From a virus: a stretch of 42,928 bases of DNA. This document shows, piece after piece, positions 1 to 42,928 of this stretch. The position numbers and the translations under genes were made by a program. Position 1 is the first letter of the stretch. Each line of letters starts with the position of its first letter. The stretch is from IMG/VR virus record IMGVR_UViG_3300028030_000027, positions 1-42,928 of that record, one strand, 5' to 3'. The notes beneath the pieces were generated by a model. It saw only the letters and a list, made by a program, of their open reading frames with translations. It made no database searches and was not told where the DNA came from.

Positions 1-146
1 TAGCACGAAATACCCTGCATTTATACATCAAGGGCATCCGCCAACCGCCCCTTGATGTAGCACTCCGGATTGAGGAGCTGACAAACGGGGAAGTAAGAGT
101 TGAAGACCTTGTAATCCCCCGCAAAACTCCTGCGGGGGTGAAATAG
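1..146 (+). CDS. Cro/YdaS-like repressor, 3' end of gene (5' part outside window)
   Basis: The reading frame enters the window open and stops at a TAG at 144-146. The 47 visible residues are identical to the C-terminal part of the complete small HTH protein at 41193-41408, so this is the end of a second copy of that cro-like gene. The complete copy has a helix-turn-helix of the YdaS/Cro type (ELAERLGIARNTLHLY), whose second half survives here. The DNA is the same as at 41263-41387 and only diverges in the last codons. By position it is the first gene of the rightward early operon, and its product should act on the PR/PRM operators lying upstream of the window. Confidence 0.85.
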   Translation, partial: ARNTLHLYIKGIRQPPLDVALRIEELTNGEVRVEDLVIPRKTPAGVK

Positions 147-148
147 AT

Positions 149-253
149 GCTGAGCGCCCCCCTTACTTTTCCTCCTCCCACCGTGCCTTCCACCCCCGAG
201 GCACGTAAGGCGCCTGCTGCGGCGGGCGTCCTCTTTTTCATGGCTCCCTCCTC
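149..253 (+). ncRNA. Conserved hairpin block between cro and the CII-like gene
   Basis: About 105 nt nearly identical to 41828-41932, although the DNA on both sides differs. It contains hairpin 1 (GTGCCT 183-188 pairing with AGGCAC 199-204) and hairpin 2 (209-231, GC-rich with a small bulge), then five Ts. Differences between the copies fall in loops and linkers, and a one-base indel would break any protein read from it. The lambda equivalent position holds nutR and tR1, so I infer a cis-acting RNA controlling early transcription (terminator plus antitermination site, perhaps put-like). Nothing shows its mechanism directly. Confidence 0.55.
209..238 (+). terminator. Probable intrinsic terminator, tR1-like
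   Basis: A GC-rich stem (GGCGCCTGC against a GGCGGGCGTCC arm, with a bulge and one G-U pair) followed by CTCTTTTTC. It lies between cro and the CII-like gene, as tR1 does in lambda. Confidence 0.5.
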
Positions 254-331
254 GCTGGGGTTAAAGGTAGGGAAAAGGGGGAGACCGGTTAAGGGTAAAG
301 CCAATTACTACTTCCCTTTCTGGAGGAAACC

Positions 332-778
332 GTGTGTAAGCCGGCATTCGTAGAGCTTGCAAGCGAGATTTCAGCAGACCTTTTGCACGAGGCAAAGAAG
401 AAGGGATACACCCGCCGGATCCTCGGAATGAAGATAGGAAAGAAGGAAAAGACGCTGCACAACATTGCATCAGACGTTTCTAAAAGCCTTACCCTTGCAG
501 AGTTCATCGGGATTTTGACGGTTATAAAGGGAACCGAAACCCTGCGCCAGCTGGCTCACCTTGTTGGCGCAGAACTTGTGGAGCTTCCCGATGCCTCTCC
601 CGGCAATCCCATGCAGGCAGCCCACGCACTGCAGGAGTTCGGCAAGTTCATAGAGACCCACGCCAAGGCCATTGAGGACGGCGTGATAACAGAGGAGGAA
701 GCAGAGGAGATAAGGGAGAGGGGATACAGGGCAATTCAGTCAATTCTGAAAGTAATCCTACCGTTGGAGGTGAAGTGA
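332..778 (+). CDS. CII-like phage regulatory protein
   Basis: A 148-residue protein with an N-terminal helix-turn-helix-like region (about residues 15-60, KKGYTRRILGMKIGKK) and a helical C-terminal half ending in an acidic ITEEEAEEIRERG segment. The order (HTH, then 'LRQLAHLVGAELVELP', then 'AIEDGVITEEEAEEI') matches my recollection of the phage CII/CP76 regulator family. It starts at GTG 332, with GGAGG six bases upstream. The protein at 42008-42460 is a diverged relative in the same position after the second cro. Position after cro and a terminator suggests control of the lysis-lysogeny choice. The family call is from memory; only the HTH and position are directly visible. Confidence 0.6.
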   Translation: MCKPAFVELASEISADLLHEAKKKGYTRRILGMKIGKKEKTLHNIASDVSKSLTLAEFIGILTVIKGTETLRQLAHLVGAELVELPDASPGNPMQAAHALQEFGKFIETHAKAIEDGVITEEEAEEIRERGYRAIQSILKVILPLEVK

Positions 779-1905
779 TGAAAGCTAATAGTTATTATAG
801 CACAACAAGGCGCATTGAATGGTGGTTGTGGGGTTGTAAGAGCGAAGAGGAGTATAACCGCAGGATAAAGTCTCTCAAAGAGCAAAAATTCAAGTTCACA
901 GAGCAACAGCTTGAGGAGAGGCGGAAGAAAAGAGACCTGATTGGGTTCCTTTCCTGCGATGCTAACTTTGCAACGGGAACTTTCACAAAAAGTGGCGTTA
1001 CTATCCACAGAGGAGAGGTTAAGAGAACTATCAGGGAACTCTCCCTTATACTTCAGATTCCACGGACAACTATCATCCGCTATCTGAAAGAACTGAAAGA
1101 ACTTGGACTTATATCTATCCGAAGAGAGAACCGCCAAACCATTATAACTCTTCACTTTTACCCAAAAAAAAGTGAGGAAAGCCAAGAGACACAATCCGTG
1201 GACACTTCAGAGGCTAAATCGTGGACACCTGAAAGCCAAAATCGTGGACACCAGAAATCAAGTGTCCATGAACACCAAAACCCAAACGACAAACCTAAAG
1301 AAAATCAAGGAGTTAAAGAGCAAAGGAGAGTGTCCACAGAGAAGGCTATGGACACCCAAAATTACCAATCCGTGGACACCAAAAACGGCGAATCGTGGAC
1401 ACCTAAATCGCAAAATCGTGGACATATGAATAATAAGAACTATAAGGAAGAAAAAGAAATACTTGAAGAAAAAGAACAGAATAATACACACACAGAGAAT
1501 AACAGCGCGCCGCCTCAAAATTCTGGTTCTGATTCTGAGGAAGGAAAAAAGATTGATAGGGGGATAGTAGAGAGATTAGCAGAAGAAGTTATCAGAGAGT
1601 TCAAGCTTGAGTTCAAGAGAAGATACAACCGCTATCCCATAGTCTCTAACAAATCAAGAAAGCTCCTTGTAGAAAACCTCAGCGGCGCCCAGAACCTTGA
1701 GGAGCTTCAGGACACCGTTAAAACCCTCATAGAGAACATCCCTAACTACTTCACAATGAATGATACCTGGGTCAAAAAGCAGGGTTACAGCTTCTTTGCC
1801 TTCTGCCATCGCCTTGAAGAGCTGACGGCTCTACCGGATACGACCATCCACGTCAACTTTGGCTGGAGCAGGGAAAAAGAAGTTGGGGAGGTGACGGCAT
1901 GGTAA
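775..1905 (+). CDS. O-like replication initiator with internal origin repeats
   Basis: A 376-residue protein. Residues about 75-130 form a winged helix (LSLILQIPRTTIIRYLKELK followed by a beta wing). A low-complexity, polar linker (about 135-235) is followed by a helical C-terminal domain (about 255-376). The linker is encoded by repeated DNA, GTGGACAC units at 1193-1424, which looks like an origin inside the initiator gene as in lambda O. It overlaps the CII-like gene by 4 nt (ATGA) and is followed directly by a helicase loader and DnaB. It should bind its own repeats and recruit the loader-helicase complex. The C-terminal domain presumably contacts the loader; that is inference from lambda O. 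Confidence 0.75.
   Translation: MMKANSYYSTTRRIEWWLWGCKSEEEYNRRIKSLKEQKFKFTEQQLEERRKKRDLIGFLSCDANFATGTFTKSGVTIHRGEVKRTIRELSLILQIPRTTIIRYLKELKELGLISIRRENRQTIITLHFYPKKSEESQETQSVDTSEAKSWTPESQNRGHQKSSVHEHQNPNDKPKENQGVKEQRRVSTEKAMDTQNYQSVDTKNGESWTPKSQNRGHMNNKNYKEEKEILEEKEQNNTHTENNSAPPQNSGSDSEEGKKIDRGIVERLAEEVIREFKLEFKRRYNRYPIVSNKSRKLLVENLSGAQNLEELQDTVKTLIENIPNYFTMNDTWVKKQGYSFFAFCHRLEELTALPDTTIHVNFGWSREKEVGEVTAW
1193..1425 (+). repeat. Iterons of probable replication origin (first type)
   Basis: Direct copies of a core AATC(C)GTGGACACC begin at 1193, 1217, 1240, 1367, 1391 and 1414 (last one ends GGACAT). A shorter ATGGACACC lies at 1348, and inverted GTGTCCA copies lie at 1262 and 1330. The repeats sit in the linker-coding part of the initiator gene. 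Lambda and related phages have origin iterons in exactly this place. Confidence 0.75.
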
Positions 1906-2561
1906 ACGAGATAACGCTTGAGAAAGTCCGCCCCGTTATCCTTAACGGGCAGCAGTGGAACGAGCTCAAAAACTGCGGAATCTCAGCCAACCAGCTCTAC
2001 TGGGCTATTGCCCCTAACAAAGCTCCCATCCCTAAAGACATGGTAGAAGCCTGGGCAGACAAAATCCGCAGGAACTCTCACAACATACTTGTTCTGTTAG
2101 GGCCAACGGGAGTAGGAAAGACCGTTTTAGGCATCCGCTACATGGTCAAGTGGATAGCCGAAGGTCTCTCTCCCGTTATCTACATCCCCGGATACATCTT
2201 AGACGGACTCCTTGAGGGGGGGCTGAAGATAGTTCTCCGCTACCACGAAATCCTGGGACACATAACGGAATTCACTTCCGTCTATAACCCAACTCCCGAC
2301 GGCGAAAACGTTCAGCTTAAAAACCTTGCTCACAGATACCAGCTCATAATGCTTGACGACGTAAGGAAAGCCCACGCTGAGCTGATAAACAACCTTGTGG
2401 AGCAGGTCTATCAGACGGGAGCTCGTCTTGTAATGACCACTAACCTAACGCCTGGTGTATTCAGGGAACTGCTTACCGAGAGGACAAGGAGCAGAATGGA
2501 GGCCCTCGCTTACGCTCTTACTCTTGAGTGCGAGGACCTCAGAAAGGGGGTAAGGCAATGA
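1899..2561 (+). CDS. DnaC-like helicase loader ATPase
   Basis: A 220-residue AAA+ ATPase. Walker A is GPTGVGKT (about residues 69-76), Walker B is LIMLDDV (about 149-155), and a sensor-1-like LVMTTN follows. Size and motifs fit the DnaC/IstB-type loaders. It lies between the initiator and DnaB genes, overlapping each by a few bases, so it very likely delivers DnaB to the origin bound by the initiator. No transposase is adjacent, which argues against an IstB role. Confidence 0.85.
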   Translation: MVNEITLEKVRPVILNGQQWNELKNCGISANQLYWAIAPNKAPIPKDMVEAWADKIRRNSHNILVLLGPTGVGKTVLGIRYMVKWIAEGLSPVIYIPGYILDGLLEGGLKIVLRYHEILGHITEFTSVYNPTPDGENVQLKNLAHRYQLIMLDDVRKAHAELINNLVEQVYQTGARLVMTTNLTPGVFRELLTERTRSRMEALAYALTLECEDLRKGVRQ

Positions 2562-3850
2562 ACAGAAAAGAATTAGAGCTAACAGTTCTCGGAACAATTC
2601 TATCAGATTTCTGGGTTGGTGATGCGGCTTTTGAACAGCAGGCTTTTGACTGGGCTATGGCGAACCTGATGGAAGAAGATTTCAGGATAAGTGAACACAG
2701 AAAAGTCTTTCAGCTGATTAAAGAACTTCATGAGCAGGGAAAGAGCAGAACCGAAATTGTCAGAGAAGTTGAGAAGAAGTTTGAGAGCCTATGCGCCTAC
2801 ATGGTTGAGTTTGCCGTTGTTACGCTGGAGAGGTTCCTTGTTTACGCAAGGGAGTTAATTCAGGACACAGTTGAGAGACAGAAGGCTGAAATAGGTCAGC
2901 TACTTGCTCAGAAAGAGATAACCGAAAAAGAAGCTATAGAGAGGCTAAACGAGGTAGGGAAAAGGCTTGAGGACAAGGATAAAAAGCCCATAGATGCGTT
3001 TGTGGAGTTCTTCAGCGAAGTAACAGAGGGGGAGAACAAGCGCCTCTATTCAGGGTTCCCTCAGCTTGACGGTTATGTGGCGTTCAGGCCGGGGGAGGTC
3101 AGCATCATAGGAGCGAGGCCATCGGTTGGAAAGACCGCTACTGCCGTTGTTATGGCCTACAACCAGTTGATCAACGGCAATAAGGTTCTCTTTTTCTCAA
3201 TGGAGCTCCCGGCCAAAGAGATAATGCTGAGGGTTCTCTCATACGTAACGGACTGGAACCTGAGAGAGATTAAGAACGGAAAGGTCCCTCTGGAGGTCTT
3301 AACCGAGAAAGCAGATGAACTCTCTAACCTCCCTCTAATCATCTACGACAACCCAAACCTTACAGTCCCTCTAATCAGAGCCAAGATCCAGCAGCACAAG
3401 CCCGATATCGTTTACATTGATTACGTTCAGCGGATTATTCAGCATAAAAAGTTTGAAAACCGCCTGGCTTTCCTTAACTACGTCAGCATAGAGCTAACCA
3501 ACATCGCCAAGGAGTTCAAGGTTCCCGTTGTAGCCCTTGCCCAGCTAAACAGGGGAACGAGAGCAGGTAAAGACGTTCCCACCATGGAAAACCTCAAAGA
3601 CACAGGTCATTTAGAGCAGGACGCAACGAACATCATCCTGCTTCACAGGGACTTCAAGGAAAGTCCTCACGTTATGCAGTTCTTAATCGCAAAGTGCAGG
3701 GAGGGAGCTCCCCGTGAAAGCATCTCTTACCCGTTTGTAAATGGATTCCCTCAGCCAGACCCTAACAAACTGAGGCCTGAGCCGGTTCCCTACGGCACTA
3801 CTGAAGATGAAGGAGGAGAGGAGGTGGCAGATGAGCTGTTCAACTTCTAA
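2558..3850 (+). CDS. dnaB: Replicative DNA helicase, DnaB family
   Basis: 430 residues from ATG 2558, which overlaps the loader stop (ATGA) and is preceded by AAGGGGG. An N-terminal helical domain is followed by a RecA-like domain with Walker A GARPSVGKT (about residue 186), Walker B IVYIDYVQ, the AQLNRG motif and the EQDATNIILLHRD arginine-finger region. It unwinds the phage fork in 5'-3' direction. A phage carrying its own initiator, loader and helicase depends on the host mainly for primase and polymerase. Confidence 0.93.
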   Translation: MNRKELELTVLGTILSDFWVGDAAFEQQAFDWAMANLMEEDFRISEHRKVFQLIKELHEQGKSRTEIVREVEKKFESLCAYMVEFAVVTLERFLVYARELIQDTVERQKAEIGQLLAQKEITEKEAIERLNEVGKRLEDKDKKPIDAFVEFFSEVTEGENKRLYSGFPQLDGYVAFRPGEVSIIGARPSVGKTATAVVMAYNQLINGNKVLFFSMELPAKEIMLRVLSYVTDWNLREIKNGKVPLEVLTEKADELSNLPLIIYDNPNLTVPLIRAKIQQHKPDIVYIDYVQRIIQHKKFENRLAFLNYVSIELTNIAKEFKVPVVALAQLNRGTRAGKDVPTMENLKDTGHLEQDATNIILLHRDFKESPHVMQFLIAKCREGAPRESISYPFVNGFPQPDPNKLRPEPVPYGTTEDEGGEEVADELFNF

Positions 3851-4214
3851 CAGCTTAACAATAGAAATTCCAGCTATACCTCCCAGCGTTAATCACTACT
3901 GGGCCGCTCGCGGTAAGCGAAGGTTCCTTACTAAACGAGCAAGAGAGTGGAAAAGGTTGGTAAGAAACGAAATTAAGCGCCAGCTACCTAAACACAAGCC
4001 TCTAACTAAAAGAGTGTCTGTAAAAGTAACTCTCTGCGTTCGCTGCAGGCGTGGAGACGTAGATAACCGATTAAAGGCGATTTTAGACGCGTTCAACGGC
4101 CTGGTATGGGTAGATGATAGGCAGGTGGACTTTCTCGCAATAGAGAGGCGAATAGAGGGGTCAGAGAGGACGATAGTGGAGGTGTCTGAGTGTACTGGCG
4201 AAAGCCAAAGGTAA
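3831..4214 (+). CDS. rusA: RusA-family Holliday junction resolvase
   Basis: 127 residues from ATG 3831, chosen because AGGAGG lies upstream; a longer in-frame start at 3807 lacks one. It has the RusA signature IPAIPPSVNHYW near the N-terminus and the acidic catalytic segment RRGDVDNRLKAILDAFNG followed by VDDRQV, which supplies the metal-binding aspartates. It cleaves branched DNA produced by replication and recombination before packaging. It overlaps the end of dnaB. Confidence 0.9.
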   Translation: MSCSTSNSLTIEIPAIPPSVNHYWAARGKRRFLTKRAREWKRLVRNEIKRQLPKHKPLTKRVSVKVTLCVRCRRGDVDNRLKAILDAFNGLVWVDDRQVDFLAIERRIEGSERTIVEVSECTGESQR

Positions 4215-4564
4215 AGTGGAGGGCAAAGAGCATAGATGAAACTTTTGCCGAGCTTCCGGAGTTTCTCACATTTAAACAGGTAATGGAGCTCCTCCAGATT
4301 TCAGAGAGAACCCTCTGGCGGATCATTTCCTCCGGAGAGCTTGAGGCAACCCACTGCGACAGGAAGGTCAAAATTCCAAAGCTTGCGCTCCTTGAATACC
4401 TGCAGGAGAGGAACTTCCTCAACTGGGAGGACGTAGTGAGGATAAAGAGGGAGACGAAGAAGGAGATGAAGCTGAAGATGGGCATTCCTACAAAAGACAC
4501 TCTTGACCGGTTCTGCCAAACTCTGCCACTTTGGAAGGCTACTGTACTTAAGGTGAAGGATTAG
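4190..4564 (+). CDS. Helix-turn-helix DNA-binding protein, possible late regulator
   Basis: 124 residues with a GTG start at 4190 behind a GGAGG. A MerR/excisionase-type HTH is visible at about residues 25-70 (LTFKQVMELLQISERTLWRI, then an ISSGEL wing, then IPKLALLEYLQER). The C-terminal third is basic. It sits between the last replication gene and the terminase genes, where lambdoid phages encode their late regulator, so a role in switching on late genes is possible. The sequence itself shows only DNA binding. Confidence 0.6.
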   Translation: MYWRKPKVKWRAKSIDETFAELPEFLTFKQVMELLQISERTLWRIISSGELEATHCDRKVKIPKLALLEYLQERNFLNWEDVVRIKRETKKEMKLKMGIPTKDTLDRFCQTLPLWKATVLKVKD

Positions 4565-4572
4565 GAGGTAGT

Positions 4573-5127
4573 ATGCCTGCTAAGTACAGCGACGAGATTA
4601 TTGAATACGCCAAGGAGCTTTACCTAACGGTTGATGAGAAGGGGAACCGGGTTTACTCGTTTCAACAGATAGCGGATAAATGTAACGAGCGTTTCAACGT
4701 TAACGTAACGAAAGTAACGGTCAAACGGTGGGCAGACCGCTACGGCTGGCACAGGCTTCTCCATCAGGCGATAGTAGTTTCCGCCTACGACGAGGAGAGC
4801 AAGAAAGAAACAGAGGCGACCATCACGAAAGTTGTAGAGAAGCTCCCTGCCGATGAAGAGCTGATTGAGAAGTTAGCAAGGGCCAAAAGGTGGGTTGTTG
4901 TTAATCATCTCAAGATGGCCAAAAAGCTTTACAGCGAAATTCAAAAGAGGGATGCTTCTGACAAAAGGTTTGCAAGGCTGTGTGAGGTTGCCAACCAGGT
5001 AGGCAAGTCCGTTTACGAGATGCTAAAAGAAGTTGATGAGCAGAACGAGAACCAGCCTCCAGTTATCATTATCAGCGAAATAGACCCCTCCAAAGTAAAT
5101 TCCGGGGGTGGAAATGCCGGAAATTGA
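4573..5127 (+). CDS. terS: Terminase small subunit
   Basis: 184 residues. The N-terminal third has an HTH (YSFQQIADKCNERF...VTVKRWADRYGW), followed by a helical, charged region and a Gly/Asn tail. Mu-type small terminases have this form, and the gene lies directly upstream of the large subunit. It would recognise the packaging site and hand DNA to the large subunit. Assignment rests on the HTH, size and position. Confidence 0.8.
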   Translation: MPAKYSDEIIEYAKELYLTVDEKGNRVYSFQQIADKCNERFNVNVTKVTVKRWADRYGWHRLLHQAIVVSAYDEESKKETEATITKVVEKLPADEELIEKLARAKRWVVVNHLKMAKKLYSEIQKRDASDKRFARLCEVANQVGKSVYEMLKEVDEQNENQPPVIIISEIDPSKVNSGGGNAGN

Positions 5128-6361
5128 AATACCCCCGGGAACTCCCGTAATCAACCTTGGCTTTCTTCCTTACCAATTGCGCCTTATCTGGTCTGACAAA
5201 CCGTTTCTTGCACTTATCGGAGGAACGGGAACAGGAAAAACTTACTTCCTCCCAAGATGGCTTTACATCAAAATGGGAGAAAACCCAGGAGAGGAGTGGA
5301 TCGTTTCAGCCCCAACCCGGGAGATGCTCAAGAGGAATCCCATTAAATACATCCGGAAGTTCTTTGACGAGAACGGTATCGGGTATGAGTTCAACAAGGC
5401 AGACCTCGTAATGGAAGTTAAGAACTTAGGGATTATTTACTTTATCTCAGCCGAAACTCCAGACAGGATGCAGGGAATCCACGCAAAAGGAATAGCGGGA
5501 GACGAGGCGGGACTTTTTGATAGGCTTTGGTGGGACACTGCCGTTCAGAGAATAGCCTACAAAAAGGGGCAGATTCTCCTTACAACCACTCCCTACTCTC
5601 ACAACTGGCTGAAAACGGAAGTCTGGGATAGATGGATAGCAGGAGATCCTAACTTTCACGTTGAGAATCCAAGTTCGCTGGATAATCCCTACTATCCCCG
5701 CCAGGAGTATGAAAGAGCAAAAAGGACCCTCCCTGAGTGGAAATTCAAGATGCTTTTTGAAGGAAAATTCACAAAACCTGCGGGGCTCATCTACGATGAT
5801 TACGAGACTGTTGAACCTTTTGATATCCCGGAAGGCTGGTATCGTTTTGGCGGCGTGGATTTTGGATTTAATAACCCCTTTGCTGTTATCTGGCTGGCTG
5901 AGAACCCGCAAACAGGGGAGATATATGCATATAGGGAATTCAAGAAAAGCGGGCTTACAGTTGACGATATGGAGAAGGTCCTCAAGAAGGAAAAGTGTAG
6001 CGTCTATTACGGAGATCCGGCCAGTAAGGAAACGCTTGAAACTCTTAAAAGCAGAAAGGTGAACATAAGACCTGCCAAAAAGGACGTTTTAGCCGGGATT
6101 TCTTTTGTTCAGTCCCTCTTTAAGTCCCGAAAGCTCAAAGTGTTCAGGAACCTCGTCTATACCCTTGACGAGCTTAACAGCTACCAGTGGGAGACAGATA
6201 GAACGGGAGAAATCCTAGACAAGCCGAGGAAAGAAAACGACCACCTCTGCGATGCATTGAGATACAGCATTTTCACTTATAGCTCAGACAAGCCTGCCGT
6301 TCCAAGTGTTAGACCCGCAGGAGCAAAGAGACTTACAAGCCGAATTCTCAGGAGGTTTTAA
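5114..6361 (+). CDS. terL: Terminase large subunit
   Basis: 415 residues from ATG 5114, which has GGGGGTGG just upstream; a GTG two codons earlier is possible. Walker A is IGGTGTGKTY (about residue 35). The Walker B-like KGIAGDEAG follows, and then the C-terminal nuclease with acidic residues in GGVDFGFNNPFAVIW, YYGDPAS and DHLCDALRY. It pumps DNA into the procapsid and cuts it. It overlaps terS by 14 nt, and the portal follows immediately. Confidence 0.93.
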   Translation: MPEIEIPPGTPVINLGFLPYQLRLIWSDKPFLALIGGTGTGKTYFLPRWLYIKMGENPGEEWIVSAPTREMLKRNPIKYIRKFFDENGIGYEFNKADLVMEVKNLGIIYFISAETPDRMQGIHAKGIAGDEAGLFDRLWWDTAVQRIAYKKGQILLTTTPYSHNWLKTEVWDRWIAGDPNFHVENPSSLDNPYYPRQEYERAKRTLPEWKFKMLFEGKFTKPAGLIYDDYETVEPFDIPEGWYRFGGVDFGFNNPFAVIWLAENPQTGEIYAYREFKKSGLTVDDMEKVLKKEKCSVYYGDPASKETLETLKSRKVNIRPAKKDVLAGISFVQSLFKSRKLKVFRNLVYTLDELNSYQWETDRTGEILDKPRKENDHLCDALRYSIFTYSSDKPAVPSVRPAGAKRLTSRILRRF

Positions 6362-7609
6362 ATGACCGTTCCAACGAAGAAGCTCACAACCGAAATAACC
6401 AGCAACTACGCATGCTTTGAGCAGTTCCTCACCTACCTACCGGATCCTGCCGACGTTCTCTTAAACGACCCGGAGGGAGCTTACGAAGTCTTTCGGAAGA
6501 TGATTTTAGACCCTCACATAAACGCTAAGATTCAACAACTCAAAGACGAAGTTCTCTCAAAGGAATTTCACATAGTCCCGGCGGATGAATCGGCAAAGGC
6601 AAAAGAGATAGCTGAGTTTGTTAAGGCGGCAATCTACGAGAACCTCAACATAGAGCAGGACTTTGCGGAGCTCCTTTCTGCAATTGAATACGGCTTCTCC
6701 GTCTCAGAAGTCGTATGGAAACAGGAAAACGGCTACTGGCTCCCGGACTCTCTGAAGGCGAGAAAGCAGGGAAAGTTCCGTTTCAATACCAAGTGGGAGC
6801 TCCTCTACTACGACCCCGTAGAGGGATGGAAAAGGCTTGATACCACCTACAAGTTCATAGTTCACAGACACAACCCGCAGGTAGAGAACCCTTACGGAAC
6901 CCCGGTTCTCCTCTCCTGCTACTGGCCGTGGATGTTCAAAAAGGCCGGCTGGAAGTTCTGGCTGAAAGTAGCAGAGAAGTTCGGAGTCCCGACGGTTCTT
7001 GCTCTACTGAAAGGAGAGGGATTCCCGGAAGGCCAGTTAGAGGAGGCTGCTAATTACGTGGCGGAAGCTCTCTTAAATATTCAGGAAGATGCTGCCGTTG
7101 CCCTCGTTGGAGTTGATAGAGTAGAAACCCTTGAGAGCAAGGGAAGCGCTGAAGACTTCGCACGCCTCATAGAGCTGTGTAACGCTGAAATCAGCAAGGC
7201 CATTACCGGGGAAATCCTGACGGCAGATAAAGGAAATACTGGAAGCTACGCCCTTGCTAAGGTGCACATGGAAACCCTTAAAAGACGGGGCAGAAAGGTT
7301 GCTAAGGCGCTTGCTAATACCCTTAACCGCACCCTCCTCCGCTGGATAGTAGAACTTAACTACGGTAAAGACCTTCTCCACTTAACTCCAAAACTTCGGT
7401 TTGACTTTACGGAAATTCCGGAGTGGGAACAGGTTAAAGACGCCATAGACAGAGGGGTTCCTGTAAGTAAGGAAGCCCTTTATTCAATGTATAGCTTGCC
7501 CAAGCCTCAAAATGACGAGGACGTTTTCATCTCTCCAAAGCTTGCCGCTGGAGGTGCGAACTTCTCTGATTTTTTTACTTTGCCGAGGAGGGTCAGGTTG
7601 AAGCCTTAA
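6362..7609 (+). CDS. Portal protein, Mu gp29-like (DUF935)
   Basis: 415 residues starting one base after terL stops. The body matches the DUF935 portals: a PDPADVL segment, HINAKIQQLKDEVLSKEF, EYGFSVSEVVWK, and the VENPYGTPVLLSCYW region. It forms the dodecameric channel at the packaging vertex. The last codons are unusual: after FSD the message reads T TTT TTT and then runs 11 codons to a stop, while the -1 frame continues as a longer, conserved-looking portal C-terminus into the MuF gene. See the separate slippery-site entry. Confidence 0.9.
   Translation: MTVPTKKLTTEITSNYACFEQFLTYLPDPADVLLNDPEGAYEVFRKMILDPHINAKIQQLKDEVLSKEFHIVPADESAKAKEIAEFVKAAIYENLNIEQDFAELLSAIEYGFSVSEVVWKQENGYWLPDSLKARKQGKFRFNTKWELLYYDPVEGWKRLDTTYKFIVHRHNPQVENPYGTPVLLSCYWPWMFKKAGWKFWLKVAEKFGVPTVLALLKGEGFPEGQLEEAANYVAEALLNIQEDAAVALVGVDRVETLESKGSAEDFARLIELCNAEISKAITGEILTADKGNTGSYALAKVHMETLKRRGRKVAKALANTLNRTLLRWIVELNYGKDLLHLTPKLRFDFTEIPEWEQVKDAIDRGVPVSKEALYSMYSLPKPQNDEDVFISPKLAAGGANFSDFFTLPRRVRLKP
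7570..7576 (+). other. T7 slippery heptamer joining portal and MuF frames
   Basis: T TTT TTT in the portal zero frame (GAT TTT TTT ACT). A -1 slip enters the frame of the MuF protein, which has no ATG, GTG or TTG between 7570 and its Met at 7792. This is either a programmed frameshift giving a portal-MuF fusion or a miscounted homopolymer. Confidence 0.6.
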
Positions 7610-9081
7610 ACGACGTAACAGAGCTTGATTTTACCGTTCAGCCATACTTAGAGAGAATCAAAAATGACGTTTACCTCTTCCTCCTTCAGGCACTCCCCTA
7701 CATTACAAGGAGAAAGAACATTCCGAGGGAGCTCTTTAAAGAGCTTGAAACCACCACCTACAAGCTCCTCATCCTCTCTCTCCTTTTTGGGATGGTCCAC
7801 GTCAAGGAGAAAGAAGAGCAAGTGCAGTTTTTCTCCGATGGTTTTGACGTCACCTTTGAAGAGGCCGTTGAGTTCATGAAAGAAAAGCTCTCACTAACCC
7901 CTGAAGAGTTTTACTCCCTTGATGCTAAGGCAAGGTTCAGAGCGTTCACGGTTGCAAAACTCACAGGGCTTGATGCCATAGAGCGGGTAAAGGAAAAGTT
8001 TGTCAAGGCATTAGAGGAAGGAAAAACCTTGAAGGAGTGGATAGAGGAGTTAGGAGAGGACGGCATTTTACGAACTGTTGGTTTCCACCACTCTAACCCC
8101 TGGTATCTTGAAACTGTATTCCGCACCAACATCTCAACCGCCTACAATGCAGGAAGGCTTATGCAGTTTGCACGGAGCAAAGACAGGATTAAGCTCCTTG
8201 AATATGTTGCGATAGACGATAACCGGACGACGCCACTATGCAGAAGGTTAGACGGAACAAAATTACCGCCTGATGACCCGTTCTGGGCAACATACACTCC
8301 CCCCAATCATTTCAACTGCCGTTCAACCGTGAGGGCGATTTTCAAAGGCTCCAGCGAGGCTAAGAGGGCAAGGGTAAGAAAGCCAAAAGACATCCCGCCG
8401 GTTCCGGAAGGTTTTGCCGGGAGTCCGCTTGATAGCTGGTGGAAGTTAACGGGCTCTATGGCTAAGAGAGTCATAAAATACGGGTTAAAAGATAAGGTTC
8501 TGGAGAAGGCTAAGGGACTCTGCCAGAAAAATCTTTCTGATGACTGGTGCGAGGAGTACAGGGAAGTGGAGAAATATTTGCGGGATGCGGAGGAGATTAT
8601 AGAGAAACAGCAAAAGGCGGAACGGGAGTTTTTGAAACTGCTGAAGGAGTTTGACTTTCAAAAACCAGAGAAATCTTTCAAGAAGTTGTGGGTGAGTGAG
8701 AGGACGTATATCAATCACCTGGGAGACCGCTTTGAGGAAGGAGTGATTTCCGGTTGGAGAGATTACCTTGAGAAAACATTAGAAACCTTTGCTTACTACA
8801 CAGGGGTGTATTATGAAGTTTACGAGAGATCATGGGACAGAATTCTCTACGACAGGAAACGTCAATGGATGGTTGTTCTGACAGAAAAGGGACGTATAAT
8901 TTCAAGTATGAAAGTAACCAAACCTTTGAAGGAGGTTTTTGACAGCCATATCCGCAAGGCCAAAAGGGATAAACAAATCCTTGCAATTCACAGAGGGAAG
9001 ACAAATGAAGAGCTTAAAGCTAAAGTTGAAAGAATACTTAAGGCTTTACGAGATAAGAAGCAGGAGAATAACAGCAGATAG
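7570..9081 (+). CDS. MuF-like minor head protein with C-terminal nuclease-toxin-like domain
   Basis: Open from 7570 with no canonical start before ATG 7792, so the product is 429 residues from 7792 or a fusion to portal by -1 frameshift at 7570-7576. The MuF/SPP1-gp7 domain is clear: YLETVFRTNISTAYNAGRLMQ, then a DDNRTTPLCRRLDGTKLP stretch and PPNHFNCRSTVRAI. The last 120 residues (DNA about 8700-9060) are different: YINHLGDRFEEG, a predicted helical stretch, WDRILYDRKRQWMVVLTEKG and KVTKP. This resembles the BECR/EndoU-like nuclease domains known at the ends of MuF proteins. MuF acts in head assembly and may travel into the target cell with DNA. Catalytic assignment of the end domain is tentative. 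Confidence 0.8.
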   Translation, partial: FFYFAEEGQVEALNDVTELDFTVQPYLERIKNDVYLFLLQALPYITRRKNIPRELFKELETTTYKLLILSLLFGMVHVKEKEEQVQFFSDGFDVTFEEAVEFMKEKLSLTPEEFYSLDAKARFRAFTVAKLTGLDAIERVKEKFVKALEEGKTLKEWIEELGEDGILRTVGFHHSNPWYLETVFRTNISTAYNAGRLMQFARSKDRIKLLEYVAIDDNRTTPLCRRLDGTKLPPDDPFWATYTPPNHFNCRSTVRAIFKGSSEAKRARVRKPKDIPPVPEGFAGSPLDSWWKLTGSMAKRVIKYGLKDKVLEKAKGLCQKNLSDDWCEEYREVEKYLRDAEEIIEKQQKAEREFLKLLKEFDFQKPEKSFKKLWVSERTYINHLGDRFEEGVISGWRDYLEKTLETFAYYTGVYYEVYERSWDRILYDRKRQWMVVLTEKGRIISSMKVTKPLKEVFDSHIRKAKRDKQILAIHRGKTNEELKAKVERILKALRDKKQENNSR

Positions 9082-9337
9082 AATTATTGATGACCCTGGT
9101 ATAGACTATGATATGAATGAAGCTACATCCTTTAGGCAAGACCTGGAGAAACATAAACATCTCCTTACTCCTGAAGAGCTTGCCACCTTAGAAGAAGCTG
9201 ATAGAAACTTTCTTGCAACTTGGGAAAAAGTTAAGGACATAGAACCTAAAACTCCTTACAACAAAATAGCGAAAGCCTTTCTTGAAGATATTGCAGAAAT
9301 AGCCCGAAAGTCTCTTTCTGAAAAAGCCACTGCCTAA
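9005..9337 (+). CDS. Small helical protein, candidate immunity partner of the MuF toxin domain
   Basis: 110 residues from ATG 9005, which has GGGAAGA upstream; a longer frame from 8939 lacks a ribosome site. It overlaps the end of the MuF gene by 77 nt in another frame. The protein is mostly charged helices with no signal peptide, for example FRQDLEKHKHLLTPEELATLEEADRN (shown only by its ends: FRQDLEKHKHLL and EELATLEEADRN). I do not recognise the family. The tight overlap with a putative toxin-bearing gene and the absence of a homologous structural role suggest immunity or chaperone function; this is inference. Confidence 0.6.
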   Translation: MKSLKLKLKEYLRLYEIRSRRITADRIIDDPGIDYDMNEATSFRQDLEKHKHLLTPEELATLEEADRNFLATWEKVKDIEPKTPYNKIAKAFLEDIAEIARKSLSEKATA

Positions 9338-9500
9338 TCCTGCCGGTTTCGTCTAATTTTTCTTCCTACCATTTCAAAATTTTGAACTACCCCTCCCTTT
9401 CTTCTCAAAACTTCCGCCATCCTGCTTAACCCTGCCAATTCCTGCCACTTTTCTTTTTTCTCTGCTCTATCCTGAAATCAAAAGCCTACCGGAGGCGCTT
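9338..9500. other. Pyrimidine-rich noncoding gap
   Basis: Gap of 163 nt in an otherwise tightly packed head operon. The + strand is strongly C/T-rich, with four CCTGC repeats (about 9340, 9421, 9432, 9443) and a CAAAATTTTG palindrome near 9376. No ORF and no clear terminator. It may mark the joint where the preceding toxin/immunity segment was exchanged. Confidence 0.4.
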
Positions 9501-10667
9501 TTGAGGATAGAGCTTGCAAAAACAGGCAACTGGAACGGTCAAATCCTGACAGAAGAACATCTAAAGCAGGTCATTGAAACGTTCAAAGATGAGGTTCCGA
9601 TAGTTTTAGGCCATTTCAAAGCCGACCACATGCCTGCCTTTGGCTGGGTAAAGAGTGTTGAGCTTTCGGAGGATGGAAAAACTCTCTACGGCAACGTAGA
9701 GCTCTCTGAACCCCTCAAAGAAGCCTACGACTTCGGCCTATACCGTAAATGGTCAATAGGTCTCAGGAAAAACACAGAGGGCAAGTGGTACCTTCACCAC
9801 CTTGCGTTTTTGGGAGCCGTACCCCCGAGAATTAAGGGGTTAAAAGTTCTTGAGATGTCTGACGAGGGGGTAGAGACTTTTGAGTTTTCCTCATCTCCAA
9901 AGTGGAAGTCTTTTGCCAGAACCGGTTATCCGATAGCGCCACCGGATACTTCCTGGGATCCTGACGCTGCTAAGAAGCGAATCGTTGAAAAGTTCGGCTG
10001 GACAAAACTTAAGACTTGCGTTGGGGCTGTTGACGTTTCAGAAGAAGAAACCCCTCAAAGCTATTCTAAATACAAGTTCCCGTTCTGCGACGTCATAGAC
10101 GGCGAGATCAGGATAGTTCCTAAAGCCGTTTCAGCAGGTCTCGCATACATCAATGGTGCAAGGGGCGTGAAGGTAGATGAGTCCCTTGCAAGGGTAGTTA
10201 AACCCGTTCTTGAAAAGCTCAGGGAGCGGATAGAGAAGGCAAAAGAGAAGAAGAACTTTTCAGACGGAGGTTCTGATATGACTTTTGAGGAGCTAATGAA
10301 AAAGTATGAGGAGCTTCAGAAGAAATACGAGGAAGCTCAAAAGAAGTCTGAGTTTGCAGACTCTCTGAAGAAAGAGCTTGAAGCCTACCGCAAAGCTCTT
10401 AGGGAGCAGAGAAAGGAACAACTGAAGAAAGCCATGGAGGGCAAAATTCCCGCCGACAAGATCAAGCTCGTCCTTGAGTATGCCGACAAGGTAGAGGCAG
10501 ACAGAAAGCTTGAGTTTTCTGACGAGAAGAAGAGAGACCTCTTTGACGTTTTAGAGGAGCTTTTCTCTGCACTGCCAGAAGTCAGGGGTCTTGATGATGA
10601 GTTTTCTTTTGGAGACCCGGCTAAAGACAGCACAAACCTTGCAGATGAAATGCTGAAAGTTCTTTAA
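9501..10667 (+). CDS. Head maturation protease (Mu gpI-like) fused to scaffold
   Basis: 388 residues from TTG 9501, supported by GGAGG five bases upstream. The N-terminal half fits Mu-type capsid proteases: IELAKTGNWNGQ, VPIVLGHFK with the likely catalytic His, and YRKWSIGLRK with the likely catalytic Ser, followed by HHLAFLGAVPP. The C-terminal third is a long Lys/Glu coiled coil ending in a short acidic tail, typical of scaffold. The protease should cleave scaffold and itself after procapsid assembly. A second start inside the gene would give scaffold alone (10278-10667). Confidence 0.85.
   Translation: MRIELAKTGNWNGQILTEEHLKQVIETFKDEVPIVLGHFKADHMPAFGWVKSVELSEDGKTLYGNVELSEPLKEAYDFGLYRKWSIGLRKNTEGKWYLHHLAFLGAVPPRIKGLKVLEMSDEGVETFEFSSSPKWKSFARTGYPIAPPDTSWDPDAAKKRIVEKFGWTKLKTCVGAVDVSEEETPQSYSKYKFPFCDVIDGEIRIVPKAVSAGLAYINGARGVKVDESLARVVKPVLEKLRERIEKAKEKKNFSDGGSDMTFEELMKKYEELQKKYEEAQKKSEFADSLKKELEAYRKALREQRKEQLKKAMEGKIPADKIKLVLEYADKVEADRKLEFSDEKKRDLFDVLEELFSALPEVRGLDDEFSFGDPAKDSTNLADEMLKVL
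10278..10667 (+). CDS. Nested scaffold protein, internal start in protease gene
   Basis: An ATG at 10278 in the same frame as the protease has its own GGAGG at 10266-10270, seven bases upstream. It begins exactly where the coiled-coil region starts (MTFEELMKKYEELQ), giving a 129-residue all-helical, acidic protein. Mu genes I/Z and lambda C/Nu3 use the same arrangement. It would fill the procapsid and be removed by the protease. Confidence 0.75.
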   Translation: MTFEELMKKYEELQKKYEEAQKKSEFADSLKKELEAYRKALREQRKEQLKKAMEGKIPADKIKLVLEYADKVEADRKLEFSDEKKRDLFDVLEELFSALPEVRGLDDEFSFGDPAKDSTNLADEMLKVL

Positions 10668-10678
10668 AGGAGGATAGC

Positions 10679-11047
10679 ATGCCAGTGAACGGAGTTATCG
10701 GGACATACACTCCACCTAAACCGGAAGAAGCGGTTTACAGTGAGGAGAGGCACCCTGCCGTAATTCTTTCCAAGTCCATCAAGGCCGGTCAGGGTGTTCT
10801 TGAAAGAGGAACGATAGTTGCAGTTGACTCTAACAACCTTGTGGTTCCCTACAATCCTTCCGCTACCGATTCAACGGCTGAACCTGTAGGAGTTTTGGTT
10901 GAGGGGATAGATACCGACAAAGAGACCGTAGGCAACGTTCTCGTCCACGGGGTTGTGTTCAGGGAAAGGCTCGCTATAGCAGGCGGAACGGTTAGCGAAG
11001 GAGACCTTGCAAAGCTTTCAAAAATCGGAATTTACGCTATTGGTTAG
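10679..11047 (+). CDS. Head decoration protein, lambda gpD-like
   Basis: 122 residues, ATG behind AGGAGG. Beta-rich with IKAGQGVLERGTIVAV, followed by EPVGVLVEGID and NVLVHGVVF, the pattern of lambda D/Hdp-type stabilising proteins. Placed between scaffold and major capsid as expected. Trimers should sit on the expanded capsid surface; in a thermophile this would help stability. Confidence 0.8.
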   Translation: MPVNGVIGTYTPPKPEEAVYSEERHPAVILSKSIKAGQGVLERGTIVAVDSNNLVVPYNPSATDSTAEPVGVLVEGIDTDKETVGNVLVHGVVFRERLAIAGGTVSEGDLAKLSKIGIYAIG

Positions 11048-11057
11048 GAGGTAAGGA

Positions 11058-12026
11058 ATGATTGAGCTTGAGAAACTTTTGCAGAATCAGAAGATAATCG
11101 CCGAGGTAGTTAAAACCCTACCGCCGCTGAAGACGAAAGTAGTTGATGAGGTTTATACGAGAAGAGTCAATCACCCGTTCCCTCAGATAGGAATCAAGGA
11201 AGTCCAGGACGTAACCGGTGCGGTTCCCGTTGTGAGGAGGGGAACTCCCGGCGTTCCCGTCACAGGTGGAGACTCTTCTATCACCTACATTGAGCCTCAA
11301 CCCATTAAGGTAACGGATTCTGTCACCGCCGTTGATGCTAACAACCTCAAGTCTATGGGTTCTCAGGGGTACAGAGCGTTTATGGCTCAAAAACTTGATA
11401 TCCTGAGGAGGAAGATAAGGGCTACAACTGAAGCCCTCGCTGCACAGTCCCTTACCGGTAAAATCAGCTACCCGATAAGGCTTGAAAACGGGCAGAACGA
11501 TACTTACGAGGTAGACTTCGGCTCTCCCCTCTCCTACACGCCGTCCTCTACATGGGATTCTGCATCTTTGAAAGATGTTTACAACCAGCTTGTTGAGATT
11601 GAGGCCGTTCTCCAGGAAGAAGGGATAGCTCAGAACGTTACTTTCTGGGCAGGAAAGTCTGCTTTCATGGAGCTTGTAGGGAAAGTTCAGGACCTCAGCA
11701 CTAACACCGTCCCAAAACCGGAAGTCAGCGGCAACAAGATTAACCTCTTCGGTTACACGATAGAGATGGTTAACCAGAAGTACAGACTTCCCGACGGCAC
11801 TCTAAAACCTGTAGTTCCGGATAACAAGCTCGTTGCCTTTGATAAGAACGCCGGGTTCACTCTCTTCTACCTTGCCGTTGACAACTTCAAGGCCGGTCTT
11901 CAGGCCGTTCCGATGTTCATCTCCTCTTACCAGACGCAGGACGGTTCCTCTTTTGTGATTCAGGCTGAGAGTAAGCCTCTCCCGGTTCCAATCGTTAAGG
12001 CAATTTGCTGGGCGCAGGTGCTGTAA
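11058..12026 (+). CDS. Major capsid protein, lambda E-like
   Basis: 322 residues with AGGAGG upstream. The N-terminus (KTKVVDEVYTRRVNHPFPQI), a long helix around LDILRRKIRATTEALAAQ, and the C-terminal beta region fit the E-type HK97-fold capsid proteins. It is preceded by scaffold and decoration genes, which is the usual order. Family choice (E-type versus Mu gpT) is from recognition of the overall pattern; its role as the shell protein is well supported by position and size. Confidence 0.85.
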   Translation: MIELEKLLQNQKIIAEVVKTLPPLKTKVVDEVYTRRVNHPFPQIGIKEVQDVTGAVPVVRRGTPGVPVTGGDSSITYIEPQPIKVTDSVTAVDANNLKSMGSQGYRAFMAQKLDILRRKIRATTEALAAQSLTGKISYPIRLENGQNDTYEVDFGSPLSYTPSSTWDSASLKDVYNQLVEIEAVLQEEGIAQNVTFWAGKSAFMELVGKVQDLSTNTVPKPEVSGNKINLFGYTIEMVNQKYRLPDGTLKPVVPDNKLVAFDKNAGFTLFYLAVDNFKAGLQAVPMFISSYQTQDGSSFVIQAESKPLPVPIVKAICWAQVL

Positions 12027-13285
12027 TGGGGGTTGCAAGGGAATTTCTCGAACTTCTTTCAAAGGATCCCTCCTCTCTGAGGAGGATCCAGCTTACCCGT
12101 GATATGGTGGAACTCCTCATCAAGGCAGATCAGCAAGACAGAGGATTTGCCGTTGCCAAGATAGAGGATGTTCCAAAGCTTTCGGCTTTTGCCGTTTCCG
12201 GAATCGTAGACGGAACGGTAAGGAGGCCAACCAGAATCAAAAAGATAGGAAACGAGTTCTGGATAAGCTCTGTATATCAGAAGATTGCAAAGTTTGACGA
12301 GAACTGGAGCTTCCTGGGTTGGGTCGGCAAATGGGGAGAACCCTTCTCCTCGGGTAATCCCACAGATAGATATGCCTACGTTCACTCCTTTGACGTTGAC
12401 CTCTCAAACGACAGAATCGCAATCTGTATGCAGTGGAGACAGTGCGTCTCCGTATTCAGACTCTCTACGTTTGAACACCTTTACACCATAGGTGATGGCA
12501 ATGCCGGACACGTTGCAGATGGAAGGCTCTGGTCCCCTACAGACGTTCTCTGGGTGGACGGTAACCTCATCGTAGTCAGCTTCAATGGATACGGAGATGG
12601 AGGTACAAACCATGGGCACGTATCTGTGTATGATGGGGAAAATGGCCAATTTATCAAGACCCTCCTTGCGGATAAAGGCAACAGGTATCCATGGTTTCTT
12701 GAGTGCCATAACCCTGTGAGAGCTTTCATTACACCTGACAGGAAGCTCTTTATTTCCTACTATAGTGATCACTTGGTTGCTGAGTTTTCCCTTGCAGACG
12801 ACCTCTCTATCTCCTACGAAACGTCCTACTTCAAACCCAACGGAATAGACGCAGGAGCCATATACCCGAGGGGAATTTATGTCACGGATACCTTGCTCTA
12901 CATAACACTTCAGGGACCTAAGAAAATTGCCATTCTTGATAGGTCAACCCACGACCTTGTAGGAGTTTACGGTTTTGCAAGGTGGGAGGACAGGAAGAGC
13001 GATGTCTATTCCCTCGGAGCAGTCTGGGATGTGTGGGACGTATTCCCGTACTCAGAAGACGTGTTAATTGTTGCAGACTACGGCAACAACCGTGTTGGAC
13101 ATGTTCCAACATACTGGGAACTGGAGGCCTCATTTACGCTTGACAGACAGATTCCAGAAGAAGCCAAAGTGCTTGCATCCCTGATTCCTTACAGAGTTGA
13201 CATTGAAAACGGCAAGGTATTCATCCCGATAGACAGGGCTTCAAAGCTGCCTGAACAGTTCATCATTCCCTACGAGGTCAAGTAG
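12026..13285 (+). CDS. Beta-propeller virion protein (NHL-like repeats)
   Basis: 419 residues from ATG 12026, overlapping the capsid stop (TAATG). After a helical N-terminal 50 residues, repeated units follow: RIKKIGNEFWISSV, WSPTDVLWVDGNLIVVSFN, IYPRGIYVTDTLLYITL and VLIVADYGNNRVGH. These have the turn and strand pattern of NHL/6-bladed propellers. No signal peptide. Nothing equivalent is in the Mu or lambda head cluster, where this slot holds a small connector. It is probably a virion surface or head-tail junction protein, possibly sugar-binding; the exact role is unknown. Confidence 0.65.
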   Translation: MGVAREFLELLSKDPSSLRRIQLTRDMVELLIKADQQDRGFAVAKIEDVPKLSAFAVSGIVDGTVRRPTRIKKIGNEFWISSVYQKIAKFDENWSFLGWVGKWGEPFSSGNPTDRYAYVHSFDVDLSNDRIAICMQWRQCVSVFRLSTFEHLYTIGDGNAGHVADGRLWSPTDVLWVDGNLIVVSFNGYGDGGTNHGHVSVYDGENGQFIKTLLADKGNRYPWFLECHNPVRAFITPDRKLFISYYSDHLVAEFSLADDLSISYETSYFKPNGIDAGAIYPRGIYVTDTLLYITLQGPKKIAILDRSTHDLVGVYGFARWEDRKSDVYSLGAVWDVWDVFPYSEDVLIVADYGNNRVGHVPTYWELEASFTLDRQIPEEAKVLASLIPYRVDIENGKVFIPIDRASKLPEQFIIPYEVK

Positions 13286-13647
13286 TGGTAACGGTTGATG
13301 AAATAAAGCAGCGATTTCTGACAGATGACCTTCAGGCAGTTACAGGCGGTGATGACTCTGTGATTGAGAGGGCAATCAACTCCGCCCGTATCTGGCTCTT
13401 CGCTGCACTGAAGGCAAGGGGAATGCAGCTCAATGAAGAAGACGAGGTTCAAAGGGAGATAGTAATCAAGAGAACCCTCTACGAGCTTTACGCATATTCG
13501 CAGGACTGGGAAGTTGCGAAGGCAAACAGGGAAGAGGCAGAGCAGCTCCTTTCGGCAATGTTAGGGATAACTGAAGAAGGTTCAGCCTCAACTGCTCCCG
13601 TTATCAGAGTGGCAAAACCGCAACCTGACTGGCACGGGTTCAAGTGA
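13285..13647 (+). CDS. Head-tail connector, Mu gp36-like (DUF1320)
   Basis: 120 residues from GTG 13285, overlapping the previous stop, with GAGGT upstream. All-helical N-terminal two-thirds (VTVDEIKQRF, DDSVIERAINSARIWLFAAL, IKRTLYELYAYSQ) is typical of gp6/gp36-type head completion proteins. It should form a ring under the portal. Confidence 0.75.
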   Translation: MVTVDEIKQRFLTDDLQAVTGGDDSVIERAINSARIWLFAALKARGMQLNEEDEVQREIVIKRTLYELYAYSQDWEVAKANREEAEQLLSAMLGITEEGSASTAPVIRVAKPQPDWHGFK

Positions 13648-14228
13648 TGAGAATTCGGGTCAATGGAAACCTTGAGATACCGGAGCTTGATTTCAGGAAG
13701 CTCCTTGACGACATAGGCAACTACATGGTCAGCAGCGTTGTGAGGCGGATTAAGGAGGGAGTTCCTCCGCCAGACAGCCCTTTAACCGTTTTAAACAAAA
13801 GGGGCAACAGAACGCTTCAGGACACGGGAAGGCTTATCAAGAGTATCCACTATCAGGTAAAAGGGAGTTCCGTTGTTATTGGAACGGACAGACCATTTGC
13901 AGACGTCATGCAGAACGGAGCAAGGATAACTCCCAAAAGGGCCGAGAAACTTGCCATTCCCGTCGGCTGGAGAATTAGGAAAAGTGTTGAGAGAAAAGGA
14001 GTTGCAGCAACCATTGAAGATTTAAAGAGGCAGGGCTGGAGGATTTTCTTCACGGATAGGGCAATCATGGGAACAAAGGGTAAGGGAAAGAGGAAAACCA
14101 CAAAGGTCTTCTTCATAAGGAAGGAGGCTGTTCAGATACCTGCAAGGCGTTTCCTCTACGCTGCCGAGAAAGACAAGAGGGAAATCAGACGGATGATTGA
14201 GGAGTTCGTAAATGATAGCAGAGCTTGA
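13647..14228 (+). CDS. Virion morphogenesis protein, Mu gpG-like
   Basis: 193 residues from ATG 13647 (a GTG one codon earlier is less likely). It has the family's central signature LQDTGRLIKSIHY followed by VVIGTDRPFADVMQNGARI, a basic middle, and IPARRFLYA near the C-terminus. The family acts at the head-tail joint or in tail completion. It overlaps the gp37-like gene that follows. Confidence 0.8.
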   Translation: MRIRVNGNLEIPELDFRKLLDDIGNYMVSSVVRRIKEGVPPPDSPLTVLNKRGNRTLQDTGRLIKSIHYQVKGSSVVIGTDRPFADVMQNGARITPKRAEKLAIPVGWRIRKSVERKGVAATIEDLKRQGWRIFFTDRAIMGTKGKGKRKTTKVFFIRKEAVQIPARRFLYAAEKDKREIRRMIEEFVNDSRA

Positions 14229-14589
14229 GGAAAGGATAGCTGAAATACTGCAGGGAGCTGGCTTTAAGAGGGTGGTCCTGTGGAACGGAGACGACATGGA
14301 GGGACTTTTGAAGACCCTCACAGAACCCTCAGCACTTCTGAAGTATGAAGGGGAAACGGGACAGGTTGAGAACAGGCACCTCAAAAGGCTCGTTGACTTT
14401 GCGCTTTACATCGTGACGCTAAAAGTAGCAAACAGCGAGGATGAAAGGAGGCAGTCTTACGAGCTTATTGACGATGTTCTCAATTCCTTAAAGCGATTAA
14501 ACCTTACAAGGTACTCTATTAGGGAGTTTGGAACGGATGAGAGGAGACTTTTCAGAAAGATAACACTGACGTTTTTAGGAGGTAAATGA
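14212..14589 (+). CDS. Mu gp37-like protein (DUF1834), probable tail terminator
   Basis: 125 residues beginning with a helix (MIAELEERIAEILQGAGF), then beta strands (FALYIVTLKVAN and FRKITLTFLG). Size, fold pattern and position between gpG and the tail tube match gp37-type proteins. It likely caps the finished tail tube. Confidence 0.65.
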   Translation: MIAELEERIAEILQGAGFKRVVLWNGDDMEGLLKTLTEPSALLKYEGETGQVENRHLKRLVDFALYIVTLKVANSEDERRQSYELIDDVLNSLKRLNLTRYSIREFGTDERRLFRKITLTFLGGK

Positions 14590-15335
14590 TGGCAGAAACG
14601 AGAGCTTACACGCTTGGAAGGGGAAAGCTGCTCTTTAAGCCTCAAGGCTCTTCAGGCTTTGAGGACTTTGGAAACGTTACGGACTTCAAGGTAACGTTTG
14701 CGGTTGAGAAGAAAGAACACTTTTCCTCAAGGTCCGGCCTCAAAGTGAAGGACAAGGAGATAATCGTATCCCTTGCAGCCAACCTTTCCTTTACGGCAGA
14801 CGAGCTTTCAAAAGAGAACCTTGAAAAGTTCTTCCTTGCGGATTCCTCTACCTTTACCCAGACGGCGGGGAGCTTCTCCACTCCCGTTGAGCTGACAGTT
14901 GAGCAGGGTAAGTGGTTTGAGGTCGGCAAGTATAACCTCGGAGACGACATCTCCGTAAAAGACGAAACCGATTCAACAGAATACGTTGAGGGAGTTGACT
15001 ACACGTTAGATAGGAAGGCAGGCCTCATCTACATCATTCCCGGCGGAAACATCGCAAACGGCAGCACGATTCACATCACAGGTTCTTACGGAACCGTTGA
15101 CGGCGCAACAAAGTTTGACGCAGGAGTGAAGACGAGCATAAGAGGGGAGCTTTACTTCGTTGCCGACCCTGCAACAGGAGCTGTCGTTGATGTGAGAGGA
15201 ACTGTTGAGCTTATGCCCAACGGAGACCTTTCACTGATAACGGAGGACTGGGCAACTGTTGAGTTTACAGGCTCCTTTGTCAAGCAGGAAGACGTTCAGA
15301 GGCTCTTTACTGCCCTTTCAAGGGAGGTTAGATGA
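14589..15335 (+). CDS. Major tail tube protein
   Basis: 248 residues from ATG 14589; an ATG one codon upstream also exists, but 14589 is better spaced from AGGAGG. The sequence is almost all beta (YTLGRGKLLFKP, DFGNVTDFKVTFAVEKKEHF, GELYFVADPATGA, WATVEFTGSF), as tail tubes are. No sheath gene accompanies it, so the tail should be non-contractile. It lies directly upstream of the chaperone and tape measure. Confidence 0.8.
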   Translation: MAETRAYTLGRGKLLFKPQGSSGFEDFGNVTDFKVTFAVEKKEHFSSRSGLKVKDKEIIVSLAANLSFTADELSKENLEKFFLADSSTFTQTAGSFSTPVELTVEQGKWFEVGKYNLGDDISVKDETDSTEYVEGVDYTLDRKAGLIYIIPGGNIANGSTIHITGSYGTVDGATKFDAGVKTSIRGELYFVADPATGAVVDVRGTVELMPNGDLSLITEDWATVEFTGSFVKQEDVQRLFTALSREVR

Positions 15336-15643
15336 GAAGGCAGAAGACAATTCAGGTAGGGGATGAACAGGTAACCGTCTACGAGATTACTCCCAAAGAG
15401 GTTGTTCTCATACTTCCCGTTCTGAAGGAGCTGTTTGAAAAGAGCTTTACAGAGGCAGAGCTGATAGACCTCTTTGTCAGGAACTACGACCGGGTCAAGG
15501 AAGTTTTGGTTAACTGCACATCCCTCAAAGAAAAGGTTCTGGATTATGGAATGTCTTATATAGTGCCGATTATCAGGGCGTTTGTTGAGGTAAACGGAGT
15601 TTTTTTCACGGAAGTAAAAAGCCAGCTAACAGGAGAGAAGTGA
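15332..15643 (+). CDS. Tail assembly chaperone, short form (G-like)
   Basis: 103 residues, mostly helical after a beta start (KTIQVGDEQVTVYEITPKE). It sits between tail tube and tape measure, the place of lambda G. Near its end the zero frame reads GTT TTT TTC, a -1 slippery site, and the -1 frame stays open to 15762. It should coat the tape measure protein during tail assembly. Confidence 0.8.
   Translation: MRRQKTIQVGDEQVTVYEITPKEVVLILPVLKELFEKSFTEAELIDLFVRNYDRVKEVLVNCTSLKEKVLDYGMSYIVPIIRAFVEVNGVFFTEVKSQLTGEK
15601..15607 (+). other. Programmed -1 frameshift heptamer T_TTT_TTC
   Basis: Matches X_XXY_YYZ in the correct zero frame (V-F-F codons GTT TTT TTC), close to the end of the chaperone gene and opening into the T frame. 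The arrangement follows the tail chaperone rule seen across siphoviruses. Confidence 0.75.
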
Positions 15644-15762
15644 TTACCAGAAAAACCGTTCTGCTTGCCGTTGATGCCCTGTGTCAGCGTGGACACAGGG
15701 CCTGGGATTACGGCTGGGAGACGTTTACGGAAATGCTTGAGGTCTTGAGCGATGGCGAATAA
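15601..15762 (+). CDS. Tail assembly chaperone T extension, reached by -1 frameshift
   Basis: The -1 frame relative to the chaperone gene is open from the slippery T TTT TTC (15601-15607) to TAA at 15760-15762. It encodes KTVLLAVDALCQRGHRAW and then DYGWETFTEMLEVL. A GTG at 15640 overlapping the upstream stop could also start it, but the frame and site match lambda G/GT. The tape-measure ATG lies 10 bases inside its end. The long GT form should recruit the tape measure to the tail tube. Confidence 0.75.
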   Translation, partial: FFHGSKKPANRREVITRKTVLLAVDALCQRGHRAWDYGWETFTEMLEVLSDGE

Positions 15763-18460
15763 CGTTCTCGAGTTCATCATAGAGGTAAAGCAGGTAGGGG
15801 CTGAGGTCTTAGCAAGAATCAAGCAGGACGTTGAGAAACTCAAGGCCTCAGCCTTTAATGCTGCTGCGGGGACACAGAAACTTGAAAAGGGTATAGAGGA
15901 GCTTTCAAAGTCAACCAAAAAGGCTGTCGACGGCTCCAAGAAGCTTGAGAAGGGGCTTTCCGGTGTAGGCAGGGAGTCTAAGAAGGCCGAATCGGGAATT
16001 GAGAAGCTCAACAAAGAGATTGAATCACTGAAATCAGGGATAAGAAGTGTCATCGGCGCTTTCGGCGCATTTGAAATCGGCAAACACTTTGTAGATACAG
16101 CTGCGGAGTTTGAGCAGTATAGGGTTCAGCTTGAAACGATTTTGGGGAGCTCTCAAAAGGCAAAAGAAGCCTTTGAGTGGATAAGGAATTTCGCAAAAGA
16201 AACTCCATACCAGCTTAGAGAGATAACAGAAGCTTTCGTAAGGCTTAACGCCTATGGGATAGACGGAACAAAAACGCTGAAAATTCTCGGCGATACGGCC
16301 GCCTCAATGGGTAAAGGGCTCATGCAGGCAGTTGAAGCCCTTGCCGATGCCATGACTGGAGAATTTGAAAGGCTGAAAGAGTTCGGAATAAAAACAAAAG
16401 CAACTGCAGAGGAAGTTACCTTTACGTGGGTTCAGAACGGCAAGCAGATGGCAAAAACTGTCAAAAACACAGGCGTTGAGATTCAAAATGCGCTTTTAGA
16501 GATATGGGGGCAGCGGTTTAAAGATGGAATGTTGAAGCAGATGAAAACATTCCGGGGTGTTCTCTCAAACTTCTTTGACAACCTTACAAATGCAATAAAT
16601 GACTTTATGGAAAAGAGCGGTTTATTTGACGCCCTCAAGAAGTTTTTCTCATCGCTAAACAAGGAATTAACCTCTCTTTTCTCTGAGAAAAAGTTTACTG
16701 AATTCTCAAAGAAGATAGGAAAAGTATTAAAGGACGTTGCCGGAACGCTGAAAGAGATTCTCTCTCTGGTTTCTCCTCTGGTTAAGTTAGCAGGGAACAT
16801 TATCGCTACAGCCGGACCTGAAATTCTAAAGATGCTCCTCTACATGAAACTCCTCTCATCGGCCTTTAATTTACTTTCGGCAGCAGTAAAAGGAACAGGC
16901 TTAAAGCTTGCAGGTTTTGTGACAACTGTAAAAAGGTTGCGCAATACCCGTGTTTACGTGAGAAATCTGGCTGCATCTTTTAGGGTGTTGGCGTCAAGTA
17001 TTAACGAGATATTTCTGGCGTTTGCCACCGGCTGGGAAATTGGAAAGTGGCTCAGACAGTTCAAGTTTTTTAGATGGCTCGGAAAGGAAATCGTTGCAAT
17101 ACTTCTGCGCATTAAATACTACGCAATCGCAGCCTTCAAAGCTATGACTTTTGACTTTTCAGGAGCAAAACAGGCTATAAAAGAGCTTGATGAGGCCCTG
17201 AAAATAAACGAGGAAGCTTACAGACAGATTGAAGAAGAGGTAAAGAGGAAAAACGAAGAACAGAAAAAGGGAGTTACTCTTCAAAGGAAAGAGACAGAGG
17301 CCGCCGAAAAAACAGCACAGGAAAAACAGAAAGCTGCAGACCAGGAACAGAAACTGAACACTCTTCGTGAAGAAGGCCTGAAACTTGAAGAAGAACTGAA
17401 AAAGGCGGTAGAGGAACAGCGCCGGCTGAAGGAAGAGCTGAAACAAATTGAAGAAGACAGAGTTTCTTTCGTCCGCAACGTTGAGGACACTATTGCAGAC
17501 ATAAGGCGCTCAAAGCTTATTGAATCCCTGCGCTACGCTGATATGTATGACGAGGCGTGGCGAAACATTTACAAGATTCAGTCTGTAATACAGAAACAGA
17601 ACTTCCAGGAGGCCCAGCTCCTCTACGAGAGGACAAAGCAGCTTATTGACGAACTCGGGAAAAGCAACGTTATACCGGAACCTGCCGTAAAGCAGACACT
17701 ATACGAGCTGCAGGACCTTTACAAGAAGTTTGTAGAGAAGAGTGCTTTCAAATATGTTGCCGAGGCAGAGGAAGAGGCACAGAGGCAGAACTTTGAAGAG
17801 GCTAAAAGATACCTCGTTGAAGCGAAGAAGCTCTTTGAAGACATGGCACGTTCCTACGATGAGCTGACAAGCAAAAAAGGCTTCAAAGGGCTTGAACTCG
17901 TAAAAGAAAAGTATGAGGAGATAGCAAAGGTTCAAAAGGAGCAGGTTGAGAAAAAGCTTGAGACAATTCAGGAAAAGATTGATGCACTGAAAGAGGCTCT
18001 ATCAGAAGTTACAGAACAGTATCAAAAGCTTTCAGACAAAGACATAAACATTACCATTGACAGCAACATAAACGAAATCATCAACTACTGGGAGAACATA
18101 AGGGATAAAACAGTAACCCTTACGATTCAGAAAAGAGAAGTTGAGGCCCACAGAACAGGAGGGCTGGTCGGAATTGTTCCCGGAGGATGGGGAGGCGGAG
18201 ACAAGGTTCACGCCCTACTTGAGCCGGGAGAGTTCGTGATCAGAAAAGAAGCTGTTGCAAGGTTCGGCGCTGGGTTTTTCCACGCCCTCAACTCCCTCAA
18301 ACTTCCTAAACTGCCAGCTACTGCCAAGTCCATTGCCGAAAAGACGTATAAAAAGTTTGTGATAAGTATCGCAGGCGCCGAGCTTGAGGGATTCTCTACA
18401 AAGGAAGCGCTTGCCGAGTTTGAAAAACAGCTAAGGCGAAAAAGGTTGAGGCTGGCATGA
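15752..18460 (+). CDS. Tape measure protein
   Basis: 902 residues. The N-terminal part has coiled coils. Around residues 125-230 is the AAEFEQYRVQLETILGS / YGIDGTKTLKILGDTAASMG region common to tape measures. A hydrophobic stretch lies near 325-375 (SPLVKLAGNIIATAGPEIL). A long Glu/Lys/Gln coiled coil spans about 480-780. The end carries the familiar GGLVGIVPGGWGGGDKVHAL / EPGEFVIRKEAV motif. It sets tail length and probably leaves through the tail tip at infection. Its length would fit a siphovirus tail of over 100 nm by the usual scaling. Confidence 0.92.
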   Translation: MANNVLEFIIEVKQVGAEVLARIKQDVEKLKASAFNAAAGTQKLEKGIEELSKSTKKAVDGSKKLEKGLSGVGRESKKAESGIEKLNKEIESLKSGIRSVIGAFGAFEIGKHFVDTAAEFEQYRVQLETILGSSQKAKEAFEWIRNFAKETPYQLREITEAFVRLNAYGIDGTKTLKILGDTAASMGKGLMQAVEALADAMTGEFERLKEFGIKTKATAEEVTFTWVQNGKQMAKTVKNTGVEIQNALLEIWGQRFKDGMLKQMKTFRGVLSNFFDNLTNAINDFMEKSGLFDALKKFFSSLNKELTSLFSEKKFTEFSKKIGKVLKDVAGTLKEILSLVSPLVKLAGNIIATAGPEILKMLLYMKLLSSAFNLLSAAVKGTGLKLAGFVTTVKRLRNTRVYVRNLAASFRVLASSINEIFLAFATGWEIGKWLRQFKFFRWLGKEIVAILLRIKYYAIAAFKAMTFDFSGAKQAIKELDEALKINEEAYRQIEEEVKRKNEEQKKGVTLQRKETEAAEKTAQEKQKAADQEQKLNTLREEGLKLEEELKKAVEEQRRLKEELKQIEEDRVSFVRNVEDTIADIRRSKLIESLRYADMYDEAWRNIYKIQSVIQKQNFQEAQLLYERTKQLIDELGKSNVIPEPAVKQTLYELQDLYKKFVEKSAFKYVAEAEEEAQRQNFEEAKRYLVEAKKLFEDMARSYDELTSKKGFKGLELVKEKYEEIAKVQKEQVEKKLETIQEKIDALKEALSEVTEQYQKLSDKDINITIDSNINEIINYWENIRDKTVTLTIQKREVEAHRTGGLVGIVPGGWGGGDKVHALLEPGEFVIRKEAVARFGAGFFHALNSLKLPKLPATAKSIAEKTYKKFVISIAGAELEGFSTKEALAEFEKQLRRKRLRLA

Positions 18461-18834
18461 TAAAGCTTGGAGACTTAGAACTCCCTGACAACATCATTTG
18501 GGAAAACAGATACCTTTACCCGAAAGTGGTAGCTGACGTTGAAAGGACAATTGACGGAGATGAGGTCGTCTTCTCTCAGGCCGTTGGCAGCAGGCCTATA
18601 GACCTCGTTGCATACGAGGATATGGGCTGGCTTACTCAGGAGCAGGTTGATGCTCTGCTTGAGATGGCATCAGTTCCCGGCGCAGTTTACCTCTTTGTCT
18701 ATGAGGATTTTGTCTCTCAGGTAAGGTTCAGACACGAAGACCCTCCCGTCATTGATGTTTCTCCAATTATTCCGAGGCCCAACCCTTCTATCGGAGACTA
18801 CTACTACGGAACGATTAAGCTGATGGAGGTTTGA
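18457..18834 (+). CDS. Small tail protein, possibly distal tail
   Basis: 125 residues overlapping the tape measure stop by 4 nt. Beta-rich, with the sequence ENRYLYPKVVADVERTIDGD and FVYEDFVSQVRFRHED. Position immediately after the tape measure is typical for distal-tail or tail-completion proteins. I cannot name a family. Confidence 0.55.
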   Translation: MIKLGDLELPDNIIWENRYLYPKVVADVERTIDGDEVVFSQAVGSRPIDLVAYEDMGWLTQEQVDALLEMASVPGAVYLFVYEDFVSQVRFRHEDPPVIDVSPIIPRPNPSIGDYYYGTIKLMEV

Positions 18835-18835
18835 G

Positions 18836-20062
18836 ATGCTTACAATTGACGACATTAAACACTTCAGGAGTGAAAAGGTTACAGACACTCCCGAAAACGG
18901 AGGAAGAATTGATTACTCCTCTGAAATCCCGGATAACGTCAAATACAACCTCTTCCCGAGAGTAACCTATCAGGAAAGGATTAACGGCTACACGAGGTTC
19001 AGAAAGGAGTTTATAGCCAACACAAACAGCGACAACGAACCTGCCTACGGCCTTCTATACTGCATTATCCAGCCTTCTAACGGCGGAGACAGGTTCTACA
19101 TAAGGGCTGGAACGCAGACAGATACCCAGGCAGATGTAGAAGATGCCTGGGACTGGACAGGAGGGGGAAAGCTCTATGCAGACGTTTCGGCTGGGGCAAC
19201 GCAGATTCAGGTTCTCTTTGAAGCCGATGACTTCTTCATACCCTCTGATACTAACATCTGCATCAGCGATGGCAATAACATCTGCTGGGTAAAGACGAAA
19301 AAGGAGGAATACACTGAAACTGCAGCAGCGGGAGATGGATCAACGACCTCTTTTTCCTATACCCTCTCTAACGTCCCGGTAGAAAAGGGGAGCGTTTCAA
19401 TAACCTACACGATTAACTCAACGTCCTACACAGCGATTGATGACGGCAAAGGGAATATCAGCGGTCCTCACCTTACAGGAAGCATCAACTACCAGACAGG
19501 AGAGCTTTCCCTTACGTTTGACACGGCTCCAGACAGCGGAACCGACATCTCCTGCCAGTATGTAAAGTCCTGCGCTACATGGAGCGGCAACGTTGCAACC
19601 ATAGAGCTCGCCGACCAGGTTCCATACAACTACTCTGCCTCAAACACGACCGCCGGAGTCTGCTTATCCCTTGGAGACCTGAAACCAGAACTTAAAGACG
19701 TTACCGTTACTTCTTCAAGTGGAACGTTTGACGATTCTCAGGTGGCCCTTGACAACATGAGTGTTTACGATGAGTGGACGATTACGTTTCAGGATTCCAC
19801 AACGTTCACGGTTTCTGGAAACTATGAAGGAAATCTTCCCAACGGGAGCATAAACTCAGACTACTCACCGATAAACCCCGTAACAAATAAACCATACTTC
19901 ACGATACCTGCTTCAGCTTGGGGAGGAAGCTGGCAGGCCGGAGACACGGTGACGTTCAAAACATACCCTGCTGCAAAGGCAGTATGGTGGAAGGAGGTCA
20001 TTCCGCCAAACATCGAAAGAGAGCCAAACAACATTGTTAAAGCAGAACTCTTTGTTGAGTAG
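18836..20062 (+). CDS. Beta-rich tail tip structural protein
   Basis: 408 residues with AGGTTTGAG upstream. The N-terminal 100 residues (SSEIPDNVKYNLFPRVTY, NGYTRFRKEFIANT) resemble phage virion proteins read alongside tape measures. The rest is Ser/Thr-rich beta sheet with repeated GDGSTTSFSYTLSNVPVEKG-like strands, as in tail-tip or baseplate proteins. It contains six or more cysteines, which is high for a cytoplasmic protein. The role is structural by position; the family is not recognised. Confidence 0.6.
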   Translation: MLTIDDIKHFRSEKVTDTPENGGRIDYSSEIPDNVKYNLFPRVTYQERINGYTRFRKEFIANTNSDNEPAYGLLYCIIQPSNGGDRFYIRAGTQTDTQADVEDAWDWTGGGKLYADVSAGATQIQVLFEADDFFIPSDTNICISDGNNICWVKTKKEEYTETAAAGDGSTTSFSYTLSNVPVEKGSVSITYTINSTSYTAIDDGKGNISGPHLTGSINYQTGELSLTFDTAPDSGTDISCQYVKSCATWSGNVATIELADQVPYNYSASNTTAGVCLSLGDLKPELKDVTVTSSSGTFDDSQVALDNMSVYDEWTITFQDSTTFTVSGNYEGNLPNGSINSDYSPINPVTNKPYFTIPASAWGGSWQAGDTVTFKTYPAAKAVWWKEVIPPNIEREPNNIVKAELFVE

Positions 20063-20073
20063 AGGAGGTTGAA

Positions 20074-20631
20074 ATGGGAGTGAATGATGTATTTAAAATT
20101 AAGCAACTTAGCGCCGGACAGGATTTCTGGGTTATTAGAAATGGAGAAGTTCTCTTAGAGAGCTTTGTGCAAATCTCCCCTGTTGTGAAAGTAGCAGAGA
20201 AGAGCATCACTGTCTCCCCAGGACAGACAGCAAGTATTTTTGTTAAAGATCTTGACGTAAGAGGGGCCAAGGTTTTATTGCTTGATTTTTACTCATCCCA
20301 GAATGTTACTCCAGACCAATCAAATAGTATAGACCGCTGTCAGGTGGGTATTTCGTGTGATTTTTATAGAAGTAACACACTTATTGATTTACTTAGATGG
20401 GATGGAAGTAATTCTGATGTTTATTTCGGAGAAAAAGTTCCCCTTGATACCTCTAAACCCGTGCTCTATGTAGGATTTTTCAGTATAGACTGTTCTAATT
20501 ACGAGAGTATAGATATTCAGATAAACGTAAAAAATCAAACTGACCAAACCGGAGAAAATTACGAAATCACGCTTAATGCAAACATTTGGATATCCTATCT
20601 TCAAGGTATTCCAGGAAGTCCAGCATATTAA
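20074..20631 (+). CDS. Beta-rich tail-tip protein of unknown family, AT-rich
   Basis: 185 residues behind GAGGAGG. Begins FKIKQLSAGQDFWVIRNGEV, then alternating strands. Base composition is visibly lower in G+C than the genes on both sides, and codons such as AAT, ATA and TTT are frequent, which suggests recent replacement. It lies among tail-tip genes and may be a host-range accessory protein. Function unknown. Confidence 0.6.
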   Translation: MGVNDVFKIKQLSAGQDFWVIRNGEVLLESFVQISPVVKVAEKSITVSPGQTASIFVKDLDVRGAKVLLLDFYSSQNVTPDQSNSIDRCQVGISCDFYRSNTLIDLLRWDGSNSDVYFGEKVPLDTSKPVLYVGFFSIDCSNYESIDIQINVKNQTDQTGENYEITLNANIWISYLQGIPGSPAY

Positions 20632-20644
20632 TTAGAGGTTGACA

Positions 20645-21085
20645 ATGCTGTTTTTTCTTCAAAATAATGAAGAAGAGATAGTTATTCCAGTGCTTAACAT
20701 ACAGGACAGCAAGACAGGAGAAAACGTTCCCGTCAGGGGAATACAGGGTGAAGCAGGCTCTTTCATCCAAACCGTAGCCCTTCAGAATGCTCCCCTCGTT
20801 TTCCAACCTGTCAGCTCAGGAGAATACGTAGTTTCGGCAGGCTATTCAAAGGCCGTTGTCAGCTTGAGGTTCTCGTCTTCGAGTGATTCGGCAGATATCA
20901 GGTTCTTAAAGGGAGATGCAAACGGAACTATTAGCGCATCTAAAGCTGTAACAGTAAACGCCACGCAGGTGCAGGATGGCGGCAGTTACGTAGGAGAAGA
21001 GGTTGTTTTTGATTGCCTTGGAGCTAAAGAGATTGCCGTCCTGCTTGAATCCGGCAGTGCAGAAATCTACATTGCGGTGGTCTGA
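20645..21085 (+). CDS. Small beta-rich tail protein
   Basis: 146 residues from ATG 20645, eight bases after GAGG; a TTG two codons upstream is less likely. Sequence includes VPVLNIQDSKTGENVPVRGIQG and VVSLRFSSSSDSADIRF. All-beta with no signal or membrane segment. The next gene starts within its stop codon. I do not recognise the family; the tail-tip location is the only clue. Confidence 0.55.
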   Translation: MLFFLQNNEEEIVIPVLNIQDSKTGENVPVRGIQGEAGSFIQTVALQNAPLVFQPVSSGEYVVSAGYSKAVVSLRFSSSSDSADIRFLKGDANGTISASKAVTVNATQVQDGGSYVGEEVVFDCLGAKEIAVLLESGSAEIYIAVV

Positions 21086-23136
21086 TGACGGTAATTCTCT
21101 TCGGCCGCAGAAAGCCTCTTACAAAAACTCTGTCTTTCCCTGTTCACGTAGGAGAGCTTCTCGGGAGCATGGATGTCTACGCTTCTAATGGTTTTGGAGA
21201 GGGAAAAAGAATACTTAAGGGCTGCCTGGGTGAAGATGGAAAACATAGCTATCCATCCCAGATAGGTTCTCTGTATTCAGAGGCAAGTTTTTCACTCTAC
21301 CTCGGAGAGATTTTTAAAAGCTTTGGACTTTCAGGAGCCTTGGGAGTCAACCAGCAACAAACCAGATGTTTCTCTCTGTCTGGTTCAGGGGAACTGAACT
21401 TACCTCACTCCCTTGCTGCTAATTACATTTTCACTTTCAAACAACAGGAAGGGAAAATTTTCACACTCAAAGGAGGTTTCATTGCCTTTGATAAAGTGTT
21501 TTCTTCAAATTGCTCCCTTCCTGTAGAGTTCACGTCTGAATTCCCAGCCACGGCAGGCATGGAGGTAGAACACAGATTCCACCTGCCAATTCCGATTGAA
21601 ACCACAAGGAGCTGGGAAAACAGCCTGAGAGATGCCCTATTTACCGATTCTGCATATCTGAACGCACTAATGGAAGGTATAGGCAGCAGGGAATACACGT
21701 TCTCAAACTCTCTTCTTTTTGAGGAACGAGCTGAAACTCTGAAAAGCAGCTTGAGAGACGGACTGTTCCGCAGCGACACATTTGCCGGGTCTATTGACTA
21801 CTACTACGGCAGAATTGAGAACTTCAGGAACGACATCAGCGACGGCATCTTCAGGTCTTTTACTGCCAAAAACTCAATAGACGCCAACTATCATCTCTCC
21901 TACAACGTTTCCGTATTTGTAGCCGGCGTTGATATATCGGACAGAGTTACAGAATGCTCAATCAACCTCTACGGAGAGGAAGTTTTAAGCGATTGTGAGG
22001 TAAGAATTGCAGACGACAGCTACGTTCCAGCTGGAAGTCTAAAGGTAAAAATAGAAAACAAAGAATTCTCTTTTATCGGAGAAGAAATTAACCAGGACAA
22101 AAAGTCCTGCTCCACAACAGTATGGGGAAGAAGTAGGGCGGCAAAGCTTTATGAACCTTTTGCAGTAAAGAAGAAGATAACAGTTGGCCTTGCAAGGGCA
22201 TCAGAGGTTGTAAGCCAGCTCCTTGAAGGCTTTGAAGTTGTCTGGGAAATAGATGACTTCTGGGTTAAGAACTTCTCTGAAGAGGGATATCCCCTTGAGC
22301 TTGCAAAGAGGGTAGTGGAGGCAATAGGCGGGAAGCTTCGTGCAATGCCGGACGGCAGGATTTACGCCGTTTATCCGTTTAAAGAAGATTCTCCGTCTTA
22401 CCGCCTCAGCACGATACTTTCGGCAACCCTTGAAAAGAGACCGACAACGGCGGATGGAGTAAAGGTAGTATTCGGCGGTTCAGGTTTCTCTCCCATTTTC
22501 GTGGAGGCGGAAAAGACCGTTGCAAAGGTTGGAGAGTGGGTTGCCGTCAAGGTCTACTCTCTCGTTCCTTACACGTTCTCCTCAACGGCTGACTCGTTTT
22601 ACAGAGAAAGCAAGGGAATAGTTGAGACAGTAGAGGAAACGATAACGATGGAAGACGGCAGGGGGACTATCTCAAAACCTGTCCTGGAGATAGTTGAAGC
22701 TCCACCATGGCTGAAGATAAACGGCCAGACAGTAACCTGTGACGGCTGCAGGATCGCCGTTGTGAAATACAGAACTGTTTGTGATGTATGGAAGGTCACA
22801 AACTACCGGGAAGGAAAAGCCCTTAACTGCTCTGTTGAAACCGAAAACAGCGTTACTGTCTTTGAAGGAAGCGCTCAGAGAATCGAAACCATAGAAGAAC
22901 CTCTCCTTGTAGAGGCTTCGGCAGCAAGGAAGAGAGCCGAACAGGAACTGATTAAACGCAGAGGACTGTGGAGGCTGACGGCTACGGTTCCCTTTGATGA
23001 GGAGCTTTTAAATTGCGAAGGTCTTAACGTTTTAACCCCCTGGGGCAGGGGCGTTGTTGTAAGTTCGTCAATCTCAATCAGTTCTAATCCCCTAAAGGTT
23101 CTTCAGGACCTGGAGGTAATACTATGGCCTCAATAA
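21085..23136 (+). CDS. Tail hub / baseplate protein, late-control-D-like
   Basis: 683 residues. The first 270 contain short repeats (SLRDALFTD, SLRDGLFRS, DISDGIFRS), perhaps elongated virion arms. From about residue 275 the order is VFVAGVDISDRVTECSINL, VWGRSRAAKLYEPF, LAKRVVEAIGGKLRAMPDGRI and a C-terminal LNVLTPWGRGVVVSSSI. This matches tail hub proteins of the Mu gp44 / gpD type. It would close the tail tube and hold the spike. Two small proteins follow in overlapping frames. Confidence 0.75.
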   Translation: MTVILFGRRKPLTKTLSFPVHVGELLGSMDVYASNGFGEGKRILKGCLGEDGKHSYPSQIGSLYSEASFSLYLGEIFKSFGLSGALGVNQQQTRCFSLSGSGELNLPHSLAANYIFTFKQQEGKIFTLKGGFIAFDKVFSSNCSLPVEFTSEFPATAGMEVEHRFHLPIPIETTRSWENSLRDALFTDSAYLNALMEGIGSREYTFSNSLLFEERAETLKSSLRDGLFRSDTFAGSIDYYYGRIENFRNDISDGIFRSFTAKNSIDANYHLSYNVSVFVAGVDISDRVTECSINLYGEEVLSDCEVRIADDSYVPAGSLKVKIENKEFSFIGEEINQDKKSCSTTVWGRSRAAKLYEPFAVKKKITVGLARASEVVSQLLEGFEVVWEIDDFWVKNFSEEGYPLELAKRVVEAIGGKLRAMPDGRIYAVYPFKEDSPSYRLSTILSATLEKRPTTADGVKVVFGGSGFSPIFVEAEKTVAKVGEWVAVKVYSLVPYTFSSTADSFYRESKGIVETVEETITMEDGRGTISKPVLEIVEAPPWLKINGQTVTCDGCRIAVVKYRTVCDVWKVTNYREGKALNCSVETENSVTVFEGSAQRIETIEEPLLVEASAARKRAEQELIKRRGLWRLTATVPFDEELLNCEGLNVLTPWGRGVVVSSSISISSNPLKVLQDLEVILWPQ

Positions 23137-23606
23137 CGATAACATTTACAAAGGTCGGCGAGGGCGCTGAAAACATTGTTATTGAGCTTGACGAGGAGAA
23201 GAACAAAGGTAAGGCAAGGTTTGTATACGGAGATAAAGCCTATTTCCGGGTTTACTCAGAAGGGAACTATAAGATAAACTCTACCGACGGTTCTGTGGTT
23301 AAAGTTGGTTCTATATCTTCTACTGAAGAGGAGTTTGTTCAGTTTGTTGACAGCAAACAGGTAAAAGTTTCCAAACCTATTAACTCCCTGCTTTCAACAA
23401 ATTGGTTCGGAAAGTCCCTCGGTAATATCACGAAAACAGACACATTTACTTTAGAGTGTTCTGAAGATGTGGACCCCTCTTCAGGAAAGATCGGAATAGC
23501 AAAAGTGAAGTATGCCAGTAGGTATGACCTTTACTACATAACGCTGCCTAAGAAGCCCCAACCCGAATACCCTGTTTTAGTTGTGGTATTTGCGGAGGAA
23601 CAGTGA
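23124..23606 (+). CDS. Tail-tip protein, paralogue 1
   Basis: 160 residues starting inside the hub gene. It shares with the next protein the order TFTK/TQ..., IELDEEKNKGKARF and G-x-x-AY-x-R, then STNWFGKSLGN and VKYASRYD. The two are therefore tandem duplicates. Beta-rich; no signal peptide. Function unknown beyond the tail-tip setting. Confidence 0.6.
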   Translation: MASITITFTKVGEGAENIVIELDEEKNKGKARFVYGDKAYFRVYSEGNYKINSTDGSVVKVGSISSTEEEFVQFVDSKQVKVSKPINSLLSTNWFGKSLGNITKTDTFTLECSEDVDPSSGKIGIAKVKYASRYDLYYITLPKKPQPEYPVLVVVFAEEQ

Positions 23607-24319
23607 ACAGCCTGAAGGTTACTTTTACTCAGAATGTTGAATCTGGCAATCTACTACTTGAACTTGACGAGGAGAAGAACAACGGGCTAACCCGATTTCC
23701 GCCGGGGCAGAATGCTTACCTGAGATTATTCCCGGCAGGCGCCAATCCGCAGATTCTCTGCAACATGGGTTCCGTTGAGTTCAGTGCCAAAAATCTTCCC
23801 CTTGAGGTAGAGGAAGACATTTTGGTTGTTAATTCCGACTCTGCCGCAACAAAATACCCTGTTTCTGAAATCGTTTCTGTTGAGTGGCTTGGAAAACACT
23901 GGGGAAACGGCACGGTCAGAGTAGACGGCAGCAGAATAACGTTTACAAAAAAAGTAACGGGTGTCTTAAGGGTAAGCTACAGAACATACTACGACGAGCT
24001 TGTTGCATCCTGCGACAGGGAGGGAACCCAGCTCATCGTTGCTCAAAAAGAGACAGGAGCAGCCTACATAAACGTTAGCTGGGTAGAAAAGAAAAAAGAG
24101 GTTGTTTTAGTTGTAAAAGACGCCTGCACGAGGGCTTTTATTGAAGGAGCAAAGGTATATGTAGACGGAAAGTTTGTCGGTCTGACAGATTCCAGTGGCA
24201 GGATTAACCTCGGAAAAGTTCCTGTAGGCAAGCATTCCCTGAGAGTGGTGAAAGAGGGCTACCAGCCAACAGATGAAGACAACATTAAAAACGACTACTT
24301 CATAGTGAGCGATGGCTGA
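23603..24319 (+). CDS. Tail-tip protein, paralogue 2 with PEGA/CarboxypepD-like domain
   Basis: 238 residues from GTG 23603, overlapping the previous stop, with GGAGG upstream. The N-terminal 150 residues parallel paralogue 1 (LELDEEKNNGLTRFPPG, SVEWLGKHWGN, RVSYRTYYD). The last 70 form an Ig-like regulatory domain: FIEGAKVYVDGKFVGLTDSS, then GRINLGKVPVGKHSLRVVKEGY. Such domains often bind surfaces or act as spacers in virion proteins. The fused domain is absent from paralogue 1. Confidence 0.65.
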   Translation: MNSLKVTFTQNVESGNLLLELDEEKNNGLTRFPPGQNAYLRLFPAGANPQILCNMGSVEFSAKNLPLEVEEDILVVNSDSAATKYPVSEIVSVEWLGKHWGNGTVRVDGSRITFTKKVTGVLRVSYRTYYDELVASCDREGTQLIVAQKETGAAYINVSWVEKKKEVVLVVKDACTRAFIEGAKVYVDGKFVGLTDSSGRINLGKVPVGKHSLRVVKEGYQPTDEDNIKNDYFIVSDG

Positions 24320-25787
24320 GATTATCGTTTTCCTTGAACCTGAGAAGTGGCAACCTAACGGCATAAGGCACAGGCAGTGTTCTTTAAGTGCGGGGAGCAG
24401 CGATAACGAGATAGAAGTTCTCCTATGTCCGTCAGGGTTTGACTGCAGTAAAGAAGAGGTTGAGGTTTACATTCTCCCAGAAGGCAGGAGCGAAATAGAC
24501 TGTCTACTCTGCTACTCCGTTGAGGAGGTTCCTTTTAAATCTTCTATTCTGCGTATTAACAATGAGCTGTTAAGCCTACACAACCAGGCAAGGGAAGAGT
24601 TCTGCTCCGGCTGCCCACCTTTGAAGCTTGATGAGTCTCTGATCAGGCTTGCTCAGTGGTTTGCGGAGGATATGAAGAACTTTGATTACTACCACAGCGA
24701 CCATACAGACAGGTTCGGAAGAGGGGTAGCCGAAAGGTTCCTGCTCTTTGGAATTGACTACATAGAAGGAGGGGAAAATATAGGCTGGGTTGCCTCTGAT
24801 GCTCTCACAGAGAGAGAAGCAATACAGACAATGTTCTCGGGCTGGATGAACTCTCCTCATCACAGAGAGAACATCCTCAACAGCAACTTCAAGCAGGTGG
24901 GTTTTGGTATTGCCTCTAAAGAGGTTGAGATAGATGGAAAACTGCTCACAAAGTGGTGGTTTGTCGCCGACTTCGGAAACCTGAGAAGCAAAAAACCTGT
25001 AACTCCCGACCCGGAGCTCCCCTGCACGTCAGAGTGTATGAAAGAAATCAGGTGGTATCAGAAGAGCGAAAAGGTAAAGGAGTGGGACTACTCTGGGGAA
25101 GAACCGCAGGTTGTGGAAAGGGTCCGCCCTCTTCCCGAACTTGTGTTTGAGATTCCCTACATCAATATGTGCGGAATAGAGAAAATGGAGTTGTGGGGAG
25201 AAGTGTCCGGAACCCTGGCAAACATTGAGTTCCACGGCAAGGGACAGGCAACCGACAGGCTTGAATTCATCTGGGAACCCTACAGAAGGCCGCTGGTTAT
25301 AGACTTCACAGAAACAAGGCCATTCCCGGGAGAGCTGATTCTTCTTCTGGTCTATATGAGGGGGTATTCTGGAAACTGCAATCCCTGGATTGCCGGCTAC
25401 ACGTGGTTTGAGACGTTCTGCTTTACTTCGGGCGAGATACTCTCATGCTGCCTTGTTGACGACGATGGAAACATAACGGACGAATCGAGCGAACTTCCCG
25501 ACAGCTGGATAGGGCAGGACAACCTGAGATACAAAGTTCGTTTCAAGGGGAATCAGGTTTATCTCCTCAAGTGTTCAGACTACGCTAAATACAGAGAGTC
25601 TGAAAGGTGCATTATCTTCAAGAACGGTAGCTTCCGGATGAAAGATACCGAGAAAGACTCATGCAGGGCAGGACAGTTTGAGCCTGTCGGCAGTGGGCAG
25701 GTCTTGAGCGACTCAGTAGTCAGCTACTCCCTTGACCCCAAAAAGGACATAGTTGTTCCTGTCTGGTTCTGGAGTGAGGGGGCGTAA
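24312..25787 (+). CDS. Tail-tip protein with CAP/SCP domain
   Basis: 491 residues. Residues about 82-215 are a CAP domain: LLSLHNQAREEF (H90), a YYHSDH segment (H128), GGENIGWV (E155) and SPHHRENILNSNFKQVGFG (H183/H184, E186). These are the conserved His and Glu positions of the family. The remaining 270 residues are beta-rich with several cysteine pairs. CAP proteins bind lipids or glycans or act as proteases in other settings. In a phage tail it may contact or modify the cell envelope. No signal peptide, consistent with a virion protein. Confidence 0.75.
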   Translation: MAEIIVFLEPEKWQPNGIRHRQCSLSAGSSDNEIEVLLCPSGFDCSKEEVEVYILPEGRSEIDCLLCYSVEEVPFKSSILRINNELLSLHNQAREEFCSGCPPLKLDESLIRLAQWFAEDMKNFDYYHSDHTDRFGRGVAERFLLFGIDYIEGGENIGWVASDALTEREAIQTMFSGWMNSPHHRENILNSNFKQVGFGIASKEVEIDGKLLTKWWFVADFGNLRSKKPVTPDPELPCTSECMKEIRWYQKSEKVKEWDYSGEEPQVVERVRPLPELVFEIPYINMCGIEKMELWGEVSGTLANIEFHGKGQATDRLEFIWEPYRRPLVIDFTETRPFPGELILLLVYMRGYSGNCNPWIAGYTWFETFCFTSGEILSCCLVDDDGNITDESSELPDSWIGQDNLRYKVRFKGNQVYLLKCSDYAKYRESERCIIFKNGSFRMKDTEKDSCRAGQFEPVGSGQVLSDSVVSYSLDPKKDIVVPVWFWSEGA

Positions 25788-27649
25788 TGGCGAGGATAAA
25801 GATTGAAAACTTAGGCGGAGCTGTTGATTCAAGGATAAAGAAGGCAAAGATAACAGCAATCTACAGAGGGGACGATACCGCCGATATAGAGCTTTTGGAA
25901 AATCAAAAGAAATACGAAAAAGTCCCCATCTTCTATCACTGCAGACCGGACGCAAAGAAGAGAGAAAACGGGGCGCTTGAAGAGGGTTCCCTGGCGTTTG
26001 AAGTGGGAGACATCGTTTACGTGAAATTCAGGAGGGAAGGAGAAAAACTGCAAAAGCCCATAATAATAGCGGGAGAAAAACTCAAGGCCTGTGTGTGTTA
26101 CAACCTGATGTTTTTATACAAAGACGAAAACGGAGAAGTAAAGGCCGCTATTTGCGACGTTGAAAAGGAAAAACTTATAGCAGGGCTTGATGTTAAAGGT
26201 CTGATGCAGATGGGTTTTACCGGCGACTGGGAGAATCTTCTAACAGCTTTTGATGAACAATGGTCTGAAATGGTTAATGTGGACTTTCATGCTGCATATT
26301 ACAGTAGTTCGGATAATAGGTATAACATTTCTATTTTTACAATAAATGTGGACAGGAAAGCATTTTGGCGCAGACGTTGGTGGAGTCTGTTTTATCTTTT
26401 TGTCTATTTACCGGAAAAAAAGGAACTTAAGCTTCTTGAATATGATTCATCCTACTATAAACAATTTGAACTATATGCAGCTCCTTCTTTTGATCTAAGG
26501 AAGATATTCATCTACAAAAGATACTGCCCTGACTGGATGGACAGAAATGACCGTATTTACGAGGTCTACGGGTATTACTTGTATGATACAGAATCCGGAA
26601 AATTCCAGCAAGGCACAAGATATCAAAGATATATCTGGGAACAGGATTATACTTTTCCCTTCGGTAAACTGACTAAAAACTATAACTGCTATACAGGGTT
26701 TATAGATAGACAGGGATTTAGATACAGTTTTAACTCATGTTTAGGAGATGCGCCCTACGCTAAAGACTGGAAGCAGATAGCTTTTATAAAAGACTTAAAT
26801 GAAGGGTTCTCGGCAGATGACTATGGACAAAGCATAAGCGGGCAATTTGCTGAATTTCAGTATTTATCGTATGATCTTAATCAAGTTAAAGAAAAAGAAA
26901 TCATAAATATCCATCAAACCAGCACTCCTCCTTCCGATTCAGTCATTACTCAAAAGCTTAATGAGTTGAATTTAATCGGAAACAAGTGTGGCCAAATAAA
27001 AAGCTTCCAAGTTTTTCCTGTCGGGAACAAAGAATTTCTCTTAGGAAATGGAGCAGTCGCTGCAGGGAGAGTTATTCTCCATAGGGAGGCTGGACAATAC
27101 GACGAAATTTTTGACGAAGTTGAAAATTTTAGGTTCTGCTCCTGGAATGCCACAAACCAAGTGTTTCTTCATTGTATTGGAGATACTGATTTTGTTGCAA
27201 ACTGCCCAGATGAGGTTGAATATGCTTCATTCGAAAGTATAGAATGTTTTATTCTTACAGGAAACGAAACTTTTTCTGAAGGGGAAGTTTTAGAAGTAGA
27301 GTTTCTTGAGGGAGATAACTTTGAATTAACATGTAAAGCTTGTAACCATGAGGCTTTGGTATATATAGAAAACGATCGCTACAATAGCATAAGTCGCAGA
27401 TATTGGGCAGGCACTTTAGAAAGTCATCCCTTTATTAAGGGATTTGATGAATATTCCGAAATCAATCCAAGATCAATGCAGTGTTTCTCTGATATAAATG
27501 GCAAACACGTATACTTTGAAAAAGTTAAATTCCCAAGTGGAGAAACTATTTATAGGGTAAAGGATAAAGAAGGAAACTGGAAGGATATTTCTAACATCGT
27601 TAACTCCCTCCCATCAGAACCGCTTGCTGTTTTAGTTTTGAGGGTATGA
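25787..27649 (+). CDS. Probable tail fibre or receptor-binding protein
   Basis: 620 residues. The first 130 look like an OB/baseplate attachment domain (IENLGGAVDSRIKKAKITAI, VGDIVYVKFRREG, KPIIIAGEKL). From about DNA 26220 onward the sequence turns AT-rich and aromatic (Tyr/Trp/Phe) with no recognisable repeats. Being the last and longest of the tail-tip genes and having a composition break after a conserved anchor, it is the best candidate for the host-range protein. Enzymatic function not seen. Confidence 0.6.
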   Translation: MARIKIENLGGAVDSRIKKAKITAIYRGDDTADIELLENQKKYEKVPIFYHCRPDAKKRENGALEEGSLAFEVGDIVYVKFRREGEKLQKPIIIAGEKLKACVCYNLMFLYKDENGEVKAAICDVEKEKLIAGLDVKGLMQMGFTGDWENLLTAFDEQWSEMVNVDFHAAYYSSSDNRYNISIFTINVDRKAFWRRRWWSLFYLFVYLPEKKELKLLEYDSSYYKQFELYAAPSFDLRKIFIYKRYCPDWMDRNDRIYEVYGYYLYDTESGKFQQGTRYQRYIWEQDYTFPFGKLTKNYNCYTGFIDRQGFRYSFNSCLGDAPYAKDWKQIAFIKDLNEGFSADDYGQSISGQFAEFQYLSYDLNQVKEKEIINIHQTSTPPSDSVITQKLNELNLIGNKCGQIKSFQVFPVGNKEFLLGNGAVAAGRVILHREAGQYDEIFDEVENFRFCSWNATNQVFLHCIGDTDFVANCPDEVEYASFESIECFILTGNETFSEGEVLEVEFLEGDNFELTCKACNHEALVYIENDRYNSISRRYWAGTLESHPFIKGFDEYSEINPRSMQCFSDINGKHVYFEKVKFPSGETIYRVKDKEGNWKDISNIVNSLPSEPLAVLVLRV

Positions 27650-27749
27650 ACAGTTTCAGCCTCATTTTGCTCTTATGTCAACTGTCAAATCATGCCACTT
27701 ATTGCCTCTTTCTATCGTAGTATGAAAGAAACCGGTGTGGAGGCAAGAA

Positions 27750-28037
27750 GTGGCTAAATCTAAGAAGAATACAGCGGCTCAAGCTCAAGTGCAGGCTGAA
27801 AATGAAGTGCAAAACCCTCAAGCCGAAAGCCAAGCTAAAAAACGGCTTGAACAATCCAAAAGAACGGTCCAGAAGAAACCGAAGAAATACCGTTCTCTCT
27901 CAAGATTTATAGAGGTTTTTGAGTTCAAAGGAACTCGCTACACCATCCATCCCAATTCAGTTGCAGAAAACCTCCCGGAAGACGCACCGCAGGTTCAAAG
28001 ACTTATCAAGTCAGGCAGGCTTGTAGAGGTTAAGTAA
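27750..28037 (+). CDS. Small basic phage protein
   Basis: 95 residues from GTG 27750, six bases after GGAGG; an upstream GTG at 27735 lacks one. A Lys/Gln/Ala-rich N-terminal 50 residues is followed by a compact C-terminal part (FEFKGTRYTIHPNSVAENLP, LIKSGRLVEVK). Its stop overlaps the next ATG, so it is cotranslated with the lysis genes. Family not recognised. Confidence 0.6.
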   Translation: MAKSKKNTAAQAQVQAENEVQNPQAESQAKKRLEQSKRTVQKKPKKYRSLSRFIEVFEFKGTRYTIHPNSVAENLPEDAPQVQRLIKSGRLVEVK

Positions 28038-28522
28038 TGCAGGCTTTACGCTTCGTTCTGTTTAGGGGAATCTCCCTTTTGTCAAAAAGCATCAGGTTTT
28101 TTACAAGGTCTAACTACTCCCACGCAGCCATTTTAGATAAAGAAAAGCAGAAGCTAATAGAATCCTGGAGTAGCATTCCCCACGTTCACTGGAGATACTC
28201 TGATTTCTCAGCCCACACGCCAGGAACGCCTTATGAAATCTGGGAACTTCCGGTAGAGGATGAGCAATACGAAAGAGCAATGCACTTTTACCGCTGGCTG
28301 GCGGATAGAAAGTTCCCCTACAACTACCTTGGCGTTATAGGTTTTGTTCTTCCGTTTTTCACCAGCAGCGGCGGTTTTTTCTGCTCTGAAGGCTGCTGGG
28401 AAGGACTGGTATTCGCCGAAATAGCACCAAAGGACATTCCGGGCTGGAAAGTTTCTCCCGATAGGTTTAAAGAACAAATAGAGCTGTTAGGCGCAAAGCT
28501 TGTAAGGAAAGGAGTTACGTAA
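28037..28522 (+). CDS. Papain-like (YiiX/NlpC-P60-type) amidase or peptidase
   Basis: 161 residues. The order is His first (TRSNYSHAAILD), Cys later (GGFFCSEGCWEGL), as in circularly permuted papain-like enzymes of the YiiX group. The first 25 residues are hydrophobic/basic but not a clear signal peptide. It stands directly before holin and endolysin, so it may cut peptide cross-links or act on a lipoprotein during lysis or entry. Confidence 0.7.
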   Translation: MQALRFVLFRGISLLSKSIRFFTRSNYSHAAILDKEKQKLIESWSSIPHVHWRYSDFSAHTPGTPYEIWELPVEDEQYERAMHFYRWLADRKFPYNYLGVIGFVLPFFTSSGGFFCSEGCWEGLVFAEIAPKDIPGWKVSPDRFKEQIELLGAKLVRKGVT

Positions 28523-28938
28523 TGTTCTGGCTCCCCGTAGTAACCACAGTTGTCAGCAAGGTTGCTGACCTCATAGACCAGAAGGTTGAAGATAAAGACC
28601 TTGCTAACAAGCTAAAGGCCGAAATACAGACGGATATCCTCACTAAAGAGTATTCACGCATAGAGCAGGAGCTTGAAGCTCAGAAAGCAATCATCGTTGC
28701 AGAAGCTACCGGCCACAGCTGGCTACAGAGGAACTGGCGGCCTATCACGATGCTGGTTTTTGTCTACATCATCGCCCACAACTACATCATAGCTCCTCTG
28801 TTTGACCTTAAAGAGCTTGCTATCCCACCGGATATGTGGAGTCTATTGAAAATAGGCCTTGGCGGTTATGTAATTGGCAGGAGTGTTGAAAAGGTAGCTC
28901 CTACCATTGCTGACGCTGTAGCAAGGAGGAACAAATGA
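28522..28938 (+). CDS. Holin, 3TM type
   Basis: 138 residues. A helical amphipathic N-terminal part (VADLIDQKVEDKDLANKLKA, QELEAQKAIIVAEATG) is followed by the characteristic SWLQRNWRPITMLVFVYI. A second hydrophobic segment lies near IAHNYIIAPLF and a third near WSLLKIGLGGYVIGRSVEK. This pattern is that of the GTA/3TM holins. It would form membrane lesions releasing the endolysin encoded two genes downstream. Confidence 0.85.
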   Translation: MFWLPVVTTVVSKVADLIDQKVEDKDLANKLKAEIQTDILTKEYSRIEQELEAQKAIIVAEATGHSWLQRNWRPITMLVFVYIIAHNYIIAPLFDLKELAIPPDMWSLLKIGLGGYVIGRSVEKVAPTIADAVARRNK

Positions 28939-29255
28939 GCGATGGAATAGAAGAAAGGCTCAGACGGCTTGAGCTTGGATATACGAAGATTGAGTCACAG
29001 GTCAAGGTTATAGGCGGGGATATAAAGGATATCAAGGAAACCCTTAAGGAACTTGCAGAGATAGCTAAGGGACAGGTGAGGCTTGACACGATGTTTAGGA
29101 ACTTTGAACAGGAGAAAAAGGCTCTTGAAATCAGGGTTGAGAAACTGGAATCCGATATTCAGTTCCTTAAGAGAGTAGCCTACGGTGCAGTTGCTTTAGG
29201 TGCTGTAGGGATGCCTATCGGGATTGAAATCTTCAAACATCTGTTGAGGCTCTAA
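28935..29255 (+). CDS. Coiled-coil protein with C-terminal membrane segment, lysis-associated
   Basis: 106 residues. Residues 1-80 are coiled coil (RLRRLELGYTKIESQVK, FEQEKKALEIRVEKLES). A single hydrophobic helix follows (AYGAVALGAVGMPIGIEIF). This is the plan of XhlA-type or second-holin proteins. It overlaps holin by 4 nt and meets endolysin at its stop. It probably modulates holin or spans the envelope. Confidence 0.65.
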   Translation: MSDGIEERLRRLELGYTKIESQVKVIGGDIKDIKETLKELAEIAKGQVRLDTMFRNFEQEKKALEIRVEKLESDIQFLKRVAYGAVALGAVGMPIGIEIFKHLLRL

Positions 29256-29761
29256 TGACCCCGACCTTTGAAAAGGCTTTTAAACTTCTTATGCAATTTG
29301 AAGGCGGCTACGTCAACGACCCCGCCGACCCAGGAGGAGAGACAAAGTTCGGCATTTCAAAAAGCGAATACCCCGACCTTAACATAAAGAACCTAACTGA
29401 GGAGCAGGCCAAGGAGATTTACTGGCGGGATTACTGGCTGAAAGCCCGCTGCCCAGACCTTGAGGCAGTTCATCCTAAGCTTGCTATTTATCACTTTGAC
29501 ACAGCTGTCAACACTGGAATAAGGCGAGCAGGACAAATTCTTCAAAGAGCCGTAAATAGGCAGGGATACAATCTCGTAATTGATGGTATAGTAGGACCTA
29601 TCACTATAAGCACAGTGGCTAAGTGCCACACGGGGCTTCTTTTAAGAGACTACCTACTTCAAAGACTTCTGCATTATAAAAGAATAACAGATAGGAACTT
29701 CTCTCTCCGCAAATTCTTCCGTGGCTGGATAAACCGCACACTCACTCTCTATACTGGGTGA
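29255..29761 (+). CDS. Endolysin, GH108-type muramidase
   Basis: 168 residues. Catalytic Glu in LLMQFEGGYVNDPADPGGET (E16), the exact GH108 signature, then KFGISKSEYP. The C-terminal half has the family's PG-binding region (LQRAVNRQGYNLVIDGIVGP). No signal peptide, so release depends on the holin. It is the last gene of the rightward late operon. Confidence 0.92.
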   Translation: MTPTFEKAFKLLMQFEGGYVNDPADPGGETKFGISKSEYPDLNIKNLTEEQAKEIYWRDYWLKARCPDLEAVHPKLAIYHFDTAVNTGIRRAGQILQRAVNRQGYNLVIDGIVGPITISTVAKCHTGLLLRDYLLQRLLHYKRITDRNFSLRKFFRGWINRTLTLYTG

Positions 29762-29767
29762 AAAACT

Positions 29768-29785
29768 GGGTGCATTCTGGGTGCA
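29768..29785 (+). repeat. Integrase arm-type repeat pair, left
   Basis: Two GGGTGCA units 11 bp apart (29768, 29779), followed by an inverted TGCACCC at 29790-29796. The same pair with the same spacing lies on the other side of the tRNA core at 29980-29997. This is the layout expected of arm binding sites of a tyrosine integrase. Confidence 0.7.
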
Positions 29786-29800
29786 AAACTGCACCCAAAA

Positions 29801-29835
29801 GTTCCGAAAAATTCCAAAAAATTCCAGATAATTCC
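29801..29835 (+). repeat. Four helically phased TTCC repeats in the attP arm
   Basis: TTCC occurs at 29802, 29812, 29822 and 29832, exactly 10 bp apart, separated by A-rich hexamers. All copies face the same side of the helix and the A tracts should bend the DNA. Candidate Xis or host-factor binding array. Confidence 0.55.
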
Positions 29836-29892
29836 AAGTGAAGTTTTAGGGAGATTTTCTTTGTGAGAGTTGGTTTTTCCTTGATTTTCAAG

Positions 29893-29937
29893 TGGTGCTG
29901 GCGGGGGGACTTGAACCCCCGACCTGGGCATTACGAG
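29893..29937 (-). other. attP core: 3' part of a tRNA-Thr (CGT) gene
   Basis: On the minus strand the sequence runs from the anticodon loop CTCGTAA through T-arm (GGGGG TTCAAGT CCCCC) and acceptor CGCCAGC to discriminator A and CCA. The 5' half of a tRNA is missing; the bases before the loop do not pair with TGCCC. This is the segment an integrase carries to rebuild the tRNA it interrupts. Phage genes flank it on both sides (endolysin and int). Confidence 0.8.
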
Positions 29938-29979
29938 TAATCATGGTTTTATTGTAGCACAATGCCTTTAATCGGTGGT

Positions 29980-29997
29980 GGGTGCATTTTGGGTGCA
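29980..29997 (+). repeat. Integrase arm-type repeat pair, right
   Basis: GGGTGCATTTTGGGTGCA, with units at 29980 and 29991, differing from the left pair by one base between the units. It lies 10 bases from the end of int. Confidence 0.7.
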
Positions 29998-30007
29998 AAA
30001 ACGTGTT

Positions 30008-31000
30008 TCAGAGCGGTAATTTCCTGATGGCATCTTGCAGGTGAGCAGGAGCCAGATGAGCGTATATTTCAGTTGTCCGGTAGTCCTGATGGCCGAGGAG
30101 CTCCTGCACGGTCTTTAAGTCCACTCCTGACATTACCATCAGGCTGGCGAACGTGTGTCGCAGGTCGTGGACTCTGACATTAGGAAACCCTGCTTCCCTG
30201 AGATAACCCTTTAGCTTGTGATAGACGTAATCCTTGTGGTAGGGAACCAGCTTGCCGACGGCCGGTAGTCTTTTCTCTATCTCCTCTCTAAGGCGGGGAT
30301 GAATAGGTATAACCCTGCTCTGGTAGTTTTTGGCTTTTCTAACGACTATAACTCCTCTGTTGAGGTCAACATCAGACCAGCGGAGGTTAACAACCTCCGA
30401 GAGCCTCATTCCGGTGTAGATAAAGAGCTTAAATACAAAAGCCCAGTAGTCATTGTCTATTACTTCCAGAACCTTACTTATCTGCTCAGGGAGCAGGAAA
30501 ACCGGAGGCTTTTGCTGAACCTTAAGGAGCTTGTAACCTCTAAAAGGGTGTTCTTTTACAAACTCCCATTCAACTGCCTTGGTGAGGGAAGCTTTTAAGT
30601 GCCTTATGTGGGTGTTAACCGTGCTGCGGGTTACTCCCGTTGCTAATAGATGAGATATATATTCGTCTAAGTGTTTACGGGATAGGGATTTAAGGTAGAT
30701 ATCCCCCACTATCTCCTTGAAGTTGTTAAGGACGTAGAACCTCTTGCGATAGGTAGCGGGAGCAAGATTCTCCCTTGCCCAGTCTAAATATTCTGGGATA
30801 AACTCAGAGAGGAGAACCTTCCGGCCCTCTTTAAGGATTATAAGCTTCCCAGCTAAATATTCCCTCTTTAGCTTGTTAAAAAGGCGAATGGCCTCCGCTT
30901 TGTTGCGTGTGCGAAGGCTCTTTTTTACTCCACGCCTGAACTCTACATACCAGATGCCGTTCTCTCTTTGGAATAGACGCATATTGATATTTAACCGCAT
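30008..31000 (-). CDS. int: Tyrosine integrase
   Basis: 330 residues, ATG preceded by GAGG. N-terminal arm-binding region, a SAM-like core-binding domain (about 65-150, FIPEYLDWARENLAPATYRK), and a catalytic domain with R199 (YTGMRLSE), H278-x-x-R281 (VHDLRHTF), H304 (LLGHQDYRTT) and nucleophile Y313 (EIYAHL). It joins attP next to its 3' end to a host tRNA-Thr gene. It is the last gene of the leftward operon and overlaps xis by 10 nt, so the two are translated together. Confidence 0.95.
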   Translation of the reverse strand: MRLNINMRLFQRENGIWYVEFRRGVKKSLRTRNKAEAIRLFNKLKREYLAGKLIILKEGRKVLLSEFIPEYLDWARENLAPATYRKRFYVLNNFKEIVGDIYLKSLSRKHLDEYISHLLATGVTRSTVNTHIRHLKASLTKAVEWEFVKEHPFRGYKLLKVQQKPPVFLLPEQISKVLEVIDNDYWAFVFKLFIYTGMRLSEVVNLRWSDVDLNRGVIVVRKAKNYQSRVIPIHPRLREEIEKRLPAVGKLVPYHKDYVYHKLKGYLREAGFPNVRVHDLRHTFASLMVMSGVDLKTVQELLGHQDYRTTEIYAHLAPAHLQDAIRKLPL

Positions 31001-31197
31001 TGTTTAACCTCGTGCAAGAGAACTTCTGTTTTGAGATCGTCCTCGCCGAGAAATGCGTCTATACTTTCTCTGTCCCAGAGCCATTTATTGCCTGCTTTTT
31101 TAGCAGAGATAAAACCTTGAAGGTAGTATTTCTTAAGGGTCTTGTAGCAAAGCGACGTATATTCTTCCGCCTCTTTTGTAGTGAGCCAGCGTTTCAT
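30991..31197 (-). CDS. Excisionase-like HTH protein
   Basis: 68 residues behind GGAGG. A MerR-type winged HTH fills most of it: LTTKEAEEYTSLCYKTLKKY, then a LQGFISAKKAGNKWLWDRES wing. Small size and the overlap with int point to the directionality factor Xis; the phased TTCC array beside attP is a possible target. A repressor role cannot be excluded. Confidence 0.8.
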   Translation of the reverse strand: MKRWLTTKEAEEYTSLCYKTLKKYYLQGFISAKKAGNKWLWDRESIDAFLGEDDLKTEVLLHEVKQCG

Positions 31198-31198
31198 C

Positions 31199-31852
31199 TT
31201 AGACCTCCTGGAATAGTTCAGGATGTAGAGGTTGGGTTAGAGCTCTCTTGAACCTCTCCCACTTAGCTAAAGAGAACAAAGGAAGGGCGGAATCTATTGA
31301 ATCCGCTCCTATTCTCCTTGCCCAGCGGACTCTGCGGGCGGTTCCTACCCTTCCGATGTGGCATTTCTTATTATGGGAATGTGCGAACTTTACCCAGAAC
31401 TCTCCCCACCTTATCTTCCATTCAGTAGTTCCACCCACGAAAAGCCAGTCAAACTGATGCACAACTGGCTCTATGTGTTTAGGCTTCATTCCGTCTTGAA
31501 GAGCAAGAGCATAACGAAAGTTGGGAAATTCTCTTTTAAGACGCTCTAACCAGCAAAGAGAAAAGTCTAAAGATTTAAGTCCTTCAGCGACTTTGTCGGG
31601 GACCACAACAAAGGTAGGGGGAGCTTCCTCTATACTGGCGACAAACTCAAGTGTTTTCAGGAAGGCTGTATCATCAAACGGAACCTTGTTTTTCCAGCAG
31701 GAAAAGGCTCCGTTATCCACAAAGTAGAGTGGAAAAGTATGTGGACAGAACTTACGGCGGAGCTCCGGGACGAGCACGACGCCCCAGTCTTCTTTTCTTA
31801 TTTCCTTTGCTTTTTTGGAGCCTCTGGAAACGAGGCCTAAATAAACATCCAA
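31199..31852 (-). CDS. Predicted DpdA-like 7-deazaguanine DNA transglycosylase (TGT fold)
   Basis: 217 residues. Five positions that define the TGT barrel are present in order: FVDNGAF (D46, nucleophile pocket, cf. DSGGF), VVVPD (D86), ALQDG (Q119, cf. VQGG), FVGGTTEWK (G140-G141, cf. GGLAVGE) and GADSIDS (D184/D187, cf. the nucleophile FDCV). Also CHIGRVGTARRVRWARRIG. The C-terminal Cys4/His zinc site of tRNA TGT is absent. Phage and bacterial DpdA enzymes exchange guanine in DNA for preQ0-type bases, which protects against restriction. No preQ0 synthesis gene is in the window, so the base would come from the host queuosine pathway. Activity on DNA is inferred. Confidence 0.75.
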   Translation of the reverse strand: MDVYLGLVSRGSKKAKEIRKEDWGVVLVPELRRKFCPHTFPLYFVDNGAFSCWKNKVPFDDTAFLKTLEFVASIEEAPPTFVVVPDKVAEGLKSLDFSLCWLERLKREFPNFRYALALQDGMKPKHIEPVVHQFDWLFVGGTTEWKIRWGEFWVKFAHSHNKKCHIGRVGTARRVRWARRIGADSIDSALPLFSLAKWERFKRALTQPLHPELFQEV

Positions 31853-31927
31853 GACAGCCTCCCTATCAGATTTTCAGGGAAGCCGAATAGGGGGACGGGT
31901 GGGGGAGAGGGTTATTTGTTTATTGGC

Positions 31928-32584
31928 TCACTCCATACCTCCTACTAAATCTTCAAACAGTATCAAGTGCTCTTTTGGCAGTGCCTCAACAACCAGCTCA
32001 GCCACTCGTCTAATCTCAAAGTGAGCTGCAGGGTGAAGCCTTAGTTTCAAGAAGTTCCTCAAAGACCTCGCATTAACAGCCCAGACAAGCTCTGTTCTCC
32101 AGGCTTCTGGAATGAAGTATTTGGCTACGTCATTGTTGTTGTGACGCTTTACTGCCTTGAAGACCTGTTGGAGAATCTCATACATAGCGAAATAATCTTC
32201 TATTGAGAAGTCAGGAGGAATCACACAGTATTTCTCTACCAGCTCGGTGACGTTTGGTATTTCAGGAGAATTTAGATCCTCTGCAACTATTCTTTTCAGC
32301 GTATATCTCGTTGACTGCACGGAGTAACTCGCTATCCTGTGCCTAACAAGCTGCTGTAAGAACCCTCGGGAGGCTCCTTTGATGCGGAACGTGTAAGATA
32401 CGTGCTCTATAACTGACTCGTGGCCTAATGATATGAGCTTTCTAAGTAGTTTGCGGTTGTTCTCTCCTATATTCCTCTCATCAACGTAATCGTCCCTATC
32501 AAAAGAGCTGTAACAAGTCCGGGCGCCGATGATGGCGTTCCGAACGGGAGAATGAGAACAGAGCTCCACAGTTATGTTTTTCAT
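31928..32584 (-). CDS. thyX: Flavin-dependent thymidylate synthase
   Basis: 218 residues behind AGGAGG. The ThyX motif RHRIASYSVQSTRY (RHRxxS pattern) is intact, as are LGHESVIEHVSYTF and the C-terminal NARSLRNFLKLR. It makes dTMP from dUMP using FAD, NADPH and methylene-tetrahydrofolate. With the dUTPase relic and SSB it forms the nucleotide and recombination part of the leftward operon. Confidence 0.95.
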   Translation of the reverse strand: MKNITVELCSHSPVRNAIIGARTCYSSFDRDDYVDERNIGENNRKLLRKLISLGHESVIEHVSYTFRIKGASRGFLQQLVRHRIASYSVQSTRYTLKRIVAEDLNSPEIPNVTELVEKYCVIPPDFSIEDYFAMYEILQQVFKAVKRHNNNDVAKYFIPEAWRTELVWAVNARSLRNFLKLRLHPAAHFEIRRVAELVVEALPKEHLILFEDLVGGME

Positions 32585-32594
32585 CCTTCCTCCT

Positions 32595-32957
32595 TTACTT
32601 CCAGCATCCGCCTATAAAGTTGAAGTCTCTACCCTGGTATCTCCCTGTATTAACGGCTACACGTGTAGGAGAAACCCAGAGGATTTCCTCAAAGTAATGC
32701 CTTTCCCCAAAAAGGTCTCTGCGTGTTCCTATGTGGAATACCATAACGTCGGGATAGTCCTTTCTTTTCCCTATAAAGAGGAGAGGACGGACGAAAAAGC
32801 CCGAAAGGTCAGTTTTCATTCCTGGAGTTATTCTCTCGTTAACAACTATAAACTCGGCCTGCTCTTCAGTAACAACAGAGTAAATCTCATCAAACTCTCC
32901 ATCTACTATGAATCCACTGCATTCATTATTTGTAAAAACTACTTTTCTCACGCTCAT
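32595..32957 (-). CDS. Hypothetical phage protein
   Basis: 120 residues from ATG 32957, preferred because a short ORF stops two bases upstream with GGGAG in reach; a GTG extension to 33044 is possible. Alternating strands: VRKVVFTNNECSGFIVDGEF, SGFFVRPLLFIGKRKDYP, DVMVFHIGTRRDLFGERHYF, then a GGCWK end. No known motif. Lies between thyX and small DNA-binding genes. Confidence 0.6.
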   Translation of the reverse strand: MSVRKVVFTNNECSGFIVDGEFDEIYSVVTEEQAEFIVVNERITPGMKTDLSGFFVRPLLFIGKRKDYPDVMVFHIGTRRDLFGERHYFEEILWVSPTRVAVNTGRYQGRDFNFIGGCWK

Positions 32958-32959
32958 CT

Positions 32960-33052
32960 TTACTCTCCCAAAAACTCCTTCGTGAACCACTCTGCTTTTT
33001 TCTTCCTCGCTGGAGTAAACATTGGGTTGCAATCTTTGGTCCACTCTTTCAT
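32960..33052 (-). CDS. Very small ORF, 30 residues
   Basis: ATG 33052 overlaps the stop of the upstream wHTH gene (TAATG) and has GGAGGAAGG directly ahead. It stops two bases before the next gene's ATG, so it fits exactly in the translational chain. Residues MKEWTKDCNPMFTPARKKKA and on are basic. Could be a real small protein or only a coupling element. Confidence 0.45.
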   Translation of the reverse strand: MKEWTKDCNPMFTPARKKKAEWFTKEFLGE

Positions 33053-33354
33053 TATCCTTCCTCCTTCATCGCTGCGATTAGTTCCACCGCCCCCTCAACC
33101 AGCCTCTTGCCGGGAGACGTGAGCTTGTATTTGCCATTAATCTTTTCCACTATCCCCTGCCTTCTGGCTCCCAAAAGAACGTTTCTTATTGTGTCTCCGT
33201 GATAGCCGAGGCGGTCTCTAATCTCTCTGTGGGTTTTGTAGGGTCTGAAGTAGAGATAGAGGAGAACCTTGAGCTTTACCTTGCCAAGGCTCCTAAAAAC
33301 AGAGCTCAACCTTGTAACGTCTTTGTCTGTGATTTGGAGTTGCTGTTCTTTCAA
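33052..33354 (-). CDS. Winged-helix DNA-binding protein
   Basis: 100 residues. A compact wHTH: LKVLLYLYFRPYKTHREIRD followed by YHGDTIRNVLLGARRQGIVE and a KINGKYKLTSPG wing. Start TTG 33354 gives the full domain but overlaps the upstream gene by 62 nt; TTG 33309 would be shorter. Probably a regulator of the leftward operon or of host genes. Confidence 0.65.
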   Translation of the reverse strand: MKEQQLQITDKDVTRLSSVFRSLGKVKLKVLLYLYFRPYKTHREIRDRLGYHGDTIRNVLLGARRQGIVEKINGKYKLTSPGKRLVEGAVELIAAMKEEG

Positions 33355-33589
33355 CCCTGACCTCTCCAGCTGGTTTGAGGTTTAGAGGTTTCAAGTTCTT
33401 GTGCTTGTAGGCGTTGGCTATGATGTCCGAAACGATCTCCCGTTCAGAGGGGAGGCAATAGACGTCTATCGTCTCCCCGTATTGATCTACCCTAAACTCC
33501 GAAACTTTCCCTTTAACCCGAGCTCTCCACAAAAGCCGCCTGTAGAGCATTGCTTTTGCCCTGTCTCCTTTTAGTCTTATGAGTTCCAT
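33293..33589 (-). CDS. Small hypothetical protein
   Basis: 98 residues from ATG 33589, six bases after GGAGG. Basic N-terminal helix (LIRLKGDRAKAMLYRRLLWR) and a beta part (VDQYGETIDVYCLPSEREIV). It overlaps both neighbours by over 60 nt, unusual density even here; ATG 33550 would reduce the upstream overlap. Function unknown. Confidence 0.55.
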   Translation of the reverse strand: MELIRLKGDRAKAMLYRRLLWRARVKGKVSEFRVDQYGETIDVYCLPSEREIVSDIIANAYKHKNLKPLNLKPAGEVRVERTATPNHRQRRYKVELCF

Positions 33590-33797
33590 AATCAGCCTCC
33601 TCAAGCTTTGCGTTGGGTCCGAAAATCACCCTGATAAGCTCCCTGGGAAATCCCTCCGGCAGGATGTAGGTAAAACGCTTATCCACTCCGGGAGGGATAA
33701 CCTTACAGAAAAAGCTCTTAGGCTGGTCGTCTATAACGAGGTTTATCCACTTGTCTTGTGTAAAAGGAGCGTCTTTATAACTACAGAGAACTTTCAC
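33513..33797 (-). CDS. Small hypothetical protein
   Basis: 94 residues from GTG 33797, with AGGAGGTAAGCC ahead. Sequence KDAPFTQDKWINLVIDDQPK and IPPGVDKRFTYILPEGFPRE. Directly downstream of ssb (10 nt), so possibly in DNA metabolism. No motif recognised. The ribosome site is strong, which supports it over the overlapping frame. Confidence 0.6.
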   Translation of the reverse strand: MKVLCSYKDAPFTQDKWINLVIDDQPKSFFCKVIPPGVDKRFTYILPEGFPRELIRVIFGPNAKLEEADYGTHKTKRRQGKSNALQAAFVESSG

Positions 33798-33807
33798 GGC
33801 TTACCTC

Positions 33808-34182
33808 CTAAAACTCAATGTCATCTTCTATTTCCTCAGGCTCCTGGCTCTCCTCCTGCCTGTAATCAAGTGCCACAACCCTGTCGGCTCTAACCTCTAT
33901 CTTGTTCCGCTTTTCGCCTGATTCTGTTTCCCAGCTTGACTGGACTAATCGCCCTTCTACTAACACGCGGGAACCCTTGCTGAGCCTCGTTACAGCTCTA
34001 TCGGCAGCATCTCCCCAGACAACAACGTCTATAAAGAGGACTTCTTCCTGCCAGTTGCCTTTTCGGTCTTTGTAAGGCCTATTGACGGCTATTCTGAACC
34101 TTGTAAACGGACTCCCGCTATTTGTGAACTGGAGCTCCGGGTCAGCCACGCATCGGCCTATTAGAAAGACTCTGTTAAGCAT
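33808..34182 (-). CDS. ssb: Single-stranded DNA-binding protein
   Basis: 124 residues behind AGGAGG. OB-fold markers: LNRVFLIGRCVADPELQFTN, GSPFTRFRIAVNRPY, FIDVVVWGDAAD and SRVLVEGRLVQSSWE. The end EEIEDDIEF is the acidic partner-binding tip of bacterial SSB. It protects replication and recombination intermediates and likely works with the Bet recombinase two genes upstream. Confidence 0.95.
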   Translation of the reverse strand: MLNRVFLIGRCVADPELQFTNSGSPFTRFRIAVNRPYKDRKGNWQEEVLFIDVVVWGDAADRAVTRLSKGSRVLVEGRLVQSSWETESGEKRNKIEVRADRVVALDYRQEESQEPEEIEDDIEF

Positions 34183-34192
34183 CTTTTCCTCC

Positions 34193-34447
34193 TTATTTGC
34201 AATACGGACACAACCCTTTCTCTCTGTATCCGCAGTATTGGCATGCCCAGGAATGGCCCATCGCCAAGAGGGAGGTCTTCCTGTGTTTCTATCTTCTGCA
34301 GGAAATTGACCTCCTCTCCCTTGTGAAAAGCCAATCCAACAACAAGTGCGGCTTTTGGAGGGATTTTCTTTCCTTCAACGTAGCGGAGATACCATTGATA
34401 CTGGAGGGGGAGAGGCGGAACTCCCCCTTATCCGTATAACCACTCAT
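34193..34447 (-). pseudogene. Remnant of a PD-(D/E)XK (RecB/Cas4-like) recombination nuclease
   Basis: On the minus strand three frames hold pieces of one gene. ATG 34447 gives GEFRLSPSS; after a small deletion another frame gives QYQWYLRYVEGKKIPPKAAL and VVGLAFHKGEEVNFL, the N-terminal pattern of RecB/Cas4-type nucleases; then a third frame ends in CQYCGYREKGLCPYC, a zinc or Fe-S-type Cys cluster. The middle, with the catalytic D...ExK, is missing. It lies just downstream of bet, where the partner exonuclease should be. The gene is dead by internal deletion and frameshift. Confidence 0.65.
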
Positions 34448-34456
34448 TACATCCCC

Positions 34457-35380
34457 CTAAAACAGAATGTCGTTTGGTTTTGATTCCTCGGCCTTTTCTG
34501 GTCTGTAGTCTGAAAGAGACTCAAGGCTCTCAATCAGGTCGCTTGCTTCTTCCCTGGTAAGCTCCCTTGTGGACGTTTTCCCGTATCTGGACTCCATAAA
34601 GGCCTTGAGGGGTTCTCTCCAGTTGTCTTTACCGTAAACCCTTCGTGCCTCTATGAAGATCTTCTTTCTCTGTGGGTCAGTTATGGGTTTGCTGGAGTTA
34701 TTAGAGGTAGCAGAGGGATTAGAAGAAGTCCCATCACCATTGCTATCAGAATCCAGTCCTCCATGGCTGATTACCTCCCCGGTTTCTTCGTCAACCTCAA
34801 TTCCCATCTCTTCCGGGACATACATACCGGACATCTCGGACGGGAATGCCTCACGGAGCGCCTGAACAAGAGCGACTTTTCTTATCATCGTTGCCGGCAT
34901 CTGTGCCCAGTTGTTCATGAGCTTGCCGTCTTTTGTCTTTCTGGCATACTCCTCAAGGGAAACCTCAGCCCTTATGGGCTTTTCGTAATCTTTCCTGTAA
35001 ACCTCAGCCCAACCGCCTACAAGTTCTTCCTTACCTTTGATGTAGAAAGCCCCCCTGCGGTAGACAACCTCTCCGGTTTCTTTGTTAAGAACTATTACTC
35101 CTGCATCGTAGCCGTTGAGCTGTTTGGAGCGTTCAGCCCTTTTGAGGAAGGCGTCTTTGCCAACGACGATGGTCGGCTTCTGATTCTTACCCCACTTGAT
35201 AAAGTGGACATCGTAGGGGGAAAGAGAACGAATACGGCAGTAGTTGAAGAACTCCTCAATTTCTTCAGGGGTTGCGTCAGGTGCATGGTATTTGACGTAA
35301 GTAGCAACCTCGTCAAAGGTGTAGGTTTTGCCGTCTTCGGCAATAATGATTTTTGGTTCCTTAACGGTTTCTACAGTCAT
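34457..35380 (-). CDS. bet: Single-strand annealing recombinase, Bet/RecT family
   Basis: 307 residues behind GGAGG. Bet signature: FFNYCRIRSLSPYDVHFIKW, VVGKDAFLKRAERSKQLNGY and ATMIRKVALVQALREAFPSE with SGMYVPEEMG. The last third is a Ser/Asn-rich linker and a DNA-binding-like tail ending in PNDILF. It anneals complementary single strands. Its usual exonuclease partner is only a pseudogene here. Confidence 0.93.
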   Translation of the reverse strand: MTVETVKEPKIIIAEDGKTYTFDEVATYVKYHAPDATPEEIEEFFNYCRIRSLSPYDVHFIKWGKNQKPTIVVGKDAFLKRAERSKQLNGYDAGVIVLNKETGEVVYRRGAFYIKGKEELVGGWAEVYRKDYEKPIRAEVSLEEYARKTKDGKLMNNWAQMPATMIRKVALVQALREAFPSEMSGMYVPEEMGIEVDEETGEVISHGGLDSDSNGDGTSSNPSATSNNSSKPITDPQRKKIFIEARRVYGKDNWREPLKAFMESRYGKTSTRELTREEASDLIESLESLSDYRPEKAEESKPNDILF

Positions 35381-35415
35381 GATTCCCTCCGTAATTAGTG
35401 TTTTTTTGAAAAAGC

Positions 35416-35491
35416 TGGCAGCCCCAGGGGGATTTGAACCCCCGCTTCCGGATTTGGAATCCGGCGGTCTCCCTGACTAACCTATGGGGCT
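35416..35491 (-). tRNA. tRNA-Trp (CCA)
   Basis: 76 nt including encoded CCA. Acceptor AGCCCCA pairs TGGGGCT, discriminator G as in tRNA-Trp; anticodon stem CCGGA/TCCGG with loop TTCCAAA; T-arm CGGGG/CCCCx with loop TTCAAAT. It lies inside the leftward operon between the 61-residue ORF and bet, so it is cotranscribed and must be cut out. It reads UGG. Confidence 0.93.
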
Positions 35492-35501
35492 ATTGTTTGA
35501 T

Positions 35502-35534
35502 TGAAGCGGGAGGCGGGATTTGAACCCGCACGGG
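35502..35534 (-). pseudogene. tRNA 3' fragment, probably tRNA-Gly remnant
   Basis: On the minus strand the T-arm GCGGG TTCAAAT CCCGC is followed by acceptor CTCCCGC, discriminator T (as in Gly) and TCA in place of CCA. There is no D-arm, anticodon arm or 5' acceptor; an ORF stop lies there instead. A decayed neighbour of tRNA-Trp, or an old attachment copy. Confidence 0.6.
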
Positions 35535-35536
35535 GA

Positions 35537-35722
35537 CTATATTCTGTATTTGTCGATAACTGCTTCTAACTCGGCCTTTATCTTGTCTACAACTTCGTAC
35601 GGAGTTTCTCCTGGCCTATTGTAAGCAGCAATCCAGAATGAGTCACGAATTTCAACCTTTATCTCAAAGCCAGTGCAATCATCTGCAGGGAACTTTTCTT
35701 TTATTTCCCAATTCATATCCAT
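35537..35722 (-). CDS. Small hypothetical protein
   Basis: 61 residues from ATG 35722, six bases after GGGAGG and overlapping the dUTPase stop. Alpha/beta pattern: WEIKEKFPADDCTGFEIKVE and PYEVVDKIKAELEAVIDKYR. No family recognised. Two bases past its stop lies the tRNA remnant. Confidence 0.55.
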   Translation of the reverse strand: MDMNWEIKEKFPADDCTGFEIKVEIRDSFWIAAYNRPGETPYEVVDKIKAELEAVIDKYRI

Positions 35723-36015
35723 CACTCACCTCCCTTATCGCTACTTCCAAATCCGCCAGTTCCTCTTTCTGTGTCAGATAACTCCTCAACCTCTACCGCC
35801 ACTCCATCGTAAAGAGAAACCGGCACGAGTTGCGCAAATCTCTCTCCTTTCTTAATCGTAACCACCCTGCTTCTGACCAGCGTAACCGGGAGCCCGCCAT
35901 TTTCGTTCACGGCAGGCAGGGTTGTGTCTTCAAGGGCGTATAGGTCAAACCCGAGGTCGCCGGAGTAGGCTCGGGTTGGGATTTTGGCGTCTGGATGGAG
36001 CTTTTTGACTTTCAT
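35722..36015 (-). CDS. dut: dUTPase with central deletion
   Basis: 97 residues, against about 145 in the family. The N-terminus keeps motif 1 (RAYSGDLGFDLYALEDTTLP), and the C-terminus keeps GERFAQLVPV (motif 4) and TERGTGGFGSS (motif 5). Motif 2 (PSG) and motif 3 with the catalytic Asp (normally GxxDxDYRG) are missing, replaced by VNENGGLPVTL. The frame is intact, so a shortened protein is made. It likely no longer hydrolyses dUTP unless it pairs with another chain. Confidence 0.8.
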   Translation of the reverse strand: MKVKKLHPDAKIPTRAYSGDLGFDLYALEDTTLPAVNENGGLPVTLVRSRVVTIKKGERFAQLVPVSLYDGVAVEVEELSDTERGTGGFGSSDKGGE

Positions 36016-36221
36016 AGTTCCTCCGGCTTAAGTAAGTTCTTGATCTTCTTATAGGCCTCTCTGGCTTCAGATTCTGAATTGAACGGGTATTTAACCAATG
36101 ATGTATTGTATTGCTCATCTGAGGTTCCTCCAGCAAACCAAAAAACCAAAAGCGCTTCGTCAACATACACGTTTGTTACATTGTCGAGATTGACCAACTC
36201 TCCATTTATCTCTATCCACAT
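36012..36221 (-). CDS. Small hypothetical protein
   Basis: 69 residues overlapping both neighbours by a few bases. Pattern WIEINGELVNLDNVTNVYVD, LLVFWFAGGTSDEQ, then ESEAREAYKKIKNLLKP: a strand-rich half and a helix, like small phage YbaB- or DUF-type proteins. Function unknown. Confidence 0.55.
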   Translation of the reverse strand: MWIEINGELVNLDNVTNVYVDEALLVFWFAGGTSDEQYNTSLVKYPFNSESEAREAYKKIKNLLKPEEL

Positions 36222-36418
36222 AGCCTACCCCCTATAAAACCGACTTTTGGGCAAAAAAGCGAAGGGTCTCTATATGGGACATCCCCTCCCCAGACCTCTC
36301 CTTCATGCCTCAATTCTTCTATCTCCTCAAGGTCTGGAATGTAAACGGTAGCTTCGCTCGGATGCAGATTGTCTATCCAGTCAGCTTGATACTTCCAGCC
36401 GTCTGCTATACTTTTCAT
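36212..36418 (-). CDS. Small hypothetical protein
   Basis: 68 residues behind GGAGG. Acidic, with ATVYIPDLEEIEELRHEGEV and two cysteines near the end (LFCPKVGFIGGRLCG). No motif recognised. Part of the run of overlapping small early-left genes. Confidence 0.55.
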   Translation of the reverse strand: MKSIADGWKYQADWIDNLHPSEATVYIPDLEEIEELRHEGEVWGGDVPYRDPSLFCPKVGFIGGRLCG

Positions 36419-36612
36419 GACAGCCTCCGTGCAAGGAGTTTCGCTTTACTGATTAAATCCCTCAGTTGAGAGGCCTCCTTCGTGAGGCCGTGGTTTTCCA
36501 GGACATCGTGGGCCACCTCCAGGCGGCCCACCCCTTCCATGAGGGTTTCTTTAGCTTGATGCTTGGCTATCTCTATGTCCAGAATCACATCAAACTCTTG
36601 TGAGCGCTGCAT
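36415..36612 (-). CDS. Small helical protein
   Basis: 65 residues, all helical (EIAKHQAKETLMEGVGRLEV, TKEASQLRDLISKAKLLARR). GAGG ahead of ATG and a 4-nt overlap downstream. No family recognised. Confidence 0.5.
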   Translation of the reverse strand: MQRSQEFDVILDIEIAKHQAKETLMEGVGRLEVAHDVLENHGLTKEASQLRDLISKAKLLARRLS

Positions 36613-36826
36613 TTCTCACCTCCTCTGCGTATTCTTTGAGTTTTTCTTGGGCCTCCTCCTTGGAGGGGGTGAAATAGAGGGACCACTCATCTCCGCTGGC
36701 CGTCCTGCACTTGACATACCAGCCACTTGCAAACTTCGTGCGGCCTACTTTCCTGATACCGTCTCTAATAAACAGACTCTCTACATACAAGGGGTTCACG
36801 TAGCTGCCTTTCAGAGTCGTAAACAC
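36590..36826 (-). CDS. Small beta-plus-helix protein
   Basis: 78 residues from GTG 36826 with GAGGAGG ahead. Strands (VNPLYVESLFIRDG, WYVKCRTASGDEWSLYF) and then a helix (SKEEAQEKLKEYAEEVR). The pattern resembles the 69-residue neighbour at 36012, so the two may share a fold. Function unknown. Confidence 0.55.
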   Translation of the reverse strand: MFTTLKGSYVNPLYVESLFIRDGIRKVGRTKFASGWYVKCRTASGDEWSLYFTPSKEEAQEKLKEYAEEVRNAALTRV

Positions 36827-36837
36827 AGCTCACCTCC

Positions 36838-37284
36838 TCACATAGGAATTGGGTATTGTGGCTGATCTTCATATTCCAGCCAGTAGTCCTCGTCTTCTAT
36901 CGGATAGTTGTGGTCAAGGATGTCAAAACCGAAACCGTCTTTCCCGTTTTCTCCCATAGGATAGATTCCAATTTCAACTCCAAGGTCCGTAGCCTTTATG
37001 ACTATTTCCCTGCCGTTGTATCTCGTCAGAAACTCCTTTAGTGTGCAGGTATCACTCCTGAATGCAAATCTGGAAAGATCTGGTGGTGTTTCCTCTGCAT
37101 ATTCCCGGATCCTTTTGCCATCAACGTATGCTTTTGTGTGACGTTTAAGATCCATTACATAATTGAGCAGGACTTCCAGTTGTTCTTTTTTCTCCTCAGG
37201 GTCGCCTGAAGCTTTCTTGTAATACTCCCTGGCGGCTTTCTGAAAGCACCACCAGTAGCTTTTACATCTCTTGAATTCCTTCAT
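36838..37284 (-). CDS. Hypothetical protein, first protein gene of the leftward operon
   Basis: 148 residues behind AGGAGG. Basic, aromatic N-terminus (FKRCKSYWWCFQKAAREYYK), a helical middle, and an acidic C-terminus (ILDHNYPIEDEDYWLEYED). It is the first protein after PL, where lambda has N, but I see no arginine-rich antiterminator motif like N's. Role unknown. Confidence 0.6.
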   Translation of the reverse strand: MKEFKRCKSYWWCFQKAAREYYKKASGDPEEKKEQLEVLLNYVMDLKRHTKAYVDGKRIREYAEETPPDLSRFAFRSDTCTLKEFLTRYNGREIVIKATDLGVEIGIYPMGENGKDGFGFDILDHNYPIEDEDYWLEYEDQPQYPIPM

Positions 37285-37305
37285 CCTAACCTCCTACCTG
37301 CTTAT

Positions 37306-37399
37306 TGGCGGAGAGGGAGGGATTTGAACCCTCGGAACGGCTTCAGCCGTTCAGGCGGGTAGCAACCGCCTGCCTTAAGCCAGACTCGGCCACCCCTCC
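37306..37399 (-). tRNA. tRNA-Ser (GCT)
   Basis: 94 nt with encoded CCA and the long variable arm of class II tRNAs (ACGGCTGAAGCCGT). Acceptor GGAGGGG pairs CCTCTCC with one G-U; discriminator G; anticodon stem GGCGG/CCGCC with loop TTGCTAC, anticodon GCT for AGC/AGU codons. It lies between the structured leader and the first protein gene, in the same direction. Confidence 0.93.
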
Positions 37400-37409
37400 G
37401 CTGGTTTCC

Positions 37410-37540
37410 TCTCCCCTTACCCGGGACCGTCCGCTTACGAGGGGCTTGTTAACCCCTACGGTGCTACATCACACCGCCGGCCTTCGGGCTCCTAACCCTA
37501 CTCGTCCCGGGCGCCCGTCTCCCCCTATTCGGCTTTCAAA
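37410..37540 (-). ncRNA. Structured leader RNA of the leftward operon
   Basis: Between PL and tRNA-Ser. An outer stem of 8 bp (37504-37511 with 37420-37427, CCCGGGAC/GTCCCGGG) encloses three hairpins: 37480-37489 (GCC/GGC), 37459-37476 (CGGTG/CACCG) and 37440-37457 (AGGGG/CCCCT). This is a multibranch fold. It may be a put-like antitermination RNA, a tRNA-processing leader, or a small RNA. No known riboswitch core was recognised. The 37480 loop is UUCG on the + strand, so transcription from the other strand cannot be excluded. Confidence 0.55.
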
Positions 37541-37549
37541 GACCAGGTT

Positions 37550-37595
37550 GTTCACATTTGTGAACCTCTACCTGATAATATACACGACTGTGAAC
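37550..37595. promoter_or_regulatory. Left operators for CI
   Basis: 37550-37565 is a perfect 16-bp palindrome, GTTCACATTTGTGAAC. 37580-37595 is a second, weaker copy (right half TGTGAAC intact) inside the PL spacer. A further half site GTGAAC lies at 37622-37627 next to the rightward promoter. The same sequence recurs three times before cI, so these are repressor or Cro targets. Confidence 0.8.
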
Positions 37596-37604
37596 AGATG
37601 TCAA
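37577..37604 (-). promoter_or_regulatory. PL-type promoter
   Basis: On the minus strand TTGACA (37604-37599), 16-bp spacer, TATATT (37582-37577). One operator overlaps the spacer, another covers the early transcript. It should drive the whole leftward operon to int. Confidence 0.8.
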
Positions 37605-37635
37605 GAGATTTGAATAAAAAAGTGAACAATGACTG

Positions 37636-37644
37636 TGCTAAAAT
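37636..37644 (+). promoter_or_regulatory. Possible rightward extended -10 promoter
   Basis: TGCTAAAAT, an extended -10 element, with no good -35. A CI half site lies just upstream. It would express the restriction-like gene. Weak evidence. Confidence 0.35.
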
Positions 37645-37670
37645 GAATGAAATAATTGGGGGAGGATGTT

Positions 37671-38732
37671 TTGAGTTTTGAAGCAGAACTCTTAAAGCTA
37701 TCTGAAAGGATCAAAGAAATTAAAGACAAGGTTTTAACTGAAGAAGCTACAAAACAGTCTTTTGTAATGCCTTTTCTAAAAATCCTTGGCTATGACATTT
37801 TTAACCCTGAGGAGGTCATCCCTGAATTCACAGCAGATATAGGAAGGAAGAAGGGCGAAAAGGTAGACTATGCTATTTTAAAAGACGGCAAGCCCTTGAT
37901 TCTTATAGAAGTTAAGAACCACACAGAAAAACTGGATAACCACACAAACCAGCTTGTCAGATACTTTACTGTGACCGATGCCAAGTTTGGCATTCTTACA
38001 AACGGCATTGAATACAGATTCTTTTCGGATCTTGATGAGAAAAACAAAATGGACGATAAACCATTTCTGGTAATTAACCTTGAAGACTTGCGGGAGAAAG
38101 ACATAAAAGAACTTGAAAAATTCGCAAAGGAAAATCTGGATGTAGAAAATATCCTTTCTATGGCAAGCAGGCAGAAGAATATAAGGGAAATCCAACAAAT
38201 ATTCAGGGAAGAAACGCAAAATCCCTCAGATGAGTTTGTTAAATTCTTCGCTTCAAGGATAAAAAAGGGCAGAATAACAAAAAACGTGATTGAAGAATTT
38301 CGGGGATATGTGAAAACAGCCTTTAACGACCTTATTAATGAGCTTGCTACCGAAAAAATCAATACTCTTAAGAAACATCTTGAAAGTCAGTCTTTAGAGG
38401 AAACCGAACAGGAAGAGGATAGGGGAATAGTTACCACCGAGGAAGAACTTCAGGCTTTCTATATAGTGAAATCAATAGCAGCAGAAATAACCAACCCGGC
38501 AAACATAACCGCAAAAGATACAAAGAGCTATTTCAACGTGCTTTACAAAGGGAACACAAGGAAGTGGATTTGTAGATTTTACTTCAATTCACAGCGTAAA
38601 AAGTATTTAGGTCTTCACGTTGCAGATAAGGAAGAGAAAAGAGTGCAGATATCTTCTCCGGAAGATATCTATAGTTATAAAAAAGAAATTCAGGAAATAA
38701 TAAAAAACTTAGAAGCGAAGGAGGTATCATAA
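37671..38732 (+). CDS. Type I restriction HsdR-N-like nuclease domain protein
   Basis: 353 residues from TTG 37671, six bases after GGGGGAGG; a TTG at 37656 would sit before it. The N-terminal domain is PD-(D/E)XK of the HSDR_N type: TKQSFVMPFLKILGYDIFNP, then KKGEKVDYAIL (catalytic Asp) and KPLILIEVKNH (ExK). The middle is helical (residues 150-240) and the end (from about 265) is another small domain. No helicase or methylase partner is present. AT-rich, with its own direction between PL and cI, so it is a cargo gene; defence or host takeover is possible. Confidence 0.75.
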   Translation: MSFEAELLKLSERIKEIKDKVLTEEATKQSFVMPFLKILGYDIFNPEEVIPEFTADIGRKKGEKVDYAILKDGKPLILIEVKNHTEKLDNHTNQLVRYFTVTDAKFGILTNGIEYRFFSDLDEKNKMDDKPFLVINLEDLREKDIKELEKFAKENLDVENILSMASRQKNIREIQQIFREETQNPSDEFVKFFASRIKKGRITKNVIEEFRGYVKTAFNDLINELATEKINTLKKHLESQSLEETEQEEDRGIVTTEEELQAFYIVKSIAAEITNPANITAKDTKSYFNVLYKGNTRKWICRFYFNSQRKKYLGLHVADKEEKRVQISSPEDIYSYKKEIQEIIKNLEAKEVS

Positions 38733-38746
38733 AACCAATAATAAAA

Positions 38747-39031
38747 GTGGGTTACACTGATATTAAAAGTTTTTTGTCAGCAATAAAAGATTTAGAAATA
38801 AAGAGTATCCGGGCTGGCATTAAAACCGTATATGTAGACGATTCATATTCCCTTAGTTATGGCATCGTATCCGCGCTGGTGTTTTATGATGATCGAGTTG
38901 AGATTCATTATACTATCGAAAAAACAAACAGCGACAGAAAACTTAAAGATTTAATACAAAAAGCAGCTTTTGATATTGGGTTAAACAGCAGTTCTTTTGA
39001 GCTAAAAATGGGGTCTTTCTACGATGTATAA
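38747..39031 (+). CDS. Small hypothetical protein with unusual start
   Basis: 94 residues from GTG 38747, but that codon is 22 bases from the only ribosome site, GGAGG at 38720-38724. In frame an ATA at 38729, overlapping the upstream stop, is spaced normally, and would add six residues (IKPIIK). Alpha/beta sequence: SALVFYDDRVEIHYTIEKTN. Probably made together with the nuclease gene; function unknown. Confidence 0.5.
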   Translation: MGYTDIKSFLSAIKDLEIKSIRAGIKTVYVDDSYSLSYGIVSALVFYDDRVEIHYTIEKTNSDRKLKDLIQKAAFDIGLNSSSFELKMGSFYDV

Positions 39032-39040
39032 GTTCCAAAA

Positions 39041-39056
39041 CACCTTTAGATAGGTG
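39041..39056. terminator. Possible weak hairpin between convergent genes
   Basis: CACCT 39041-39045 pairs AGGTG 39052-39056 with a 6-base loop; no T run follows on either strand. It lies between genes that end facing each other. Confidence 0.25.
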
Positions 39057-39132
39057 ATTAAGGTTCTCAGTCAACGGGTTGGGTTGCAGGGGGTTGGGGA
39101 TGATAGAATTAAGGAAAGTTGATTTGGGGGTT

Positions 39133-39621
39133 TTATGGAGAGGATTTAATGATACAAGAGTTCAAGGCTTTTTGGAAAGCTATTGCTAAGTCATTTCTAT
39201 TGATATGAGGAATTCTTTTTATTACCTTGTCTATTCTTTCAAGGTCAACCTCAGCGTCTACAACTCTGTCCCTACTTATAAAAGTTGTTACATTGTAGTC
39301 AGAATCGTTTCTTGCCTCTCTCAAACTCTTTAAAGACTCATAAGCCTTACGAATTTCCTTGTCTTTCAAAATAAAAGATAACTCCTTAAGGGTTTCTTTC
39401 AAAATACAATGGTGATTTAATTTACTTTCTTCAGATAAATATAGCCTTAAATCTCTCGGTAAATTAGCTTTTAATGTTTCTCTAAACTCCAAGAAAACAT
39501 AGTAATAGAAACGACCTATGGAAGTTCTATAAATGGGCTCACAAGAACCTATTCTCTTGCTTAAAGAAAATTCTAAATCTATGAGTTCTTCTCCTAAATC
39601 CTTAAATTGATGGGGCCGCAA
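39133..39621 (-). CDS. HEPN-like protein, second gene behind cI
   Basis: 162 residues from TTG 39621, six bases after GGAGG. Helical, with the order YRTSIGRFYYYVFLEFRETL, HHCILKETLKEL, and LREARNDSDYNV near residue 104. This is the pattern of the HEPN superfamily (R-Y-Y-F helix, then His helix, then R-x(3)-DY). Many HEPN proteins are RNases in toxin or phage-defence systems. The canonical RX4-6H is not exact (R104 followed by DY, no His), so activity is uncertain. Overlaps the upstream gene by 20 nt. Confidence 0.55.
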   Translation of the reverse strand: MRPHQFKDLGEELIDLEFSLSKRIGSCEPIYRTSIGRFYYYVFLEFRETLKANLPRDLRLYLSEESKLNHHCILKETLKELSFILKDKEIRKAYESLKSLREARNDSDYNVTTFISRDRVVDAEVDLERIDKVIKRIPHINRNDLAIAFQKALNSCIIKSSP

Positions 39622-40417
39622 CTTTTTCCTCCTTTGGAAGAATAAAACTAACTACTACATCTGTTCCATGCTTGAATATCACGTCCTCAATGATCTTATC
39701 TTCTACCTGTTCAAGGAAATTACGAGAATATCTTTCTTTTAAATGAACATAAACAAACGGCGTTTTAATTGGGTCTTCGTAGTCATATTCCATAGCATAA
39801 TCAAGCTCGTATTCTTTTATATACTTACGCAGTATTTCATTGATAGCGTCCAGAATATTTTTTCCTTCAGGGGAACTAAAATATTGCTCAGCCTCCTTGT
39901 ATCGTTTGAAACGATATAAAACAATAGATAACTCATCTATAACGTTTTTATATTCTTCTGGAAGTGAGTTAATCTTTTCTTTTATGTCCTCAAAAGTTTT
40001 AAGTCCCATAGAGGATAACAATTTTTCCATATCGCTATACCTATGACTTTTAGCAAGGAAAAAAAGTTCCTTAACAAGAGTTCTAAACTTTAGAAATTTA
40101 TCGGTAGTCATATCTCGCGCCTTTCTTAAGAATGTTATAGCTTTACTTATATATCCGCGTGTAGATTCTATCAAGGCTTGATAATATAAAGCCATTCCAC
40201 TCTTGTCAAAGGAAAGATATATACGGTTGAATTCATCAGCTTTATCTAAGTGACTCAAGTTATAATATCCTGTGACAAGAAAAGGAATTACAGAATAATC
40301 ACCCTCAAGCTGAAAATAAGTTTCAGCCCTTTTCAAAACCTTAAGGGCTTCTTCATAACCTTGAGCTTTTTCAAGCTCCTCTATAAACTCAGCTACTTTT
40401 CTTTGCGGTTGTGGCAT
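39602..40417 (-). CDS. Helical-repeat (TPR-like) protein, first gene behind cI
   Basis: 271 residues from ATG 40417, ten bases after the cI stop with GGGAGAGGAG between. Residues 1-195 are helix pairs of TPR type (EEALKVLKRAETYFQLEGDY, LDKADEFNRIYLSFDKSG, ISKAITFLRKARDMTTDKF, RYKEAEQYFSSPEG). The last 60 residues form a separate unit (FVYVHLKERYSRNF, DVVVSFILPKE). It should be made in the lysogen from the cI promoter. It may sense an invading phage and control the HEPN-like partner; this is inference. Confidence 0.6.
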   Translation of the reverse strand: MPQPQRKVAEFIEELEKAQGYEEALKVLKRAETYFQLEGDYSVIPFLVTGYYNLSHLDKADEFNRIYLSFDKSGMALYYQALIESTRGYISKAITFLRKARDMTTDKFLKFRTLVKELFFLAKSHRYSDMEKLLSSMGLKTFEDIKEKINSLPEEYKNVIDELSIVLYRFKRYKEAEQYFSSPEGKNILDAINEILRKYIKEYELDYAMEYDYEDPIKTPFVYVHLKERYSRNFLEQVEDKIIEDVIFKHGTDVVVSFILPKEEKVAAPSI

Positions 40418-40427
40418 CTCCTCTCCC

Positions 40428-41105
40428 TCAAAATATCTTCGTATGCGCAATTATCGGAAAGAACAGAACCTCGCTCTCGTGGAGCTTGTTCTCCGGAATA
40501 AGTATCGGTTTATAGGAAGGATTAGCGGGTTCAAGAACTATCATTTTGTTCTTTCTATCGTGATGATAATACTTAACCGTGAGCTCCCCGTCCCCATTCA
40601 CGGCCACAACGGGAGCTCCCTCTTTAACCTCATACCAGGAAGGGTCAGCAACCAATACAAGGTCCCCCGGCTGGAACATCGGACGCATTGAGTCACCCTC
40701 TACCCTTATCCAAAAGACCCGCTCTGGTGGAAGACCTTTAAGCATTACATCTGGAGTAGGGAAATACTGCTCCGGAGTGGGAGAAGCATACCCTCCAAAA
40801 GAACCGGCCTGAGCTTCGCCGTAGATAGGGATAGGAATAACTTTTCCTCTTACGAAGCTGGCGTTCTTGTCCCATTCAGGTTGGTGTTCTTCAAAGAAGT
40901 AAGAGGGGGATACTCCAAGGACTTCGGAGAGCTTTATCAAGTGGTCTCCTTTGGGAGCTCTATCCCCTATTTCCCACTTAGCAACAGTGGAACGGGTTAC
41001 TCCGACAAGCTCTGCCAGCTTCTCCTGAGATAACCCTTTCCTCTTACGAGCTTCTTTTAAACGTTCACTTCTAAAAACCTTTTCCATCTTTTCAATCGTA
41101 ACCAT
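40428..41105 (-). CDS. cI: CI-like repressor with LexA/S24 autocleavage domain
   Basis: 225 residues. HTH at about 15-70 (LKEARKRKGLSQEKLAELVG, VTRSTVAKWE). The C-terminal S24 domain has cleavage site AQA-G (A100-G101), nucleophile Ser139 in VEGDSMRPMFQPGD and Lys178 in GELTVKYYHH. It should bind GTTCAC/GTGAAC operators at PL and PR and self-cleave on RecA filament. Start at 41105 lies inside operator 3 and has no ribosome site, suggesting near-leaderless translation; Met at 41087 is the alternative. Confidence 0.93.
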   Translation of the reverse strand: MVTIEKMEKVFRSERLKEARKRKGLSQEKLAELVGVTRSTVAKWEIGDRAPKGDHLIKLSEVLGVSPSYFFEEHQPEWDKNASFVRGKVIPIPIYGEAQAGSFGGYASPTPEQYFPTPDVMLKGLPPERVFWIRVEGDSMRPMFQPGDLVLVADPSWYEVKEGAPVVAVNGDGELTVKYYHHDRKNKMIVLEPANPSYKPILIPENKLHESEVLFFPIIAHTKIF

Positions 41106-41171
41106 CTGTGAACATTCCTTTCAATACATTTCTGTGAACATAAACTTGACTGATTGTTCACAAATGTGTAA
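41098..41171. promoter_or_regulatory. Right operators for CI/Cro
   Basis: Three 16-bp sites: 41098-41113 (overlaps the cI start), 41124-41139, and 41156-41171 (in the PR spacer). Each keeps a GTTCAC or GTGAAC half. Centres are 26 and 32 bp apart, the three-operator plan of lambdoid phages. Confidence 0.8.
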
Positions 41172-41174
41172 ATT
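41146..41174 (+). promoter_or_regulatory. PR promoter
   Basis: TTGACT (41146-41151), 17-bp spacer, TAAATT (41169-41174), 18 bases before the cro start codon. The operator at 41156 fills the spacer, so repressor blocks it. Confidence 0.8.
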
Positions 41175-41192
41175 ATCAACAAGGAGGCAGAC

Positions 41193-41408
41193 ATGAAGCT
41201 AAAAGACTGGGTTAATACAAGATGGAAGGGAACAAAAGAAGAATTAGCAGAAAGGCTTGGGATAGCACGAAATACCCTGCATTTATACATCAAGGGCATC
41301 CGCCAACCGCCCCTTGATGTAGCACTCCGGATTGAGGAGCTGACAAACGGGGAAGTAAGAGTTGAAGACCTTGTAATCCCCCGCAAAACCCCGGCAGGGG
41401 TGAAGTGA
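41193..41408 (+). CDS. Cro/YdaS-like repressor, complete copy
   Basis: 71 residues behind AAGGAGG. HTH: EELAERLGIARNTLHLY, then KGIRQPPLDVALRIEELTNG and a short C-terminal arm. The family includes Cro-like repressors of temperate phages. It is divergent from cI and the first gene from PR. Its last 47 residues are identical to those at 3-146. Confidence 0.85.
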   Translation: MKLKDWVNTRWKGTKEELAERLGIARNTLHLYIKGIRQPPLDVALRIEELTNGEVRVEDLVIPRKTPAGVK

Positions 41409-41448
41409 TATGTGCAACTTAGCGAATCCTTTTTGTGTGGAGGAAGAG

Positions 41449-41619
41449 ATGAGCGAAGAGAAGAAGCTAACGCCTGCCGAAGTTTACCGAAAGGCGGCGG
41501 AAATCTACGAAAGCCTACCAGAGGGGCAGGAACTTGAGGTAATTGAAGCCCTATGCAACATGATGGGGAGAACGGCGGTAGAAGTAAGAAGTTTAAAAGT
41601 TTCCAGAGGATTGCTTTAG
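41449..41619 (+). CDS. Small early protein downstream of cro
   Basis: 56 residues from ATG 41449 behind GGAGGA; a longer frame from 41410 lacks a site. Helical: SEEKKLTPAEVYRKAAEIYE, ALCNMMGRTAVEVRSLK. Absent from the same place after the first cro (147-331). Function unknown. Confidence 0.6.
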   Translation: MSEEKKLTPAEVYRKAAEIYESLPEGQELEVIEALCNMMGRTAVEVRSLKVSRGLL

Positions 41620-41780
41620 GTTTCCGCACCCGAGGAGAGTTTTTCATGAACAGCATCAAAAATCGCTTGGAAGAACTTAGCGACATTAGTAGAGTAAGAA
41701 ATCTGAGCGTTACTGGTTTGAAGAGCAGCAACCGTAATATCCCTTGCAATTTCAGCAGCAAGCTTCGTTTTCTCGTCCAT
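41616..41780 (-). CDS. Small leftward protein antisense to the early right transcript
   Basis: 54 residues read from ATG 41780 to TAA 41616, with GGGAGGTGGCT just ahead of the start. Sequence MDEKTKLAAEIARDITVAAL, then SYSTNVAKFFQAIFDAVHEK. Helical, with no family recognised. It converges on and overlaps the 56-residue rightward gene by 4 nt. A strong ribosome site and good codon use favour a real gene; it would be transcribed against PR. Confidence 0.65.
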   Translation of the reverse strand: MDEKTKLAAEIARDITVAALQTSNAQISYSTNVAKFFQAIFDAVHEKLSSGAET

Positions 41781-41827
41781 AGCCACCTCCCTTGGTTTGC
41801 CGTTCTCCCCAAGGGAGATTTTACACG

Positions 41828-41932
41828 GCTGAGCGACCCCTTACTTTTCCTCCTCCCCACCGTGCCTTCCACCCCCGAGGCACTGAAGGCGCCTGCTCCG
41901 GCGGGCGTCCTCTTTTTCATGGTTCCCTCCTC
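41828..41932 (+). ncRNA. Second copy of the conserved hairpin block
   Basis: Same 105-nt block as 149-253. Hairpin 1 is 41862-41867 with 41878-41883; hairpin 2 is 41888-41910, followed by a T5 run. The loop of hairpin 2 reads TCC where the first copy reads TGC, and one C is inserted upstream. Located after the early small genes and before the CII-like gene. Confidence 0.55.
41888..41917 (+). terminator. Probable intrinsic terminator, tR1-like, second copy
   Basis: GC-rich hairpin with CTTTTT after it, as at 209-238. Confidence 0.5.
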
Positions 41933-42007
41933 AATTCTAAAGGTAGGGCTAAAAGAGAGGAAAACGGAGGCAGGAAAAACTCTTGAGTTTTCACGAGAGG
42001 TGAAAAG

Positions 42008-42460
42008 ATGTGCAAAGTAGCGTTTCAGGAGCTTGCGGAAGAACTCACGATGGTAGCAATGACGGAAGCCCGAAGGAAAGGCTACACCAATGAAATGATA
42101 GCAATGAAGGTAGGGAAAAGCGTTAGCTCCGCTGAGAAATGGTCGTCCGCCGTAAGGACTCCCTCTCTAAAACAGTTCCTTGCCCTGATTGTTGGATTAA
42201 AGCTTAAGGAACCCGTAAGGATGCTCGCTGAACTTGTTGGGCTTGTAGCTGTTGAACCGCCTGAATGCTCTGACATTGCTCATTACGGAAAAATCCTGAA
42301 AGAAACCGGAGAGGCGGTTGCCGCACTTTCAAAGGCCATAGAAGACGGAAGAATAGACCCTGAAGAAGCAAGAGAAGTAATCAAAGAAGCAAGAGAAATG
42401 CTCTCGGTTTGGTTTGCCAAGCTGCATGAACTTGAAAAAATCTCAGGAGGTCAGCAATGA
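42008..42460 (+). CDS. CII-like phage regulatory protein, second type
   Basis: 150 residues, diverged relative of the protein at 332-778: MCKVAFQELAEELTMVAMTE, KKGYT/RKGYT start of HTH, VRMLAELVGLVAVEPPE, and AIEDGRIDPEEAREVI. Ribosome site GAGAGGTG. Most conserved where the two proteins have the LAELVG and AIEDG segments, least in the HTH, so their DNA targets likely differ. Confidence 0.6.
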   Translation: MCKVAFQELAEELTMVAMTEARRKGYTNEMIAMKVGKSVSSAEKWSSAVRTPSLKQFLALIVGLKLKEPVRMLAELVGLVAVEPPECSDIAHYGKILKETGEAVAALSKAIEDGRIDPEEAREVIKEAREMLSVWFAKLHELEKISGGQQ

Positions 42461-42928
42461 GCCAGGAAAAATATTCTATCTACGATTTCCCAGAGCTTCT
42501 CTACAACTCAAAACTCTTTACAAACAGGCAGAGGTGCATAGTCCTCTGCCTGTTCTCTTTCCTCAACCTCAAAGGTGGAGGAGCTTTTACGATTGATATT
42601 TTAGCAGAAAGGACGGGAATAAGGAAAGAACATATTTACAGGGAACTCAAATCCTTAACCTACATCAAGGAAGAAAATGGAGTTAAGAAGGAAGTTTCAA
42701 TTATTAAAAGGGAAGGCAAGAAAATCTCGTTAGATGTTAAAAGATTAAGAGAATTCATAAGTGCTAAATTAGCATCTTCAAATAGTGCTAAAATAGCATC
42801 TAACAACTGCCAAAATGGCACTAAAAAACTACCAAAACAGCATTTAGATAGTGCTAAATTAGCAGTTTCTAAATGCCAAAATGGCACTAAAAAATCTTCC
42901 GAAGCTCAAGGCTCACAAAGTCCAGACG
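42457..42928 (+). CDS. O-like replication initiator, second type (3' end outside window)
   Basis: 157 residues visible from ATG 42457, overlapping the CII-like stop (ATGA). N-terminal winged helix (FTIDILAERTGIRKEHIYRE, LKSLTYIKEENG). The linker is encoded by palindromic repeats at 42762-42886, a probable origin. It is in the same place as the initiator at 775 but not similar in sequence. The frame is open at the window end. Confidence 0.75.
   Translation, partial: MSQEKYSIYDFPELLYNSKLFTNRQRCIVLCLFSFLNLKGGGAFTIDILAERTGIRKEHIYRELKSLTYIKEENGVKKEVSIIKREGKKISLDVKRLREFISAKLASSNSAKIASNNCQNGTKKLPKQHLDSAKLAVSKCQNGTKKSSEAQGSQSPD
42762..42886 (+). repeat. Iterons of probable replication origin (second type)
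   Basis: Five palindromic 13-mers TGC(T/C)AAA(A/T)T(A/G)GCA at 42762, 42786, 42808, 42852 and 42874. Bases 4 and 10 change together (T/A or C/G), so the palindrome is kept. They fill the linker region of the second initiator gene. No GTGGACAC repeats of the first type occur here. Confidence 0.75.

Follow-up and report, generated by a model that had tools for sequence, protein, structure and literature searches.

The window, that is, the whole 42,928-nucleotide stretch of virus record IMGVR_UViG_3300028030_000027 that was analyzed, encodes a 217-amino acid protein (31199-31852, minus strand) that we assign to the phrog_15826 family as a TGT-fold, DpdA-like transglycosylase, based on a profile match, conserved motifs and the predicted fold. 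We think it probable that this protein is a minimal DpdA-type DNA-guanine transglycosylase, which uses preQ0 or preQ1 made by the host and protects the phage DNA. The catalytic roles (by homology to TGT), DNA as the substrate, the identity of the inserted base and the benefit against restriction are inferred.

Gene, operon and host

The gene starts with TTG, with GGGAGG ahead of the start codon, and occupies exactly the coordinates given in the first-pass annotation, which did not state the strand. In a PHROGs search, the phrog_15826 profile matched residues 13-194 of the protein with an E-value of 9.1e-30. PHROGs labels this family as of unknown function, and SEA-PHAGES labels its members as DpdA-like. 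The protein matched no Pfam or NCBIfam family, including the Pfam TGT family PF01702, and a PDB search with its sequence gave no match. A PDB search with the family profile returned only chance matches to TIM barrels, and the question was settled by the fold search described below. The open reading frame is not due to chance, as seen from the phrog_15826 match, the relatives found by tblastn and profile searches, and the TGT fold.

As previously proposed, the gene map places the transglycosylase gene in a leftward early operon beside thyX. The latter, encoding an FAD-dependent thymidylate synthase (31928-32584, minus strand; PF02511, 4e-47; TIGR02170), lies upstream in the same operon; the association, which is kept in one sister prophage, looks positional only. 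A small HTH protein, probably an excisionase or directionality factor (30991-31197, minus strand; PF12728, 4e-8; phrog_66 excisionase, 1.6e-5), is encoded starting 1 bp past the transglycosylase gene, followed by a tyrosine integrase (30008-31000, minus strand) that is 94% identical to the integrase of a Desulfurobacteriaceae prophage. Together with an attP in a tRNA gene and an S24/HTH repressor, the integrase agrees with the view that the phage is otherwise an ordinary temperate one. The early operon region also carries phage tRNA genes for Trp(CCA) and Ser(GCT) (35416-35491 and 37306-37399, minus strand). A dUTPase homolog of only 97 amino acids (35722-36015, minus strand) has the first and last dUTPase motifs and seems to have lost the middle, possibly by internal deletion. 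On the opposite strand to the early operon, a gene for a 358-amino acid protein (37656-38732, plus strand), in which a type I restriction HSDR_N domain was recognized (PF04313, 3.5e-18), is perhaps a prophage-borne defense gene. At the tail and lysis end, a 491-amino acid protein (24312-25787, plus strand) has a CAP (cysteine-rich secretory protein) domain, which is unusual in a phage structural gene.

The attP core identifies the host family as the Desulfurobacteriaceae (Aquificota), heat-loving bacteria of vents. This core (29893-29937, minus strand) corresponds to the 3' part of tRNA-Thr(CGT). Within a collection of bacterial and archaeal genomes, it has seven exact matches, all in Desulfurobacteriaceae and all within tRNA-Thr(cgt), with 53 bp in common with L104. 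Most of the seven genomes, which are MAGs, encode QueC (6/7, about 250 bits), TGT (6/7) and QueD (5/7); thus, the host family is able to make preQ0, which supports the earlier suggestion that the base is made by the host. Relatives of the transglycosylase gene occur in 3 of 22 Desulfurobacteriaceae genomes. A genome of this family also encodes a 595-amino acid fusion (L119, 8980-10767, minus strand) of a PAPS-reductase/SspD/DndC-like domain and a small TGT-like domain, an arrangement that suggests that the two domains act together.

A sister prophage, L118, occupies the same kind of att site and has an integrase and a ThyX that are 94% and 75% identical, respectively, to those of the window. 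The DNA of the two is 85% identical from the att core to position 31208, and the upstream flank that includes the ribosome-binding site (31851-31910, minus strand) is 88% identical. Between these flanks, the open reading frame cannot be aligned to L118 DNA, save for one 25-bp match, and the encoded proteins are only 38% identical. In a maximum-likelihood tree of 66 sequences, the window protein is sister not to the L118 protein but to that of L117, which is from a different locus (support 100/94). To judge from these alignments and the tree, the gene looks to have been replaced between flanking homologies, in other words by an allele swap; faster divergence in place is a less likely source of the difference. 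Allele replacement fits what is expected of a gene involved in an arms race.

Fold, active site and place among known transglycosylases

The AlphaFold2 model of the window protein, built from an alignment of 52 relatives, has a pLDDT of 93.8 and a pTM of 0.90. Fold comparison with Foldseek and VIA-align gave the TGT of Zymomonas as the top match (Z 15.8, 210 of 217 residues, rmsd about 3.3) despite a sequence identity of ~14%, and the preQ0 complex 2qii scored nearly the same (Z 15.7). Other TIM barrels also score well; therefore, the motifs carry weight. Equivalents were found for the whole residue set of the TGT fold (D102, D156, Q203, G229-G230 and D280), namely D46, D86, Q119, G140-G141 and D187, which lie in the motifs D46-N-G-A, P-D86, Q119-D-G, F-x-G140-G141 and around D187. 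All five active-site regions reported in the first-pass annotation are thus present within the 217 residues. The residues invariant over the 52 relatives include N47, G48, P85, D86, Q119, D120, G121, G140, G141, K146, H165, R168 and D187, and D46 is kept in at least 90%. The sequence has no cluster of cysteines like that in the zinc module of TGT; therefore, this module is missing, as had been noted before.

HHalign against nine 9g-type phage DpdAs gave a probability of 84.7% and an E-value of 6.7e-6 over 103 columns, which is part of the protein, with the DNGAF of the window protein aligned to the DSGAF of the phage enzymes. Against Desulfurobacteriaceae TGTs, a shallow template, the probability was 3.7%, with the motifs nevertheless in the same register: QDG pairs with VQGG, GG with GGL, and D187 with the Asp of FDC. 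We take the aligned Gln and Asp to be Q203 and D280 of the Zymomonas TGT. The bacterial enzyme (PF01702) has the fold and the Gln, GG and Asp motifs in common with the window protein, but it is about 370-385 amino acids long and has the zinc module.

The 9g/CAjan/Rosebush-type DpdAs (phrog_887) likewise have a TGT fold and a DSGAF-like motif, are linked to QueC, QueD, QueE and FolE, and are proposed to insert preQ0 into DNA. However, the nine compared are 240-385 amino acids long, whereas the phrog_15826 family usually measures about 200-215, and they have a His at the site of the invariant Gln119. A conserved catalytic-site histidine at position 196 of 9g DpdA, not found in DpdA2, is reported in PMC6884629. 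The phrog_887 profile matched the window protein with an E-value of 0.045, and no PHROG or Pfam cross-match was above threshold. The DpdA2 of Vibrio phage nt-1 (phrog_10773) has a similar fold prediction and is also linked to preQ0 genes, but it is 464 amino acids long, and a profile comparison with phrog_15826, for which the nt-1 template was a single sequence, detected no similarity. Given Gln119 at the site of the His and the lack of a cross-match above threshold, the window protein is probably not a 9g-type DpdA, nor is it recognizably a DpdA2; the best reading is a Gln-type variant separate from both. The term "minimal DpdA", used in the first-pass annotation, therefore applies in that the protein is DpdA-like and has no tRNA-recognition module, but probably not in the sense of membership of these two groups. 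By profile, the protein lies closer to the phage DpdAs than to the TGTs, and it falls into no characterized DpdA group.

Family distribution and linkage to preQ0 genes

The family is widespread in viruses and also occurs on plasmids. Searches with tblastn matched 23 phage records, of which several bear the annotation "DpdA-like tRNA-guanine transglycosylase"; among plasmids, 183 records matched, most of them from Pseudomonas. Many plasmids of Pseudomonas and Burkholderiaceae carry a member (e.g., L008, L009, L010 and L012), and some of these copies adjoin genes for PAPS-reductase-like, DUF72 or ParB-domain proteins. A scan of IMG/VR viral contigs with the single window protein found nothing; a profile scan, used instead, found 523 relatives. 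Of these, 80 loci were kept. Clustering of the viral loci at 80% identity gave 55 clusters.

In viral contigs, phrog_15826 is tied to 7-deazaguanine synthesis, a link that is new here. QueD, QueC, QueE or FolE is encoded near the family gene in 30 of the 55 viral clusters, and within 100 bp in 29. Every Que or FolE neighbor detected is on the same strand as the family gene, many with 4-bp overlaps. None of 126 control loci (1,129 kb), anchored by an integrase DNA motif, has such a gene; the resulting Fisher p of 2e-19 is indicative, since the controls come from another sample and their flanks are somewhat shorter. Among 50 records, Pfam models confirmed QueD in 12 and QueC in 10. In Phegasus, ReqiPine5, Aoka and contig G005, Pfam models for QueC and QueD found neither, and a Vut_1/YhhQ-type protein scores above the curated cut-off near the family gene. 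In the simplest reading, this protein is a preQ0 transporter that stands in for the Que genes, and the common denominator is the supply of preQ0 to the enzyme.

The small "DpdA-like" proteins Sonali gp81, Phegasus gp54, Aoka gp40 and ReqiPine5 gp3, from phages of Actinomycetota, are of the same family and about 204-209 amino acids long, with all motifs and about 26-29% identity to the window protein. Either Que genes or a YhhQ-type transporter are encoded by those phages, whereas the window phage has neither: a search of the window for homologs of QueC, QueD, QueE, FolE and YhhQ found none, nor did the window ORFs scanned include an enzyme that converts preQ0 further. The earlier remark that synthesis genes are absent thus holds for this phage but not for the family, in which they are the commonest neighbors; linkage to preQ0 synthesis or transport is a family trend rather than a requirement.

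A separate 9g-type DpdA accompanies the small protein only in Sonali and phiG7. In the Seuratvirus phiG7, the small gene (L004, 5983-6575; gp20/gp21) is split over two annotated ORFs in different frames, possibly decayed, and adjoins the full 9g-type DpdA gene cluster. Weak phrog_887 matches in 12 viral contigs, considered as a second DpdA, seem instead to be members of the small family. Halovirus HVTV-1, which has dPreQ1 and no known DpdA, was considered as a carrier of the family and gave no match in the first 100 of its 102 kb.

Proposed role and alternatives

According to our model, the protein would be produced from the leftward early operon of this temperate Desulfurobacteriaceae phage and would break the glycosidic bond of certain guanines in the phage DNA. 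D187 would serve as the nucleophile and D46 as the acid/base, and D86, Q119 and G140-G141 would form the base pocket. A 7-deazaguanine that the queuosine pathway of the host supplies, either preQ0 or preQ1, would take the place of these guanines, and restriction enzymes or other nucleases of the host would in turn cut the DNA less readily. There is precedent for such an arrangement: in E. coli, 9g dpdA by itself is enough for dPreQ0 to be put into plasmid DNA from host preQ0; Salmonella phage 7-11, which has dpdA only, contains dADG at a low level; and loss of dpdA from CAjan abolishes DNA protection and restores cutting (PMC6884629). Two observations count against the model. The dpdA-only phage Orion has no modification (PMC6884629), although its host does not have the pathway, and in Sonali and phiG7 a family member coexists with a full DpdA, so that the small protein may have another role in these phages. 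We found no biochemistry on any phrog_15826 member.

The nearest solved structures are tRNA TGTs, the family has Gln at the Q203 position as tRNA enzymes do, and the phage carries two tRNA genes, all of which could point to a zinc-less TGT that puts 7-deazaguanine in host or phage tRNA and tunes translation during infection. We regard this as unlikely, given that the zinc module by which TGT recognizes tRNA is absent, the host already has a full TGT, the phage tRNAs are not the GUN tRNAs of the queuosine type, and the profile is closer to phage DpdA than to TGT. Modification of protein, like that by Cap9/Cap10 of type IV CBASS, is highly improbable; Foldseek did match the Cap10-CdnD complex 9ntn, and members of the QueC family have been co-opted to attach deazaguanine to proteins (PMC13329287), but no PADLOC family matched, and the usual neighbors QueD, QueE and FolE supply free preQ0 and are genes that protein-modifying systems would not have to carry.

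Very unlikely, in our view, is a different target or base, such as a 7-deazaguanine altered with sulfur or otherwise by a PAPS-reductase-like partner, or base removal. PAPS-reductase-like genes adjoin some relatives, the Desulfurobacteriaceae fusion joins the two kinds of domain, and Sonali and phiG7 have a full DpdA alongside the small protein; however, a search of the window found no PAPS-reductase-like partner, and Que neighbors are far commoner than PAPS-reductase neighbors across the family. It is also quite unlikely that the family is a class by itself, a minimal enzyme that exchanges nucleic-acid bases and makes a product of its own (e.g., a PAPS-reductase-altered 7-deazaguanine), the alleles of which would be swapped wholesale in an arms race over DNA marks with host nucleases.

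DpdA enzymes, phages with DpdA only, and the use of host preQ0 are already known. What is new is the evidence that places phrog_15826, whose members are zinc-less, of the Gln type and about 210 amino acids long, in DpdA biology. Its occurrence in Aquificota phages is also new, as is the apparent replacement of the allele. The comparison covered the 9g-type and nt-1 enzymes; Cui et al. 2023 define DpdA subfamilies, and part of what is given here as new may already be in print. For a DpdA-type role, a widespread viral family of unknown function in PHROGs thus gains a concrete putative function in the 7-deazaguanine modification of DNA, which would extend such phage modification to the Aquificota. 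With about 210 amino acids, these proteins may approach the smallest natural TGT-fold base exchanger and hence are candidate DNA-labeling tools, of which the window member should be heat-stable. Finally, the allele swap between sister prophages suggests arms-race selection on the gene.
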